Assembly: GCF_000982415.1 (NCBI RefSeq)
Contig: NZ_LANI01000003.1
Location: forward strand, 1 to 64,000
Source: Kiloniella litopenaei
GTDB lineage: Bacteria; Pseudomonadota; Alphaproteobacteria; Kiloniellales; Kiloniellaceae
Direction of reading: 5' to 3'
DNA: 64,000 nt
Shown here: one piece after another, positions 1 through 64,000 of the stretch
How the letters are laid out: the number at the start of each line of letters is the position of its first letter
Numbering within the stretch: position 1 is the first letter of the stretch
The notes under the pieces: generated by a model
Told to the model about the DNA's origin: nothing
The model's database searches: none
The model's input: only the letters and a program-made list of their open reading frames with translations
Translations under genes and position numbers: made by a program

Positions 1-14
1 ATGATTCCTACTGA

Positions 15-503
15 ACGCAAATCGCTCTAATCAGCGTTGCATCAATGCGTGCAGCAGGGAATTTACCTTTTTCAGCTCTGGCTGATACTGGCCTCGCCAA
101 AATAGAGAAGGCCCTGCCATCAGACAAAGTACGTGACTTGCGCAAGTTTTTGGACTGCCTGTACATCGGAAAGCTCTCACCACAGGTCGATATATCAGAT
201 ATGAAAGCTATCGATCCGGAACTCTTGCCAGCATTCGAGACAGCTTTTCTCAAACGACGGCACCTGACTTTCCAGTATCGCGATGCAAAAGGGATTATGA
301 CCACCCGAATTGTTGAACCCCAAGCGATGCTGATCCTACCACCACTTTGGTATCTGGTCGCCTGGGATCCCGAGCGTGAAGATTTTCGTCACTTTCGAAT
401 GGATCGTATCAGCAAGCCGACATACGTGGAAAATACAAGCTTCAGACCGCGACATGTTCCCTTCGAAAATCATGTCTCTCCAATGCGCGATTTATCTCGT
501 TAA
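15..503 (+). pseudogene. WYL-domain transcriptional regulator, C-terminal part, possibly frameshifted
   Basis: The open frame encodes the linker and WYL domain of a DeoR/YafY-like regulator: an ALAKIE-like helix ending in ALP, then LTFQYRD, TTRIVEPQAM and PLWYLVAWD, which are typical WYL sequences. Full-length members are about 230 aa with an N-terminal winged helix, which is not in this window. The frame is closed by TGA at 12-14, yet frame 1 just before it reads MIPTE, the sort of sequence expected upstream of TQIALIS. This suggests a small frameshift near 13-18. The first in-frame ATG (45) lies inside the conserved linker and is a poor start. It converges with glcF. Without the upstream DNA I cannot decide between a broken gene, a sequencing error and an odd homologue. 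Confidence 0.6.
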
Positions 504-525
504 CTTCAGAAGACTTATGCGCTGA

Positions 526-1830
526 TTACTCCAAAACTTCTGGCTTGGGTCCACCTGTGGCCCAGTCGATCAGTTCCACGTTATGAACAACAGGAATATC
601 TGTTCCCGATGATATCTGGCACTGGCACCCGATGTTTCCAGTGGCAATAATATCCGGCGTCAGTGTTTCAATATTTTTGACTTTGCGGTCCCGGAGCTTC
701 TCGGCCAATTCAGGCTGCATGATGTTATAGGTCCCCGCCGAGCCACAACACAGGTGCCCTTCGGGTACATCGCGAACGACAAAGCCAGCGCCGGTTAAAA
801 GCTCTTTTGGTTGCCTGGTAATTTTTTGGCCGTGCTGAATAGAACAGGGGGCATGATAGGCAACTATCTTTGCCGGCTGATCTTGTTCTTCTTTATCCGC
901 CAACGTCAAAGGTTCAAGCTCTGCCAGATATTCTGTGATATCTTTTGCAAGGTCAGAAATCTTTGCCGCACGCTCGGCCCAATCAGGATCATTACGCAGC
1001 ATAAAACCATAGTCTTTTATGGTTGTTCCACACCCGGACGCATTGGTAATAATGGCATCCAGCCCCTCACCGTCGATTTCAGTCATCCAGCCTTGAATAG
1101 CGGCTTTCATCTGCTGTTCCGCCATTGTCTCTTTGCCCATATGGTGGACAAGTGATCCACAGCACCTCACACCTTTGGCGATAACAACTTCGATACCGTG
1201 ACGCGTCAGAAGCCTGACCGTTGCTTCATTTATCGAAGGCGCAAGAACAGTCTGTGCACAGCCTGACAGCAATGCCACGCGCCCTTTCTTCTTCCCAACA
1301 GCTTTGAATGTTTGAGGTTGATCCACAACACTTGCAGCGGGGAGATCCTTTGGCGCAAGATCAACCAGCGCCTTTACCCGACCTGACACAAAGGGCTTCA
1401 CAAGCGGCTTTGTCAAAGAAGCGATGTTCAAAGCGCCCCGAAACCAGAAGGGCCGAGGGATAAGGTAACTCAGAAGATTGCGTAATAACCTCTCAAACAA
1501 AGGGCGCTTATAGGTATGTTCAACATGATTACGGGCGTGATCCACCAGATGCATATAGTTCACACCTGACGGACAGGTCGTCATACACGATAGACAGGAC
1601 AAACAACGGTCGAGATGCTTTGTTACCTCTGCCGTTGCCGCAACGCCTTCTTCCAGCATACCCTTGATCAAATAAATCCGCCCTCGGGGGCTATCTAACT
1701 CATCCCCCAACAAGACATAAGTCGGACAAGTCGCCGTGCAAAACCCGCAGTGCACACATTTTCGCAAAATGCTCTCTGCTTCTTCTATATTTGGGTCCGC
1801 CAACTGTGCGAGAGAAAAATTGGTTTGCAT
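526..1830 (-). CDS. glcF: Glycolate oxidase iron-sulfur subunit GlcF
   Basis: Electron-transfer subunit of the GlcDEF glycolate dehydrogenase, which oxidises glycolate to glyoxylate at the membrane. Of 434 aa, the N-terminus carries two ferredoxin-type 4Fe-4S motifs (C25, C28, C31, C35 and C76, C79, C82, C86). Two CCG-domain signatures follow, CCGSLVHHMG and CCGSAGTYNI, as expected for the heterodisulfide-reductase-like C-terminal half. It is the last gene of the minus-strand glcD-glcE-glcF operon, 9 bp behind glcE. Length and motif order are normal for the family. Confidence 0.95.
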   Translation of the reverse strand: MQTNFSLAQLADPNIEEAESILRKCVHCGFCTATCPTYVLLGDELDSPRGRIYLIKGMLEEGVAATAEVTKHLDRCLSCLSCMTTCPSGVNYMHLVDHARNHVEHTYKRPLFERLLRNLLSYLIPRPFWFRGALNIASLTKPLVKPFVSGRVKALVDLAPKDLPAASVVDQPQTFKAVGKKKGRVALLSGCAQTVLAPSINEATVRLLTRHGIEVVIAKGVRCCGSLVHHMGKETMAEQQMKAAIQGWMTEIDGEGLDAIITNASGCGTTIKDYGFMLRNDPDWAERAAKISDLAKDITEYLAELEPLTLADKEEQDQPAKIVAYHAPCSIQHGQKITRQPKELLTGAGFVVRDVPEGHLCCGSAGTYNIMQPELAEKLRDRKVKNIETLTPDIIATGNIGCQCQISSGTDIPVVHNVELIDWATGGPKPEVLE

Positions 1831-1839
1831 TTGTCTCTC

Positions 1840-3045
1840 CTACAGATCTGCGTATAAACGGCCAGGATTCAGGATCGCTTTGGGGTCAAAGTTATCCTTT
1901 ATGCGCTTCATCAAGGCATGTTCACCCGGATCAAGAGGATGTTGAGGGCTTTCAGTATCTTCGATGTCTTTGGCTGGTCTGACTAAAGTTGCGTGTCCGC
2001 CCATGCTCTTTAAAGCATCTCGAAGCACTGCGGCATTGTGATCTCCGGTTAGTGACAACCAGACAAGTCCCCCAGCCCAGTCATAGAAATACTCGGACTG
2101 ATCTTCGAGTTTTAAGCCCTCGACAAAAGTACTTCCTTGCGCTGGCGGCAGCGATATTCGCCAAATAGATCTTTCCTCTGATACCGACAGAATATCTGCA
2201 TCACGAAGCTTTTGCCATAAAGTTCGACTTTCAGGATCAGCAATCAAACTTCCCTTACCAAAATCGTTCAAAAGTGATGCCAGTTTGTTTGCCCTGTAAG
2301 TGATTGACGGGCCATGTCCCTCTAACCTGAACAGTGTTATCGCTCGATCATTGGTACCAAGCGAAATTCTGGTCACAATTCCCTGTGGTATATGCGCCGC
2401 CGAAGAAACTTCACACGAAGAATTCAAAGCGACCGACATTGCCTTGTTTGCCTGTTCATCTGAAAGTCCGTAGAGGGCATAGCTGTTTTCCTCTGGTGGG
2501 GCAGGCAATACCTTGATGGTAATATCACTCATAACCGCCAGGGTCCCATAAGACCCAGCCATAAGCTTCATGAGATCATAGCCCGTTACATTCTTGACCA
2601 CTCGGCCACCGGACTTGAAGGTCTCGCCCCGCCCGGAAACACCCGAAAACCCCAAAAAATGATCTCTGGCAGCGCCAGCTTTTAGCCGACGGGGACCTGA
2701 CAGGTTACAGGCAACCATACCGCCAATTGTTCCTGCATTGGCCGTCCCCTTTAGAAGAGCTCCATAGTCCATAGGCTCAAACGCCATATACTGTTTATGC
2801 TTGATAAGTTCATCCTGAATTTCAATAAGCGATGTACCTGCCCGCGCTGACAAGACCAGCTCTTCGGGTTCGTACATGGTAATACCAGTTAACGCAGATA
2901 CATCCAGTTGATGATCTGCTTTCACAGATCGACCAAGCTTCTGCTTACTTCCAGAGCCGATAATCTCCATAGGCTCTTCTTGTGACAAAGCCCATTTAAT
3001 GGCTTCTTCCAATTGGTCTGCGTTCTCAGGCTTGATATGGCTCAT
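1840..3045 (-). CDS. glcE: Glycolate oxidase FAD-binding subunit GlcE
   Basis: Second flavin subunit of glycolate dehydrogenase, 401 aa. It is a truncated relative of GlcD with the FAD-binding-4 (PCMH/BBE-like) fold: GTANAGTIGGMVACNLSG around residues 105-120 and RVVKNVTGYDLMKLMAGSYG are the flavin-binding stretches. The C-terminal NPGRLY resembles the end of GlcD. Spacing to glcF is 9 bp and to glcD 68 bp, so the three are very likely one transcript. No GlcC regulator is adjacent. Confidence 0.93.
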   Translation of the reverse strand: MSHIKPENADQLEEAIKWALSQEEPMEIIGSGSKQKLGRSVKADHQLDVSALTGITMYEPEELVLSARAGTSLIEIQDELIKHKQYMAFEPMDYGALLKGTANAGTIGGMVACNLSGPRRLKAGAARDHFLGFSGVSGRGETFKSGGRVVKNVTGYDLMKLMAGSYGTLAVMSDITIKVLPAPPEENSYALYGLSDEQANKAMSVALNSSCEVSSAAHIPQGIVTRISLGTNDRAITLFRLEGHGPSITYRANKLASLLNDFGKGSLIADPESRTLWQKLRDADILSVSEERSIWRISLPPAQGSTFVEGLKLEDQSEYFYDWAGGLVWLSLTGDHNAAVLRDALKSMGGHATLVRPAKDIEDTESPQHPLDPGEHALMKRIKDNFDPKAILNPGRLYADL

Positions 3046-3113
3046 GAAACTCTCGTAACTTTTTTATTATTTTTTTTAATCTTTATTTCTAGGTACATAG
3101 CTCCAGAAAAGCT

Positions 3114-4601
3114 CTAGAAGCGGGGAATGTCGGGAAAGGGCAACTTTCCTTTATGAATGTGCATACGGCCCAGTTCAGCACAGCGATGTAGTTCTGGAAA
3201 AACCTTGCCCGGGTTTAACAATGCCTTGCTATCAAACGCACATTTCACCCTTAACTGTTGCTTGAGGTCAATCTCGTTAAACATTTCCGGCATCAGATCC
3301 CGCTTTTCCACACCAACGCCATGCTCTCCGGTTAAAACACCACCAACCTCGACACAGAGTCTCAAGATATCCGACCCAAAATCTTCAGCCTTTTCCAACT
3401 CCCCCGGATTATTCGCATCATACATGATCAAAGGGTGCAGGTTACCATCGCCAGCATGAAAGACATTGGCAACTCTCAAGCCATAATGCTCGCTCATTTC
3501 TCGCATGCGCTTGAGGACAAGGGGAAGCTTGTTCCGCGGGATTGTCCCATCCATACAATAATAGTCTGGTGTTAAACGACCTACTGCCGGAAATGCCGCT
3601 TTACGGCCAGCCCAGAACAGTTGCCGTTCTTCTTCATTCTGGCTAATGCGGCTGGTAATCGCCCCGCATTTCGTTGCGATTGCTGATACTTCATCAATCA
3701 GATAATCAACTTCGGCCTGAGGACCATCCAGCTCTACGATCAGAAGTGCCTCGACATCCAGAGGATAGCCCGCATTTACAAAAGCTTCCGCAGCCTCGAT
3801 AGCTGGTTTATCCATCATCTCCATGCCACCGGGCACAATGCCATCGGATATGATTGCAGCAACACAATCACCGGCACTCTCGGAACTGGAAAACCCCAGC
3901 AAGAGTGCTCGTGCTGTTTCCGGTTTCGGCAAGATACGCACAGTTACTTCGGTCACGACCCCAAGAAGTCCTTCGGAACCGGTCATGAGTCCCAGAAGAT
4001 CATACCCCGGACTATCCAGGTGTTTTCCGCCAAACCTTAAAACCGTCCCATCAATCAGGACCATTTCAATACCCAAGAGGTTATTTGTGGTCAGACCGTA
4101 TTTCAGACAATGCACACCACCTGCATTTTCGGCAACATTCCCTCCAATAGAACACGCTATCTGGCTGGAAGGATCTGGTGCATAGTAAAACCCTTTTCCC
4201 TCGACCGCTTTTGTGATCCCCAAGTTCGTGACCCCGGGTTGGACCACTGCGCAACGGTTGTCATAATCAACTTCGACAACCTTGTTGAACTTGCCCATAC
4301 ACAGTAAAATTGCATCAGCCAGCGGCAACGCCCCACCCGATAAGGATGTTCCCGATCCACGAGGCACAACTTTAATGCCATTGGCATGACAATAGGCCAT
4401 AACCTGGCTGACCTGTTCAACGGTTTGAGGTAACACAGCCATCAAGGGAGGTTGTCGATAGGCCGTTAGGCCATCTGATTCATATACCTGTAATTCCCGA
4501 TCACTTAAGATCACGCCTTCCCCGGGAACAATCTCCCTCAGGGTTTCAGCAATCTCATCTCTTTTAGCCACGATCGACTGATCAGGATCAGGCATCTTCA
4601 T
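3114..4601 (-). CDS. glcD: Glycolate oxidase subunit GlcD (FAD-linked oxidase)
   Basis: Catalytic FAD subunit of glycolate dehydrogenase, 495 aa, normal for GlcD. It shows the FAD-binding-4 domain (PRGSGTSLSGGALPLADAIL, IGGNVAENAGGVHCLKYG, YDLLGLMTGSEGLLGVVTEV) and the C-terminal FAD-oxidase domain with FHAGDGNLHPLIMYD and LTGEHGVGVEKRDLM, including the conserved histidines. It is the first gene of the operon. The ATG start follows a GAGAAACCAG stretch. Oxidation of glycolate would feed glyoxylate metabolism, but no malate synthase gene is in view. Confidence 0.95.
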   Translation of the reverse strand: MKMPDPDQSIVAKRDEIAETLREIVPGEGVILSDRELQVYESDGLTAYRQPPLMAVLPQTVEQVSQVMAYCHANGIKVVPRGSGTSLSGGALPLADAILLCMGKFNKVVEVDYDNRCAVVQPGVTNLGITKAVEGKGFYYAPDPSSQIACSIGGNVAENAGGVHCLKYGLTTNNLLGIEMVLIDGTVLRFGGKHLDSPGYDLLGLMTGSEGLLGVVTEVTVRILPKPETARALLLGFSSSESAGDCVAAIISDGIVPGGMEMMDKPAIEAAEAFVNAGYPLDVEALLIVELDGPQAEVDYLIDEVSAIATKCGAITSRISQNEEERQLFWAGRKAAFPAVGRLTPDYYCMDGTIPRNKLPLVLKRMREMSEHYGLRVANVFHAGDGNLHPLIMYDANNPGELEKAEDFGSDILRLCVEVGGVLTGEHGVGVEKRDLMPEMFNEIDLKQQLRVKCAFDSKALLNPGKVFPELHRCAELGRMHIHKGKLPFPDIPRF

Positions 4602-4734
4602 CTGGTTTCTCCCGGATTTATTATTCTGGCCCTAGCCTCGCCTAACTTCGCGATAAGAACAAGCCCGGAGATAAAGAGTTTCTGTCACAGTATTTGAGAC
4701 AGATAGTCATATTTGAAGTGTATCAGGTAAAAAA

Positions 4735-4773
4735 AGAAAAAACCGCTCTCTCTAACGAGAGGCGGTTTTTTTC
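4735..4773 (-). terminator. Rho-independent terminator downstream of rpmJ
   Basis: Stem 4741-4752 / 4757-4767 (AACCGC, bulged T, CTCTC pairing with GAGAGGCGGTT), loop TAAC. It is flanked by an A-tract on one side and a T-tract on the other, so it can act in both directions. On the minus strand it follows rpmJ. Confidence 0.85.
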
Positions 4774-4811
4774 TTAACTTCATTCTGACCGAACAGTCAG
4801 ACTGAACAAGA

Positions 4812-4937
4812 TTAGCCCTGACGCGCTTTAAAGCGAGGGTTTTTCTTGTTGATGACATAAACCCGGCCGCGACGACGAACAACACGGCAGTTCTTATCGC
4901 GCAGCTTGGCAGTCTTCAGAGAGTTTACAACTTTCAT
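4812..4937 (-). CDS. rpmJ: 50S ribosomal protein L36 (RpmJ, 41 aa)
   Basis: A 41-aa basic protein starting [20 protein letters not shown] and ending [10 protein letters not shown]. This is the longer L36 form common in alphaproteobacteria, in which most zinc-ligand cysteines are missing (only one Cys here, at residue 17). L36 binds 23S rRNA in the large subunit. It is monocistronic, as is usual for this stand-alone L36, with its own terminator at 4735-4773. Confidence 0.95.
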
Positions 4938-5110
4938 GGTCCTACCTTTGGCAAAAAATGTGCCCGCTGATCGGGCTGTCGAGAAGCCCGGACAATATGT
5001 AAGGACCTCTTGAATGTCAACTGCCTGATCAAACAGTGTGAAAACTGAGCGCTTCTATACGCAACTTTTCGGATAAACAAAAGGGAAAAGAGACTCTTTT
5101 TTTGGATTCT

Positions 5111-6049
5111 TTACCAATCAGACAGCATTTGTGTCTGAGATTGTCTGATTGCCAGGAAGCGATAGAGTCTGATCGTTCCGGATTCAAGAGCATGTGTACG
5201 ACGCGCCCATAACTCCATCTCGCTAACCAAGACCTCTTCCATCTTCTTGTCAGCGCCCTTTTCTTTCATCTGGCTCAAATAATCGGCCCAGCCACTTTTA
5301 ACCATTTCCAGATAGCGATCTGTCATATCTTCAAAAATGCGACTTTGAACATTACCAGCTGTAAAGCCTTTTTCATATTCCAGCTTAGTCCAGATTTGAA
5401 GACTATCACCTTCGCCCTCTTTCCATGATTTCAATATTTCTTCATCAGGTTCATCGTCCACAATAAAATCGGTAAAGAGGAATTGCCCACCATCCTTCAA
5501 GGCACGGCAAGTATCTTTGAAAAACTGTTCTTTGTTCTGAATTGTATAAAGAGATTCTTTTGAGAAAATACAATCAAAAGATTTGGGCTTGAATTCAAAT
5601 TTTTCAGGATCAAAAGCCAGAACAGGTGCCTTTTTTGCCATCCCGGCCATCGTCGAGATTTCCATTCCTGCCTCGACCATTTCATGTTCGCGCTCCATAC
5701 AGGTCACCCAAACACCAAACTTATCGGACATCGTTCGGCCGACACCACCAAGACCCGCGCCAATATCCAGTACATTTTTAGAAGGGTCCAAGCCGAAAGG
5801 CTTAATCAACTCTTCGATATATTCTTCATCTCCGGGAGAAGCATTCCCTTCCCCCCAAACGTCCTGAATCAACTGAATACGAAGGTTTTCCCACTCGTGA
5901 TTATCTGCACGAACATCGTGTTCTTTGATCGCGGGCATTGGCGGTGCTTTCGGCACAATGCGTAACTCATACCCGAACCACCAAGCCTTCAATCGATCAA
6001 AGAACGATATCTGGCCCTTCATGACTTGTGTATTGGCTGATTTTGCCAT
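5111..6049 (-). CDS. SAM-dependent methyltransferase of unknown substrate
   Basis: 312 aa with a class I methyltransferase fold. Motif I is VLDIGAGLGGVGRTM (about residue 95), followed by an acidic residue after the second strand (CMEREHEM), then FDCIFSKESLYTI and GGQFLFTDFIVDDE as post-I and motif II regions. About 90 residues precede the fold and a long helical tail follows it. There is no signal peptide or membrane segment. The general layout recalls phosphoethanolamine or sarcosine-type N-methyltransferases, but I cannot assign a substrate. It stands alone between rpmJ and the Tad-like operon. Confidence 0.75.
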   Translation of the reverse strand: MAKSANTQVMKGQISFFDRLKAWWFGYELRIVPKAPPMPAIKEHDVRADNHEWENLRIQLIQDVWGEGNASPGDEEYIEELIKPFGLDPSKNVLDIGAGLGGVGRTMSDKFGVWVTCMEREHEMVEAGMEISTMAGMAKKAPVLAFDPEKFEFKPKSFDCIFSKESLYTIQNKEQFFKDTCRALKDGGQFLFTDFIVDDEPDEEILKSWKEGEGDSLQIWTKLEYEKGFTAGNVQSRIFEDMTDRYLEMVKSGWADYLSQMKEKGADKKMEEVLVSEMELWARRTHALESGTIRLYRFLAIRQSQTQMLSDW

Positions 6050-6257
6050 CTAAGCAGTGCTCCTCATGCCCAGAAGGCTACCGTACTTATACTTGAACCA
6101 CAAACGCGAACAACCTCATCTCTTATATAACCACTAGCTTAGTGGCCGCCCCCAAGGATGTTTTTTCATGGCGCAATTAACTCACGCATCTTATTTTTGC
6201 ATGAAATTCATTATTACAGTAAATATTTATACAAACATTAATAACAATATTTCTGGA

Positions 6258-6875
6258 TTATGGGCAACCATCTGTTTGCCCTGGGTCACGTTGAATTGAT
6301 ATCAAGGCTGATATACGTGGGCTATGAATAGCTGCCCGTGTTATTTGAGTACTTTGAATAATGTTATCGAAAATTAATGGCTCGTAATCATAAAACACTT
6401 CAGCAATGATAATATTATCCAACGGATCAACAACCAGACCGTTCGGGATCGTTGCTGTTGTCCCCGCAAGTCCTACAGAGCCAGAAACAGACAGATTGCC
6501 CGCGCCACATTGTCTCCAGTTTACTTCTGGTGGATTTACCCCTGTACCACTGACAGAAGAAACAATAATGATCCCGTTTGCCCCTAAATCAAATGGATGA
6601 ATTATATAGTCAGCAGCCGTAAAAATCACATCCATCTCTGTGGCAGACATATTCCGGGATTGCGTAACCAAATCGCTGATCTCAGCTGTTAAACGCAATA
6701 TCTTATGCTGTATCCAGATATAACGGCTCATTTCAATCGCGCCCGTCAAGATGATCAGCAATATTGGCAAAATCAGTGCCAATTCAACAAGCGCAACGCC
6801 TCTGTCACACCCCTTAAAACGTCGGAAAAGCCTATAGTATCTCATGGGAATATTGGAAAAAATGCACATCAGCAC
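6258..6875 (-). CDS. TadE-like pseudopilin / pilus assembly protein
   Basis: 205 aa. After a short basic leader it has the TadE hallmark: CDRGVALVELALILPILLII, a Glu at +5 of a hydrophobic helix behind a Gly-containing cleavage region, then a single membrane segment and an extracytoplasmic domain of about 150 residues. TadE-like minor pseudopilins are processed by a TadV/CpaA prepilin peptidase. It is the last gene of a three-gene minus-strand operon and overlaps the upstream gene by 7 bp. The rest of the Tad machine is not in this window. Confidence 0.85.
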   Translation of the reverse strand: MLMCIFSNIPMRYYRLFRRFKGCDRGVALVELALILPILLIILTGAIEMSRYIWIQHKILRLTAEISDLVTQSRNMSATEMDVIFTAADYIIHPFDLGANGIIIVSSVSGTGVNPPEVNWRQCGAGNLSVSGSVGLAGTTATIPNGLVVDPLDNIIIAEVFYDYEPLIFDNIIQSTQITRAAIHSPRISALISIQRDPGQTDGCP

Positions 6876-7474
6876 GATGCACCTCCTCCATAAGGCTCGT
6901 TTCTTACCGCCACACTTGCGCGCAACTTAACCTTACCGTTTTCACCAATCAGATGCGCAATATATCCCGTAATCAATTGTGTCTCGTGCTCAACGGTATA
7001 GAGAACCACTTCAGATCCATTCCCGGCCCCATCGAACCCGGCATCGGAATCCCAAGCCCCATTACAATTCAAATCAGTAAAGGCTTCGCCGCCGTCATAT
7101 ATATTATTCCCATTGGCATCAACGTAGGGTTCCGGATCACCAATGGCGTCAAAATCCTCATAAACCAATGTTGAAAGCTCATCTGCCTGTACCTGCACAA
7201 AACCAGCACCATGAAGATTAATGGTTTCCAGAATTTTTTCTTCTTTGGTTACACCCGGATCAAGATCACCAGTAACACCATAACGTGCGGCTTCCCTTAA
7301 TCCGCCCTCAAGAAGAATTGTTGCAAAATATACCCCCCCTAAATCAAAAACGCCCAAAACGAGTGTCAAAAAAATAGGCAGCCCAAGAGCATACTCCAAT
7401 GCAACAGCACCCCTGTTACATTTTTTGAATTTTTTGATCAGACTTTTCTGATAAAGGTATCGAATAAAGGTCAT
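6869..7474 (-). CDS. TadE-like pseudopilin, second copy
   Basis: 201 aa, same architecture as its downstream neighbour: basic leader, CNRGAVALEYALGLPIFLTL with the conserved Glu, one membrane helix, then an exported domain. Residues near 110-150 contain an Asp/Asn-rich segment (DANGNNIYDGGEAFTDLNCN) that looks like an EF-hand-type or dockerin-like calcium loop, unusual for a TadE protein. It overlaps the TadG-like gene by 4 bp (translational coupling) and the next TadE gene by 7 bp. Confidence 0.85.
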   Translation of the reverse strand: MTFIRYLYQKSLIKKFKKCNRGAVALEYALGLPIFLTLVLGVFDLGGVYFATILLEGGLREAARYGVTGDLDPGVTKEEKILETINLHGAGFVQVQADELSTLVYEDFDAIGDPEPYVDANGNNIYDGGEAFTDLNCNGAWDSDAGFDGAGNGSEVVLYTVEHETQLITGYIAHLIGENGKVKLRASVAVRNEPYGGGASC

Positions 7475-8856
7475 TTTGATATTCTTAGCTCAGACAGCTC
7501 GGTGCCAATTTTTTCAAAAGCTTTTTCCAACTCAGCCGCACTATCTGCTTTGAAATAATATGGCGCCGTGGTTGCACTCGCGACACTTTTCATCAAACTT
7601 GTTTCAACGTGATATTCAACAACATAGATATCCACACCCGTTGCCTTGACCTGATCAGCAACTGCAGACAAACGACTATTCATCTGGTTAACACTAAGAT
7701 CGCCTCTGTACGCGTCGCGATATGAACTCGTATTCAGGCCATCGGTCATAATGACAATTGCGCGTCTAAGATTGCTTTTTGTACTTGCCTGATTGTAAGG
7801 CTCACCCGGCATCAGCGCACGCCACGCCCAAACCAACCCCTGGGCAATCGTTGTTGTTCCTGTCGGACTTTCAAGTTCATCAATCGCGTCTGTTGCGTGA
7901 CTTTTAGTACCCGATAATTTTGAAATACCCCATGCAGGACAACGAACCGTATACAATGACCCATTACTCGGGTTCACAACCCTTCTGGGCATTGGCTCCC
8001 AACCTTCCCAGGTCACGCCCCCGACATCGGCATCATACAAAAGATGATCAGCATCATCATCATTACTGTTATCAGTGTAGCGGGCATAAGCACAGCCCCG
8101 CCAATCACTATCCGGTTCGGTGATAAATGGCACGGGGGAATTATTTGTATACCAATGACCGTCCACAAAGGTATTCAATGCAGAATCATAAGTTACACCG
8201 CGTTCAGCAACATTGACAGCAGCAGACCAAGGGACGAGGCCAACTTGAAGATTTTCACTTTCAGTTTCGTTACCAAATAGCTTGTTAACTAGAATTTCAG
8301 CAGCATCTTTGGCAGAGCTTAACCGAGTACCTGACCCATCAGAACTGCCCATTGACCCAGTGGTATCAATCGAAATCACCACATCCAAAGGTGTAATTAG
8401 CCGTGTCACTTCGGCGCTTGCCCCCACAGACATGGTCTCTTCACCCAAAACACTCATCAAGGTGGTGTCTAACAGTGCCGTCGCTGAGACAGTCACTTTG
8501 GTACCATTGTCACTGATAATCGGTGTCGCCAGCGTAATATCAGCGTTCATAAACTCGCTTGGAAAATTCGCATCAAAATACTTGGTGAATTCGGCTTGTA
8601 GCTTAACAACGTTGTCCGCATAAGGCGCCGCAGCCAAAGCAGATGCATCCAGTGCTTGGCTCAAACGCGCCTTAACCACATAGCCACGACCAATATCAAC
8701 CCCCAAGCCAACCATCGCTATAAGAGGGACAACAACCACACCAAAGTTAATAAATATGGATCCCTTTTCACACTGATAACATGCCCCCGCCACCTGTTTG
8801 ATGCGTATGACGAGGCTCATAAATGTTGTTATCAATGCCGAAAAAGGTTTCATCAC
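7471..8856 (-). CDS. TadG-like pilus protein with von Willebrand factor A domain
   Basis: 461 aa. The N-terminal Flp/TadG-type segment (CEKGSIFINFGVVVVPLIAM, then GVDIGRGYVVKARLSQALDA) spans the membrane. A VWA domain follows: VVISIDTTGSMGSSDGSG supplies the MIDAS motif, and AIVIMTDGLNTSS the second metal-contact strand. VWA-TadG proteins are exported and thought to act in adhesion or surface assembly. It is the first gene of the operon with two TadE genes. The 368-bp region upstream separates it from a divergent TSUP gene. Confidence 0.88.
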   Translation of the reverse strand: MMKPFSALITTFMSLVIRIKQVAGACYQCEKGSIFINFGVVVVPLIAMVGLGVDIGRGYVVKARLSQALDASALAAAPYADNVVKLQAEFTKYFDANFPSEFMNADITLATPIISDNGTKVTVSATALLDTTLMSVLGEETMSVGASAEVTRLITPLDVVISIDTTGSMGSSDGSGTRLSSAKDAAEILVNKLFGNETESENLQVGLVPWSAAVNVAERGVTYDSALNTFVDGHWYTNNSPVPFITEPDSDWRGCAYARYTDNSNDDDADHLLYDADVGGVTWEGWEPMPRRVVNPSNGSLYTVRCPAWGISKLSGTKSHATDAIDELESPTGTTTIAQGLVWAWRALMPGEPYNQASTKSNLRRAIVIMTDGLNTSSYRDAYRGDLSVNQMNSRLSAVADQVKATGVDIYVVEYHVETSLMKSVASATTAPYYFKADSAAELEKAFEKIGTELSELRISK

Positions 8857-9224
8857 TAGCTCACCCTAATAAATTGGAGCCCTTCGAAATGTCCTGCATC
8901 TCTTTTGATGCCATCACCCAATTCACTAAATTTCAATTAGCTCACTTTGCACTTTTACCAATCCAAAATTAAAAAATGATTAACGCTAACCCATTATAAA
9001 AAAACAATAATTTAGGTAAAATTTGATATTTATTTTCTTGTAAAAATAAACATAACAATAACAAGCCTCTACCGCCCTGTTATTGCCTTGCTTCCTGATA
9101 TAGATTTTAAAAATCTCGTTTCGCAGGGAATTCATCTGCAAAAAAATACAAGATGCATTTCGTCGAGCATTCCGCTAGTAGAGATAACACCAACAAAGAT
9201 GAGAAATGAACGACGAATTTTCTG
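8857..9224. other. Intergenic region, 368 bp, no gene seen
   Basis: AT-rich divergent spacer between the TadG-like operon (minus) and the TSUP permease (plus). I see no credible ORF with a ribosome-binding site and no strong hairpin. It presumably holds both promoters, but I cannot place them. Confidence 0.5.
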
Positions 9225-9938
9225 ATGGAATTTTATATCTTTCTTGTCATTGCCCTTGCCGGATCACTGATCTCTGCCATTTTTGGATTTGGCAGCGGAT
9301 TTATTGTTCTCACTCTTGGATCTCTGATACTTCCCATTAAAGATTGCATTGCCCTGACAACGCTTCTTTTCATGGCATCAACCTTCGTAAAAACAATTCT
9401 GTATCACCGCCATATACACTGGCGTCTTTCAGTGGTTATTGCCTTTGGAAGCATTCCTTTTGCATGGCTTGGGGCCGAGACACTAGCCACTATTGACCCG
9501 GAACCACTTCGTCCCCTTCTCGCCAGCTTTATCATTCTAAGCGTAATGATTAATTACCTTGGCCTGTTTTTACCTCTGCCTCAAAAAACATCGGTCGCGC
9601 TTATCATCTCCGCGTTTTATGGATATTTTTCAGGATTATTCAGCAGTGGAAACCCTATCAAAGCAATTGCCCTGGATCGAATGGGTTTTGAAAAACAGTC
9701 TTTTATCGGCGGAATGGCCGCAACAGCTCTGGGTGTAAACCTGATAAAACTAATCAGCTACTCGAACAATAACATACTTCGGCCAGAACACCATTCGACT
9801 GGGGTTATCCTGGTCCTAATCGCAATCGTTTCAGCTTTGGCAGGAAGAAGGGTGGTACAGAAAATTAATGACCAAAGATACAAAGGCTATCTATCAGTTG
9901 TTCTGATTTTCTCAGCAATAATCTTGCTATTTAAATAA
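9225..9938 (+). CDS. TSUP family (TauE/SafE-like) membrane permease
   Basis: 237 aa with about seven to eight hydrophobic segments. The N-terminal repeat begins IFGFGSGFIVLTLGSLILP and the second half has FYGYFSGLFSSGNPIKAIAL, both diagnostic of the TauE/SafE (sulfite exporter, TSUP) family of anion permeases. Members move sulfite, sulfoacetate, taurine-derived or other organic anions. Nothing nearby specifies the substrate. Length is slightly short but within the family range. A 12-bp perfect stem-loop follows at 9963-9990. Confidence 0.85.
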   Translation: MEFYIFLVIALAGSLISAIFGFGSGFIVLTLGSLILPIKDCIALTTLLFMASTFVKTILYHRHIHWRLSVVIAFGSIPFAWLGAETLATIDPEPLRPLLASFIILSVMINYLGLFLPLPQKTSVALIISAFYGYFSGLFSSGNPIKAIALDRMGFEKQSFIGGMAATALGVNLIKLISYSNNNILRPEHHSTGVILVLIAIVSALAGRRVVQKINDQRYKGYLSVVLIFSAIILLFK

Positions 9939-9962
9939 TAATTGCCATCCGTCTGAAAGCAC

Positions 9963-9990
9963 AAAACCCCAAGGTTTCCCTTGGGGTTTT
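9963..9990. terminator. Bidirectional terminator between TSUP gene and tRNA-Val
   Basis: Perfect 12-bp stem (AAAACCCCAAGG / CCTTGGGGTTTT) with loop TTTC. A's on the left and T's on the right let it serve both the plus-strand permease gene and the minus-strand tRNA. Confidence 0.9.
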
Positions 9991-9992
9991 CA

Positions 9993-10067
9993 TGGTGGGC
10001 GTAACTGGGATTGAACCAGTGACCCCTTCGATGTCAACGAAGTGCTCTCCCGCTGAGCTATACGCCC
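9993..10067 (-). tRNA. tRNA-Val(GAC)
   Basis: 75 nt including an encoded CCA end. On the minus strand: acceptor GGGCGTA pairs with TACGCCC, D-arm GCTC/GAGC, anticodon stem CTTCG/CGAAG with loop TTGACAT (anticodon GAC), T-arm ACTGG/CCAGT with loop TTCAATC. All stems are perfect. It reads GUC and probably GUU valine codons. Confidence 0.97.
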
Positions 10068-10165
10068 TATACCCAAAAAAACGCCATGTTTCGTCGCCTT
10101 GTTCGGTGAGACAGGGAAGTATCAAACTGCCATAACTTTGACAAGCCTTTTTGAAAAGTTTTCGC

Positions 10166-10522
10166 TCACAAAATAACTTTATTTACCTCATCAATCAGAT
10201 CCCTCAGGTGAAACGGCTTGGATAAGACTTTTTCACTTTTGAATGATGGGTCTTTTTCCTCCATCAAAATCCCTGAAAAACCCGTGATAAACATCACTTT
10301 AATATCTGGTTGATGAAATCGGGCGATCTTGGCCAATTCGAGTCCGCCCTTTTCCGGCATCACCACATCGGTCAAAACCAAATCAAACCGATGAAAAGAT
10401 AACGTTTCTTCCGCTTCCAGGCCATTCGCAGCAGATATCACATGATGACCAGCCCGCTCCAACGCACGGCACAGGTAAAAACGAAGGTTATCATCATCTT
10501 CTGCAAGAAGAATGTCAGCCAT
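10166..10522 (-). CDS. cpdR: CpdR-like single-domain response regulator
   Basis: 118 aa from the ATG at 10522 (an upstream TTG at 10543 would add 7 residues, but MADILLAEDDD is the family's usual beginning). It is a receiver domain only, with acidic pocket EDD (8-10), phospho-acceptor D52 in LTDVVMPEKGG, FITGF and the KVLSKPFHLRDLIDEVNK C-terminal helix that is characteristic of CpdR. In Caulobacter and rhizobia, unphosphorylated CpdR localises ClpXP and primes proteolysis of CtrA-pathway substrates; CckA-ChpT dephosphorylates or phosphorylates it. It is divergent from an N-formylglutamate amidohydrolase-like gene, an arrangement I recall from other alphaproteobacteria. Confidence 0.9.
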   Translation of the reverse strand: MADILLAEDDDNLRFYLCRALERAGHHVISAANGLEAEETLSFHRFDLVLTDVVMPEKGGLELAKIARFHQPDIKVMFITGFSGILMEEKDPSFKSEKVLSKPFHLRDLIDEVNKVIL

Positions 10523-10708
10523 CAGAAATGGTAAATCAATCAAATAAAGTTCAAAAAAACTCTCGACACTTCATCCTCATAGCATCAAGAATAGACTTAA
10601 GTTTATACAACAATTCACAGCCCACAATCAAAAGAGCGTTATGAGCACGATCCGTCACACGAATAATTCAACATACATGTTATTCAATGAGCCATTGACG
10701 ACGACATC

Positions 10709-11656
10709 ATGACTTACGACCCTAACGAAATGGCTGATAAAATCTCTACAAAGCAAGAAAACCTGGATCTGCATAGCGAGCATAGCTCGATTAGAGAAAC
10801 AGAATCCTATCGCTTGCATCTTCCAAAGCAACATTCCTTACCCGTGGTTTTATCATCACCACACAGCGGGAATCAGTATCCCGAATCATTTATTAAAGGC
10901 TCCAGACTGGATAGCCATAATCTAAGACGCTCTGAAGATTCTTTCGTTGATGAACTTTTCCAAAATGCGCCAAAACTAGGCGCGCCCCTACTCTGTGCAC
11001 TTTTCCCTCGTGCCTTTGTAGATGCAAATAGAGAACCCTTTGAACTTGATCCACATATGTTCGAAGACGAATTACCCAGCTATGTAAATACAAACTCTCC
11101 GCGGGTTGCCGTTGGTTTGGGAACGATAGCCCGCAACGTTACCAGCGAAACACAAATCTATAAAGACAAGCTAACCTTTGCCGAGGCCAAAGACCGAATT
11201 GAACGTTTTTATTGGCCCTACCATAAAGTACTACGTCAACTCGTTGATACAACAAAGCGCAAGTTCGGGTATTGCATTCTCATTGATTGCCACTCTATGC
11301 CCAAGCTTACAACCCATGCGAATACAATCGGGTCCAGGCCATCACCAGTCCATTTTGTACTTGGGGATCGCTTTGGTAAAGCCGGGTCGAGAGTAATCAC
11401 GAAAACAGTTGAGGATATTTTAGAACAGAATGCCTATCGCGTTCTCAATAACAATCCTTATCCCGGGGGGTTTATCACCCAACATTACGGTGAACCCGCC
11501 CTTGGTATTAACTGCCTTCAAATAGAGATATCCCGAACCCTCTATATGGATGAAGACAAGATTGAGCGCAGACCAGATTTTGATGATATTGCCTCGTTAA
11601 TGGACGACCTTATCATTGCTGTTGGGGCGATCAAACAAAACGAACTTGATTATTAG
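10709..11656 (+). CDS. N-formylglutamate amidohydrolase family protein
   Basis: 315 aa. It carries the FGase-family metal-site motifs VVLSSPHSGNQYP (about residue 50), ILIDCHSMP and a late Q-E-I-S-R segment (CLQIEISRTLYMDE). The fold is a zinc-dependent hydrolase that releases formate from N-formyl amino acids. Here there are no hut histidine-degradation genes nearby, so the true substrate may differ. The first 30 residues look non-conserved, so an internal start such as the Met at residue 8 is possible. Divergent from cpdR with 186 bp between start codons. Confidence 0.82.
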   Translation: MTYDPNEMADKISTKQENLDLHSEHSSIRETESYRLHLPKQHSLPVVLSSPHSGNQYPESFIKGSRLDSHNLRRSEDSFVDELFQNAPKLGAPLLCALFPRAFVDANREPFELDPHMFEDELPSYVNTNSPRVAVGLGTIARNVTSETQIYKDKLTFAEAKDRIERFYWPYHKVLRQLVDTTKRKFGYCILIDCHSMPKLTTHANTIGSRPSPVHFVLGDRFGKAGSRVITKTVEDILEQNAYRVLNNNPYPGGFITQHYGEPALGINCLQIEISRTLYMDEDKIERRPDFDDIASLMDDLIIAVGAIKQNELDY

Positions 11657-12043
11657 TATAACCTGATCTGTACCGTTGAAAAAAAGCCTGGCGCCCCGTA
11701 CATCTGACCATTCCCGTGCATCTGACCTTTTAAAAAATTATATCAGCTGCGGAAAAGTTGCTCAGGTAAATTTTGCCGATCTCTATATCTGCTCGTTTGT
11801 ACTCTATTTAAGAGACACCCAAGAGAGGCTCACACAAAACACCCCGAGCAGAGTTCACAACACCGCAATTAAATTATTGTTATAAAACAAATAAACATTT
11901 CACTTTGAACTATTTTCACGCTCAAAAAGCCTGCTTTTCTTATTAAAAAACAACCCCAAGAACAAAACCTCTATCAGATGGGACGGAACTGGCCTCAAAC
12001 TTGCTTATTATAATTTCAAGAGAAATGGAAACTGGAGGAGAAA
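11657..12043. other. Intergenic region, 387 bp, with promoter for the 57-aa gene
   Basis: AT-rich. The only supported elements lie at its right end: a TATAAT hexamer and a sigma-54-like motif just before the 57-aa ORF. A 69-codon frame at 11676 starts with TTG, lacks a ribosome-binding site and is not credible. Confidence 0.5.
11990..12014 (+). promoter_or_regulatory. Candidate promoter: sigma-54-like -24/-12 overlapping a sigma-70 -10
   Basis: TGGCCTCAAACTTGCTT (11990-12006) has GG and GC at the exact -24/-12 spacing and TTGC at -12, but CTC in place of the usual ACG. A perfect TATAAT lies at 12009-12014 without a good -35. Either could drive the 57-aa ORF starting at 12044. Which is used cannot be told from sequence. 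Confidence 0.35.
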
Positions 12044-12217
12044 ATGTTCGATCATGAAAGACGTCAGGATTTTCTAATTCGTAAAAACCATGAGCCAGTC
12101 AAAATTTTGGCTATCAAAGAAGAAAACGTCAGTAAATTTATCAAACGTGTAACCCGTAAATTCCCAAACGAACGTTGGGAAATTTTACCCAGAATGCTTC
12201 CGATTCAAACGGATTAA
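12044..12217 (+). CDS. Small hypothetical protein, 57 aa
   Basis: Short ORF preceded by a strong CTGGAGGAG ribosome-binding site 6 to 7 nt before the ATG, and by a promoter-like element. The product is hydrophilic and charged, beginning MFDHERRQDFLIRKNHEPVK and ending LPRMLPIQTD, with a predicted helix rich in Lys, Arg and Glu in the middle. It has no signal peptide, cysteines or membrane segment. It lies 80 bp ahead of the lytic transglycosylase and is probably co-transcribed with it. I do not recognise the family. Confidence 0.6.
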   Translation: MFDHERRQDFLIRKNHEPVKILAIKEENVSKFIKRVTRKFPNERWEILPRMLPIQTD

Positions 12218-12297
12218 CAAACGAACCATGGGAAGACTGTGGATACCAGTCACTCTCTGAACAAAAAAGACGCAAAAAAGGAAAGGAGCAAAAGATT

Positions 12298-13254
12298 ATG
12301 CCATGTAATTTATCGCATTCGCTTGTATTGGCCGTTGGTATTTTTTTATCAACCAGCGCTTTTGCTCAATCCCTGAGTGCAAAAAACAATAACGATGTTT
12401 GTGCAGACATCATCACAGAAACCGAGATTGAGAAAAAAATCCCGCTGCATTTACTACGTGCCATCTCGCTTGTTGAATCAGGCAAATGGGATAAAGAAAA
12501 AGGCAGTAGAGTAGCATGGCCCTGGACAGTAATGGCCGAAGGAAAAGGCCGATATCTTCCGACAAAACAGGCTGCGATTGCTGAGGTCAAGAAACTGAAA
12601 GCGAAAGGTGTCAAAAATATTGATGTTGGTTGCATGCAGGTTAATTTGTATCACCACGCCAAAGCATTCAAATCCTTGGAAGCTGCTTTTGACCCACGCA
12701 CAAACGTTGCCTATGCGGCCAAATTTTTAGTTGAACTACGTGGGAAGTCCCCGTCATGGACATCAGCAGTCGGCAGATATCATTCTTATAACCAAAAGTT
12801 CAGCACCCCCTATCGCCGCAAGGTACTTACCGCTTGGCGTGACGAAAAACATCGGATCAACAAAGAGCTACGTCTTGCCGCGCTTGAGAAAAGAGCCAAG
12901 CAAAAGATCGCCAGAGAGCAAAAGAAAAATAAGGATCAGGCTAAAAGTCACGCCAGAAACCCTGGGGGCGTTGAAGTAACACATCTAAAACCAGAAGGCA
13001 CAGCATCAACAATTGATGCTGATTTTCCGCAATCAAGCCCTCGTAAAAAAACCAGCTCGTCAACGCTTCCCCCTGCCCGGACAGTACAAAAAGCAGCTAT
13101 AGCCGGGACATCCGAGAAAAGATCGGCTTCGCCCGTTACCCCCCCCGTTTTCACCGAAGCCCAAATAGCAACGGGCAAAATTACGAAAACAAAAATTACA
13201 GGACGTTCGATTGCCACAAGGATTCTTTTTGAAAAATTTGAAGCAAATTCCTAG
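12298..13254 (+). CDS. Secreted lytic transglycosylase (SLT domain)
   Basis: 318 aa from ATG 12298, chosen because AAAGGAG stands 7 nt before it and because it starts a clean signal peptide (MPCNLSHSLVLAVGIFLSTS then AFAQ-S). The longer open frame upstream overlaps the 57-aa gene. The mature N-terminus has the goose-lysozyme-like transglycosylase fold: LLRAISLVESGKW with the catalytic Glu, then NIDVGCMQVNLYHH and VGRYHSYN. The C-terminal half is low-complexity, Lys/Ala/Ser/Pro-rich and without a recognised domain. It would cleave peptidoglycan in the periplasm. Confidence 0.9.
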   Translation: MPCNLSHSLVLAVGIFLSTSAFAQSLSAKNNNDVCADIITETEIEKKIPLHLLRAISLVESGKWDKEKGSRVAWPWTVMAEGKGRYLPTKQAAIAEVKKLKAKGVKNIDVGCMQVNLYHHAKAFKSLEAAFDPRTNVAYAAKFLVELRGKSPSWTSAVGRYHSYNQKFSTPYRRKVLTAWRDEKHRINKELRLAALEKRAKQKIAREQKKNKDQAKSHARNPGGVEVTHLKPEGTASTIDADFPQSSPRKKTSSSTLPPARTVQKAAIAGTSEKRSASPVTPPVFTEAQIATGKITKTKITGRSIATRILFEKFEANS

Positions 13255-13341
13255 AAACCGTGCCAAATTTTACGACTTTGAAAACATCTGATTCAATCAA
13301 TTGACATGTCATGTTCTTGTAAAGTAGCTTTACTTTGAAAT

Positions 13342-13530
13342 CGCGAGGTTCCCCCTGTGGGATGAAAAGGGAATTTGGTGAAGGCATATGGTATCTTTCC
13401 ATATGACTAAATCCAAAGCTGCCCCCGCAACTGTAAGTGATGAGATATCATCTTGTGACCCACTGGCCTTATAACAGGCCGGGAAGGAAAGATAGATATT
13501 TATGATCCACGAGCCAGGAGACCTGCCATC
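13342..13530 (+). ncRNA. Cobalamin (B12) riboswitch
   Basis: Recognisable elements in order: GAGGTTCCCCC at the 5' side, AAAAGGGAA (13375-13383), the conserved core GCTGCCCCCGCAACTGTAAG (13419-13438), CCACTGG, GGGAAGG, and the B12 box GAGCCAGGAGACCTGCC (13511-13527). Such elements lower expression of downstream genes when adenosylcobalamin is bound. The next gene starts at 13580 behind a strong CGGAGGAG, so control of translation initiation is plausible; I see no clear terminator in the 50 nt between. Confidence 0.93.
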
Positions 13531-13579
13531 GCATTTATCAACCATTATCCCGGGCGGGGTGCACCGGAGGAGAAATGCT

Positions 13580-13924
13580 ATGACGAGTCACGCTTCCACA
13601 CTATCGTTCGCTTCTGCGACAACTCCTTCTAATTCAACAAATGATCCTAAATCCATTATCCATCAAATGCTTATGATGGATGAGGAAACAGCGACACCGC
13701 CAGAAGACATTATTCTGGCCTGGGTATTGAGTCTTCCCAACGAACTAGACCCCGCTTTGGCAGCTACACAACTATTGTCGCAGTATGAAGGCCTTGTCGA
13801 TCAAACGAACCAAAGCACAGTTAAAACCATAATGTTTTTGAAACAAACAGCCGAATTTCCCAGATCTCGCTTGGCAAACTCTCCGCGTCGGGGATCGCGA
13901 TGCAGACGCAAATTGCATTCCTAA
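13580..13924 (+). CDS. Small unknown protein under the cobalamin riboswitch
   Basis: 114 aa from ATG 13580, 7 nt after CGGAGGAG; upstream in-frame codons fall inside the riboswitch and are not used. The first 25 residues are Ser/Thr-rich and look disordered. The middle (PPEDIILAWVLSLPNELDPA, then AATQLLSQYEGL) is predicted to be helical, and the tail is basic (SPRRGSRCRRK). There are no transmembrane helices, metal motif or signal peptide, so it is not a B12 transporter or CbtA/CbtB. I recognise no function. The riboswitch implies a role in B12 uptake, synthesis or a B12-independent substitute, or regulation of one. Confidence 0.7.
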   Translation: MTSHASTLSFASATTPSNSTNDPKSIIHQMLMMDEETATPPEDIILAWVLSLPNELDPALAATQLLSQYEGLVDQTNQSTVKTIMFLKQTAEFPRSRLANSPRRGSRCRRKLHS

Positions 13925-14050
13925 CACTTTGCTGTGGCTCGCAAAGAGGCGCCATTTTCAAAACGTGCCCTAGCTTTAAACATCAGCGTCCAGGTTTTTT
14001 ATCGGATGTAAATAACCAGTGTAAAAAATAAAGCTGCGATAACAGGAAAT

Positions 14051-14081
14051 CATGGGATATAAGTCAGTTTGATATCCCATG
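14051..14081. repeat. 10-bp perfect inverted repeat upstream of the MATE gene
   Basis: CATGGGATAT (14051-14060) and ATATCCCATG (14072-14081), 11-nt spacer. No T-tract follows, so it is not an obvious terminator. It sits 25 bp before the TTG start of the transporter and could be an operator or an mRNA leader hairpin. Confidence 0.6.
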
Positions 14082-14106
14082 CCCCTTTCCTAAAAGTACT
14101 GAACTG

Positions 14107-15429
14107 TTGATCAAGCTGCCTTCTCATTACACACACATTCTGGCTTTAGCGTTCCCGCTAATCCTATCAAACCTTACTGTTCCGTTGTTGGGGGCAGTTG
14201 ACACCGCAGTTGTTGGGCACTTGCCAGATCCAGCCTACATCGGGGGCGTTGCTGTCGGTGGAACTATATTTAGCTTCCTATTTTGGGGATTTGGTTTCTT
14301 GAAGATGGGGACGGTTGGCTTTACCTCCCAGGCCTTTGGAGCCAAAAACCTGCCCGAGCAGCAAGCTAGTTTTTTGCGTCCGATGCTGCTCGCATTGTTC
14401 TTCGGATTTTTGCTCATCCTTTTGCAAGGGCCTTTATTACAGCTATGCATCCATTTGATTGATGGCAGTGCAGAAGTTCAACAATTGGCATTACAATACA
14501 GTACTATACGTATATGGAGTGCGCCGATTGCCCTGTCCAACTATGTCATAATCGGTTGGCTTATTGGTAAGGGGGAACCAAAGCTAACCTTTATCCTACA
14601 GGTAATAATTAATTCTGTGAACATTCTGCTGGATCTGATTTTTGTCATCCAGTTTGAATGGGGGGTAGAGGGGGTTTCTCTTGCAACAGTGATTGCAGAG
14701 GTTGTTGGCTTTGCCGTCGGCCTGTGGATCATTCTCAAAAAATCCAACTTCTTTTCGAACAAGATTGATTGGCAGAATGTCTGGCTTCGGTCCCATATCC
14801 TTGCCTTGTTCACCGTGAACCGGGATATTTTCATTCGAACCCTGTGTCTTATCTTTTCTTTTGCTTATTTCACACGGCTTGGAGCAGGCATGGGGGATGA
14901 GATCCTGGCCGCCAATGCTGTATTGATGCATTTTCTCTATTTTTCGGCATATGGATTAGATGGTTTTGCTCATGCCGCAGAAATAACAACCGGGCATGCA
15001 AAGGGTCGAAACGACAACATCGAATTCAAAAACGCAGTTAAAGCCAGTAGTGTCATGGCATTCCTGACATCCATTATTTTCGTAGCAGTCTTTTACCTGT
15101 TTGGGCAGTTAATAGTTGGATTGTTTACGGATATTCCAAGCGTCCAATCAACCGCGTCTGAATTTATTTACTGGCCAATTATAATGCCTCTTCTTAGCGT
15201 GGCAGGATTTCAGTTTGACGGTATATTTATCGGCACGACAAGAACTGCTGACTTGCGAAATGCCATGATACAATCACTGTTCATTTTCCTGTTAAGTGCA
15301 TGGCTTTTTGTTCCCTTGTGGGGGAATCACGGGCTGTGGCTCGCCATGGCTATATATATGGCAACTCGTGGCTTAACGCTGCTCAGATATTACCCAGGTC
15401 TTTTAAAATCCATAGGGCAAAATCCATAA
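14107..15429 (+). CDS. MATE family efflux transporter (DinF-like)
   Basis: 440 aa with about 12 hydrophobic segments in two halves. The first contains PLLGAVDTAVVGHLPDPAYI and VAVGGTIFSFLFWGFGFLKM, classic for the DinF/NorM branch of the MATE superfamily, which exports cationic drugs or metabolites using Na+ or H+ gradients. The start is TTG; no in-frame ATG lies nearby and the protein begins in register with homologues. It follows the riboswitch-linked gene by 182 bp and has its own inverted repeat, so co-transcription is uncertain. Confidence 0.88.
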   Translation: MIKLPSHYTHILALAFPLILSNLTVPLLGAVDTAVVGHLPDPAYIGGVAVGGTIFSFLFWGFGFLKMGTVGFTSQAFGAKNLPEQQASFLRPMLLALFFGFLLILLQGPLLQLCIHLIDGSAEVQQLALQYSTIRIWSAPIALSNYVIIGWLIGKGEPKLTFILQVIINSVNILLDLIFVIQFEWGVEGVSLATVIAEVVGFAVGLWIILKKSNFFSNKIDWQNVWLRSHILALFTVNRDIFIRTLCLIFSFAYFTRLGAGMGDEILAANAVLMHFLYFSAYGLDGFAHAAEITTGHAKGRNDNIEFKNAVKASSVMAFLTSIIFVAVFYLFGQLIVGLFTDIPSVQSTASEFIYWPIIMPLLSVAGFQFDGIFIGTTRTADLRNAMIQSLFIFLLSAWLFVPLWGNHGLWLAMAIYMATRGLTLLRYYPGLLKSIGQNP

Positions 15430-15547
15430 GGATAAAACGCAAAAAAAGCCCCCACTGAGAAAGCATACGAATATGCGTAAATCAGCGGGAACCTATTAAC
15501 ATACTGCAATAATATCTATTAAAAAGCAGCCCTAAGTGTGCTCTTTC

Positions 15548-17125
15548 CTATTCGCCCTTTTGCGGAAGAGATACAATTATAGACAGGCCGCCATCCTGGC
15601 GATTTTCAGCCCTGACATATCCACCGATTGCCTCCACGTTTCTGCGGACAATCCAAAGACCGATCCCCATATGATTAGAAGAGCTAGCCGTAACAACCTG
15701 ATCCATATCACCAGCACAGTCCTGATGACCTTTTTTCGGGCGATAGGATACGTACCTTTCGAAAATACGTTCTAGTTCACTCTCTGGTACACCAGGGCCA
15801 CGATCCCGCACAGCTAATTCAGCCGTCTTCTTTCCATTGATCAAATCAACTGTCACTGTTGTTCCGCGCGGGGAAACCTCTAGAGCGTTATCAATAATAT
15901 TTTCTAGAATTGTTTCCAGCATATCTTCGCCGGCAAGCACCGATATCTCATGATCAATAGAACTTTGTAGAATAACACCCTGCTGAGAAAAGCTAACGTT
16001 ATAGGCCTCTAACATACGCAAAAGAAGCGCGGACAGATCAATATTTTCCCGGGGTGGGTTCAGAAGCTCTGCAGACGTATGTTCCAGGTGCCGCGCAGTG
16101 GAAACAAGATTTTCCAGACGATCAAGAGCTTCCTCTACGACCTGCAGGGCACGGCGGCCCCTTTTATTTTCATTCTCAACCGTCTTGTTTAACGGTTCAA
16201 GAGCTTGCCTGATAATCGCCAATGGCGTCTTGAAAGCATGGGCATTGTCTTCTGCAGCCCGACGAATTGAATCTGATGATTCACGCAAAGTATGCGTCAT
16301 CCGATCAAATTCATGAGCAACAGGTTCCAGCTCGGGGACCTTATTGCTCATCATAAAGCTGCTTTTATCCACACTGCCTTCACGGATCCCGCGCGCAAGA
16401 TCGCGAAACCGCATCAAATCTCGCCACACTGTGAAGACCAGAATGGTTAGAATAAGCGCCATGCCAAGATAAATAGCCGCTGCAATCTGAACCTCAAGCG
16501 TTTTCCAATAGGGTTGCCCTATGGAAGAGCCGAGGAAAACCTCTGCTGATTGTGTTGCAATAACCGCCCAACATCCTGCATCGGTTCTAATGGCAGTCAT
16601 AGAGGTCAGCAGTTCTTCGATACCACTGGGTCGTAAATGCCGAATTGCCATTGGCCGTTCAATCAAACAGCTGGCCGTCAAGTTATCAAAAACGCCCTGA
16701 GCAACCAGTGTTTCACGTTCTTTACGCAGCTCGTCTGCCGAAAGCCGTGGTTCGGAAGCAACAAAGAAAACTCCTTGCACCCCCTCTTCCCCAGCAGGCC
16801 GAAATAGAACTTTAATTCCATTACCCTTGGTCGCGATGCGCTCAATCTCTTCCGGTAGATCCAGCAAAATCGACGGATCTGCACTTTCGAGCATGGGCCG
16901 CAGGCTTTCAGCCATAAGCCGTCCCTGTTCACGCACAGCTGTCAAAACAATATTCTGACGGTCTAAATCAGCCTGCCGAAACTCTTGATACAAGAGGGCG
17001 GGAACAGCTAAAAACACTAAAAGCATGATAACAAACTTTGCAAACAAAGAGTGCGTCGCCCGGCTCAAGCCTGAACGACGGACTTGTTGTTCACTTTCGT
17101 TTATCATCACGCTTTGGTGCTTCAC
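15548..17125 (-). CDS. Membrane sensor histidine kinase
   Basis: 525 aa. An N-terminal membrane helix (about 30-48) and a second (about 230-250) bracket a periplasmic sensor of about 180 residues. Then come a HAMP-like region, a dimerisation domain with the phospho-acceptor His in DNAHAFKTPLAIIRQALEPL, and a HATPase with N box (ENIIDNALEVSP), DRGPGVPE and GIGLWIV. The sensor is exported but not a known ligand domain. The start is GTG at 17125 with AAGG upstream; ATG at 17107 is the alternative. It lies 19 bp downstream of its response regulator. Confidence 0.9.
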   Translation of the reverse strand: MKHQSVMINESEQQVRRSGLSRATHSLFAKFVIMLLVFLAVPALLYQEFRQADLDRQNIVLTAVREQGRLMAESLRPMLESADPSILLDLPEEIERIATKGNGIKVLFRPAGEEGVQGVFFVASEPRLSADELRKERETLVAQGVFDNLTASCLIERPMAIRHLRPSGIEELLTSMTAIRTDAGCWAVIATQSAEVFLGSSIGQPYWKTLEVQIAAAIYLGMALILTILVFTVWRDLMRFRDLARGIREGSVDKSSFMMSNKVPELEPVAHEFDRMTHTLRESSDSIRRAAEDNAHAFKTPLAIIRQALEPLNKTVENENKRGRRALQVVEEALDRLENLVSTARHLEHTSAELLNPPRENIDLSALLLRMLEAYNVSFSQQGVILQSSIDHEISVLAGEDMLETILENIIDNALEVSPRGTTVTVDLINGKKTAELAVRDRGPGVPESELERIFERYVSYRPKKGHQDCAGDMDQVVTASSSNHMGIGLWIVRRNVEAIGGYVRAENRQDGGLSIIVSLPQKGE

Positions 17126-17144
17126 GATCTAGCCTTTAAACCAG

Positions 17145-17927
17145 TTAAGCCGTGCCTGACGGGCCATCGTTCCGCCAGCGATAACCAAATCCGGGATAAT
17201 TTTCTATGTGCTCAAAGCTATCATCAATTTCACGGAATTTTTTGCGTATGCGCTTAATAAATGAACGAACGTTTGCTTTGTATCCATCCGTTCCGTAGCC
17301 AGCCACGAAATCTTTACCATGTACCAAATCATAGATCTGTCGATAACTGACATCATTGCCAATCCCTGTTGCCAGGAAACAAACAATCGCAAACTCGGTT
17401 AAGGTCAAGTCCAGTTGCTCACCTTTCCAATAGGCGCGCATAATATCTTCACGAATTTCAAGATCCCCAATACGAGAAGAGAGTGGGTTTCCTGAATCTT
17501 TTTCTTCTTCCTGCGAAGATGAACCACCCTTGGTACCCTCGGCGATTAAGCGCAAACGCTGTAAGATAATAGGCAGACGTCTTGATTTATCAATAAAATC
17601 AACTGCCCCCCAACGAAGAGCAGCCTCTTCATAGATTTCATCACTTAACATGGTTAGAAAAATAACAGGATTATTCATCCGGGCTTCCCGCAGCCGTCTT
17701 AGAACTGCCAAACCATCTAACCCCGGCATACGCCAATCCAAAAGAATGGGATCAAGTGACGGTTCATTCAACAAATAGCTCAAAACATCAGCGCCATTGT
17801 CAAAATCAATTACGTTAAACCCTTCTTCCGATAGGTTTAACCCCAGTGATTCCCGGAAAAGATCGTCATCATCAACCAAAATAACGCGCGGACTTGCTGT
17901 TTCAACCATTGTCGTCGCTGCCATCAT
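17145..17927 (-). CDS. OmpR-family response regulator
   Basis: 260 aa. Receiver domain: VDDDDLFRESLG acidic pocket, LLDWRMPGLDGLAVLRRL with the acceptor Asp, FLTML, and a Lys in DKSRRLPI that replaces the usual KPF segment. The C-terminal winged helix begins LDLTLTEFAIVCFLA and ends FGYRW. The GAGG-type ribosome site (AGGAGATAAAA) fits ATG 17927. It is paired with the downstream histidine kinase and is ChvI-like in general layout, but the sensor is not ChvG, so the regulon is unknown. Confidence 0.9.
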   Translation of the reverse strand: MMAATTMVETASPRVILVDDDDLFRESLGLNLSEEGFNVIDFDNGADVLSYLLNEPSLDPILLDWRMPGLDGLAVLRRLREARMNNPVIFLTMLSDEIYEEAALRWGAVDFIDKSRRLPIILQRLRLIAEGTKGGSSSQEEEKDSGNPLSSRIGDLEIREDIMRAYWKGEQLDLTLTEFAIVCFLATGIGNDVSYRQIYDLVHGKDFVAGYGTDGYKANVRSFIKRIRKKFREIDDSFEHIENYPGFGYRWRNDGPSGTA

Positions 17928-18020
17928 TTTTATCTCCTGTCTTCACTTCCATTACTTTCGAGTGTGTCATACACATCGCAAATTCATTAAAATAAACTTT
18001 TCAGTAAATATCGATTTTTC

Positions 18021-18737
18021 TCATGAATCTGGCACCAGGTTTTCAGATCCATTCCCTTTAAGAGAGTCCGTTTCTTCTATTATTTTCTGGAAACAAGCCT
18101 GTACAACGGCATGATCTTCTTTGCTGATTGCAGTTGGTTTCAAAGGGGTTTTACTGCCAGCTCGTTTCTCGTCATCCGCTTTGAGGGATGTCACCTTTGA
18201 AACGCCATCGCCATTAAGACCACTTTCATAGGCCAGCACTCTATAGTCGCCAGCCTGGTCCAGCTTCGGGTAGAAAAAAATCTGAAGGCTACAGCTCTCG
18301 ATATCATACCCCCAAACACGAGCAGGATAAACATCCCTGATCCAAACAGGCTGCCCTAATTTGTCACGAACCTGGATAAACGACATGCCAAGCAGGTCAC
18401 TGATTTTCGGTGTAATCACCGGTGTAATCGAGAATGATTTGTCTGTAAGATCTTCACCCGTTTGCAGTACCGCCAGCTCCTCGGAATCCACTGGTTTGTC
18501 CGGTATGTTTTCCGGCTTCCAGTTTGGCTTTGGCACCTCCAGCTCTGAAACTACCTGAGGCTCATGCTTTGCATTACCTCGTGCAGCAATTTGCGGCTCG
18601 GTAGGTATCTGTGTATCGCTCGCAGCTTTTTTACTCGCAAAGAACCCATCTTTACCTGGAAAATTACTGCATCCAGATACAAAAAGCACCGTTACAAATA
18701 AAAGAGAATAACGAAGCGACCCTCCGATCCTGTTCAT
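18021..18737 (-). CDS. Putative lipoprotein of unknown function
   Basis: 238 aa if translation starts at ATG 18737, which has TAGGA just before it and gives a clean lipoprotein signal (MNRIGGSLRYSLLFVTVLFV, lipobox VSGC). Starts at 18758 or 18824 would lengthen the leader. The mature protein has a long Pro/Glu/Lys linker and then a domain with IQVRDKLGQPVWIRDVYPAR and SCSLQIFFYPKLD. This pattern (G-x-P, R, W/Y, then C-x-L) I associate with small outer-membrane or periplasmic lipoproteins in Rhodospirillales, without known function. It lies 94 bp upstream of the response regulator gene, on the same strand. Confidence 0.6.
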   Translation of the reverse strand: MNRIGGSLRYSLLFVTVLFVSGCSNFPGKDGFFASKKAASDTQIPTEPQIAARGNAKHEPQVVSELEVPKPNWKPENIPDKPVDSEELAVLQTGEDLTDKSFSITPVITPKISDLLGMSFIQVRDKLGQPVWIRDVYPARVWGYDIESCSLQIFFYPKLDQAGDYRVLAYESGLNGDGVSKVTSLKADDEKRAGSKTPLKPTAISKEDHAVVQACFQKIIEETDSLKGNGSENLVPDS

Positions 18738-19301
18738 TCCTAGATGACATCCCAACATAATTGTCTCGTAGCGCGAACGCTGACTATCCCTTATCGACAC
18801 AAATCGCCCAAGGCTTGTGTTCATTTTGTGGTCAAAGCTTAAACGATGCCATTACGAACAAGGCCTAAACAACAAAAGAGCCCAAATAAAACGTTGATTA
18901 AGAAAAGTTAACAACGTTTATTTCCCTACGAAACTCAGGCCAATTTTCGTAGGATACAAGAAAATATAGCAAGCTGCGAGAATAAAGCCAGATGGCAAAA
19001 ACCTCCATAGAATCTCGAAAGAAAGCCAGATTAACTCCACCTTTATAAACCAGTAAAAGTGGCAATTTAAAGATTTCCTCACCTCCCGGGACAATTATTT
19101 CCAAAAGCCACGAGAACAAAAGCTGATAGAATTAGCGCCTTCAACCATTGCACCCTTTAAAATAAGTAGGTATGTCAGAGACTAAATTTGGGAAATAATT
19201 TACTAATCCATTTCCGTACGAGCACGACAACTATATGATGCCCTAAACTCGGACCAATAATCCCGAGATCAACTATTTCAGAATTAACCAGCAGGAACCG
19301 A
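18738..19301. other. Intergenic region, no gene seen
   Basis: Divergent spacer of about 560 bp between the lipoprotein and the glycosyltransferase. A 73-codon minus-strand frame at 18898-19119 begins with TTG and lacks a ribosome-binding site. I find no RNA-like structure. It presumably holds both promoters. Confidence 0.45.
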
Positions 19302-20429
19302 ATGAAAATCTGCCAAATTTGCGCCGTCGATTTCTCGCTTTACCACATGCTTCTCCCCCTTATGAAGGGGATGAGAGATGCCGGACACGAAGTTGTCGGC
19401 GTTTGCAGTGATGGCCCGTTAGTTGAAAAAATTCGCGCAGAAGGTTTTCGGGTAGAAACCATCGAAATCGAGCGATCGCTCAATGTACTTTCGCATACAA
19501 AATCATTCGGTAATCTGACGCGATTTTTCAAGAACGAAAACTTTGATCTGGTTCATACACACACCCCAGTAGCATCACTCATTGCCAGGTTTGCAGCACG
19601 CGCGGCTGGTGTTCCGCATATCGCCTATACTGCGCACGGTTTTTATTTCCATGAAAACATGCCTGCAATGAAGAAAAACATCTTCATTGGATTAGAATGG
19701 CTGGCAGGGCGTTTTACCGACACGCTGTTTACACAAGCCCAGGAAGATGCCGAAACGGCGAAAAAACACAAGCTGTGTAAAAATGGGACAATTGTCGCGA
19801 TCGGCAATGGTATTGATATCAACAAGTTTTATCCCGCATCACCCAAGTCTTATCGAAAAGCCCTGAGAACGGAACTGGGGGCCAAAGATGACGAGACAGT
19901 AATTTTGATGGTTGGACGCCTGGTAAGGGAAAAAGGTTACGTTGAACTAATCGAAGCGATGAAAAAGGTCAACGCAACACTTTGGATTGTCGGGGATCGC
20001 CTTGAAAGTGATCATGCTAGCGATATTGACGACGCTGTGGCACAAGCAAAATCAGATGAAAAGTTAAAAAAGCGAATTCGTTTTTTGGGCTATCGTGATG
20101 ATGTAAACCAAATCATGCGTGCTGCTGATATTTTCACTCTTCCCTCTCACCGCGAAGGTATGCCAAGATCAATCATTGAGGCAATGATGACGGGCCTTCC
20201 CGTAGTTGCAACAAACATTCGCGGTTCCCGGGAAGAAGTTGACGACGGGAAAACAGGTATACTGGTACCTGTAAATGAGCCTGCAAAGCTATCTGATGCG
20301 CTTTGTAAGCTTGTTAACAGCCCAAAGCTACGTGAAACAATGGGTTCTGCCAGTAGAGAGCGCGCACTTGCTCTCTATGACGAGCAAAAAATAATCGAAA
20401 CCCAACTTAAGACATTGAACCTGAGTTAG
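19302..20429 (+). CDS. Glycosyltransferase family 4
   Basis: 375 aa, GT-B fold. The N-terminal acceptor domain starts MKICQICAVDFSLYHMLLPL and has LVHTHTPVASLIARFAARAA. The C-terminal nucleotide-sugar domain has GRLVREKGYVELIEA and PSHREGMPRSIIEAMMTGLP, the E-x7-E motif of GT4. It precedes waaA by 10 bp and is probably co-transcribed, so the acceptor is likely LPS core or another surface glycan. Donor sugar cannot be told. CAGGA precedes the ATG. Confidence 0.88.
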   Translation: MKICQICAVDFSLYHMLLPLMKGMRDAGHEVVGVCSDGPLVEKIRAEGFRVETIEIERSLNVLSHTKSFGNLTRFFKNENFDLVHTHTPVASLIARFAARAAGVPHIAYTAHGFYFHENMPAMKKNIFIGLEWLAGRFTDTLFTQAQEDAETAKKHKLCKNGTIVAIGNGIDINKFYPASPKSYRKALRTELGAKDDETVILMVGRLVREKGYVELIEAMKKVNATLWIVGDRLESDHASDIDDAVAQAKSDEKLKKRIRFLGYRDDVNQIMRAADIFTLPSHREGMPRSIIEAMMTGLPVVATNIRGSREEVDDGKTGILVPVNEPAKLSDALCKLVNSPKLRETMGSASRERALALYDEQKIIETQLKTLNLS

Positions 20430-20439
20430 GGCAGAATGC

Positions 20440-21732
20440 ATGACAACACTCCGCTCAAAAATAGCTATGGGTTTGTACGCCTCTGTCGCCACGCTCATGA
20501 CTCCACTTGTCAAATATCATCTGACAAAACGCATAGCTCGCGGTAAAGAACACCCTGTTCGCTACATAGAAAAACTGGGACAAACACCTTTGGAAAGGCC
20601 CAAAGGCAAGCTGATGTGGATACACGGGGCATCAGTTGGTGAGTCGTTGTCTATATTGCCACTACTAGAGACATTTCACAGGCTACAGCCAGATTTAAAA
20701 TTTCTTGTGACAACTGGGACAGCAACATCGGCAAGGCTTATGGAGGAACGCCTCCCCGGATACGCAATACATCAGTTTGTTCCCCTTGACCTGCCCTTTG
20801 CGATTGAACGCTTCTTAAAAAATTGGCGTCCTGACATAGCCCTGATTATTGAATCAGAACTTTGGCCCTCTTTGATCTTCCGTACAAAATCCCGCGGCAT
20901 ACCCTTGATCCTACTAAACGGCAGGATGTCACAGAAATCTGCAAAATCATGGACAAGAGTCGCCTTTTTCATTCGGGATCTCCTCAAACAGTTTGACCTG
21001 ATACTTGCCCAATCATCAACAGATGCAAGTCGTTTTGCCGAATTGGGAGCATCACACGTCAAGAAACAAAGCAACCTGAAATTTGCAGCCACGCCGTTGA
21101 CTTACAATCAGGATGATTTCAACAAGCTTACAGCATCTATTGGGACCCGGCCGGTCTGGTTCGCAAGTTCGACACACCGCGGAGAAGAGGCTTTTCTTGC
21201 AGAAACTCACGAAAAGCTTCGGTTAAAAATCCCCGAACTTTTATGTATAATCGCCCCCAGACACCCAGAACGGGGGCCTGAAATCCTAAACGAATTTCAG
21301 GGAAAAGATCTAAAGGTCAGCCTCAGAAGCCAAGGTGCCGATATAAAAAAAGATACGTCAATCTATCTGGCTGATACGCTCGGGGAACTAGGGTTGTTTT
21401 ATGCGCTCTCTCCTGTCGTTATCATTGGCGGATCACTATTGCGCAAAGGTGGGCAAAACCTTTTGGAACCTGCCCGGCAAAACTGTGCCATCATCTGTGG
21501 TCCGGACATGCAAAACTTTGAAGAAATTTGCAACGAGATGGTTGATCACAACGCGATTATCAAGCTCTCACAGTCCGAAGACATTACCCAGCAACTGGAA
21601 ACCCTTTTAAACGATAAGTCGATCCAGCAAGAATTGGCACATAAGGCGGCAGTATATGTTCAAGATCGCGGCCAGGAAATTAATGACGTAGCAAACGAAA
21701 TATTACAAAAACTTCCAGCTGATCCAACCTGA
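20440..21732 (+). CDS. waaA: 3-deoxy-D-manno-octulosonic acid (Kdo) transferase WaaA
   Basis: 430 aa. Transfers Kdo from CMP-Kdo to lipid A precursor at the inner face of the cytoplasmic membrane. There is an N-terminal membrane anchor (about 5-25). The GT30 signatures are WIHGASVGESLSILPLLE (catalytic Glu), TTGTATSARLM, ESELWPSLI, and GGSLLRKGGQNLLEPA in the donor domain. It is second in a two-gene unit with the GT4 gene, supporting an LPS core role. The stop codon almost touches a convergent gene (2 bp apart). Confidence 0.95.
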   Translation: MTTLRSKIAMGLYASVATLMTPLVKYHLTKRIARGKEHPVRYIEKLGQTPLERPKGKLMWIHGASVGESLSILPLLETFHRLQPDLKFLVTTGTATSARLMEERLPGYAIHQFVPLDLPFAIERFLKNWRPDIALIIESELWPSLIFRTKSRGIPLILLNGRMSQKSAKSWTRVAFFIRDLLKQFDLILAQSSTDASRFAELGASHVKKQSNLKFAATPLTYNQDDFNKLTASIGTRPVWFASSTHRGEEAFLAETHEKLRLKIPELLCIIAPRHPERGPEILNEFQGKDLKVSLRSQGADIKKDTSIYLADTLGELGLFYALSPVVIIGGSLLRKGGQNLLEPARQNCAIICGPDMQNFEEICNEMVDHNAIIKLSQSEDITQQLETLLNDKSIQQELAHKAAVYVQDRGQEINDVANEILQKLPADPT

Positions 21733-21734
21733 CC

Positions 21735-22646
21735 TTATAGCGTTTGATCAAGCTGGCGAGATAGAACAATCAACTCGTCCACAGTCGAAGGGGCCATGTA
21801 CCGCTCAAAAATCGGCAATTCTGTAATCGGATCTTTTTGTTGGTTACGATTGACCGCCTGCCTACTCATCAAGATGGCAGAACATCCAGCCTCATTTATC
21901 AAGGCATGAGTATTTTCATCAGCATCTTGCGTACCGCCAAAAGGAAGTGCAAACGAAGACGTACAACGATACTTCCCTTTGTTAAGCCAATTTTGGCAAG
22001 ATATTATTTCTTCGCATTGCTGATCAGGCTTTAAAGAAGACAAGACATAATGCGATGCACTATGGTTGCCATAATGGATCAGAGGATCATTAATCAAATC
22101 AGATGGTTTCGCTATTACTTTTGTTAAGGTCAGTAGCTCTTGATCCAAATGTCTTTCAGCAAAAAAAACATTCAGTGCCTGATCAACAAGATGACTATTT
22201 AATCCGGGTTGCTTACTGTCTTTGTAAAACCGTTCTGGTCTTATCTTTTTTGTCCATTGTTCTTGTGCAAAAAAGGTTAGAAAGTCCTCTTCAAGTTGCT
22301 CGGTCAACACAAAGCGAACCTTGTCACGCCAAAAGATGTCACCACAGACTAGATTACTGTTGATAAAGACCGTGCTCGGTATGCCCTCTCCAACCAGCCA
22401 CGGAATCGCATATGAAAAAAGATCTGCATAGGCATCATCAAAAGTAATTGTCGCCAAACCACGATTATCTTTCGCTGTGGTAAACTCGTCCATCGAGACA
22501 ATTTCAAACTCACGGGAAAGCCATTTGATTTGCCGTTTGAATTCATCTGGAAAGACATTATGTAATCTGCTTTCCAAACCCGATGGAATTTTACTGAAGA
22601 CACCATGGTATAATAAAATGTGCCCACCCTGATATGAAAACGACAA
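21735..22646 (-). CDS. Polysaccharide deacetylase family protein
   Basis: 303 aa. NodB-homology features: ILLYHGV at the start, ATITFDDAYADLFSYA for the catalytic and metal Asp residues, and HYGNHSASHYVLSSL for the metal-binding His pair. The later part (LPFGGTQDADENTH) matches the family's second-half motif. No signal peptide, so it may act on a cytoplasmic or lipid-linked sugar; neighbours are LPS genes. The start is TTG. It is convergent with waaA. Confidence 0.82.
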   Translation of the reverse strand: MSFSYQGGHILLYHGVFSKIPSGLESRLHNVFPDEFKRQIKWLSREFEIVSMDEFTTAKDNRGLATITFDDAYADLFSYAIPWLVGEGIPSTVFINSNLVCGDIFWRDKVRFVLTEQLEEDFLTFFAQEQWTKKIRPERFYKDSKQPGLNSHLVDQALNVFFAERHLDQELLTLTKVIAKPSDLINDPLIHYGNHSASHYVLSSLKPDQQCEEIISCQNWLNKGKYRCTSSFALPFGGTQDADENTHALINEAGCSAILMSRQAVNRNQQKDPITELPIFERYMAPSTVDELIVLSRQLDQTL

Positions 22647-22712
22647 TTATTCTTCCAATAAAGTTATTCAGTAAAAAGTTCAGAGCACAGTCACACAAAC
22701 AAGAAAAACCGA

Positions 22713-23171
22713 TTACTCGCTATAGGCAATAACCTCTACACGCCGATCTTCATCAGCTTTATCACCAGTTCCCCACAAAGAAAAACTGCCATAGGCTTCC
22801 CCTCGGAAAACAGTCTCTACCCTCTTTTTATCGATACCTTTTTTTATGAGGTAGTTCTTCGCACTTTGCGCCCGTTTAAGAGAGAGTTTTTTATTCGCCT
22901 CTGGATCACCCTGTTTGTCAGCCTGACCAATAGCGCAAATTTTTAACGAAGGATGCCCATCAACGACAGCAAAAAGATCATCTATCTTTTTTTTCGCTTT
23001 CTTGGAGAGGCTTGATTGACCGACCTCGAAATAAATCACCTTCTTTACCAAAGGGCTTTGATCTGTAGGACCCTCGCAATTAACAGGGCTAGAGATTGCA
23101 GGTGACGCACTTATCCCCCAAACAAGTAATCCCAATGAAAAATACTTAGCAATTGATGCAGACATAAACAT
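22713..23171 (-). CDS. OmpA-family domain periplasmic protein
   Basis: 152 aa with a signal peptide ending near Ala-28 (SASPAISS). It consists mostly of one OmpA/MotB-like peptidoglycan-binding domain: VIYFEVGQSSLSKKAKKKID, ICAIGQADKQGDPEANKKLS, then RAQSAKNYLIKKGI and DEDRRVEVIAY. The Asp/Arg pair that holds diaminopimelate is kept. It has no beta-barrel, so it is probably periplasmic and cell-wall associated. It lies 57 bp upstream of dusA on the same strand order (dusA precedes it in transcription). Confidence 0.85.
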   Translation of the reverse strand: MFMSASIAKYFSLGLLVWGISASPAISSPVNCEGPTDQSPLVKKVIYFEVGQSSLSKKAKKKIDDLFAVVDGHPSLKICAIGQADKQGDPEANKKLSLKRAQSAKNYLIKKGIDKKRVETVFRGEAYGSFSLWGTGDKADEDRRVEVIAYSE

Positions 23172-23228
23172 TCCCCTTTTTGTTAAGTGCCTGTTCTATT
23201 CTACATCACCACAGATCAGAAAACCACA

Positions 23229-24227
23229 TTATGCAACATCACGTGACTGGCCAGCGATCAAGAATTCATCGTAAGCCCGACGAATAACACCTGCATCCGA
23301 TCCAGGCTTAAAAGCATTTTGGCTGAGACTTCTCCGCCAAGCTCTGGCACCCGGCAATCCGTTGAAAAGGCCAAGGACATGTCGCGTTATTGATTTCACG
23401 GGCACACCTTCGGCCACTTTAGCCGCTGCATAATTACAAAGCTCATCTACAATTTCGCTTCGTTTTTTGACCGTGGCTTCACCGTAAAACCTTTGATCAA
23501 CCTCGGCCAGAACATAAGGATTTTGATAGGCTTCTCGCCCAATCATAACACCATCAACTTTTGTCAGATGCTCACTAACCTGATCCAGCGTTTGCACACC
23601 ACCATTGAGAATGATTTCCAGATCGGGAAAATCCTGTTTAACCCGGTACACGACATCATATTTCAGCGGAGGTATTTCTCTATTTTGCTTGGGACTTAAC
23701 CCCTCTAACCACGCCTTACGTGCGTGAACAATCAATGTTTCACAGCCCGCATTTTTCACTTTGGTCACAAGGTCATGCAAAAATTCATAAGAATCCTGAT
23801 CATCAATACCGATACGTGTTTTAACTGTTGCTGGTAACCCTGATTGCGCCATTGCAGAAACGCATTCCGCCACCAAGTCAGGTTCTGCCATTAAACACGC
23901 CCCAAACCGTCCCTTCTGAACACGGTCACTCGGACAACCTACGTTTAGGTTAACTTCGTCATAGCCAAAATCAGCGGCCTTGGCTGCGCACACTCGGATG
24001 GCCTCAGGGTCACTTCCACCAAGCTGTAGCGCAATTGGATGTTCTTTTTTATCAAACATTAAAAACCGTTCAGGGTCTTTGCCATGAAGCAACGCGCCTG
24101 TTGTCACCATTTCGGTATAGAGAACGGTATGTTGTGAAATCATACGCAAAAAAGAGCGCTCGTGCCGATCGGTCCAATCCAGCATCGGTGCAACACATAT
24201 TTTTCTGTTCAACGTTTTTTTATCCAT
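23229..24227 (-). CDS. dusA: tRNA-dihydrouridine synthase A
   Basis: 332 aa from ATG 24227 (MDKKTLNRK), chosen because CVAPMLDWTDRHERSFLRM sits near the N-terminus in DusA proteins; ATGs at 24248 and a start at 24275 are further upstream and add non-conserved residues. FMN/TIM-barrel features: LQLGGSDPEAI, VNLNVGCPSDRVQKGRFGAC with the catalytic Cys, and VKTRIGIDDQDSYE. It reduces U20/U20a in the tRNA D-loop. It is read before the OmpA-like gene. Confidence 0.95.
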   Translation of the reverse strand: MDKKTLNRKICVAPMLDWTDRHERSFLRMISQHTVLYTEMVTTGALLHGKDPERFLMFDKKEHPIALQLGGSDPEAIRVCAAKAADFGYDEVNLNVGCPSDRVQKGRFGACLMAEPDLVAECVSAMAQSGLPATVKTRIGIDDQDSYEFLHDLVTKVKNAGCETLIVHARKAWLEGLSPKQNREIPPLKYDVVYRVKQDFPDLEIILNGGVQTLDQVSEHLTKVDGVMIGREAYQNPYVLAEVDQRFYGEATVKKRSEIVDELCNYAAAKVAEGVPVKSITRHVLGLFNGLPGARAWRRSLSQNAFKPGSDAGVIRRAYDEFLIAGQSRDVA

Positions 24228-24650
24228 CCACTCACAGCCAATGACCATTTCAGCATTGCAGCACTTCCACACCAATACCCAAAAAGATTAGATAGGGCTT
24301 TTAACAGCTATAACACAAACATCAAAGCATAGTTGGCTCTAGACCTTAGCCCCCTTACCATCAGTCATCCCACTCAAGAAACAATATACTAATACGAAGG
24401 CAAGATTACCTCACAAAGAACAAGGCCACTAAGCACCACAAAAACCATTTTCCATACAGTCCAATCCTACATTTATGTTAAAACAACTACAAATAATCCA
24501 CACAATAACAACAATAACCACTTTTATCCCACTTTTAACTTGTTCAAAAAGACAATCCATTTTATGATCCCGTCCATAAGTCAAAAATGACACAAACACC
24601 TTACTAACCATGCGTTCTGACCACGCAACTATTGAAAGAGGAAGCCCACA
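24228..24650. other. Intergenic region, about 420 bp, no gene seen
   Basis: Divergent spacer between dusA and the HAD gene, AT-rich. A 60-codon minus-strand frame inside has no ribosome-binding site. I see no hairpin or RNA signature. Confidence 0.45.
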
Positions 24651-25409
24651 ATGATCAAGGCCATTACCTTTGACCTATGGGATACAATTGTCGATGACGA
24701 TTCAGATGAACCAAAGCGGGCGGCACAAGGCTTAAGAAGCAAAAAAGAAGAACGCCGCCATATTGTCTGGAAGGCTTTAAATGAAGTTGCTCCCATTGAC
24801 ATCGAAACAGTTAATCTGGCCTATGACGTTGCCGATGCTTCTTTCAATATAGTCTGGAAAGAACTCTTTATAAACTGGACCGTTGAACAGCGCATTCGCG
24901 CTATCCTTAATGGTCTGGATCGCAGCCTTCCAAAAGACCTTTTTGATCGCGTCGTCAAAGAAACTGGCGATATGGAGGTCAACATCCCCCCAAATGCAAT
25001 TGATGGTGTCAAAGAAGCCTTGGCTGATCTTTCAAGCCGCTACAAACTCTGCATTGTCTCAGACGCTATCGTTACGCCGGGAACTGGCCTTCGCCAAATT
25101 CTCGAAAATTACGACCTTAAACAATATTTCAGCGGCTTTGCCTTTTCCGACGAAGTTGGCCATTCAAAACCTCATCGCAGCATGTTTGATACAGCCGCAG
25201 AACAACTGGGCGTAGAGGTTGAAGAGATGTTGCATATCGGGGATAGGGATCACAACGATATCAAAGGTCCCCATGCATTGGGTATGAAAGCCATACTCTT
25301 CACGGCTACACGCGATGCTGACAAAGATCACACAACGGCTGATGCTATTGTCAACAGCTATGCTGATCTCCCCTCAGCAATTGATGCTCTCGCAGATTCC
25401 AGTAAATAA
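24651..25409 (+). CDS. HAD-superfamily hydrolase
   Basis: 252 aa, cytoplasmic. HAD motifs: ITFDLWDTIVDD (motif I nucleophile region), CIVSDA (motif II Ser), SKPHRSMFDTAAEQL (motif III Lys) and HIGDRDHNDIKG (motif IV acids). The cap is of the C1 helical type, so small phosphoesters or haloacids are possible substrates. Ribosome site GAGGAAG precedes ATG. It is followed by a GATase gene after 45 bp, likely an operon. Substrate not deducible. Confidence 0.85.
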   Translation: MIKAITFDLWDTIVDDDSDEPKRAAQGLRSKKEERRHIVWKALNEVAPIDIETVNLAYDVADASFNIVWKELFINWTVEQRIRAILNGLDRSLPKDLFDRVVKETGDMEVNIPPNAIDGVKEALADLSSRYKLCIVSDAIVTPGTGLRQILENYDLKQYFSGFAFSDEVGHSKPHRSMFDTAAEQLGVEVEEMLHIGDRDHNDIKGPHALGMKAILFTATRDADKDHTTADAIVNSYADLPSAIDALADSSK

Positions 25410-25454
25410 CACCCCAATAAATAACACTCAGAGTCCAAACCGGAGAAAGACGAT

Positions 25455-26318
25455 ATGTCTCAAAACCCACGTTTCCTCGTTGTTGATGGCTACGCCAAAG
25501 AAGGACGTGACGGCCTGAAAGAAGGCGGCGCCTCTACAGCAGGTGACCTTTACGTCAAAATGCTGGAAACACAAAGTCCAGGCGCCAAATGTGATATCGT
25601 TTACCCGGCAGATCCGGGGGCCAGCCTTCCTAGTGGCGCTGGCTTGGAGCAATATGATGGCATTGCCTGGACAGGATCAAGCCTGACCGTTCACTCTGAC
25701 GACCCCAAAGTGGTTCCGCAGATCGAATTTGCCAAAGCCGCTTATGAAGCACAGGTGCCAAGTTTTGGCAGCTGCTGGGCGGCACAAATCTCTGTCGTTG
25801 CCGCAGGTGGCGCCTGCGCCGTTAACCCCAAAGACAGGGAAATGGGCTTTGCCCGCAAGATCTCTCTGACTCCTGAAGGGCGCGCACACCCTCTGTTCGA
25901 AGGCAAAAAATCCGTTTTTGATGCCTTTATCAGCCATGATGATGAAATCACACACCTCCCCCCCAATGGCCAGATATTGGCCTCCAACGACTGGACATCT
26001 GTTCAGGCCGTATCTGTGACACATAAGGGCGGCGTCTTCTGGTCTGTGCAATACCATCCGGAATACGATCTTCATGAAATGGCAAGGCTTTGTTACTGCC
26101 GCAAGCAAAAGCTTGTGGACAAAGGCTTCTTTACAAACCTTGACGATGCTCAAAAATTTGTGGACATGCTTGAAGCACTTCATCAAGATCCAAGCAGAAA
26201 AGATCTCTGGTGGCTGCTTGGCATTGATCATGACATCATGAACGCCGACATTCGCCAGGCCGAGGTTAAAAACTGGATTGAACGCCTCGTCATTCCAACA
26301 ATGGCCCGCAGACGCTAA
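25455..26318 (+). CDS. Class I glutamine amidotransferase-like protein
   Basis: 287 aa. Triad residues are visible: FGSCWAAQISVVAAGG holds the nucleophile Cys, and VQYHPEYDLHEMARL the His and Glu. This is a stand-alone GATase1 domain of the kind annotated as GMP synthase-like or gamma-glutamyl hydrolase-like; the synthase partner is not adjacent. CGGAGAAAG precedes ATG. It follows the HAD gene by 45 bp and is terminated by the hairpin at 26338-26378. Confidence 0.82.
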   Translation: MSQNPRFLVVDGYAKEGRDGLKEGGASTAGDLYVKMLETQSPGAKCDIVYPADPGASLPSGAGLEQYDGIAWTGSSLTVHSDDPKVVPQIEFAKAAYEAQVPSFGSCWAAQISVVAAGGACAVNPKDREMGFARKISLTPEGRAHPLFEGKKSVFDAFISHDDEITHLPPNGQILASNDWTSVQAVSVTHKGGVFWSVQYHPEYDLHEMARLCYCRKQKLVDKGFFTNLDDAQKFVDMLEALHQDPSRKDLWWLLGIDHDIMNADIRQAEVKNWIERLVIPTMARRR

Positions 26319-26337
26319 TCGCTGCAGACGATTGACA

Positions 26338-26378
26338 AAATCAGGTCTGTGGCTCGTAACGAGAAACAGACCTGATTT
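26338..26378 (+). terminator. 13-bp hairpin ending at the HD gene start codon
   Basis: Perfect arms AAATCAGGTCTGT (26338-26350) and ACAGACCTGATTT (26366-26378), with a small inner stem CTCG/CGAG. It is most simply a terminator for the amidotransferase gene, but its last base is immediately before the ATG of the next gene (26379), so it would also bury the ribosome-binding region of that gene. Confidence 0.6.
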
Positions 26379-26981
26379 ATGACTACGCCTAAGAAAGAGA
26401 AATCCACACCTGCTCCACGCGCATGGCAGCGTATGCTGAGCGGACGAAGACTGGATCTTCTCGACCCTTCCCCCCTGGATATTGAAATCGAAGATATCGC
26501 GCTCGGCCTCTCGCGCGAAGTCCGGTGGAACGGGCAAACCCTTGGCGAGTGGGGCTATACTATCGCTGAACATTCTCTTCTCGTAGAAGAAATTGTTGGT
26601 CTCATTAAACCAGATACAAAACCTGAAATTCGCTTGGCTGCATTGCTTCACGATGCCCCGGAATACGTTATCGGTGATTTGATAACCCCGTTTAAATACG
26701 CAATTGGCAGTGGGTACAAAGATCTGGAAAACAGGCTGATGCAAGCTATTCATGTCCGCTTTGGATTGCCCGCCAACTTACCAGATAAAACCAACAAACT
26801 GATCAAACGGGCAGATCGCATGGCAGCCTACCTCGAAGCGACCCAACTGGCCGGTTTCAGTGACAAGGAAGCCAGCAAGATATTCGGCAAACCCCGCGCC
26901 ATGCCCAACATCCGCATCACAGGGATTTCTCCTCAGGAAGCGAACAAGAACTTCCTCAAGCGCTTTGGAGAGCTTGCTTGA
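26379..26981 (+). CDS. HD-domain phosphohydrolase (YfbR-like)
   Basis: 200 aa. YfbR/5'-deoxynucleotidase-like HD domain: TIAEHSLLVEEIV (first His), LAALLHDAPEYVIGDLITPF (HD pair), and KRADRMAAYLEATQL (second Asp). Probable metal-dependent 5'-nucleotidase acting on dNMPs or related nucleotides. No ribosome-binding site is visible before ATG 26379 because a 13-bp hairpin ends there; a Met at residue 19 is an alternative start that would keep the HD domain. Confidence 0.85.
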   Translation: MTTPKKEKSTPAPRAWQRMLSGRRLDLLDPSPLDIEIEDIALGLSREVRWNGQTLGEWGYTIAEHSLLVEEIVGLIKPDTKPEIRLAALLHDAPEYVIGDLITPFKYAIGSGYKDLENRLMQAIHVRFGLPANLPDKTNKLIKRADRMAAYLEATQLAGFSDKEASKIFGKPRAMPNIRITGISPQEANKNFLKRFGELA

Positions 26982-26992
26982 AACTTGAAATC

Positions 26993-27865
26993 CTACCTTC
27001 GAAAAATTTCAGCAACCGCATGAAAAGCTTTTACGATTCTCAGCTCTCTTCGCCGCTTGAGTGTCAAAAGATATTCGGTTGTCTCCAGAGCAGCATCAGA
27101 AACCCTTAAGGTATGCACCCGTTGATCTCGCGGTAGTTCATGGGAAGATACAATTCCGATACCCAAGCCAGAAGCAACAGCTTCGAACAGGCTTTCCCGG
27201 CTTGCAATTTCCATAATGGGTTTAATGTCTAACGATTTTTTCTGACAGGCCTTTTCAAAAACCTGTCGCGTTATTGATTGAGGCTCACGCCAAATCATTT
27301 TTTGCGAACTTAACTCGGAAAGCCTGATCTGTTTTTTACCGGACTGCGCCCAGGGGTGTGTATGGCAACAGAAGACAACCACATGATGCCGATAGAAAGG
27401 AATTGCTTCGACCAACGGGTTTTCTTCCCATTCGGTTTGCAAAGCAACATCAACTTTCTCTGCAAGCAGGTCCGCTGTCACCTTTTGTGAATTACCGATG
27501 TTCAAGCCAATGTGTACCTCGGGGTACTTCTTCTGAAAGGCCGCGATGATTGGCACAATGAAATAGGGGCTTCCTGCAGCTATCCGGCATGTACCACTCC
27601 GCAGTTCTTTCGTCGCGCTCAAAAGCTCAGCGGCTTCATCTTCAAGTGCAAATATCTGCGCTGAAATCTTTAAAAGATCCTCGCCAACTTCGGTCAAGGT
27701 AACGCCACGGCTGTTGCGGCGGAAAAGACTGAGTTCATATCTCTCTTCCAATGCTCTGATATGTGCTGTTACTGCCGGCTGACTGATGGACAGGTGTTCA
27801 GCAGCTCTCGTCAGGCTTCCTTCACGCGCCACAACATTGAATGCTCTCAGTTGAGATAGGTTCAT
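26993..27865 (-). CDS. LysR-family regulator linked to aminoethylphosphonate use
   Basis: 290 aa. An N-terminal winged helix (LSQLRAFNVVAREGSLTRAA, ISQPAVTAHIRALEERYELS) is followed by a periplasmic-binding-like effector domain. The protein resembles the LysR regulators found beside 2-aminoethylphosphonate degradation genes (IIAAFQKKYP, WREPQSITRQVFEKA, SRESLFEAVASGLGIGIVSS). It is divergent from the PbfA-type gene, with 114 bp between starts that contain a perfect 14-bp palindrome, as expected for a LysR autoregulatory site. The inducer is inferred, not shown. Confidence 0.85.
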   Translation of the reverse strand: MNLSQLRAFNVVAREGSLTRAAEHLSISQPAVTAHIRALEERYELSLFRRNSRGVTLTEVGEDLLKISAQIFALEDEAAELLSATKELRSGTCRIAAGSPYFIVPIIAAFQKKYPEVHIGLNIGNSQKVTADLLAEKVDVALQTEWEENPLVEAIPFYRHHVVVFCCHTHPWAQSGKKQIRLSELSSQKMIWREPQSITRQVFEKACQKKSLDIKPIMEIASRESLFEAVASGLGIGIVSSHELPRDQRVHTLRVSDAALETTEYLLTLKRRRELRIVKAFHAVAEIFRR

Positions 27866-27918
27866 CTCTCATCCATAATTTTTAATTATATCTGAAATAA
27901 AAATATCCAATTAGATTT

Positions 27919-27932
27919 ATATCTATAGATAT
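27919..27932. promoter_or_regulatory. Perfect 14-bp palindrome, candidate LysR operator
   Basis: ATATCTATAGATAT lies in the divergent spacer between the LysR gene and the PbfA-type gene. Such palindromes with T-N11-A character are usual LysR recognition sites. The surrounding spacer is very AT-rich. Confidence 0.5.
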
Positions 27933-27979
27933 TTCATAGTTCAGAACAAATCAACAAAACCTGCAAAGGCCCTTGTCTT

Positions 27980-29368
27980 ATGACCAGTCATCTATCATCA
28001 CAGAGTACAACACCCCAAGGTGCAGAGGGGGATGTCAATCATTCCCCTCGACGTAAAGTATGGCATGAGAAAAATATTGATGAAGATGCCAAGGAACTGC
28101 TGCGCAGGGATGAAAAGGTTTTTCTCCACCAATCCGTTTCCACCCCCTGCCTCTCTGTCATCAAAAAAGCCGAGGGGATTTGGGTCGAAGATAATCGTGG
28201 ACACCGATTTATGGATTTTCACGGCAACAATGTGCATCACATTGGCTATGGCCACCCACGCTTAAAACAGGCGATAAAGAAACAACTGGACGATCTCCCC
28301 TTTGCGCCACGGCGCTTTACCTGTGATCCAGCCGTCGAACTGGCCGAAAAGCTAGCAGATCTGGCCCCCGGTGACTTAAACAAGGTTCTTTTTGCAACGG
28401 GCGGATCAGATGCCATTGAAATTGCCCTTGCCTATGCCCGTGCCAAAACAGGACGTTTTAAAACCATTTCTTTCTGGGACTCATTTCACGGCGCGGGTTT
28501 TGGCGCGCGTTCTATCGGCGGCGAGGAAATGTTCCGTTCAGGTCCCATCGGCCCCCTCTTACCCGGCACAGAACATATCCCCCCCTTCGGTGATTACAGA
28601 AACGCCTGGGGCGTGACGGAAGGTTCAGCAGAACTCTGCGCCAATACCATTCGATATGTCCTCGAGAAAGAAGGCGATGTTGCTGCTGTTATTGCCGAAC
28701 CAACACGTGCGGTTCCCTACATCGCCCCTCCCGGTTTCTGGCAGAAGGTCCGCAAAGCCTGTAACGACTTTGGTGCCTTGCTGATTTTCGATGAAATTCC
28801 AACAGGGTTGGGAAAAACCGGAAAGATGTTCTCTTGCGAATACGACGAAGTCATTCCTGATATTCTGGTTGTAGGTAAAAGCCTCGGCGGGGGTATCCTC
28901 CCTATTGCCGCCACCATTTGCCGCCCGGAACTGGATATTGCTGATCGTTATGCCTATGGACACTATACCCACGAAAAAAATCCTGTAACAACGCGTGCTG
29001 CACTAACCACATTACAAATCATCGAAGACGAAGGTTTGGTTGAAAACGCCGCTAAAGTTGGCGATTATGCACTTGAACGCCTTCAGGAAATGCAAAGTCG
29101 TCATCCCCTAATCGGTGATGTGCGGGGGCGTGGCTGTTTATTCGGCGCAGAACTTGTTACCAATAGAGACACCAGAGAGCCCGCTAATGATGCAGCCGAT
29201 ATGGTTTTATATGCAGCTCTGAACAAAGGCCTTAGCTTCAAAACCACCATGGGTAATGTTCTCACCTTCACACCTTCTCTGGTCACAACTCAGCAGGAAA
29301 TGGAAAACGCCATGAACATTATTGATCACTGTCTCGATGAAGTAGAAAAGGAGTTTGGCTATCGGTAG
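27980..29368 (+). CDS. pbfA: PLP-dependent class III enzyme, PbfA-like 1-hydroxy-2-aminoethylphosphonate lyase
   Basis: 462 aa, aminotransferase class III fold. Visible: FMDFHGNNVHHIGYGHPRL, PRRFTCDPAVELAEKL, SFWDSFHGAGFGARSIGGEE, FDEIPTGLGKTGKM (PLP Asp271) and the PLP lysine K300 in VVGKSLGGG. This set of motifs matches the group that contains PbfA, which I recall as an (R)-1-hydroxy-2-aminoethylphosphonate ammonia-lyase giving phosphonoacetaldehyde. A divergent AEP-type LysR supports it. Nothing else for phosphonate use (phnX, phnW, phnY) is in the window, so the pathway must be completed elsewhere. A generic omega-aminotransferase is the alternative. Confidence 0.65.
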   Translation: MTSHLSSQSTTPQGAEGDVNHSPRRKVWHEKNIDEDAKELLRRDEKVFLHQSVSTPCLSVIKKAEGIWVEDNRGHRFMDFHGNNVHHIGYGHPRLKQAIKKQLDDLPFAPRRFTCDPAVELAEKLADLAPGDLNKVLFATGGSDAIEIALAYARAKTGRFKTISFWDSFHGAGFGARSIGGEEMFRSGPIGPLLPGTEHIPPFGDYRNAWGVTEGSAELCANTIRYVLEKEGDVAAVIAEPTRAVPYIAPPGFWQKVRKACNDFGALLIFDEIPTGLGKTGKMFSCEYDEVIPDILVVGKSLGGGILPIAATICRPELDIADRYAYGHYTHEKNPVTTRAALTTLQIIEDEGLVENAAKVGDYALERLQEMQSRHPLIGDVRGRGCLFGAELVTNRDTREPANDAADMVLYAALNKGLSFKTTMGNVLTFTPSLVTTQQEMENAMNIIDHCLDEVEKEFGYR

Positions 29369-29391
29369 AGCTAATTTAACTCAATAATATA

Positions 29392-29850
29392 CTAGTACAC
29401 GTAATGTACAAAAAAGACATAGTTGTCCATTATCTCAACAAAGACTGAGTTATCCTTTTGATAGCTGCATACTTCATGTTTCCTAATTTTTAGGTCTTTG
29501 TAAGGGATTTTTGAGTGTATTAAAGTGAGAGAAATGGCAGTATATTGTACAGCTCTGCCGTTTTGTTGATTCAACAGTTCAGCTTCGTTAAGTTTCCCAA
29601 GCCTATAACCAGAGGCAACACAGGCCTTCAGTATATCTTCGCTCACATTTTCCGGAATCTTAAAAATAGCAATTTCCGCAAAATCGGCCATACCATAGGT
29701 TTCATAATACACAACTTGGGAAGTATCAGAAGTCAGATGTATTGGTGAGAACCTTAAATATCGCTCGAGTGGTGTTTCTTTATTCAAGCAACCTGATAAC
29801 CCGAGCCCCAAACAAGCAGCTAACATATAGAATAAGTATTGTTTCAACAC
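29392..29850 (-). CDS. Small hypothetical lipoprotein
   Basis: 152 aa beginning with a lipoprotein signal (MLKQYLFYMLAACLGLG, lipobox LSGC; about residues 1-21). The mature domain has several aromatic-rich beta-like strands (QVVYYETYGMADFAEIAIF, FVHYVY at the end). No known family is recognised. It is convergent with the PbfA-type gene and stands alone. The sequence is AT-richer than its neighbours. Confidence 0.6.
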   Translation of the reverse strand: MLKQYLFYMLAACLGLGLSGCLNKETPLERYLRFSPIHLTSDTSQVVYYETYGMADFAEIAIFKIPENVSEDILKACVASGYRLGKLNEAELLNQQNGRAVQYTAISLTLIHSKIPYKDLKIRKHEVCSYQKDNSVFVEIMDNYVFFVHYVY

Positions 29851-30049
29851 GCCTCCCCCACGATCATTTTCTTTTATATACTTACAAACAAGAATACTCT
29901 TATCCTAGAAAATGAAAAAAGTTAGGGGATTTCTTGGTATATCAAAGACTGAATAACTGCTTTGAGCAAATAATAATCTTAAAGATTGATCATAAGTGAT
30001 TTTAGAAAGAAGGATTAAATACCTTTATTAAAAGAAAGCCCAACAAACA

Positions 30050-30508
30050 ATGACTAATATTCTCTACCGACACGCTGAAGAAAAAGACCTCTTATCCATT
30101 ATTGCCATGCTGGCTGACGATGAACTTGGGGCAAAACGGGAAGACAACTCAGTGCCTGTAAACTCAAAATATATTCAAGCCTTCGAAGCCATTGATAAAG
30201 ACCCGAACCAATACCTCGCCGTTGTGGAGCAGGGAAAGGAAATCGTCGGCTGTCTTCAACTAACTTTCATCCCCGGCCTTTCTCGTCTCGGGATGTGGCG
30301 GGGACAGATTGAGAGTGTTCGCATAAGCTCCACGCACCGTGGTTCCGGCCTTGGCAGTCAAATGTTTGAATGGGCGATCTCAGAATGCCGCAAACGTGGG
30401 TGTGAATTGGTACAGCTCACGACAGACAAAGCGCGCCCTGATGCCCTTAAGTTTTATGAAAAACTTGGCTTCAAAGCCAGCCACGAAGGTATGAAGCTAA
30501 ATCTATAA
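30050..30508 (+). CDS. GNAT-family N-acetyltransferase
   Basis: 152 aa. The acetyl-CoA binding region is GQIESVRISSTHRGSGLGSQMFEWAI (motif A, R-x-x-G-x-G), followed by QLTTDKARPDALKFYEKLGF (motif B). N-terminal RHAEEKDLLSIIAMLADDEL is typical of single-domain GNATs. Acceptor unknown. It is convergent with luxQ, separated by 13 bp. Confidence 0.87.
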   Translation: MTNILYRHAEEKDLLSIIAMLADDELGAKREDNSVPVNSKYIQAFEAIDKDPNQYLAVVEQGKEIVGCLQLTFIPGLSRLGMWRGQIESVRISSTHRGSGLGSQMFEWAISECRKRGCELVQLTTDKARPDALKFYEKLGFKASHEGMKLNL

Positions 30509-30521
30509 CCTTGTGTCAGGT

Positions 30522-32720
30522 TTAGTGGATCGTTGATCGATCCCCATTAGAATCAGTACCGCCTGTCGTGCGTGAGGCTGGGAATGTAATGGTAATTTCT
30601 GTACCTTTTCCCAGCTTACTATCGATCCGCAAATCGCCATTATGTAGGTCCGTAAGTGACCTTACCAAAGACAACCCCAGGCCGGAACCTTCCCGTGTTC
30701 TCGTCATACTGTTTTCAACTTGCGCAAAGGGATCAAGGACACGGGCCAGATCATCCTCAGCAATACCTACCCCCGTATCAGAAACCTGCAAAACGATCTC
30801 ACTCTTATCATTGACCAAAGTGCTTGCCCGCACCAGACCAGGTTCCGGCGTGAACTTTATCGCATTACTCACCAAATTCAATATAATCTGCTTCACGCGT
30901 CGTTGATCTCCGATCATTTCTGGCAAAGCCTCAAACGGTTCTATTTTTAGATCAACCCTCGCCTCTTCCGCTCTCGCTTTTAACATACGGCACGCATCTT
31001 CCAGCGTCTTATTGAGATCAAAATAGTCTTCATCAATGTTAACTTTGTGAAGCTCTAGACGAGAAACATCCAAAATATCATTAATTAAGCTCAAGAGGTA
31101 AACACCAGATTGGTTGATATCGTCGATATATTGAAGTTGCTTATCGTCCAACGTTTCCTTTAACTGCATTTTCAAAAGATCAGAAAACCCAATAACAGCG
31201 TTCAAGGGTGTCCTTAGCTCATGGCTCATATTCGCTAGGAATTCGACTTTACTGCGGTTCGCATACTCAGCCTGTTCTTTGGCTGATCGCAGTGCTTTTT
31301 CTACCTTAATTCTATCTGTGATATCGGTTGCAAACCCGCAAATACCAACAGTTTCACCCGCCCCAGACTTTAAGGGAAATTTTACACTCAAATAGGTATG
31401 GACACCGTCATCATGATGGACCTGCTCTTCGAAAGTCATTGCTTTATTCTGTTTAAGAACTTCCAGATCGTTCCCCGCCATCTCTTTCGAAAAATCGGCA
31501 GGTAAGTGCTCCATATCTTTTTGCCCAATAAGTTGCTCTTTTTTGACCTGGAAAAGATCCTCATAACTTTTATTGACAAAAAGATACCGCCCCTGGACAT
31601 CCTTGTAATAAATAACAGCACTCGCATTATCCAAAATAGATTCTGCCCGTGCCTCCGTCTCTTCTAGGTCAAGGACAACCTGATGCAAGACCCCACCAAT
31701 TTCATTAAACTCTTTAATACGAGAAGGGGCATACTGTTTTTGATTTTTCCCAAGGGAAACATATGCAGCATATTCCTTGAGGTTATGAATGGCTGTTCGG
31801 CTAAATCGACGCACAACCCAAACAGACAAAAGCGACAATACAAACGTGATCACAGCCATCATCAAAACAATATCGAGATAGTTCTGACCCAGATTTTTTA
31901 CCGTTTCCTGAGGATAAAATATTTTTAACTCAAGAAACTGATTGTCCGCGCTTTCAATATCCAAAGGAAGAGACAGTGCCAGAACATCTTCAGCTTCAAT
32001 CAAGGTACTCGCCCCTGTATTGATACCTATTGATGTATTATGAAGCTGGGAAACGACAGCGTCCCCCGCGACAAGAGCAAGTGAAGAACTGCCAACGTTG
32101 TTATTAATTTGATTCAAGACTGATGTTGCATCATTAAGAATAACCCCGGCATATAAATACCCCAGTACCTTGCCAGAATTAAGATGCAAAATTTCTTTTT
32201 TATGCAGGATTGAATAGAGCGTCTGGCCTTTTTCAACCGTCACAAACATCTCATTCATAAAACGCGTTTGATTATTGTCGAGTGCTTGTTGCAACAAGCC
32301 ATCTGTCTCAAAGAGAGAGGCACTTACATCAATAGTTTCAGTTCCTTGCCCAATTTGAGCAAACAAAACATCAAGGTCACCGTCTTGCTGTGAATAATAT
32401 GCTTCGTTTAATGCATCTGCGACCAACTCATGATCGCCTGACTGCAAACCCTTTGTCACCTTTTCGTTTATAACAGTAAGATCTAGGACGCTTTTTGATA
32501 CCTGTAAATGTGCATTAAAAAGAAGCCGACCAATTGTTTTACTTTTTTCACCCAGGCTATTGATATCTGTCCGCACAGCATCACGCGCGCCCCAATAACC
32601 AGCGAAGCTGACAACACCTGATACGATAAGCATCAAGCATAAAAAGGCCGCGGCAATGACCGTCGACAGCCTGAAAACATATCTTTCTTTTGACGTATCA
32701 GTTCGAGTACCGGAAGGCAT
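30522..32720 (-). CDS. luxQ: LuxQ-like sensor histidine kinase (no receiver domain)
   Basis: 732 aa. Membrane helices at about 17-43 and 283-303 enclose a periplasmic sensor of about 240 residues that has features of the LuxQ periplasmic domain (SGKVLGYLYAGVILNDATSV, then SLALVAGDAVVS). Then come a juxtamembrane linker (IKEFNEIGG), a PAS domain (about 360-470), a dimerisation domain with H500 in MSHELRTPLNAVIGFSDLL, and a HATPase (NLVSNAIKFTP, VSDTGVGI, GSGLGLSLV). It ends there, whereas Vibrio LuxQ continues into a receiver domain. It overlaps luxP by 23 bp, so the two are translationally coupled. The name rests on its pairing with luxP. Confidence 0.82.
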   Translation of the reverse strand: MPSGTRTDTSKERYVFRLSTVIAAAFLCLMLIVSGVVSFAGYWGARDAVRTDINSLGEKSKTIGRLLFNAHLQVSKSVLDLTVINEKVTKGLQSGDHELVADALNEAYYSQQDGDLDVLFAQIGQGTETIDVSASLFETDGLLQQALDNNQTRFMNEMFVTVEKGQTLYSILHKKEILHLNSGKVLGYLYAGVILNDATSVLNQINNNVGSSSLALVAGDAVVSQLHNTSIGINTGASTLIEAEDVLALSLPLDIESADNQFLELKIFYPQETVKNLGQNYLDIVLMMAVITFVLSLLSVWVVRRFSRTAIHNLKEYAAYVSLGKNQKQYAPSRIKEFNEIGGVLHQVVLDLEETEARAESILDNASAVIYYKDVQGRYLFVNKSYEDLFQVKKEQLIGQKDMEHLPADFSKEMAGNDLEVLKQNKAMTFEEQVHHDDGVHTYLSVKFPLKSGAGETVGICGFATDITDRIKVEKALRSAKEQAEYANRSKVEFLANMSHELRTPLNAVIGFSDLLKMQLKETLDDKQLQYIDDINQSGVYLLSLINDILDVSRLELHKVNIDEDYFDLNKTLEDACRMLKARAEEARVDLKIEPFEALPEMIGDQRRVKQIILNLVSNAIKFTPEPGLVRASTLVNDKSEIVLQVSDTGVGIAEDDLARVLDPFAQVENSMTRTREGSGLGLSLVRSLTDLHNGDLRIDSKLGKGTEITITFPASRTTGGTDSNGDRSTIH

Positions 32721-33819
32721 CTTTTTTCCATATCAAAAGCTGTTCAGAAGTTGTTGATTGGTCAACAACCTTAAAGTCACCTGAAAAAACAGTTGGCACC
32801 CGCTTTTCTTTTCCTGCCAAAACCAACTTTATAGCTTCAGCCATGGCCACACCGTTATCGTCGTTCATACGCATAACGGTGAAGTCCATTTCCCCGCGAC
32901 TGATCGCAGCAAGCTCGCTACTTCCCCCGCCCCAACCATTGACTTTCACCTTCCCTAGCCGCCCTGTCTCCTTTAACGCATCGATGACACCTATGGCGAT
33001 ATCGGTTGAGCATGCATAGATAAAATCAAGATCAGCATTCTCCGCCAAAAGCTCCATTGTCGCCCGGTAAGCTTTTTCACGGTTGAAATCAACATAATAA
33101 GATCCCAGCAATCTCGAGCTCTTATGTTGGGACATCACTCTATGGAAGACACCCCCACGAAGGCTGCTTACATATCCCTGGGTGCCATAAAGAATAGCAT
33201 AATTGGCACCGTCCGGATACTCACGCTTATAGCGATTAGCTAAAATTTGCGCACCAACACCGTGGTCGAAACCAACGTAAAGTAAAGGTTGCTTTTTCTC
33301 GAATGCCTTGATAGGGGATGTAATATTTTGAAGCAGAACACGGGTTTTACCAGCAGAAATTATGCGATCAATCATCCCCTTATGCCTTGTGGCATCCAAG
33401 GTAAATACTAAAAAATCCGGTGGGTTATTCACACTTTGCCCAAGTAACTTTCCCTGAAGAGCGACCTCTGTTCCTGCTTTTGTAAAGTGAGACGACAGCT
33501 CATACGAAATATTTAGTTCCTTCATTCTGCCTTCGAACGAAGCTATTGACCGCCGCCAGTAATCTGAAAATTGCAGGCCAGGATATACGATCAAGATTTG
33601 AATCGGAGTGGTTTGTTTTTTACTTAACGTGCTGGCGGGGCCACGTACTTGCTCAAAGAACTGCTCAGAAATGGCAACCTGATCCGGGTGCATCTCCAGG
33701 TATTTGTTCAACAGCCAATATTCTTGAGTGCTTTGCGCATAACCTGAAGACGGCAATTTTATTAATATTACAAAACCGAGAAAACAGAGAAAACCCACGC
33801 GAGAAAAACAACCAACCAT
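32698..33819 (-). CDS. luxP: LuxP-like autoinducer-2 binding periplasmic protein
   Basis: 373 aa from ATG 33819 (AAGG 13 nt upstream; the longer frame starts with TTG at 33861). Signal peptide of about 28 residues, then a two-lobe sugar-binding fold. From memory of Vibrio harveyi LuxP, the AI-2 contacts Q77, S79, W82, N159, R215, T266, D267, W289 and R310 align with Q83, S85, W88, N165, R221, T272, D273, W296 and R317 here, at a near-constant offset of 6 to 7. Local blocks VYPG-Q-x-SDYW, ILQNIT-like and NGWGGGS are also shared. The role is binding furanosyl borate AI-2 and presenting it to LuxQ. Confidence 0.88.
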   Translation of the reverse strand: MVGCFSRVGFLCFLGFVILIKLPSSGYAQSTQEYWLLNKYLEMHPDQVAISEQFFEQVRGPASTLSKKQTTPIQILIVYPGLQFSDYWRRSIASFEGRMKELNISYELSSHFTKAGTEVALQGKLLGQSVNNPPDFLVFTLDATRHKGMIDRIISAGKTRVLLQNITSPIKAFEKKQPLLYVGFDHGVGAQILANRYKREYPDGANYAILYGTQGYVSSLRGGVFHRVMSQHKSSRLLGSYYVDFNREKAYRATMELLAENADLDFIYACSTDIAIGVIDALKETGRLGKVKVNGWGGGSSELAAISRGEMDFTVMRMNDDNGVAMAEAIKLVLAGKEKRVPTVFSGDFKVVDQSTTSEQLLIWKKDAFRYSN

Positions 33820-33936
33820 TATATAGCCCTTAGCAAACGGATAACGGAGTTTGGTGTTCAACTATTACAGTAAAAAATTACATATAGGTTAACCCTTGGC
33901 TGCGTACATCTAGTGCATAACATTTAACAATATTTA

Positions 33937-34248
33937 TCAAATACTTCCTACCTTTTCTATTACCAGAACTCTGGCCGCCCCTTGTGGATGGGCAACATGT
34001 TCATCCCCTTCTTCTGCCACACAGATCGATCCCGCCCCCATCATATGCTGCTCTGTTTCACCACCTTGCTTAAAAAACATCCGTACTTGCCCCTCTAAAA
34101 CAACAAAAACTTCGTTGCCATCATTGACGTGCCATTTATAAGGCTCATCAGTCCAATGTACCCGCACTGATGCCCCCTCAACAACGGACAGATCCAATGC
34201 CGCCCAAGCTCTATCGCCGGTAAAATCACTGCTTTTGAAAAATTTCAT
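33937..34248 (-). CDS. Cupin-domain protein
   Basis: 103 aa, a single cupin barrel. Metal-site motifs: WHVNDGNEVFVVLEGQVRMF (G-x-N/D-E and G), and EGDEHVAHPQGAARVLVIEK for the second half. Similar stand-alone cupins are found in sugar or polyketide metabolism, but no function can be given. It is divergent from an Lrp-type regulator (126 bp between starts), which may control it. Confidence 0.8.
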   Translation of the reverse strand: MKFFKSSDFTGDRAWAALDLSVVEGASVRVHWTDEPYKWHVNDGNEVFVVLEGQVRMFFKQGGETEQHMMGAGSICVAEEGDEHVAHPQGAARVLVIEKVGSI

Positions 34249-34374
34249 TTCGCCTCCTAAAATACAACACTGTTAAAACAGCAAATCCATAGTCGGTATT
34301 TTAAAGCTGGCCTCTGAAATCGAAATAGGCATGATGTAGCGTACAGCCTGTTATATTAACTATAACTGACCAAC

Positions 34375-34806
34375 ATGGGTATATCTGTGGACGATAAAGA
34401 TCAGAAACTATTGCAATTGCTACGGCAGAATGCACGCGCATCTATAAAAGAGCTGGCGGCAGGCGTTGATTTATCGAGAACCGCATTGGTAGAACGCATT
34501 AAACGTCTAGAGAGAGATGGCGAGATAACCGGGTACACCCTAAAGCCTGTGCACAAGAAGACTGAAATCAAACTCTTTCTGTTGATAAAAACCCATCAAC
34601 CATCATGCGAGATCATTGCGCCCCGTTTAGAGCGGCTCTCATCAGTGAAAGCCTGCCATTCTTTAGCAGGTTCAATTGACATGATTATTGAGCTTGCCTT
34701 GGAAAATATCCATGAAGCCAACACAATCAGAGAACTTGTGTCGAACTATCCAGAAGTCAGCGAAGTGTCAACTTCAACTATCTTAAAAACTCATTTTCAA
34801 AAATAA
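34375..34806 (+). CDS. Lrp/AsnC-family regulator
   Basis: 143 aa. The N-terminal winged helix (DDKDQKLLQLLRQNARASIK, DLSRTALVERIKRLERDG, GYTLKP) and the C-terminal RAM ligand domain (LIKTHQPSCEIIAPRLERLS, SIDMIIELAL) are both present. Its partner is the divergent cupin gene. The ligand is unknown; RAM domains usually bind amino acids. Confidence 0.88.
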   Translation: MGISVDDKDQKLLQLLRQNARASIKELAAGVDLSRTALVERIKRLERDGEITGYTLKPVHKKTEIKLFLLIKTHQPSCEIIAPRLERLSSVKACHSLAGSIDMIIELALENIHEANTIRELVSNYPEVSEVSTSTILKTHFQK

Positions 34807-34820
34807 GATGAGGTCTAAAA

Positions 34821-34844
34821 AAGGCCACCAAAACTGGTGACCTT
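34821..34844. terminator. Terminator between the Lrp gene and metZ
   Basis: AAGGCCACCA (34821-34830) and TGGTGACCTT (34835-34844) pair with one mismatch, loop AAAC. An A-rich stretch precedes it and CTTAATTAAT follows. It serves the convergent pair. Confidence 0.65.
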
Positions 34845-34885
34845 CTTAATTAATCCGCTGTAATTAATCTGGGAAGATAAAATTA

Positions 34886-36088
34886 TTAGGCCCGAATTGC
34901 CTGTTCCAGGTCTTCTTTCAAATCATCGGCATCTTCCAGACCAACGGAAATGCGCAAGAAGCCCTGTGTAATACCAACGGCCAGACGCTCTTCTTCGCTA
35001 AGGCGTTGATGCGTTGTTGACGAAGGATGGGTGATCAAGGTCTTAGAATCGCCAAGATTATTCGAAATATCGGCAACACGAAGACCATTAAGAACTTTAA
35101 AGGCTGCTTCCTTGCCGCCTTCGAGTTCCAGACCAATCAGCGTACTTCCCTTTCCTGACATCTGAGCCATGGCAAGATCGTATTGTGGATGTGACTTTAA
35201 CCCGGGATAAATCACCTTTTTAAGGCCCGGCAGGCCTTCGATATGGCTAGCCAACGCCAAGGCATTATCGCTCATCCGGTCAACGCGAAGAGCAAGTGTT
35301 TCAAGACCCTTAACCATCGTCCAGGCATTAAAAGGGCTCATGGACGGGCCAGTGTGACGCAGAAAATCCTTAAGGTGATCAGCATCAAATTCTTGGGAAC
35401 AGAGAATAGCACCGCCCATACAACGTCCCTGCCCGTCGATATGTTTGGTTGTTGAATAGACAACAATGTCCGCGCCAAATTCCAGCGGCTTTTGCAACAT
35501 CGGCGTGGCAAACACATTATCAACGATAACCAAAGCCCCCGCGGCATGCGCCATATCACACACGGCTTTGAGATCAATAATATCCAGGGCCGGGTTTGAA
35601 GGTGTTTCCAACAAAACAGCTTTCGCACCCTTGGCAAGAGCGGCTTCCCAAGCGCTTAAGTCCGTTCCGTCAACAACCTCAGTCTCAACACCATAGCGTG
35701 GCAACAGTTCGTTCAGAATAAACAGGCAAGAACCAAAGAGAGCTTTGGCACCGACAACCCGATCTCCGGCCTTTACCTGCGAAAGAAGCGCGGCATTAAC
35801 CGCAGCCATACCGCTTGCCGTACCACGGCAAACTTCTGCACCTTCCAACAAGCGCATCCGCTCTTCAAACATGGATAGGGTCGGGTTTGCATAGCGGGAA
35901 TAGACATAACGTTCACGATCGCCATTAAAGGCTTCTTCTGCTTCTTCGGCGGAACTATAAACATAACCGGAATTCAGATACAGCGCTTCACTTGTCTCAT
36001 CAAAGCCACTGCGCATGAGCCCGCCGCGCACCAGTTCAGTCTGGGGGCGAAGCTTGCGTGCTGAAGCATTTGAATTGCTGTCCGTCAT
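34886..36088 (-). CDS. metZ: O-succinylhomoserine sulfhydrylase MetZ
   Basis: 400 aa PLP enzyme that makes homocysteine from O-succinylhomoserine and sulfide. Signatures: SGYVYSSAEEAEEAFNGDRE, YVYSRYANPTLSMFEERM, PSNPALDIIDLKAV, and the PLP lysine K215 in STTKHIDGQGR. Proteins of this branch lack the long N-terminal domain of other Cys/Met-metabolism enzymes. A rhodanese-like gene lies directly upstream (about 70 bp), a common partner of metZ. No SAM riboswitch signature was found upstream. Confidence 0.92.
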   Translation of the reverse strand: MTDSNSNASARKLRPQTELVRGGLMRSGFDETSEALYLNSGYVYSSAEEAEEAFNGDRERYVYSRYANPTLSMFEERMRLLEGAEVCRGTASGMAAVNAALLSQVKAGDRVVGAKALFGSCLFILNELLPRYGVETEVVDGTDLSAWEAALAKGAKAVLLETPSNPALDIIDLKAVCDMAHAAGALVIVDNVFATPMLQKPLEFGADIVVYSTTKHIDGQGRCMGGAILCSQEFDADHLKDFLRHTGPSMSPFNAWTMVKGLETLALRVDRMSDNALALASHIEGLPGLKKVIYPGLKSHPQYDLAMAQMSGKGSTLIGLELEGGKEAAFKVLNGLRVADISNNLGDSKTLITHPSSTTHQRLSEEERLAVGITQGFLRISVGLEDADDLKEDLEQAIRA

Positions 36089-36158
36089 CTCTCTATTCCA
36101 TTTACTCTATTCAAGTCCTTCGGGAACAAGTCCAAAGGATTTACGTATTGTTTCTAGG

Positions 36159-36581
36159 TTAATTTTGCTTCCAGGGGATACCAGCAGCTTTCCAGCCTGC
36201 AACTTTTCCCCGATGGCCGCGTTCATCCGCAGGCCCTTCGAAACCATGCAGAATATTGAAACAGTTTTTATATCCCTGTGCCGTCAAGGCAATTGCTGCG
36301 GAAACAGAACGTACACCGGATCGACACAGGATATACAGGGATTGTTCTTCCCTGATTCCCAATTGCTTTACAGTTGCCACAAAGTCAGGATTAACCTGCA
36401 TCTGTGGGTAAACCTGCCAGGGTAAGAGCTGCGTATCTTTCCCCAAGGCAGACAAATCAGGCACACCAACAAACTGGAACTCTGGGATCGTACGCACATC
36501 AAGCAAAACAGCATCGGGATCTTGTTCCAAGACCTCCCAGGCTTGCTCTACCGAGACATCACCAGCGTAATTTTGTTCCAT
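36159..36581 (-). CDS. Rhodanese-like domain protein
   Basis: 140 aa from ATG 36581, which has GGAG 6 nt upstream; the ATG at 36593 is 4 codons longer. A single rhodanese domain: VLLDVRTIPEFQFVGVPDLS at the start and LYILCRSGVRSVSAAIAL with the active-site Cys and CRSGxRS loop. It may supply sulfane sulfur; it sits directly upstream of metZ on the same strand. It is divergent from the acidic protein gene. Confidence 0.85.
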   Translation of the reverse strand: MEQNYAGDVSVEQAWEVLEQDPDAVLLDVRTIPEFQFVGVPDLSALGKDTQLLPWQVYPQMQVNPDFVATVKQLGIREEQSLYILCRSGVRSVSAAIALTAQGYKNCFNILHGFEGPADERGHRGKVAGWKAAGIPWKQN

Positions 36582-36701
36582 TCCAATCTCCATTTGTGCC
36601 GAACAATTGGCTAATGGCGCTTATTAATATTGAGAATTAGGGATTTTAAAACCTTTTTCATCAAATACTTTATTCAAATACTTTTGAAATAGGATTCAGG
36701 C

Positions 36702-37874
36702 ATGTCTGATTTAGAAGAACTTCGCACCCGGGTAGAAGCAGCTGAAGAACATTTTGGTCTTATCGCTGATCAACAAAAAGGCTATAGCCAACGCTTGATT
36801 GCCCTGCTCAATATTACCGAGCAAAAGGATCAGACCATCGGAAAACTCGAATACGAAAACGAGCAACTTCGCACGATGCTGTTCTCTCTTTTGCAATCTA
36901 TTGAAAAGGGAGACACAACAAATACCCTGCAGGACATGGACGCACGCATCTCGGCGATGACAAGCGAAGCTGTTGAAATAGAAAACAAATCATCTGACGA
37001 TGATCTATCTCTTCCTGCTCCGGACGATAATATTCAAGAGGGAAACGAAATCTCTGATCTTGAAGAAGATACATCTGCGTCAGATGATTCAGTATCATCG
37101 GAAAAGGCAAATGAAGAGAGTATCGACGAGATAGAAGACCTTGTAAGCGATCTGGAATCTGCAGATAGCGACATGCCTATGGATGAAGATACGTTATCCA
37201 TGGATGATGCGAACAAAGGTACAGACGATGAGGCAGCCGACATTACTATGGAAGATGTCTCCGAATCTGCAGTTGCGCCCGATTCTCTGGAATCCGAATC
37301 ACAAGAATCCGTGCCAGAAGAAATATCTCCAGAAATCACAGACGAAACGCCAGCTGAAGACATTTCGGAAGCTGAAACCAGGGATGACATAGAAGAAGAT
37401 GCCATAGAAACAGAAGCTGCTGATGCTTCGGAAGACGATATTATCGCGGAAATTGCAGACAATCTGGAAGAGGCCCTACCCGCGGAAGAAGTCGAAATTG
37501 CAGACGCTGAACCCGAAGCGGTTATAGAAAATGAAGCCTCTGGTGAAGATATCGATAGCCCTCTGGAAGGATTGGAAGATCCTCTGGAAGATCAAATTTT
37601 GTCTCAGAATTCCTCGCCTGATCCTAGTACACGAGAAGGATCAAATGAAGAGCCAACTATGGAACCTGAGATTGAGGCCCAAACTACGCCTAGCATAGGA
37701 ACGCCAACAGAAGTTGAAGCAGAAATCAGTGCCGAAGAAATTCCCTTGAGCGAAGATACAGATATCGACAGCTTCCTTGATGAAAATGCGGATGAAGAAG
37801 AAAAACCGGGCAGCCCGGAAATTGAAGACATAATGGAACGCATTTCAAAACAAGCGCTTTCACAGGGGGAATGA
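36702..37874 (+). CDS. Highly acidic low-complexity protein of unknown function
   Basis: 390 aa. The first 70 residues form a predicted coiled coil (LEELRTRVEAAEEHF, QTIGKLEYENEQLRTMLFSL). The remaining 320 residues are almost entirely Glu, Asp, Ser, Ala, Thr and Pro with irregular EEDIS/EAEI-like repetition and no predicted fold. The C-terminus (EDIMERISKQALSQGE) is a short helix. It has no signal peptide or cysteine. It is divergent from rhodanese-metZ. Such proteins can be cytoskeletal, polar or scaffold proteins, but I assign no function. Confidence 0.65.
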   Translation: MSDLEELRTRVEAAEEHFGLIADQQKGYSQRLIALLNITEQKDQTIGKLEYENEQLRTMLFSLLQSIEKGDTTNTLQDMDARISAMTSEAVEIENKSSDDDLSLPAPDDNIQEGNEISDLEEDTSASDDSVSSEKANEESIDEIEDLVSDLESADSDMPMDEDTLSMDDANKGTDDEAADITMEDVSESAVAPDSLESESQESVPEEISPEITDETPAEDISEAETRDDIEEDAIETEAADASEDDIIAEIADNLEEALPAEEVEIADAEPEAVIENEASGEDIDSPLEGLEDPLEDQILSQNSSPDPSTREGSNEEPTMEPEIEAQTTPSIGTPTEVEAEISAEEIPLSEDTDIDSFLDENADEEEKPGSPEIEDIMERISKQALSQGE

Positions 37875-37975
37875 GAAAGGACTGCCCCACGAAAGACCAT
37901 TTTTATTTCCCTTAACAGTCACCTTGCGTTAATGCCTGTTCCTACATCTTTACTTTTCGAAAAGCATCTCTGCCC

Positions 37976-39196
37976 GTGATTTCGGACTATCTGAAACTAT
38001 ATCTGCCACCAATTCTACTTGTCACTGGGGCTATTTATCTGGTCGCTTACCCCCAAAGCTATCCGGCACCGATAGGTCTGTTACTCAACATTGCGCCGAC
38101 AACTCTTTCGGTATTAGGCGCAGGACTTTGCCTCTGGTTTAGAAAATCCAATCCTGTTTTTTGTTTCGCTATTGCCGTTGCCTTTGCCTATTTCAGTAAT
38201 GACATGTCTGAAACTCAATCTTCTGCTGCATTTATTTGTATCCCATTGGCTTGGATGGGGTTGGCTATCAGTGAAGAAAGAGGCCTTCTGACACCTTCCG
38301 GTTTCACCAAGGGCCTCTTGTTATTCGTAGCAAGCAGTATGATTGCCACCTTGGGCTATCCCGCCAATGATCTAGGTATATTTTCCAATCTATGGATTGA
38401 TTTGAACTATGGGGTTCAATGGCGCCCTACCTGGGGAATCTGGATGCCTTTACCAGCCCTGTCCTTTGGCGCATTCAGCCTATCGGCACTGGTTTTGACC
38501 GTTCGTCTAATCATCAAACACAGGCCGATGGACGCCGGATATCTTGGGGGGCTTATTGCTCTTTTTGGCGCGGCATTGCGATACGGAGACTTACCCGCAA
38601 CTCCTATATTTATTACACTTTCATCTCTTCTACTTATCCTTAGCCTTTTCCAGGAATCCCACCGAATGGCTTTTCTGGATGAATTGACCCGCATTCCTGC
38701 CCGACGGGCTCTTCTTGCTGATATGAAAAAATTGGGCCGCCGCTATACACTGGCCATGGTCGATATCGACTTCTTCAAGAAATTCAATGATACCTATGGG
38801 CATGACGTTGGGGATCAGGTGCTTAGAATGGTGTCATCCCGTCTAAACCAAACTGGTGGCGGTTGCCGTGCTTACCGCTATGGCGGTGAAGAGTTCACCT
38901 TGCTTTTCCCCGGAAAAACCGTTGATGAAACTTTCGACTATCTGGAAGAAGTGCGCGAACGGATTCAAGGAACTGTCTTTGTGATCAGGGGATCAGATCG
39001 CCCCACAAAGAAGCCAACAAAAGCGAAGAAGACCACACAAAAGAATGCGGGAAATAAAAAAGTCAAAGTCACCATTTCCATTGGTGTGTCAGAACGAACA
39101 GAAAAACACGAAGATCCAATGGATGTGATGAAAAAAGCTGATCGCGCCCTCTACAAGGCAAAAGACAAAGGCAGAAACTGCGTAATCGAGATGTAA
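37976..39196 (+). CDS. Membrane-bound diguanylate cyclase (GGDEF domain)
   Basis: 406 aa, GTG start. The N-terminal 210 residues have several hydrophobic segments, indicating a membrane sensor. The GGDEF domain starts at LDELTRIPARRALLADM and contains DIDFFKKFNDTYGHDVGDQV and the catalytic YRYGGEEFTLLF (GGEEF, active-type). No RxxD inhibitory site is evident just before it. A Lys/Thr-rich insertion of about 20 residues (about residues 345-365, RPTKKPTKAKKTTQKNAGNK) interrupts the C-terminal half. It synthesises c-di-GMP. Confidence 0.9.
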   Translation: MISDYLKLYLPPILLVTGAIYLVAYPQSYPAPIGLLLNIAPTTLSVLGAGLCLWFRKSNPVFCFAIAVAFAYFSNDMSETQSSAAFICIPLAWMGLAISEERGLLTPSGFTKGLLLFVASSMIATLGYPANDLGIFSNLWIDLNYGVQWRPTWGIWMPLPALSFGAFSLSALVLTVRLIIKHRPMDAGYLGGLIALFGAALRYGDLPATPIFITLSSLLLILSLFQESHRMAFLDELTRIPARRALLADMKKLGRRYTLAMVDIDFFKKFNDTYGHDVGDQVLRMVSSRLNQTGGGCRAYRYGGEEFTLLFPGKTVDETFDYLEEVRERIQGTVFVIRGSDRPTKKPTKAKKTTQKNAGNKKVKVTISIGVSERTEKHEDPMDVMKKADRALYKAKDKGRNCVIEM

Positions 39197-39237
39197 GTGG
39201 CCAATATCGACAAATAGCAGCGATCTATCGGATAAAA

Positions 39238-39274
39238 AAGAGGCTCAGATTTCACACGAAATTCTGAGCTTCTT
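39238..39274 (+). terminator. Terminator after the diguanylate cyclase
   Basis: Stem GCTCAGA (39243-39249) with TCTGAGC (39263-39269), extended by AAG/CTT, followed by TTCTT. The convergent Lrp gene lies beyond it. Confidence 0.7.
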
Positions 39275-39340
39275 CACTATTCAACGCATACTGGTCAACG
39301 CACACTGGTGCTTAATCCAGTAAAATTATTCCTGAGAGAT

Positions 39341-39841
39341 TTATTCTTGGCCGCCCAAAAGAAGCGCATCATTATCATCAATTGGAACACCTGGGGTGTT
39401 TTTCGAATTTCTGATCACCTGAATGGTTTGCACGGTCGCCACATGGGGCGCAGCAGTCAGCTTTTCTGTCAGCTCATTTTCATGGCTGGTATTACGGGCA
39501 ACCAGCTTCAAAACAAAGTCGTTCGAGCCACGAGTCATGCTGCACTCGCGCACTTCCGGCCACTCATTCATATAGTTTTCAAATTCGGTCAAAACCTGTT
39601 CGGATTGCCCTGTCAGGCCAACCAAAGCATAGAATGTCACTTCATAGCCCAGGGACTCTGCCTCAAGCTCTGCGTGATAGCCCTTGATAAATCCGGCTTC
39701 TTCCAAAGCCCGAACCCGCCGAAGACAAGGTGGTGCTGAAATACCTGCCCGGCGGGCGAGTTCGACGTTCGTAACACGTCCATCTTCTTGAAGATCCTGA
39801 AGTATACGAAGATCTATGCGATCTAACTTTACGCGGCGCAT
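39341..39841 (-). CDS. Lrp/AsnC-family regulator
   Basis: 166 aa. Winged helix in residues 1-60 (LDRIDLRILQDLQEDGRVTN, ISAPPCLRRVRALEEAGF) and an RAM domain (VTFYALVGLTGQSEQVLTEF, MTRGSNDFVLKLVARN). The C-terminal tail (VIRNSKNTPGVPIDDNDALL) is typical of the Lrp copy next to trxB in Rhodospirillales. Divergent from the ELM1 gene by 211 bp. Ligand unknown. Confidence 0.88.
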   Translation of the reverse strand: MRRVKLDRIDLRILQDLQEDGRVTNVELARRAGISAPPCLRRVRALEEAGFIKGYHAELEAESLGYEVTFYALVGLTGQSEQVLTEFENYMNEWPEVRECSMTRGSNDFVLKLVARNTSHENELTEKLTAAPHVATVQTIQVIRNSKNTPGVPIDDNDALLLGGQE

Positions 39842-40052
39842 GCAAACGTCCTGTATCGTGTTTCCGGTAACACCCTAAGCCTTCATGCCATCACATGATA
39901 AACAATTAGAGCGAATCTAGTGATTTTGAGTAACAATATTACTCGTGGCCGCTGACTTTTCAAGATCCAACAAACAAATTCTATTAGGTTACTGTCACAA
40001 TGATGGTCTTTTCCTTGCCTAGATCCCTTTGTCGCGCGATATTCCCTGAACA

Positions 40053-41078
40053 ATGACAGAGATAAAGAAAAACCTTGTTTGCTGGGCTGTTAGCGATGGA
40101 CGCGCCGGTATCGAAGCCAATTGCCTGGGCCTTGCGGCGGCTATGGGGCTATCTCCTGTCATTCATCATGTACAGATGAAAGCTCCCTGGAAGTGGCTTC
40201 CCCCTGCCCTGCTTCCTCTGCACAGCGGTATATACGACGCCTCAGCGTTTTCGCCCCAAAAGGCAGAAGAGAACAGCTGGCCGGAAAACAACTGGCCAGA
40301 CATTATTATCGGCTGTGGGCGTCAGGCTGCTCTTTTCACCGCGCTGGTTCGTAAACTGAGCAAGAGAAAAACCTTTGCCATTCAAATTCAGGACCCAAAG
40401 GTGCCCCCAAGCCTCTATGATTTGGTGATTACACCAGAACACGACACATTAAGAGGCCCCAATGTTCTGACCACCTGTGGTGCTCTCAACAAGATCACGC
40501 CTGATCTGCTAAAACAGGGCAAGGGAGAACTAGCCCCCCGTATCACAAACTTACCCAGACCTTTGGTAGCTGTTTTGGTCGGAGGAAAAAGCAAAGCCTA
40601 CGACCTCACAGCCGATATAATTCACCAATTAGGAAATCAACTTCAAAAACTTCACCAACAAACGGGATGTGGTTTTCTGGTGACAACTTCCCGGCGAACC
40701 GGACAAGAAAACGAAGTGCTATTATCTGGCTACCTGAAAGATCTCCCCGCTTTTGTTTGGGATGGGCACGCCCCTAACCCCTACTTTGGTTTTCTGGGAT
40801 CTGCCGACGCCATCGTCGTGACAAGCGATTCCGTTAACATGGTTACAGAGGCTGCAAGCACAGGCCGCCCCGTCTTTACTGTTGACCTGAAAGGCGGCAG
40901 CAAAAAGTTTGATCGCTTTCACAGGAAGCTCAGGGATGATGGCATTATTCGCCCTTTTACCGGTAGGCTGGATTCATGGTCTTACCCCCCGCTTTGTGAA
41001 TCGCACCGAATTGCAAAAATCATCTTGAAAAAACTGGATGATTCCGGGCGGTTATCACAGAAAAATAAAAGCCAGTAG
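40053..41078 (+). CDS. ELM1-family protein (DUF1022)
   Basis: 341 aa. Recognised by WAVSDGRAGIEANCLGLAAA, WPDIIIGCGRQAALFTALVR, and VAVLVGGKSKAYDLTAD; it has SDSVNMVTEAASTGRPVFTV and QIQDPKVP. The fold resembles a GT-B glycosyltransferase, and eukaryotic ELM1 acts in mitochondrial fission, but bacterial function is not established. It stands alone between the Lrp gene and trxB. Confidence 0.85.
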   Translation: MTEIKKNLVCWAVSDGRAGIEANCLGLAAAMGLSPVIHHVQMKAPWKWLPPALLPLHSGIYDASAFSPQKAEENSWPENNWPDIIIGCGRQAALFTALVRKLSKRKTFAIQIQDPKVPPSLYDLVITPEHDTLRGPNVLTTCGALNKITPDLLKQGKGELAPRITNLPRPLVAVLVGGKSKAYDLTADIIHQLGNQLQKLHQQTGCGFLVTTSRRTGQENEVLLSGYLKDLPAFVWDGHAPNPYFGFLGSADAIVVTSDSVNMVTEAASTGRPVFTVDLKGGSKKFDRFHRKLRDDGIIRPFTGRLDSWSYPPLCESHRIAKIILKKLDDSGRLSQKNKSQ

Positions 41079-41317
41079 ATAAAGCTGAAAAGATATACGA
41101 TCTGCCCCTTGTAGAGAGCGCGAAGGCACTCTATTTTTCACACAAGCATTAAGACGATTCTATCGTGATTTTCACCGAGATTTCCCCAAAATAGTGACAG
41201 GGATTTCCACCTCGTTTCTCACCATCCAGATCAGCTACTGATCAACTCTGGTGTTGTTATGGTGTCTCGGAACACTGTTGATCCGATAAAGATATAAACG
41301 AGAAAGATACAAAGAGC

Positions 41318-42262
41318 ATGTCCGAAACCCACCGTACCAAAGTACTGATTATTGGCTCTGGCCCCGCTGGCTACACCGCCGCCATCTATGCAGCACGTGC
41401 GAATCTTGAACCAATTCTGGTTCAGGGCCTTCAGCCCGGTGGCCAACTGACCATCACCACAGAGGTCGAAAACTATCCCGGGTTTGCGGATGTTATCCAG
41501 GGTCCATGGCTGATGGAACAGATGCAAAAGCAGGCAGAGCACGTTGGCACAAAAATGCACTTTGATATTATCAACGAAGTCAATTTTGACGAACGTCCCT
41601 TTGTCTGCACAGGTGACAGCGGTAACAGCTATGTTGCAGATACCGTGATCATTGCGACAGGGGCACAGGCACGTTGGCTGGGCTTGCCGGGCGAAGAAAC
41701 ATATAACGGACGTGGTGTTTCCGCTTGTGCGACCTGTGATGGTTTCTTCTATCGCGGCAAGGAAGTTGCCGTCATCGGCGGCGGCAACACCGCAGTCGAA
41801 GAAGCGCTTTATCTCGCAAACATCTGCTCCAAGGTAACACTGGTCCACAGAAGAGACGCCTTGCGCTGTGAAAAAATTCTCGAAGACCGCCTGTTGAAGA
41901 ACGAGAAAATCGATATTCAGTGGAATAAAGTTGTTGATGATGTTCTCGGCACGCCGACCGACGGCGTAACCGGTCTTAAGCTGAAAGATACGCAGGATGA
42001 TTCATTCTCTGAACTTGATGTTAGCGGTATGTTTGTCGCCATCGGCCATGATCCTGCGACAGCAATCTTCAAGGGCAAACTGGATCTAGATGATGAGAAT
42101 TACATTCTGGCAACACCCGGTACGGCAACAACCAATGTTCCCGGCGTTTTTGCGGCCGGTGACTGTGTTGATAAAATTTACAGACAGGCCGTGACTGCGG
42201 CCGGTATGGGCTGTATGGCGGCATTGGAAGCAGAACGCTATCTAACGGAAATGAATGACTAA
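41318..42262 (+). CDS. trxB: Thioredoxin-disulfide reductase
   Basis: 314 aa FAD/NADPH enzyme that reduces thioredoxin. FAD fold: [20 protein letters not shown] (10-29) and [18 protein letters not shown]. Redox pair C137/C140 in [15 protein letters not shown] fold: [19 protein letters not shown] and HRRDALR. C-terminal FAD loop [22 protein letters not shown] strong terminator follows at 42283. Confidence 0.96.
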
Positions 42263-42282
42263 TATAGTCACATAGCCAAGAT

Positions 42283-42314
42283 AAAAAGCGGAGTTTACAA
42301 GAGCTTCGCTTTTT
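42283..42314 (+). terminator. Terminator after trxB
   Basis: AAAAAGCG (42283-42290) pairs with CGCTTTTT (42307-42314), extended by GAG/CTT pairs inside; T-rich 3' arm followed by ATTTG. Probably ends the trxB transcript before the next LysR gene. Confidence 0.8.
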
Positions 42315-42490
42315 ATTTGTCCAAAATAACACATAAGCAGGGATTAGATTTACACGTTTAATTTGATTTGGGTCTTCAAAAAAAATATACGCATAGGCAC
42401 AATTTGTTAAGAAGCTGTAATTACAGTAAGATATCGATAATTTACGAATCGCTGTCGCGACTTCAACGCGCAGACTAAGGGAGAAGTGGT

Positions 42491-43426
42491 TTGTCAGAAG
42501 GCACAAAACGCCGGAGTGGCCTGAAAGCCTCCATCATGGACTGGGATAAACTGCGTATTTTTCACGCCGTTGCCGAAGCTGGAAGCTTCACCCATGCAGG
42601 GGAACAGCTCAACCTCAGCCAATCTGCTGTCAGCCGTCAAATCTCTGCTTTGGAAGACAGTCTCAAGGTTTCCCTTTTCCATCGTCATGCCCGTGGCTTG
42701 ATCCTGACTGAACAGGGCGAACTTCTTTACAGAACAGCGCACGACGTCTTTGGCAAGCTTGCCATGACAGAGGCACAGCTAACCGAGAGTAAAGACCGCC
42801 CCAAAGGCCCGCTCAAAATCACAACAACCGTCGCCTTTGGCTCAACCTGGCTTTCGCCTCGCTTGCACGAATTTATTGACCTCTATCCAGACGTTGAGGT
42901 TCAGCTTATTCTTGACGATAATGAACTGGATCTATCCATGCGTCAGGCCGATGTTGCCGTACGTCTTCATCCACCAAGACAGGCAGATCTGATTCAGCGC
43001 CATCTGCTAACCGCTCAGATGCATATCTATGCGTCAGTCGGCTATATTAAAAAGTTCGGCATGCCCCGCACGGTAAAAGAAATTTCAGATCACAGGCTTG
43101 TCGTCTATGGGGATGATACAAAACCTCCCCTTCCCGATATTAACTGGCTACTGCACGTCGGAACCGAGAAAACGGGTTTACGCCGCGCCTCTTTGGCCAT
43201 TAACAATATCTATGCCATTATGAAGGCCGTACGCTCTGGCGCGGGCTTGGGTGCGTTGCCGGACTTTATGACACAGGAATCCAGTGACCTTGTGCAGGTC
43301 TTGCCAGAGGTAGAGGGGCCACAGTTCGACGCTTACTTCGCCTATGCCGAAGAAATGCGATCTTCCAAGCGTATTGCCATTTTCCGGGATTTCCTTTTAC
43401 GCAAAGTCGCAGAATCAAAATTCTAG
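42491..43426 (+). CDS. LysR-family transcriptional regulator
   Basis: 311 aa with a TTG start that has AAGGGAG about 8 nt before it; an ATG at 42536 (MDWDKLRIFHAVAEAGSF) is the alternative, 15 codons shorter and also family-like. Winged helix LSQSAVSRQISALEDSLKVS and HRHARGLILTEQG; effector domain with FGSTWLSPRLHEFIDLYPDV and SGAGLGALPDFM. It follows trxB on the same strand, a frequent arrangement in this group, but the terminator at 42283 separates the transcripts. Target genes are unknown. Confidence 0.85.
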   Translation: MSEGTKRRSGLKASIMDWDKLRIFHAVAEAGSFTHAGEQLNLSQSAVSRQISALEDSLKVSLFHRHARGLILTEQGELLYRTAHDVFGKLAMTEAQLTESKDRPKGPLKITTTVAFGSTWLSPRLHEFIDLYPDVEVQLILDDNELDLSMRQADVAVRLHPPRQADLIQRHLLTAQMHIYASVGYIKKFGMPRTVKEISDHRLVVYGDDTKPPLPDINWLLHVGTEKTGLRRASLAINNIYAIMKAVRSGAGLGALPDFMTQESSDLVQVLPEVEGPQFDAYFAYAEEMRSSKRIAIFRDFLLRKVAESKF

Positions 43427-43509
43427 AGTAAAATACTCTGAATTACGCTTTTATTACAAAACCTTAATAGCTATGCACACAATGCATATCGGCACTGTAA
43501 TAATGTAAA

Positions 43510-43537
43510 TCGACATCTCCCAAAAAAATGCTACATT
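43510..43537 (+). promoter_or_regulatory. Candidate sigma-70 promoter for the sRNA
   Basis: TCGACA (43510-43515; 5 of 6 for TTGACA) and TACATT (43532-43537; 4 of 6 for TATAAT) with a 16-bp spacer. Transcription would begin near 43544 and run into the hairpin series below. Confidence 0.45.
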
Positions 43538-43543
43538 CATTGT

Positions 43544-43707
43544 CATCAGATGTTGCGTTGCAATATCTACTTTGACTGGCTGTTGAGCTTGCTCCGGCTG
43601 GTCTGTTTCCAGGCTCCGGCCTGGGGGTCTTCGGACCCCACGTCTCCCAGACGTGAAGCCTCCCTGTTCAACTTGCCCCCAAGACATTGTTCTTGGGGGT
43701 TTTTTTT
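43544..43707 (+). ncRNA. Putative structured small RNA with intrinsic terminator
   Basis: About 165 nt. It contains four nearly back-to-back perfect hairpins: CCAGGC TCCG GCCTGG (43609-43624), GGGTC TTCG GACCC (43625-43638), ACGTCT CCC AGACGT (43640-43654), and the terminator CCCCCAAGA / TCTTGGGGG with loop CATTGT (43676-43699) followed by eight T's. A GTTGA/TCAAC pair (43582-43586 and 43668-43672) may close the group. Between the third hairpin and the terminator is single-stranded CCTCCC (43659-43664), resembling an anti-Shine-Dalgarno seed. I do not recognise 6S, 4.5S, RNase P or tmRNA. No protein frame is convincing. Confidence 0.6.
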
Positions 43708-44064
43708 CACCTACGCTCCAGCTGAAATCTCTCAGGGACTTGTCAGGGACTTATTTTGCGAAAGCTTGAATCAAAACACATTCGATAAATCAGTCCATCT
43801 TGTCGTGTATTTTGGTGGCACCATTCGCTGCCTCATTTTCCAATCCACATCCACGCCACATGGGCAGAACGGACAACAATTCGGCATTATTTTTTGCCTG
43901 ATGCATCTAGAGATAAACAGTAAGAATTAATATTACTGCCCAGATTGATCTTTACTCAAGATACAAAACTCATGATAGATGGGTTTGAAAATAAAATTAT
44001 TCAATCGACTTACGAGTGAATAATTATTTAGAAAAACCTACAAATCGAATAAGCGACAAACAAT
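43708..44064. other. Intergenic region, 357 bp, no gene seen
   Basis: Spacer between the sRNA terminator and the Sel1 gene; AT-rich toward its right end. No ORF with a ribosome site and no strong hairpin. Plausibly contains the promoter of the Sel1 gene. Confidence 0.4.
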
Positions 44065-44730
44065 ATGAAAATCATTTTAGCACTAGTCTTTTCATTTTTT
44101 TATGTATCTGTCAGTTCAGCAGATGAAGTTATAACCTTAGATAAACTTCAAGGTATGTGTGATCAGGGCGATGCGGACACCTGCGAACGTATTGGAGATA
44201 TTTATGCGAGAGGCCAGGGCGTTGATAAAGACTATAGAATGGCAGTTTCCTTTTACAGAAAAGCCTGCCATTTGGAACATGCCTCTGGCTGTGGCAGCCT
44301 TGGTGGGATGATCTATAGTGGTTACGGTGCTAATCAGGATCATGAAAAGGGTATTGCTCTAGTAAAAAAGGCTTGCGAGCTTGGGGATGCTTCAGAATGT
44401 AGTAACTACTATTTATTATCAGGAGAAGTAGATCCGAATCATACAAAAGTGATTTCGACATCGAAGGCGTTGTGTGATGAAGGAGACGCGACAGAGTGTA
44501 ATAATCTCGCAGGGATGTATTTAGAAGGTAAAGGCGTGGATCGGGACTTTAGAAAAGCTGTTACTCTATTCGAGCAAGCTTGTGATGGTGGCGAGCCAAC
44601 AGGGTGTATAAACACTGCTACGTTATACAATGAAGGTATTGGCGTAGAAAAAAATCGCACAAAAGCTGTAACATATATGCTAAAAGCTTGCGGATTAGGG
44701 GAAACCTCTGCTTGTAATTCACTCAAATAG
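44065..44730 (+). CDS. Cysteine-rich Sel1-repeat protein
   Basis: 221 aa with a signal peptide (first 18 residues, ending SVSSA). About five to six Sel1-like repeats, each about 36 residues, marked by G-x-G-V-x-K/R-D and A-x-x-x-F/Y-x-K/Q-A-C: GQGVDKDYRMAVSFYRKAC, GKGVDRDFRKAVTLFEQAC, GIGVEKNRTKAVTYMLKAC. Nearly every repeat has a cysteine pair, as in Helicobacter cysteine-rich (Hcp) proteins, so disulfide-bonded repeats in the periplasm are likely. Function not deducible. Confidence 0.82.
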   Translation: MKIILALVFSFFYVSVSSADEVITLDKLQGMCDQGDADTCERIGDIYARGQGVDKDYRMAVSFYRKACHLEHASGCGSLGGMIYSGYGANQDHEKGIALVKKACELGDASECSNYYLLSGEVDPNHTKVISTSKALCDEGDATECNNLAGMYLEGKGVDRDFRKAVTLFEQACDGGEPTGCINTATLYNEGIGVEKNRTKAVTYMLKACGLGETSACNSLK

Positions 44731-44760
44731 TATTACTAAAATCTTCAACTCCTACATATG

Positions 44761-44810
44761 AAAACACCCCGGTTCTCTTAAGCTCACCACTCTAGAAACC
44801 GGGGTATTTT
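44761..44810. terminator. Terminator between Sel1 and MFS genes
   Basis: ACCCCGGTT (44766-44774) with AACCGGGGT (44797-44805), plus outer AAAA/TTTT; usable in both directions by the convergent pair. Confidence 0.8.
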
Positions 44811-44837
44811 CTAGCACCCTCATGATAGATTCAACCT

Positions 44838-46058
44838 CTACTCAGCAGCCTGCGGCAAAGGCTTGCTCCCGCCGAAGACAACCTCATTCCCAGGTCTTGG
44901 GTCCCTCGGGACGTTAAAGGCAAGGATCAGAGAGATCACTGCCATGCCGGCACCAGCGGCGAAGACCATCCACATGGCTTCGTCAGGGAAGGCATGGCCG
45001 AAGAGGACCGGAATAAAGACAGCCGGGATATGGTTGATGGAAAAGCTGACGCCAGAGGTAGAGGCAATGTCTTTGGGATCAGCAATTTTCTGCAGATAGC
45101 TTTTCTGTGCGATGGCAAAGGAAAAGAACAGGTGATCCAGTATATAGAGGACAGCACCGATCCAGGCTTCTGCAACCAGGGCATAGCCAGAAAATACCAG
45201 AATAAGCCCGATGTATTCAAAGATCAGTGCTCGGCGTTCGCCCCAGCGCGAGATAAATTTACCGATTTTAGGCGCAAGCCAGAAATTAATGGCCTGATTC
45301 ACCAAATAGAGCATGGTGATTTCGGCCACAGAAAAATCGAACTTCACGACCATCATAAAGCTGGCAAAAGCAACAAAGATCTGACGACGCGCTCCGCCCA
45401 TAAAGGTCAGCGCGTAAAAGAGCCAATAGCGTTTGCGCAAGATCATCTTCTTGTGCTGCACTTCCTTTGGCTGATAGGACGGAAAAGCCAATACAACAAA
45501 CAGGACGAGCAAGATGGTCATGGTACCACCCGCCAGATAAACCCATTTATAATCAAGGCCAAAGAAGGTGAAGATCACCCAGATCATGCCGTAGGCAATG
45601 ATTGATGCAATGGAACGGGCAGAAAGCTGTCGCCCCAGAGACAAGGGCGCGCGTTCTTTATCAACCCACTGCAGGGTTAGTGACATCTGGACGGTTTCGT
45701 AATAGTGAAAGCCGACAGACATGATGACGGTGGTCACATAGAGGCCAAAGGCACTGGGATAAAAGCCCGTAACCGCAACGCCCACGCCCAACAGAATTAA
45801 GGCCATCAGGCCAAAAGTGCGTTCCTTGATAAAAAGAAGGAACAAAAGAGCACTCACCACCAAGAGGCCGGGAATTTCACGCACAGACTGTAAGATGCCG
45901 ATTTCAGCAAGACCAAAGTCAGCCTTTTCCACAACAAAGTTATTCAGCAGGCTCATCCAGGTTGCAAAGGCCAAAGGCATGGCCGCTGAAAGAATGATCA
46001 GACAACCTTCGGGCGTGCGCCAGACTTCCGGTTTCAAATAATGACCGAGCGGTTTCAT
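44838..46058 (-). CDS. Major facilitator superfamily transporter
   Basis: 406 aa with about 12 hydrophobic segments and no signal peptide. A central loop (about residues 190-215) separates the two halves. The sequence (FNVPRDPRPGNEV at the C-terminus, GFHYYETVQMSLTLQWVDKE early) is not a subfamily whose substrate I know. It is divergent from an AraC-type regulator, which probably controls it. Confidence 0.85.
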   Translation of the reverse strand: MKPLGHYLKPEVWRTPEGCLIILSAAMPLAFATWMSLLNNFVVEKADFGLAEIGILQSVREIPGLLVVSALLFLLFIKERTFGLMALILLGVGVAVTGFYPSAFGLYVTTVIMSVGFHYYETVQMSLTLQWVDKERAPLSLGRQLSARSIASIIAYGMIWVIFTFFGLDYKWVYLAGGTMTILLVLFVVLAFPSYQPKEVQHKKMILRKRYWLFYALTFMGGARRQIFVAFASFMMVVKFDFSVAEITMLYLVNQAINFWLAPKIGKFISRWGERRALIFEYIGLILVFSGYALVAEAWIGAVLYILDHLFFSFAIAQKSYLQKIADPKDIASTSGVSFSINHIPAVFIPVLFGHAFPDEAMWMVFAAGAGMAVISLILAFNVPRDPRPGNEVVFGGSKPLPQAAE

Positions 46059-46133
46059 ATGTTATTTTCCATAAAGACTTTATGATTAATAGTTCTCAAT
46101 ACAATAGAGATGGCGAGCAAGGCTGTCTTGCGT

Positions 46134-46150
46134 TATCATGACATATGATA
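46134..46150. promoter_or_regulatory. Inverted repeat in the MFS/AraC divergent spacer
   Basis: TATCAT (46134-46139) and ATGATA (46145-46150) separated by 5 nt, between the divergent genes. It could be an operator for the AraC-type regulator. Weak evidence. Confidence 0.3.
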
Positions 46151-46179
46151 TCGCCAAACGGACAGAATTTTAATATTGT

Positions 46180-46980
46180 ATGAGAATTGAACCGCCTCTT
46201 GACCAGCCCTTGGTATCGAAACCAAATGACGTTCCTGAAGAACTGGTGCGGCCGGTCATGGTGCGTGCTGCCAACATGCGACCCGGCAGGCGTGTTTTGC
46301 CCCACAGCCATGAGTGGTGCCAACTGGCCTATGCCTCTGAAGGCGTTCTTGCCATCTACACAGATCAGGGCAGCTGGGTCGTGCCGCCACAGCGGGCCGT
46401 GTGGATACCCCATGAAACCGAGCACGAGGTCTATTCTCCCCATGGCTCCAAATGGCGAGCTTTGCATCTGGACAGAGAGTTCTCTCAGGGGATGCCTGAC
46501 AGCTGTTGCGTGATTTCGGTCTCAAAGCTGTTGCGGGAAATGCTGATCCACGCTGCCACGCTGCCCGTTGAATATGATGAACAGGGCGCGGATGGGCGGT
46601 TAATGCAGGTTCTGATGGATCAAATCCGTGCCGCCAGAACCGTTCCCCTTCACCTCCCTCTTCCTCAGGATGCCAGATTACGACGCGTTACAGAGCTATT
46701 GATTCACACCCCCTCTGACCCTCGCGGACTGGAAGACCTCGCCAATGATGCAGGCGCCAGCAGCCGTACACTTGCAAGACTATTTTCCAAAGAGCTGGGC
46801 ATGACCTTTCGCCAATGGCGTAGTCAATGCCGCCTGATGGCATCCATGGAACGTCTGGCCCTTGGCGAAGCAGTGACATCTGTCGCAATTGACCTGGGAT
46901 ATGACAGCCCCAGCGCCTTTATCGCCATGTTCAAACGCACCCTGGGAAAACCGCCTGCCGCCTATTTTGCGACGCAATAG
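46180..46980 (+). CDS. AraC-family regulator with cupin-like N-terminus
   Basis: 266 aa. Residues about 25-110 form a cupin-like sensing domain (RVLPHSHEWCQLAYASEGVL, VPPQRAVWIPHETEHEVYSP). The C-terminal DNA-binding domain has both helix-turn-helices: LARLFSKELGMTFRQWRSQC and AIDLGYDSPSAFIAMFKRTL. Members of this type often control the divergent transporter, here the MFS gene. Ligand unknown. Confidence 0.9.
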   Translation: MRIEPPLDQPLVSKPNDVPEELVRPVMVRAANMRPGRRVLPHSHEWCQLAYASEGVLAIYTDQGSWVVPPQRAVWIPHETEHEVYSPHGSKWRALHLDREFSQGMPDSCCVISVSKLLREMLIHAATLPVEYDEQGADGRLMQVLMDQIRAARTVPLHLPLPQDARLRRVTELLIHTPSDPRGLEDLANDAGASSRTLARLFSKELGMTFRQWRSQCRLMASMERLALGEAVTSVAIDLGYDSPSAFIAMFKRTLGKPPAAYFATQ

Positions 46981-46984
46981 AAAA

Positions 46985-47007
46985 GCCAGCTACAAAACGC
47001 AGCTGGC
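46985..47007. terminator. Hairpin between the AraC and msrP genes
   Basis: GCCAGCT (46985-46991) and AGCTGGC (47001-47007), 7-bp perfect stem with a 9-nt loop, between convergent genes. No T-tract follows, so termination is only probable. Confidence 0.5.
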
Positions 47008-47066
47008 CATGGCATAAATCGTCAACAAATTTAGGATGACGCAGTTTCACAAAGAGACTTCATCTC

Positions 47067-48074
47067 TTAGGTGTAAAGACGTTCATCCTTAATATCTTTA
47101 TAAAGATCAGCAACTTCCTCGGCATAGCCATTAAACAATAACGTTGGCACACGCTCACTCTTGCCAAGTGGCTGTTCAGTGGCCTGGCTCCAACGTGCAT
47201 GGGGCACATCCGGGTTCACATTGGCCCAGAAGCCATATTCAGATCCCTGAATTTCTTCCCAGAAGGAAACAGGCCTTTTATCTGTGAAGGTAAATTTCAC
47301 AATTGATTTCGTAGATTTGAAGCCATATTTCCACGGTGTCACCAACCGCAGCGGCGCGCCGTTCTGTTTCGGCATCGGCTTACCATAAATACCTGTGGCA
47401 ATGAAGGCAAGATCATGAGACGCCTCTTCAATCGTCAGGCCCTCAATATAAGGCCATGGATACCAATGCGCTTTTTGCCCACTGGCTATGTCGGGTAAAT
47501 TGAAGGTTTCCATGCGAATATATTTCGCGCTGGATAACGGGCGCGCCAGTTCAACTAGTTTTTTTAGTGGAAACCCTGTCCAGGGAACAGCCATAGACCA
47601 GGCTTCAACACAGCGATGTCGATAGAGACGTTCTTCAAACTCAATCTTTGCGAAAAGATCATCGATATCCAGTTGCATCTCTTTCTCGACCATCCCATCA
47701 ATGGCAACCGACCAGGGGCGCAAGGGTAAAGCCTGGGCTTTTTCATGAATGTTTTTCGAAGAACCAAATTCATAAAAATTGTTATAGGTCGTCGCAAGCT
47801 CCTCAAAACTCAGATCCCGATCCAGCTTGTAGGTATCGTTTCGCTTGGCTGGATAATATTTGGCACTTGGATCAATATTGGTTTCAGTCGCTGCCTTTTT
47901 GGCTGGTGCTGTTACTTCTGCCGAGGGTTCATCACATCCTGTCACAAGACCTGTGGATAAAACGGCTGATCCTAAAGCAGCCTGTTTCATAAAATTACGC
48001 CGATTCAAATACACACTTTCCTCGGTCAACTGACTTTCTTTCAGCTCCCAGGGTTTGCGAAATTTCAATAACAT
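47067..48074 (-). CDS. msrP: Protein-methionine-sulfoxide reductase catalytic subunit MsrP
   Basis: 335 aa from ATG 48074, chosen because AGAGGA stands 6 nt upstream; the longer frame begins at 48098. A twin-arginine signal (NRRNFMKQAALGS) marks Tat export. Molybdopterin domain: the Mo-ligand Cys in RHRCVEAWSMAVPWTGFPLK, and NGAPLRLVTPWKYGFKS. The enzyme repairs periplasmic methionine sulfoxides and needs Mo-molybdopterin, which fits the moa/moe genes at 62-64 kb. Its usual partner, the membrane haem protein MsrQ, is not adjacent. Confidence 0.93.
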   Translation of the reverse strand: MLLKFRKPWELKESQLTEESVYLNRRNFMKQAALGSAVLSTGLVTGCDEPSAEVTAPAKKAATETNIDPSAKYYPAKRNDTYKLDRDLSFEELATTYNNFYEFGSSKNIHEKAQALPLRPWSVAIDGMVEKEMQLDIDDLFAKIEFEERLYRHRCVEAWSMAVPWTGFPLKKLVELARPLSSAKYIRMETFNLPDIASGQKAHWYPWPYIEGLTIEEASHDLAFIATGIYGKPMPKQNGAPLRLVTPWKYGFKSTKSIVKFTFTDKRPVSFWEEIQGSEYGFWANVNPDVPHARWSQATEQPLGKSERVPTLLFNGYAEEVADLYKDIKDERLYT

Positions 48075-48222
48075 TATAAATCCTCTGTCTTGTTCCACTT
48101 ACAGAGATACGCTTTGTTTTTCTCACAAACAAATCACTGCTGCGTTAACAAGCTGTGTAAAAGATACCAAAAACTTCATAAACCTCTAATCCGCAAACTT
48201 ATTTCAGGACGAGAAAAGCAAA

Positions 48223-48252
48223 TAAAAAAGGGTACATCAAATGATGCACCCC
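48223..48252 (-). terminator. Terminator after the aspartate aminotransferase gene
   Basis: GGGT-A-CATC (48230-48238) and GATG-C-ACCC (48243-48251) with loop AAAT and one A/C mismatch; on the minus strand a T-tract follows the stem. Ends the aminotransferase transcript. Confidence 0.75.
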
Positions 48253-48320
48253 TTCGTGTTTTGAACCAGATCCTTTCGCCCAACGACGTTGTGGGAAATG
48301 ATCTGGTATTAAGCTCTTTG

Positions 48321-49899
<1,579 letters not shown>

Positions 49900-50115
49900 A
49901 TGCATCGCACAGGATATGTCCGCAATTCACATAAACAATACTCAACAAAAAAAGGTCTTGTAAGTTTAACCGCTCTATTGGCCTTGTTAATCTCGCTGTC
50001 CACAGTTTCTGTCTCACTTGCTGCTATCTTATCGCCCGAAACCTTTCTGGCTGAACGGATGACTGAACAAAAGAAAAAAGACATAGAAAAAGAGGCTCGA
50101 AAGCCTCTTCCTTAA
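49900..50115 (+). CDS. Possible small membrane protein, 71 aa
   Basis: ORF with GAGGAG about 9 nt before its ATG. Residues about 20-44 (GLVSLTALLALLISLSTVSV) form one hydrophobic helix, followed by a Lys/Glu-rich tail. Its last codons (50091-50110) coincide with the minus-strand terminator of ahpD, which lowers the chance that it is real. No family recognised. Confidence 0.35.
   Translation: MHRTGYVRNSHKQYSTKKGLVSLTALLALLISLSTVSVSLAAILSPETFLAERMTEQKKKDIEKEARKPLP
50085..50110 (-). terminator. Terminator downstream of ahpD
   Basis: Stem AGAGGCT (50091-50097) with AGCCTCT (50102-50108), loop CGAA on plus (TTCG on minus), followed on the minus strand by a T-rich tract (A's at 50084-50090). It ends the ahpD transcript. 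Confidence 0.8.
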
Positions 50116-50147
50116 ACGCCGAAACCAATGGTGATAAAATAATTTAT

Positions 50148-50681
50148 CTATTCCACCAAAGCAGCTTCACCATCAAATGTCGCAGCAAGGGCATGCATGA
50201 CAGACGCGATACGAATAGCGTCCTGAATACCCTCTTTGGAAATGCCACCAGCAGCAACTTGCTTTTCATGTGATTCAATACACATACCACAACCGTTTAT
50301 GGCCGAAACAGCCAAAGACCAAAGCTCGAAATCCACTTTATCAACGCCAGGGCGGCCAATGATATTCATGCGCAATCTGGCCGGGAGCTTCAAATAGTCT
50401 TCATTCCCGCTTAGATGTGTAAAACGGTAATAGATATTGTTCATCCCCATAATAGACGCCGCCGATTTTGCCGCAGAATAGGCCTCAGCAGATAACTTTT
50501 CTTTTGCCTCTGCATTAATTGCCTTGATAACAAAGGCATTGCGGCTTGAAAGGGCTGATGCAAGTGCAGTTCCCCAGATCTGTTGATCATTCAGAGATGT
50601 CGATGTCAAAACATTGGTAATGTTCAGTTTAAGATCCTTGGCATACTCAGGAACAGCCGACTTCAAATCACTAATAGACAC
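50148..50681 (-). CDS. ahpD: Alkyl hydroperoxide reductase AhpD
   Basis: 177 aa, carboxymuconolactone-decarboxylase fold. The active site is [15 protein letters not shown] with C131, C134 and H138 in the AhpD C-x-x-C-x-x-x-H pattern. AhpD supplies electrons to AhpC, as in Mycobacterium, replacing AhpF. It lies 126 bp downstream of ahpC with a terminator in between, so it may have its own promoter or rely on read-through. Two 17-bp tandem repeats stand upstream of it. Confidence 0.92.
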
Positions 50682-50712
50682 GATCTATATCTCCCTTTAT
50701 CGCGTGACGTAA

Positions 50713-50746
50713 TAACCTTGATATTTAAATAACCTGGATATTTAAA
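50713..50746. repeat. Tandem 17-bp direct repeat upstream of ahpD
   Basis: TAACCTTGATATTTAAA (50713-50729) directly followed by TAACCTGGATATTTAAA (50730-50746), one mismatch. It lies between ahpC's terminator and ahpD's start (50681). It may be a regulator site or chance duplication. Confidence 0.6.
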
Positions 50747-50754
50747 AGATGAAT

Positions 50755-50790
50755 AAAAAAGGCGGGCTCGGTTACCCGGACCCGCCCTTT
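50755..50790 (-). terminator. Terminator after ahpC
   Basis: GGCGGG (50761-50766) with CCCGCC (50781-50786), extended by a C/A mismatch, a G-U pair and CGG/CCG; loop TTAC. On the minus strand it is followed by six T's. Confidence 0.85.
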
Positions 50791-50807
50791 ATCAAAGCTT
50801 CTGGTTC

Positions 50808-51347
50808 TTAAGCAACTTTAAGAACGTCGTCGCCTTTGTTCCAGTTACATGGGCACAGCTCGTCAGTCTGTAACGCATCAAGGATACGAAGCGTTTCCTG
50901 TGGGTTACGACCAACGTTCAAACCATTTACACCAACATGCTGGATAATTCCGTCTGGATCGACAATGAATGTTGCACGAAGCGCAACACCTGCTTCGGCA
51001 TCCAGAATTCCAAGACCTTCACAAAGCTCGCGTTTGATGTCAGAAACCATTGGGAAAGGAAGATCGTTCAGGTCTTCATGGTCTTTACGCCATGCCATGT
51101 GAACAAAATCACTATCGGTAGAAACACCAAGAATCTGGGCGTCGCGGTCTTCGAACTCTTCATTCATTGCGCCAAAAGCAGCAATCTCGGTTGGGCAGAT
51201 GAATGTGAAATCTTTTGGCCAGAAGAAAACTACTTTCCATTTTCCTTCGTAGCTTTTGTCAGTGATTTCAACAAAACCATCAGTCGGGTTATTGGAAACA
51301 ACAGCAGTCAAAGCGTATTCTGGAAACTTATCACCAATCGTAAGCAT
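50808..51347 (-). CDS. ahpC: Peroxiredoxin AhpC
   Basis: 179 aa thiol peroxidase. Peroxidatic C51 in FFWPKDFTFICPTEIAAF and the C-terminal ELCPCNWNKGD with C165 and C167, the three-cysteine pattern seen in AhpD-dependent AhpC of actinobacteria and alphaproteobacteria. It reduces organic peroxides and peroxynitrite in the cytosol. No AhpF is present; AhpD is the likely reductant. A -35-like TTGACT at 51469-51474 and an ICE box at 51481 suggest iron or haem control. Confidence 0.95.
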   Translation of the reverse strand: MLTIGDKFPEYALTAVVSNNPTDGFVEITDKSYEGKWKVVFFWPKDFTFICPTEIAAFGAMNEEFEDRDAQILGVSTDSDFVHMAWRKDHEDLNDLPFPMVSDIKRELCEGLGILDAEAGVALRATFIVDPDGIIQHVGVNGLNVGRNPQETLRILDALQTDELCPCNWNKGDDVLKVA

Positions 51348-51480
51348 GCTTACACGTCCTCATAATTATGCCCACTTTGTGAGCGCCGGTATTAATGCAA
51401 AATCTGATTGCGCAAAGCCCTGCGCAGAGGGTATTTTCATGGCATACTTAATCTGTAGAAATTCACGAAGTCAAGATTTT

Positions 51481-51497
51481 TTTAGAATAATTCTAAT
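51481..51497. promoter_or_regulatory. ICE box (candidate Irr site) upstream of ahpC
   Basis: TTTAGAATAATTCTAAT matches the iron control element TTTAGAANNNTTCTAAA at 13 of 14 defined positions and is a 7-1-7 palindrome. It lies 6 bp upstream of the ahpC -35 candidate, and 99 bp upstream of the divergent ammonia-lyase gene. Irr itself is not in the window. Confidence 0.5.
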
Positions 51498-51595
51498 TAA
51501 CAACTAGCTTTCTGTCTTTACGCTCTTTCCCTCTCTTTGGAAAAAAGCTTAACTAGGCACAACCCAATACCTTAAAACACTTTAGATTAAGCCAA

Positions 51596-52849
51596 ATGGT
51601 CCGTTATCTCTCAACTTGGAAAAGATCTCAATTCAGCCTTCTCCCCAACCCTGATGCGTCCAGATCTTTGGCCTATGGAGAGAACCTTGATTACATTCTT
51701 TCCAAAGAAAGCTGTCAAAAAGCACTTAATGAAATAACAAGTTGGCCAGAATATAAGGTCAGCCCACTGACCTCACTCCCCGGCCTTGCCAAACAACTTA
51801 ATCTCGTTGACGTCAGTTTCAAGGACGAAAGTAAAAGATTTAATCTTGGTTCATTCAAAGCCCTAGGCGGTGCCTATGCCGTTTTAAAATTCCTGAAAAC
51901 CTTCATAGAACAAAAAGACGACATAACAGTTGATACAGATGATTTACGCAAAGGTTTATACAAGAACATTACATCAACATTAACCGTCACCACCGCGACG
52001 GACGGAAATCACGGACGTTCCGTAGCTTGGGGCGCCCAGATCTTTGGGTGTAAGGCTACTATCTATGTCCCGGCCAGTTGCAGTCCATCTCGAATAGAAG
52101 CCATCAAAGAACATGGCGCAAAGGTTATCCAGACGTCTCTGGATTATGATGAAACCGTCCGACATTGCGTAAAAGAGGCAGAAAAAAACCATTATCAAAT
52201 TATATCAGATACATCATGGGAAGATTATCACGAAGTACCTGCACAGATAATGCAAGGCTATAGCATTATTGCTGAAGAAGCCCTAAAGGAATACTTTACA
52301 CGCCCTTTTCGTCAGGCAATTCCCCCATCCCACATATTTATCCAAGCTGGCGTTGGTGGATTAGCTGCCGCGATAGCTGGATATTTCTGGGCCCATCTTG
52401 GGGAACGACGTCCCAAAATTGTTATTGTCGAACCCGAAAATGCAGCCTGCTTGTACGCCACTGCTGCAGAAGGAACACTCACCAAAGCAAGGGGCGATAA
52501 AGAAACAGGTAATGTTCACACCATTATGGCCGGGCTTGATTGCGGGGAAACATCCCCTATTGCTTGGCAAATTCTATCCCGTAGTGCTGACTTTTTCATG
52601 ACAATACCTGATGCCATAACAGGTCCAACAATGAAATTAATTGCTGCCTCCCCCTTTAACGACCCGGTCTTGGAGGCGGGTGAATCCAGTGTCGCCGGGC
52701 TTGCAGCCTTGATAATGACAGCAACACACGAAGACACACGTGAAATTCTTGGCTTATCGCCGGATTCACGTATTCTTCTAATTAATAGCGAAGGCATCAT
52801 GGATCAGTCTTTGTTCCAAAAAATGGTTATGGAAAACGAGACGAACTGA
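51596..52849 (+). CDS. dpaL: Diaminopropionate ammonia-lyase
   Basis: 417 aa PLP fold-type II enzyme that cleaves 2,3-diaminopropionate to pyruvate and ammonia. PLP lysine K88 in FNLGSFKALGGAYAV; TATDGNHGRSVAWGAQIFG; GVGGLAAAIAGYFWAH; and MAGLDCGETSPIAWQI, all typical of YgeX/DpaL. Divergent from ahpC. There is no second catabolic gene nearby, so its role may be detoxification of diaminopropionate. TTAAGCCAA precedes ATG; no strong ribosome site. Confidence 0.92.
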   Translation: MVRYLSTWKRSQFSLLPNPDASRSLAYGENLDYILSKESCQKALNEITSWPEYKVSPLTSLPGLAKQLNLVDVSFKDESKRFNLGSFKALGGAYAVLKFLKTFIEQKDDITVDTDDLRKGLYKNITSTLTVTTATDGNHGRSVAWGAQIFGCKATIYVPASCSPSRIEAIKEHGAKVIQTSLDYDETVRHCVKEAEKNHYQIISDTSWEDYHEVPAQIMQGYSIIAEEALKEYFTRPFRQAIPPSHIFIQAGVGGLAAAIAGYFWAHLGERRPKIVIVEPENAACLYATAAEGTLTKARGDKETGNVHTIMAGLDCGETSPIAWQILSRSADFFMTIPDAITGPTMKLIAASPFNDPVLEAGESSVAGLAALIMTATHEDTREILGLSPDSRILLINSEGIMDQSLFQKMVMENETN

Positions 52850-52897
52850 TCCTATATAATTTTGGTTTCACTCAACCTTTCAAGGCAATAAACACGT

Positions 52898-55027
52898 ATG
52901 ACTTCTCCATTGATTGAACGCGCTTCTGACAGTTTTTTCAAAGACGATTCAAAACCTTTTCGCCTTGATTCAGAATTCACGCCATCCGGGGACCAACCCC
53001 AGGCAATTCAAGAACTTTGCGATGGCTTAAATCAGGGCGAGCGCAGTCAGGTTTTACTGGGCGTAACCGGGTCAGGTAAAACCTTTACCATGGCTCAAAC
53101 CATTCAACGGCTGCAGCGACCAGCCCTCGTTCTTGCCCATAATAAAACCCTCGCCGCCCAGCTCTATACCGAGATGAAAGGTTTTTTTCCCGACAACGCA
53201 GTCGAATACTTTGTCTCTTATTATGACTACTATCAGCCAGAAGCCTATGTCGCCCGGACAGACACTTACATAGAAAAAGACAGCTCGATCAATGAACAGA
53301 TTGATCGCATGCGCCATGCAGCCACCCGTGCGCTTTTTGAGCGAGATGATGTTATCATTGTTGCTTCTGTTTCATGTATCTACGGTATTGGCTCACCGGA
53401 AACCTATGCGCAAATGACCCTGAGCCTCAAGGTCGAGCAAGAAGTCGATATGCGCGACATTCTGAAATCTTTGGTCGAGCTTCAATATACCCGTAATGAC
53501 ATCGCTTTTGGCCGTGGCACCTTCAGAGTACGGGGTGATACATTAGAGATTTTCCCCGCACACTACGAAGATCGCGCCTGGCGGATATCTTTTTTTGGTG
53601 ACGAAATCGAAACAGTTCAGGAGTTCGACCCCCTAACTGGCGAGAAAACCGCCGATCTAGAGGGTGTTCGAGTATACGCCAACAGTCACTATGTAACGCC
53701 TCGCCCCACATTATTACAGGCAGCAAAAGGCATCAAAGCGGACCTGAAGGTTCAACTGGAAAAATTTAATCAGGAAAACAAACTTCTTGAAGCACAACGC
53801 CTTGAACAGCGGACGATTTTCGACCTGGAGATGATCGAGGCAACAGGCGCTTGCGCAGGTATTGAAAACTATTCCAGATATCTGACGGGGCGTGCTCCGG
53901 GTGAGCCACCACCCACGCTTTTTGAATACCTGCCGGATAACGCGCTGCTCTTCGTCGATGAAAGCCATGTCACGATCGGGCAACTTAACGGCATGTACAA
54001 TGGTGACTTTGCCCGTAAATCAAACTTGGCAGAATATGGTTTCCGCCTTCCTTCTTGCATAGATAACCGTCCGCTCAAATTTCAAGAATGGGAAGCGATG
54101 CGCCCGCAAAGTATTTTTGTGTCGGCAACGCCAGGCCCCTGGGAACTAAATGAAACGGGTGGTGTTTTTGCCGAACAGGTTATTCGCCCGACTGGCTTGC
54201 TTGATCCTGTGTGTGAAATCAGACCAACAGAAACCCAAGTCGATGATCTGATCAAAGAATGTAAGGATGTGGTCAGTCGCAACATGCGTGTTCTTGTCAC
54301 CACGCTGACAAAACGCATGGCAGAGGATCTGACAGAATACCTGCACGAAGCCCACTTGAAGGTCCGCTACATCCATTCCGATATCGATACGTTGGAAAGA
54401 ATGGAAATTATCCGCGATCTGCGTAAAGGCGTGTTCGATGTTCTTGTTGGCATTAACCTGTTACGTGAAGGACTTGATATTCCCGAATGCGGACTGGTCT
54501 GTATTCTTGATGCGGATAAGGAAGGTTTCTTACGTTCGACGACGGCTTTGGTACAAACCATTGGTCGTGCTGCGCGTAACGTTGACGGAAAGGTCATTCT
54601 ATATGCAGACAAGATGACTCCTTCGCTGACCAAGGCTCTTGATGAAACCAACCGCCGTCGGGAAAAACAACAGGCCTATAACGAAGAGCACGGGATCACC
54701 CCTGAATCTGTTCGGAAACAAATTGGTGATATACTTGGATCAGTATACGAAAGCGATCACGTTACTGTTGATCTAGACGGCACAAGTGATAGCCATCGTG
54801 TCGGACATAACCTGAAATCTTATATAGATGATCTGACAAAGCGTATGCACGAAGCTGCCGCCGATCTGGAATTTGAAGAAGCCGCCAGGATCAGAGACGA
54901 GATAAAAAAACTACAGGATGACGAGCTTGGGCTTTCAAACGCATCAGATAACAATCTATCCGATCGAATGGCGATGGCTGATGCAAAGTCCAAAAGCAAA
55001 AAATATCGCAAGGGGAAGAAAAATTGA
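52898..55027 (+). CDS. uvrB: Excinuclease ABC subunit B
   Basis: 709 aa. DNA-damage verification helicase of nucleotide excision repair. Walker A GVTGSGKT, the beta-hairpin [25 protein letters not shown]-like [10 protein letters not shown], helicase motifs ([23 protein letters not shown]), and the UVR motif ([20 protein letters not shown]) near the C-terminus. Normal length. Starts 49 bp after the ammonia-lyase gene. uvrC lies about 4 kb further on. Confidence 0.98.
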
Positions 55028-55127
55028 AGCTAAGACAATAAAAAATGAAACATTGTGTGATTTACCAGTTAATCTTCCAAACATCATCACACAATGATAT
55101 CGTGTGTCTAACTTCTGGGTAGAATAT

Positions 55128-56660
55128 ATGACTTCGTCTTTGACTGTAAACTTGCCAGAGTTCCAGTTTTGGCAGGATCTATCAGCCTTTAACAGGTTAA
55201 GTACAGCCATATGGGTCTTTAATATAGATGATCATAAGATCTGGTGGGGAAATGAATCGGCGCTCAAATTCTGGAACGCCGATACTCTTGATGATCTTGT
55301 AAAAAGAGATTTCTCGACGGATTCAAGTTCTGTACGAAGACGCCTTGGTGAAATGTTCGAAACATCTGCCAAAGGTGATCGACTAGAAGAAAACTGGACA
55401 CTCTATCCCAATGGCCGTCCGCAAATGGCTGCTCTTACCTTCACACCAATTTTGATTGAGGACAGAAAAAAAGCGCTCCTCATAGAAGCTACACCACAAG
55501 CAAAGGACGAACTGGATCATAGAACCAAGCGCATTTTAGAAGCAATTAGACACACCCCCCTAATGATTACAACATTTGATGGTGACGGAAGCTTACTTGC
55601 ACAAAATCCGGCAGCAGCGAATGCCTATAACATCCAAGAAAAAACAACAACGATAGAAGATCGTTACAATGATCCCGAGATTAGGAAACGTATTCTCGAT
55701 CGGCACGACACCCCTAAACGCTTTACAAGAGACATAAAGGTATACACAGCCTTTGGAGAACGCTGGCACACATTAACAGCCGAAATAGGATTAGACCCGG
55801 TTTCCGGTCGACAGGTGATTGTCACAACAGAAGAGAACATAACGGAACGCGTTAAAGCCCAGGAAGAACTGAGACGCCTTAATCTTGATTTGGAACACCG
55901 TGTCGCGGAACGAACACAAAAACTGACCATTGCCCGACAAGAAGCTGAAAACGCGAATAAATCCAAGGGTAATTTTCTGGCGACTATGAGCCATGAACTT
56001 CGCACCCCCTTAAATGCCATTATTGGCTTTTCTGATTTGTTGGGGCACCAGATTTATGGCTCTATAAACGCAAAACAAACAGCCGCCATTAAAGATATAC
56101 ACTCTAGTGCACAGCACCTTTTAGAGTTGATAAACGAGTTACTTGATGCATCTACCATCGATAGTGGCGAATTGAAGTTGTTCGAAGATTTTTTCCAACA
56201 TGACGATATTGTTGATTATTGTCACGCCACGTTCGAACTAGAGGCCATGAAAAAGGATCAGACCCTTATTGTAGAGAATAAGGTGAAAGGTATTCTGATC
56301 AAAGGTGATTCCCGACGTTTTAGGCAGATACTGATCAACCTGCTTGGAAATGCCTTTAAATATACGCCAGACGGCGGGACTGTATCTCTAAACATTGATT
56401 ATGACACCGACAACAATCTGCTTTTCCAAATCCAAGACACAGGCATTGGAATAGAAAAAACACGTATCCCTGATATCTGCAAAGCATTTACTCAGGCTGC
56501 GTCTTCGTCCTGGGCTGCTGGAAAAGGAGTTGGACTTGGTTTGTATATAGCATCAAGATTGATAGACGCCCACGGCGGAACCCTCACAATCGAAAGCGAA
56601 ATAAATCAGGGAACAAACGTTAAAGTCCTTATTCCAAATAACCGTATAAAAAAAGCATAG
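55128..56660 (+). CDS. Cytoplasmic PAS-domain histidine kinase
   Basis: 510 aa from ATG 55128 (a GTG at 55104 adds 8 codons). Two PAS-like regions come first (WVFNIDDHKIWWGNESALKF, then PLMITTFDGDGSLLAQNPAA). A coiled coil follows (LNLDLEHRVAERTQKLTIAR), a dimerisation domain with the phospho-acceptor His in MSHELRTPLNAIIGFSDLLG, and a HATPase (NLLGNAFKYTPDG, QDTGIGI, GVGLGLYIA). No membrane segment, so it is cytosolic. No response regulator is next to it. It follows uvrB after 100 bp. Confidence 0.9.
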   Translation: MTSSLTVNLPEFQFWQDLSAFNRLSTAIWVFNIDDHKIWWGNESALKFWNADTLDDLVKRDFSTDSSSVRRRLGEMFETSAKGDRLEENWTLYPNGRPQMAALTFTPILIEDRKKALLIEATPQAKDELDHRTKRILEAIRHTPLMITTFDGDGSLLAQNPAAANAYNIQEKTTTIEDRYNDPEIRKRILDRHDTPKRFTRDIKVYTAFGERWHTLTAEIGLDPVSGRQVIVTTEENITERVKAQEELRRLNLDLEHRVAERTQKLTIARQEAENANKSKGNFLATMSHELRTPLNAIIGFSDLLGHQIYGSINAKQTAAIKDIHSSAQHLLELINELLDASTIDSGELKLFEDFFQHDDIVDYCHATFELEAMKKDQTLIVENKVKGILIKGDSRRFRQILINLLGNAFKYTPDGGTVSLNIDYDTDNNLLFQIQDTGIGIEKTRIPDICKAFTQAASSSWAAGKGVGLGLYIASRLIDAHGGTLTIESEINQGTNVKVLIPNNRIKKA

Positions 56661-57090
56661 CGGCAGTTTAGTTCAAGATTCTCTGATTTTTGAGTGAGGC
56701 CTAGCAAGGTTGGTTTGCATTCAACAAGAAAACAATTGATTTTCCTGCGTTAACCCTCACATACAAAAAATGGATGTGATTGTTAAGGTCTGATGCGGAC
56801 CACTATCCGCACCAGATGAAACAATTTTCCTGGAAATAAATCAGGTTTCATAAAATGCAAACGAAAAGCCACAAACTAGAAATACGTAATCATATCCCAG
56901 AGGGACATTATCATTTCAACACCTTAAAAGCTTATTACGCGTCAAAAACCCCAAAATAAGGCCAAAATTTGACAAACCTTCAGATAGGCTATTGAAATAC
57001 ACCCCGATGAGGGGCATTTAATGGCCTGTATTCTCTCGCAACAAAGGTCGTGAGAGATCCGGCGAGAACATTATAAAGAGTGAAATACAT
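56661..57090. other. Intergenic region, 430 bp, with inverted repeats
   Basis: Between the PAS kinase and the antiporter. Two nested pairings stand out: TGCGGA (56794-56799) with TCCGCA (56806-56811), and TGAAAC (56817-56822) with GTTTCA (56845-56850) around an inner CCTG/CAGG. They could belong to a structured mRNA leader. No gene seen. Confidence 0.4.
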
Positions 57091-58062
57091 ATGACAGCAA
57101 CAGCATTTCTTGCAGCAGGCGGGGGCCTCGTCCTATTAGCAGTGGGCGGTGAAATCCTCCTCCGCGGCGCACTTGGAATTGCTAGCAAACTTGGTATTTC
57201 ACCAATGCTTATTGGCCTAACAATTGTGGCCTGTGCAACCTCTATGCCCGAACTTATGGTTACATTGGTTGCTGGCCTTGATGGGGTCACGGATATCGGC
57301 GTGGGTAATGTTATCGGATCAAACATCGCTAACATTCTTTTAATTTTGGGTGTCGGTGCTCTTATCTCACCACTCGCGACCAAACCTTGTGATGTCATGC
57401 GGGACACGGTTGCAATGTTGATTGCAACCGCAATATTTATAGGCTTCGCACTTTTAGGTTCCTTTACGATCTGGCATGGCGTCTTTATGCTTGCCACGCT
57501 TACATTTTATATCTGGCGTAGCTATTACCGAGAGAAAAAATGCAATCCAAAGGAAGAAGCAGATCCTGAACTTGCCGAAGAACTAGAAGCAGCACCGGGA
57601 TCAATCCCCGTTTCGCTTCTATTACTACTAATCGGGGTTGCGGGCCTTATCTATGGGTCTGAGCTTCTTGTGGACGGAGCTGAAACAATTGCCCGTGCCG
57701 CGGGGATCTCTGAAACCGTTATTGGCGTGACCCTTGTTGCTCTGGGGACATCACTCCCTGAACTAGCAACAGCGGTCGTAGCTGGTATTCGCGGGCATAC
57801 TGATGTCGCACTTGGTAACGCGCTTGGATCAAATATCTTCAATCTTCTCCTTATCCTCGGAGTACTGGCAATTGTCTCACCCTTTACCGTTTCCCCGGCT
57901 GTTATAGAGTTTGATATGTGGGTAATGGCAGGTGTTAGCCTCTTGATTGTTCCCACAATGGTCCATGCCGGAAAAATCTGTCGATCCAAAGGTGTTTTCT
58001 TTCTCGCTTTGTACGCGGCTTATATTCTCTACCAATTTAAAGATAAACTCTTTGCGGCCTAA
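57091..58062 (+). CDS. Calcium/sodium antiporter (CaCA family)
   Basis: 323 aa with ten to eleven hydrophobic segments in two inverted halves. The two alpha-repeats are CATSMPELMVTLVAGL and ALGTSLPELATAVVAGI, each followed by GNVIGSNIANILLILG or GNALGSNIFNLLLILG, the YrbG-type CaCA signature. Exchanges Ca2+ for Na+ or H+ at the cytoplasmic membrane. An acidic loop (about residues 150-170) separates the halves. The leader upstream contains inverted repeats. Confidence 0.92.
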   Translation: MTATAFLAAGGGLVLLAVGGEILLRGALGIASKLGISPMLIGLTIVACATSMPELMVTLVAGLDGVTDIGVGNVIGSNIANILLILGVGALISPLATKPCDVMRDTVAMLIATAIFIGFALLGSFTIWHGVFMLATLTFYIWRSYYREKKCNPKEEADPELAEELEAAPGSIPVSLLLLLIGVAGLIYGSELLVDGAETIARAAGISETVIGVTLVALGTSLPELATAVVAGIRGHTDVALGNALGSNIFNLLLILGVLAIVSPFTVSPAVIEFDMWVMAGVSLLIVPTMVHAGKICRSKGVFFLALYAAYILYQFKDKLFAA

Positions 58063-58194
58063 AAGAGAATCGCGCCACAAAACGGTTGGAATGCTTTTGA
58101 CCTTCGGAAATTCCAAGCGTAGATTGACGCCCGATTAAATCGCCCTGTTAATCCGGGTTTGTCTAAGATCGTTTAAAAGAAAAGGAATGTCGAG

Positions 58195-58587
58195 ATGACA
58201 TCCGAAAAGTCCGCTATTTCCGGGAGCCAGTTAACAGAACAAAAGTTGATTGTAAGAGACCTTACACTGAGCTGTAATATAGGGTTGACCGAAGAAGAAA
58301 GACTTCGACCTCAGCGGCTTAAAGTGAATCTTGAGCTCACGCTGACCCCACTTCCGGTTCTTAACGACGAGATTGATGAAACAATCAATTATGGAATACT
58401 CGTCAAAAAAGTCAGAAATGTCTGTTTACAGACCAAAGTTAAACTTTTGGAAACACTGGCAAATGATATTTCAGAAACCTGCTTCTTTGACGAGCGAATT
58501 AAAGCGGTTCATATGCGGATTGAAAAGCTTGATCGCTATCCGGACGTCGCAGGTGTCGGCATCGAAATAACGAGACACCGTTCATAA
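58195..58587 (+). CDS. folB: Dihydroneopterin aldolase
   Basis: 130 aa. The folate-pathway tunnel-fold enzyme: LIVRDLTLSCNIGLTEEERL holds the conserved Glu, ETINYGILVKKVRNV the INY motif, LLETLANDISETCF the middle helix, and HMRIEKLDRYPDVAGVGIEI the substrate-side Lys. It cleaves dihydroneopterin to 6-hydroxymethyldihydropterin. No folP or folK is adjacent. A UUCG-loop terminator follows. Confidence 0.93.
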   Translation: MTSEKSAISGSQLTEQKLIVRDLTLSCNIGLTEEERLRPQRLKVNLELTLTPLPVLNDEIDETINYGILVKKVRNVCLQTKVKLLETLANDISETCFFDERIKAVHMRIEKLDRYPDVAGVGIEITRHRS

Positions 58588-58622
58588 GGAACATCCCTCT
58601 CGTAATGAAAAAACCATCTCAA

Positions 58623-58646
58623 AAGGCCAGAGTTCGCTCTGGCCTT
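58623..58646 (+). terminator. Terminator after folB
   Basis: AAGGCCAGAG (58623-58632) with CTCTGGCCTT (58637-58646), perfect 10-bp stem, TTCG loop. An A-tract precedes; only AATC follows. Confidence 0.8.
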
Positions 58647-59227
58647 AATCGCATTGTGCATTAAGCTCAAGCATTAACACTTTTTAACAAATCTCCTTCC
58701 AGTAAGCCGCTCCAGATTCTGCTAATGATCAAAGTCTGCGCAGATAAAACCTTTAAGAATCAAAGAAATTTTATTACGAGAATCCCTTACTTGTACACAG
58801 GAGAAATCTTTCTGTAACCGTCAAGCCATAAAAAAGAATTTTTTTTATACTTTAGAGCGTTGACTTTGAATTTAACAACAATATCAATAGCTTGTAAAAT
58901 ATGCCTATTTTTTAAGCAGCTTATTGTAATGCTAGTGTTTTCAAGGGGTATACGCGTAGGCTCACAAGATAGCCACAAAGTTATCCACAGGATCCGTGGA
59001 TATAATTTTGTACGGATTCACGCGGGTAAAATGACAAATGCGACGAATCCTAAGACTTCTAAAGAGTCCCATCATTACATTAAGAAAGTGTTCTTGACCT
59101 GTTCCACTTTAAACGCCATCTAATGAAGTAACAACACACCCTTCTTAGGGCAGATGTAACCTGCTATATTAGATTTCCTAGATCTAATAAAATTGAACAA
59201 ACATACCGGACCTATCAAAGCCAATCG
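58647..59227. other. Intergenic region, about 580 bp, upstream of uvrC
   Basis: No credible gene: the 87-codon frame at 58860-59123 starts with TTG and looks unlike a protein. A perfect DnaA box TTATCCACA (58981-58989) lies in a 7-bp inverted repeat TATCCAC/GTGGATA (58982-58988 and 58996-59002). The rest is AT-rich. Confidence 0.45.
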
Positions 59228-61324
59228 ATGACAAAAGTACCTTCGCGCAAAGCAAGAAAAAAGGACCCCTCTCAAGGTGGTAAAAGATCGGCCATGGCAG
59301 CGCGTGAAGATCTGGATCTGACGACGACCAGTGTATCACTTGATACTGTATCCGGTTTATCGGAAGACACTATCAGCTGGGAAGCAGGATCACAGTCAGA
59401 AACAGTACAGCCAACAGAAACCAGTAATATTGAAACTGGCACCAAGGTTATCTTGAGCGTCGTCAAAACATTACCGGGTTCACCCGGTGTGTATAGGATG
59501 ATGGATAGCGACGGAAATCCTCTATACGTTGGCAAAGCCAAAAACCTCAAGAAACGTGTCGTTTCATATACGCGGGTTGATCAGCTCCCATACAGAATAA
59601 AACGTATGGTCTCTGAAACCCGGTCGATGGAAATCGTACAAACAAATACCGAAGCAGAGGCTCTTTTATTAGAAAGCAATCTAATCAAGCGCCTTGCCCC
59701 ACGCTACAATGTCTTGCTTCGCGATGATAAGTCCTTTCCCTACATCCTGATTACGGCCGACCACGAAGCGCCGCAGATTACAAAACACCGCGGTGCTCAA
59801 AAAAGAGAAGGCCGTTATTATGGTCCCTTTGCAGATGCCAGATCCGTTAATCAGACGATAACAGCTTTGGAAAAAGCCTTTTTACTTCGCTCTTGTAGCG
59901 ACGGTGTTTACACAAACCGTACGCGCCCTTGCCTGATGTACCAAATCAAACGCTGCTCTGCCCCATGTGTTGGCCGGGTATCTCTATCCAATTATGCCTC
60001 TCACGTACGTGAGGCGGAAAGTTATCTCAGCGGTTCTTCTTCGGATTTTCAAAAAAAGATGGCCGAGAAAATGGAAACGGCTGCTGAAGAACAGGACTAT
60101 GAACAAGCTGCTGTTTATCGGGACCGTATTCGCGCCCTGACGGCGATTCAATCCAAACAGGAAATCAATATTGCTGAACTGGATGATGCAGATGTTTTCG
60201 CCCTCTTTGAAAAGGCAGGGCAATCCTGTATTCAGGTATTCTTTTTTCGGGCTGGACGAAACTACGGAAACCGTTCTTACTTCCCAAAACATGACAAAAC
60301 AATAGAGCCCGAAACAGTTCTTACCTCCTTTATCGCCCAGTTCTATGCAAACAAACCAGTGCCTAAACTGGTGATGGTCAGCCATAAACTGCCCGAAGCC
60401 CCCGTTCTGGCCGAAGCTTTGGGAACCAAGGCTGGAAAACGTGTCCAGGTCGCCCACCCTTCCCGAGGGGCAAAAAGAAAACTGGTCGAAAATGCGACTG
60501 TTAATGCCCGCGAAGCACTCGCGCGGCGTATGGCAGAAAGCGCAAGCCAGCGCCGATTACTCGAAGGCCTGTCCGACATGCTTTTTCTGGAAACAACCCC
60601 GGAAAGGGTTGAGGTTTATGATAACTCTCATACTCAAGGGTCAGAGGCTTACGGCGGGATGATTGTCGCAGGCCCCGAAGGCTTTATGAAAAAGGCCTAT
60701 CGGAAATTTAAAATCCGTGGGGACAAATCCCAGAAAGTGGACGTCAAAACTGATGGCAGTCCAGGCACCAAACCTGCTGAATTTCAGGCTGGCGACGACT
60801 ACGCTATGATGCGAGAAGTGTTAACCCGCAGGCTCTCAAGAAGCTTAAGGGAAGACCCGGATAGACAAACGGACCAATGGCCAGACCTTCTCGTTCTCGA
60901 CGGTGGTCAAGGCCAATTGACCGTTGGCCTTGAAGTTCTCGAAGATTTGGGACTGACGGATATTCCAATAGTTGCCATTGCCAAAGGCCAGGACAGAAAC
61001 GCAGGCAGAGAGAGGATCTTCCTTCCCGACCGCCCATCATTTCTGGTCGACCCCAAAGATCCTGTCTTGTACTTCATCCAGCGATTACGGGATGAAGCAC
61101 ACCGTTACGCTATCGAAACCCACCGCAAAGGCAGAACCAATGCACGGTTAAAGTCTGCTCTTGACGGTGTTCCCGGCATTGGAGCAAAACGAAAAAAGGC
61201 ACTTCTGTTCCGCTTTGGCTCCGCAGACGCCGTTGCCCGTGCAGGTATAGAAGACCTGGCCGCAGTTGATGGAATCAGTCGTGTTGTCGCACAATCAATC
61301 TACGATCACTTCAACACTGAATAA
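59228..61324 (+). CDS. uvrC: Excinuclease ABC subunit C
   Basis: 698 aa, longer than usual because of about 70 extra N-terminal residues rich in Lys, Ser and Thr. Then the GIY-YIG domain (LPGSPGVYRMMDSDGNPLYV), the UVR motif (EEQDYEQAAVYRDRIRALTA), the RNase H-like endonuclease (VEVYDNSHTQGSEAYGGMIV, DLLVLDGGQGQL), and a double HhH at the C-terminus (GVPGIGAKRKKALLFRFGSA). It makes both incisions in nucleotide excision repair. It is the gene before mobB by 137 bp. Confidence 0.98.
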   Translation: MTKVPSRKARKKDPSQGGKRSAMAAREDLDLTTTSVSLDTVSGLSEDTISWEAGSQSETVQPTETSNIETGTKVILSVVKTLPGSPGVYRMMDSDGNPLYVGKAKNLKKRVVSYTRVDQLPYRIKRMVSETRSMEIVQTNTEAEALLLESNLIKRLAPRYNVLLRDDKSFPYILITADHEAPQITKHRGAQKREGRYYGPFADARSVNQTITALEKAFLLRSCSDGVYTNRTRPCLMYQIKRCSAPCVGRVSLSNYASHVREAESYLSGSSSDFQKKMAEKMETAAEEQDYEQAAVYRDRIRALTAIQSKQEINIAELDDADVFALFEKAGQSCIQVFFFRAGRNYGNRSYFPKHDKTIEPETVLTSFIAQFYANKPVPKLVMVSHKLPEAPVLAEALGTKAGKRVQVAHPSRGAKRKLVENATVNAREALARRMAESASQRRLLEGLSDMLFLETTPERVEVYDNSHTQGSEAYGGMIVAGPEGFMKKAYRKFKIRGDKSQKVDVKTDGSPGTKPAEFQAGDDYAMMREVLTRRLSRSLREDPDRQTDQWPDLLVLDGGQGQLTVGLEVLEDLGLTDIPIVAIAKGQDRNAGRERIFLPDRPSFLVDPKDPVLYFIQRLRDEAHRYAIETHRKGRTNARLKSALDGVPGIGAKRKKALLFRFGSADAVARAGIEDLAAVDGISRVVAQSIYDHFNTE

Positions 61325-61461
61325 TCTCTGTTTCGCTATTTACGACCTCAACTTTTTTATTCCAAGGTCGCCATCACCTTATTTGATCTATAACATAGAA
61401 ATTGGCCTATTCGAGCGTTATATAGCGTGTAGTAATTTACCAATTCGTCAGAGGATTTATT

Positions 61462-61983
61462 ATGAAGGTTTTTGGCCTTGCAGGTTGGAGTGGTAGTGGC
61501 AAGACAACTCTTCTTAAACAGTTGATCCCGACCTTGGTCCAGCGTGGTTTAAAGGTCTCGACATTAAAACATGCACACCACAAGTTTGATGTCGACAAAC
61601 CCGGCAAAGATTCATATGAACACCGCGAAGCAGGTGCAAGTGAAGTTATGATTTCATCCGGAAACCGCTGGGCTCTCATGCATGAACTGCGTGACGAAAA
61701 AGAACCAACTCTGGAAGAGCTAATTCCACATATGACGCCCGTGGATATTCTTTTAATAGAAGGCTTTAAAAGAGAGAGCCACAAAAAACTGGAAATATTC
61801 CGCCCAGCCCTCGGAAAACGAATGCTTCACAAAGATGATCCAAATATTATCGGGGTCGCGACCGATGACGCCGAAATAGATACATCGTTACCTGTCATTG
61901 ACCTCAATAACATAGAAGCAATCGCCGACTTCATCTGCGCATCCTGTGATCTTCAAAACAAGATCAGAAAGGCCACTGACTGA
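61462..61983 (+). CDS. mobB: Molybdopterin-guanine dinucleotide biosynthesis protein MobB
   Basis: 173 aa GTP-binding protein. P-loop GWSGSGKTTLLKQLIP near the start, KHAHHKFDVDKPGKDSYEHR, and ILLIEGFKRESHKKLEIFRP. It assists MobA in attaching GMP to molybdopterin. The stop overlaps the start of moeA (TGATG), so it heads a coupled operon mobB-moeA-moaD-moaE. Confidence 0.95.
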   Translation: MKVFGLAGWSGSGKTTLLKQLIPTLVQRGLKVSTLKHAHHKFDVDKPGKDSYEHREAGASEVMISSGNRWALMHELRDEKEPTLEELIPHMTPVDILLIEGFKRESHKKLEIFRPALGKRMLHKDDPNIIGVATDDAEIDTSLPVIDLNNIEAIADFICASCDLQNKIRKATD

Positions 61984-63242
61984 TGGCCCAGCTTTCAGAT
62001 GATTGTTTTGCTCATGGCGGCAAGCTGATGACAACAGCCGAAGCACTCACCCTGTTAGAAAACAAGCTTCGGTGTATCACAAGTACAGAAATCATCTCTG
62101 TTCAGGATGCATTAGGCAGAGTATTGTCCGAAGACGTGATGTCGCCTTGTAACGTTCCACCACACGACAATTCCGCTGTTGATGGCTATGCAGTATATTT
62201 TGATGACTTAAACAAGACATCAGTAACCACACTGCCGATTAGTGACCGAATTACCGCCGGAAGCCATGTTCCGGGAACTCTAGACAAAGGCACCGCTGCC
62301 CGAATTTTCACAGGCGCCCCCATGCCCTTAGGCGCTGATACGGTATTGATGCAGGAAGATTGCACCCTAGTGGAAACGAATAAAGTTTCTATTCCTGTGG
62401 GCATTAAATTGGGTTCAAACAGGCGTTTTGCTGGTGAAGATGTTGAACAAGGCTCTGTTATTTTTCGTGCTGGCCGCAGAGTTCGACCGCAGGATCTGGG
62501 GCTGATTTCCGCGATTGGGATTTCAAAAATCAGCGTTCAAAAATCCCTTCGTGTTGCCTTTTTTTCTACCGGAGATGAGCTCAGAAACCCTGGAACACCC
62601 CTCGAAAGCGGTCAGGTCTATGATTCCAATCGCTATACAATAAATGGTTTATTAAAAAATCTGGGCTGTAACGTAACAGACTTGGGCATTCTACCTGATA
62701 AACCAGACCTTATTCACAAGGCACTGGAAAGCACTATCAACAGGTTTGATCTGGTCCTGACATCTGGTGGCGTATCTGTTGGTGAAGAAGACCATGTAAA
62801 ACAAGTTGTTGAATCTCTGGGTTCGCTCCACGCATGGCGGCTTGCTATCAAACCCGGCAGGCCCGTTGCTCTGGGCCAGATCGGCTCTACTGCATTTGTC
62901 GGGCTACCCGGTAATCCTGTCGCCGTTATTGTCACTTTCGCAAACTTTGTTCGGCCCCTGATAAATTTACTGTCTGGTGCGGAAAATGTAACACCGAAAA
63001 CCTTCCCTGTTGTGGCAGCCTTTGCACATAAAAAGAAGAAAGATCGCAGAGAATGGGTTCGCGTTCATCTGAGAGAAAGCCTTGACGGTCAGTGGGAAGC
63101 GCATAAATATTCCAAGGAGGGAGCTGGTGTTCTCTCGTCAGTGTGCCACTCTGATGGCTTCGCCGTTCTGAATGAAGACCTTTTATCTGTCCACCCCGGG
63201 GACACCATTTCCTATCTGCCTTTCAACGAGATTGCTTTATGA
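61983..63242 (+). CDS. moeA: Molybdopterin molybdenumtransferase MoeA
   Basis: 419 aa. Inserts molybdenum into adenylylated molybdopterin. Features: NVPPHDNSAVDGYAVYFDDL, ITAGSHVPGTLDKGTAARIF, GAPMPLGADTVLMQED, FSTGDELRNPGTPLESGQVY, SGGVSVGEEDHVKQV, and PGNPVAVIVTF. Overlaps mobB by one base and moaD by four (ATGA). The N-terminus could also start at the internal Met of GGKLMTTAEAL. Confidence 0.95.
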   Translation: MAQLSDDCFAHGGKLMTTAEALTLLENKLRCITSTEIISVQDALGRVLSEDVMSPCNVPPHDNSAVDGYAVYFDDLNKTSVTTLPISDRITAGSHVPGTLDKGTAARIFTGAPMPLGADTVLMQEDCTLVETNKVSIPVGIKLGSNRRFAGEDVEQGSVIFRAGRRVRPQDLGLISAIGISKISVQKSLRVAFFSTGDELRNPGTPLESGQVYDSNRYTINGLLKNLGCNVTDLGILPDKPDLIHKALESTINRFDLVLTSGGVSVGEEDHVKQVVESLGSLHAWRLAIKPGRPVALGQIGSTAFVGLPGNPVAVIVTFANFVRPLINLLSGAENVTPKTFPVVAAFAHKKKKDRREWVRVHLRESLDGQWEAHKYSKEGAGVLSSVCHSDGFAVLNEDLLSVHPGDTISYLPFNEIAL

Positions 63243-63490
63243 AAATTCTCTATTTTGCATGGTTACGAACAACAATTGGCAAATCTTCCGAAGATATTTC
63301 GCCCCCAGAGGCCGTGCATACTGTGAGTGATCTTCTGAATTGGCTTCCCTCGCTTGGCGAGAACTACAGTTCTGCCCTTGAAAAGCGAGACCTGCTTCGG
63401 ATCGCCATAAATCAGGAATACGCCGATCTTGACCAGAAAATCAAACCAGGGGACGAAATAGCTATCTTCCCCCCTGTAACAGGCGGTTGA
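63239..63490 (+). CDS. moaD: Molybdopterin synthase small subunit MoaD
   Basis: 83 aa, beta-grasp ubiquitin-like protein. It begins KILYFAWLRTTIG and ends in the required Gly-Gly (IFPPVTGG), which carries the thiocarboxylate sulfur used to make molybdopterin from cyclic pyranopterin. Overlaps moeA by four bases; moaE follows after one base. Confidence 0.95.
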   Translation: MKILYFAWLRTTIGKSSEDISPPEAVHTVSDLLNWLPSLGENYSSALEKRDLLRIAINQEYADLDQKIKPGDEIAIFPPVTGG

Positions 63491-63491
63491 C

Positions 63492-63944
63492 ATGATCAGG
63501 GTACAAGAAAAAGATTTTGATGTGGGGCAGGAAATTAGAAATCTGACCCTAGGGAATCATGCTATCGGCGGGGTTGCTTCATTCCTTGGCCTAGTAAGGG
63601 ACATTGCCAGTGAGGAAGAAATTTCGGCAATGACCCTTGAACACTATCCCGGCATGACAGAAAAGATGCTTGCAGAAATAGAAGCCGAAGCCAATCGCCG
63701 TTGGGAACTGGATGCCAGCCTGATTATTCATCGTTATGGTCGAATGGAGCCAGGTGAGCAAATAGTACTGGTCATTACCTGTAGCAAGCATCGTAAGGCA
63801 GCTTTTGAAAGCTGCGAATTTCTGATGGATTACCTAAAGACCAAGGCCCCCTTCTGGAAGTTGGAAGAAACACCCGAGGGAGGGAAATGGGTTGATGCAC
63901 GTGATAGTGACGATACCGCCGCATCACGCTGGATAGAAAAATAA
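63492..63944 (+). CDS. moaE: Molybdopterin synthase catalytic subunit MoaE
   Basis: 150 aa. Features: IGGVASFLGLVRD, the LEHYPGMTEKMLAEIEAEAN helix, IIHRYGRMEPGEQIVLVITC, and KTKAPFWKLEETPEGGKWVD with the catalytic Lys residues. With MoaD it makes molybdopterin. Its stop is followed by a strong hairpin that ends the operon. Confidence 0.95.
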   Translation: MIRVQEKDFDVGQEIRNLTLGNHAIGGVASFLGLVRDIASEEEISAMTLEHYPGMTEKMLAEIEAEANRRWELDASLIIHRYGRMEPGEQIVLVITCSKHRKAAFESCEFLMDYLKTKAPFWKLEETPEGGKWVDARDSDDTAASRWIEK

Positions 63945-63966
63945 ATTAATAAAATTATAAAAAAAA

Positions 63967-63997
63967 ATAGCGCCCTGTCGGTTAAACAAGGCGCTAT
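63967..63997 (+). terminator. Terminator after moaE
   Basis: ATAGCGCC (63967-63974) with GGCGCTAT (63990-63997), 8-bp perfect stem preceded by an A-tract; the window ends three bases later. Confidence 0.75.
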
Positions 63998-64000
63998 TCT

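Follow-up and report, generated by a model that had tools for sequence, protein, structure and literature searches.

The question raised by this locus is whether a gene pair of Kiloniella litopenaei, located in a 64,000-nucleotide stretch of contig NZ_LANI01000003.1 (the window in what follows), encodes a LuxPQ-type receptor for autoinducer-2 (AI-2), and what such a receptor would do in an alphaproteobacterium. Papers of 2020 (PMC7584622) and 2025 (PMC12503165) place LuxP in Vibrio only, and the Vibrionaceae are named as the sole family known to have LuxPQ (PMC3386761); the later of the two papers adds that the limited distribution of LuxP and LsrB has cast doubt on AI-2 as a signal between species (PMC12503165). 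Other sources report LuxP homologues of moderate similarity in Oceanospirillales (Neptuniibacter and Marinomonas are named), in Desulfuromonas acetoxidans and in Desulfovibrio desulfuricans, with no complete circuit outside the Vibrionales (PMC2561040), tabulate LuxP in Desulfovibrio (PMC8586430), mention two unnamed alphaproteobacterial LuxP candidates with data not shown (PMC11069264), and count 115 LuxQ-periplasm proteins, 112 of them in a column read here as histidine kinases (PMC4822843). The open-access literature searched yielded no account of an alphaproteobacterial LuxPQ pair, nor one of a GGDEF-EAL partner for LuxP.

A preliminary description of the window had proposed a LuxP-like reading frame followed, with a 23-bp overlap, by a kinase, and both frames were found at the proposed positions (Table 1). 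The luxP start is placed at the ATG at 33819, with an alternative TTG open 14 codons upstream at 33861. Exactly the same overlap occurs with nine of 83 distinct loci-derived LuxPs, every one of them alphaproteobacterial (L018, L019, L023, L025, L026, L028, L031, L035 and L072), and this recurrence supports the start codons and suggests that the two genes are translationally coupled.

Table 1. Features of the luxPQ locus, in positions of the window
Feature	Position	Strand	Basis or remark
luxP-type gene, 373-aa predicted periplasmic AI-2-binding protein	32698..33819	-	ORF, homology, contacts, fold; contacts Q83, S85, W88, N165, R221, S271, T272, D273, W296, R317
luxQ-type gene, 732-aa membrane sensor histidine kinase without receiver domain	30522..32720	-	ORF, domain matches
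23-bp overlap between the 3' end of luxP and the 5' end of luxQ	32698..32720	-	ORFs; shared by 9 of the 33 distinct relatives from Alphaproteobacteria
LuxQ periplasmic sensor domain (PF09308 match), residues 65-225	32046..32528	-	Pfam
PAS domain (PAS_4), residues 363-470	31311..31634	-	Pfam
HisKA, residues 491-556, phospho-acceptor box HELRTP starting at H500	31053..31250	-	Pfam, motif
HATPase_c catalytic domain, residues 604-716, with N, G1 and G2 boxes	30573..30911	-	Pfam, motif
Stretch of 3428 bp holding luxPQ	30509..33936		absent at the matching place in sister Kiloniella
GNAT gene	30050-30508	+	flank of the luxPQ stretch
Cupin gene	33937-34248	-	other flank of the luxPQ stretch

The binding protein, the only LuxP match in its own genome, carries an N-terminal signal sequence as judged by eye, and in a phmmer search against PDB sequences the LuxP chains are its top matches (E 4e-98 to 1e-97), the next best lying at 8.5e-13. 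A computed alignment places all ten of the residues that touch AI-2 in Vibrio LuxP (Q77, S79, W82, N159, R215, S265, T266, D267, W289, R310) opposite those of Table 1; the nine contacts listed in the preliminary description are thus kept, and S271 (Vibrio S265) adds a tenth. With these contacts, the same fold, an identity of 45% over the whole length and a gene lying just upstream of that of its sensor, the protein resembles V. harveyi LuxP (PDB 1jx6, 2hj9, 1zhh), and both its sequence and the fold found for it are set apart from ribose-binding proteins. The conservation of R310 among the 80 scanned loci is partly built in, because the relatives were picked up with the peptide patterns [VI]MRMNDD and [FL][LQ]YVGFDH.

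One alternative is a LuxP-like receptor shifted to another small sugar-like molecule, with the kinase reading that nutrient. Such a fold is common to ribose, allose and other sugar binders, transport-type homologues keep six of the ten contacts, presumably with another ligand, and pairs of a sugar-binding protein and a kinase exist, e.g. the XylFII-LytS complex; a ribose or other sugar binder is nevertheless disfavoured by the gap in the PDB search, the contacts, the fold and the tree described below, and we regard this explanation as unlikely. Proteins of the transport type, LuxP-like with 27-29% identity and six of the ten contacts, occur in the family of the window genome (L008, L011-L016) and elsewhere in its class (L009); several adjoin a roughly 371-aa ORF resembling a sugar permease by eye, and they are possible transport cousins of LuxP.

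The LuxQ-like periplasmic features attributed to the kinase are borne out by PF09308, which scores 38.6 bits against a cut-off of 25.7, so that LuxP-grade similarity on one side and a LuxQ sensor on the other uphold the proposal of a LuxP-LuxQ-type pair in an alphaproteobacterium. Like Vibrio LuxQ (PDB 2hje, 3c38; NCBIfam LuxQ_Vibrio), the kinase combines a periplasmic LuxQ fold with PAS, HisKA and HATPase domains and has a LuxP partner by gene order; unlike it, the protein gives no Pfam match to a receiver domain (Response_reg), its sensor is only 13-15% identical to four Vibrio sensors, and it scores 320 bits against LuxQ_Vibrio, whose cut-off of 1200 is not reached. Judged from its sequence, the kinase is LuxQ-like in its sensor and, because of the missing receiver and the low LuxQ_Vibrio score, not a Vibrio-type LuxQ. 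A frame-shifted or cut-off receiver was considered and ruled out, as only 13 bp separate the kinase stop (30522) from the end of the GNAT gene (30508), which leaves no receiver remnant after the kinase. For the LuxU Hpt step of the Vibrio circuit, a search of the genome gave eight Hpt matches, six above the cut-off.

The preliminary description had further suggested horizontal transfer. Among 385 genomes of the class, that of the window included, nine match at E 1e-30, seven of them LuxP-grade (with the window genome counted) and two of the 29% kind; order-wide, 9 of 61 genomes match, two with LuxP-grade proteins, both Kiloniella. A named genome collection yielded 264 relatives, of which the best 80 were kept. 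In a tree of 93 rows, whose root is unsure and rests on a distant outgroup, 85 LuxP-grade rows split from eight transport-type rows at 100/100, with the window LuxP on the side of Vibrio LuxP. The phylogenetic check put forward in the preliminary description therefore comes out in favour of LuxP as far as the transport-type homologues are concerned, ribose-binding proteins themselves having been left out of the tree. One clade (97/90) unites 34 alphaproteobacterial rows with one from the Magnetococcales, and in it the nearest kin of the window LuxP after L023 are L025 and L026 (4 rows, 100/96); the Vibrionales, together with two Aliagarivorans rows, form a 22-row clade (100/100) within a gammaproteobacterial clade of 33 rows (98/93). 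Distances between LuxPs and between sensors are correlated (r 0.855 over 68 pairs, reached in 0 of 2000 permutations; 0.76 for distant pairs), as would be expected of two genes inherited as a pair, although shared ancestry of the hosts contributes to this.

At the site itself, where the window has the luxPQ stretch, four of the eight other Kiloniella genomes show the GNAT and cupin genes directly adjoining, tail to tail; three more lack both luxPQ and the cupin-Lrp pair there, and in one the contig stops short. One of the four empty-site genomes, the metagenome bin G428, has a filled site on contig C345 (L023) and an empty one on contig C276 (L115), so that the bin probably mixes strains and a different strain may be the owner of the second filled site; luxPQ is counted in two of nine Kiloniella genomes, G428 with its mixed contents being one of the two. 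The second copy is 91% (LuxP) and 89% (kinase) identical to the window pair with both frames intact, and the L023 and L024 LuxPs are identical. This patchy presence and these clean empty sites would suit a recent acquisition of luxPQ by Kiloniella from a Vibrio-like donor; against it stand the identity of 55-56% to L025 and L026 versus 45% to V. harveyi, the separate alphaproteobacterial and Vibrionales clades, the missing receiver domain and a GC content (luxQ 0.428, luxP 0.45) close to that of the window (0.457). On the tree and the missing receiver we reject such a recent transfer as extremely improbable, and the suggestion of horizontal transfer finds no support as regards a Vibrionales origin.

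The surroundings of the site offer further observations. The cupin gene and an Lrp-type regulator (33937-34806) are only 60-69% identical to their relatives in empty-site Kiloniella, most flanking genes there being 83-99% identical and a repetitive protein (36702-37874) 66-70%; the two were perhaps exchanged along with luxPQ. The region 36702-39196 encodes this long acidic repetitive protein (390 aa) and then a protein with, by eye, a GGDEF-like C-terminus. When the window's cupin, Lrp, GNAT, O-succinylhomoserine sulfhydrylase-like and aminotransferase-like proteins, all named by eye, were compared by tblastn with 14 alphaproteobacterial LuxP loci, no shared neighbourhood outside Kiloniella appeared at 1e-3.

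What the sensor is wired to varies among the relatives, as seen with small profiles seeded with Pfam matches over the 83 distinct LuxPs. The 33 from Alphaproteobacteria go with hybrid kinases with a receiver (10), kinases without one (7) or GGDEF-EAL proteins (12), with no LuxQ found for two and a contig end at two; among 19 from Vibrionales, 18 have a hybrid kinase and one is cut off. In 18 other Gammaproteobacteria there are five GGDEF-EAL proteins, three kinases and two LuxQ sensors with a receiver (classed by these parts only, kinase domain aside), seven with none found and one contig end. All four Campylobacterales, one Magnetococcales and two unclassified loci have kinases, and six Thermodesulfobacteriota show SpoIIE (1), kinase (2), hybrid (2) and one cut-off locus. 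PF09308 lies above its cut-off in 20 of 21 Pfam-checked LuxQ-like relatives, L020 falling below (22.5 vs 25.7 bits). Fusions of the LuxQ sensor to GGDEF-EAL occur in Stappia and Labrenzia/Roseibium and, separately, in Oceanospirillum, Marinobacterium, Neptuniibacter and Zobellella; in a Desulfococcaceae genome (L032:9236-11470) a single protein joins the LuxQ periplasmic domain to a SpoIIE-type phosphatase. LuxP-grade genes without a recognisable LuxQ in the stretch examined are found at L057, L081, L086, L088, L091, L101 and L103 (Motilimonas) and at L030 and L077, and three Motilimonas contigs carry two divergent LuxP-grade copies.

A REC-HD-GYP regulator with HD and GYP motifs directly follows luxQ in 3 of 17 alphaproteobacterial kinases (L026, L082 of Roseospirillum, and L021); none was seen beside luxQ for most of them, including the near relative L025. 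Elsewhere luxQ is followed by a short receiver ORF and then a REC-GGDEF-EAL regulator (L039), a receiver-only protein (L073), other kinases (L046, L083) or a 71-aa receiver-like ORF that may be a remnant (L028). Next to the Kiloniella pair there is no response regulator. Searched with the L026 regulator, the Kiloniella genome yielded 41 partial matches, each falling short of the full two-domain span (the two best cover residues 168-323 and 160-324 of the HD-GYP part, one short match lies in the HD part and the rest in the receiver part), and no orthologue was identified. A regulator that is not next door, and seven of nine Kiloniella genomes in which luxPQ was not found, are what a decaying or idle accessory pair lacking a working output would predict; against this, the window pair retains intact frames and kinase boxes, the second copy is intact in both frames as well, and we consider idleness very unlikely.

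As to the source of the signal, the absence of luxS noted for the window extends to the whole genome (4.3 Mb, 100% complete), with no match in a search that was positive in 5 of 14 control genomes; S-adenosylhomocysteinase is present. Among 48 genomes of LuxP-bearing loci, drawn from the best 80 of 264 relatives and including many metagenome bins for which completeness figures are not given, luxS occurs in 17: in 0 of 23 Alphaproteobacteria, 12 of 14 Gammaproteobacteria (Vibrionales 7 of 7), 4 of 4 campylobacterial genomes, 1 of 6 Thermodesulfobacteriota (a partial match) and 0 of 1 Magnetococcales. The pair is likely to be used for listening only; this is not proven, because non-canonical AI-2 synthesis has been proposed for some luxS-less bacteria (PMC7584622).

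Homology, the kept pocket residues, the fold, the pairing and the absence of luxS together support the reading that the Kiloniella pair is probably a LuxPQ-type AI-2 receptor, most likely listening only, which differs from the V. harveyi system in its luxS-less host and its separate LuxP clade. In this model, LuxP would be exported to the periplasm and close on AI-2, in the borate form to judge by the kept contacts, and, empty or loaded, would sit on the LuxQ-type periplasmic domain and toggle the attached enzyme between kinase and phosphatase activity; the AI-2 binding and switching are taken over by analogy with Vibrio. For Vibrio LuxP, PMC7584622 gives a Kd of 0.16 uM. Because the kinase has no receiver domain, phosphate would pass directly to a response regulator encoded elsewhere, rather than through an own receiver, LuxU and LuxO, with an output in c-di-GMP turnover guessed from the relatives, and the AI-2 would come from other bacteria. 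Eavesdropping on AI-2 by luxS-less alphaproteobacteria was proposed earlier for Lsr-type receptors, e.g. in Sinorhizobium meliloti (PMC3386761), which use another binding protein and import the signal, whereas LuxPQ does not. In the AsrK-AsrR system of Vibrio furnissii (PMC11796354), AI-2 likewise changes a kinase, one that controls a c-di-GMP phosphodiesterase regulator, there by direct binding to a dCache_1 domain with no LuxP and with a preference for AI-2 under low boron.

More broadly, LuxP and the LuxQ periplasmic domain may form an ancient and portable module for AI-2 input that belongs to Proteobacteria and sulfate reducers and did not originate as an invention of Vibrio, serving eavesdropping in luxS-less alphaproteobacteria and repeatedly wired to c-di-GMP turnover through a GGDEF-EAL fusion or a REC-HD-GYP partner, with the Kiloniella kinase as one branch; our confidence in this wider view is evenly divided. 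If it is true, AI-2 released by other bacteria would influence whether a cell settles or swims. Alphaproteobacteria that lack luxS but pair a LuxQ-type protein with a LuxP keeping every contact would then be a class of listeners for AI-2. The exchange of output domains among the relatives also opens to experiment the question of whether the same receptor input can drive outputs as different as kinase, phosphodiesterase and phosphatase.
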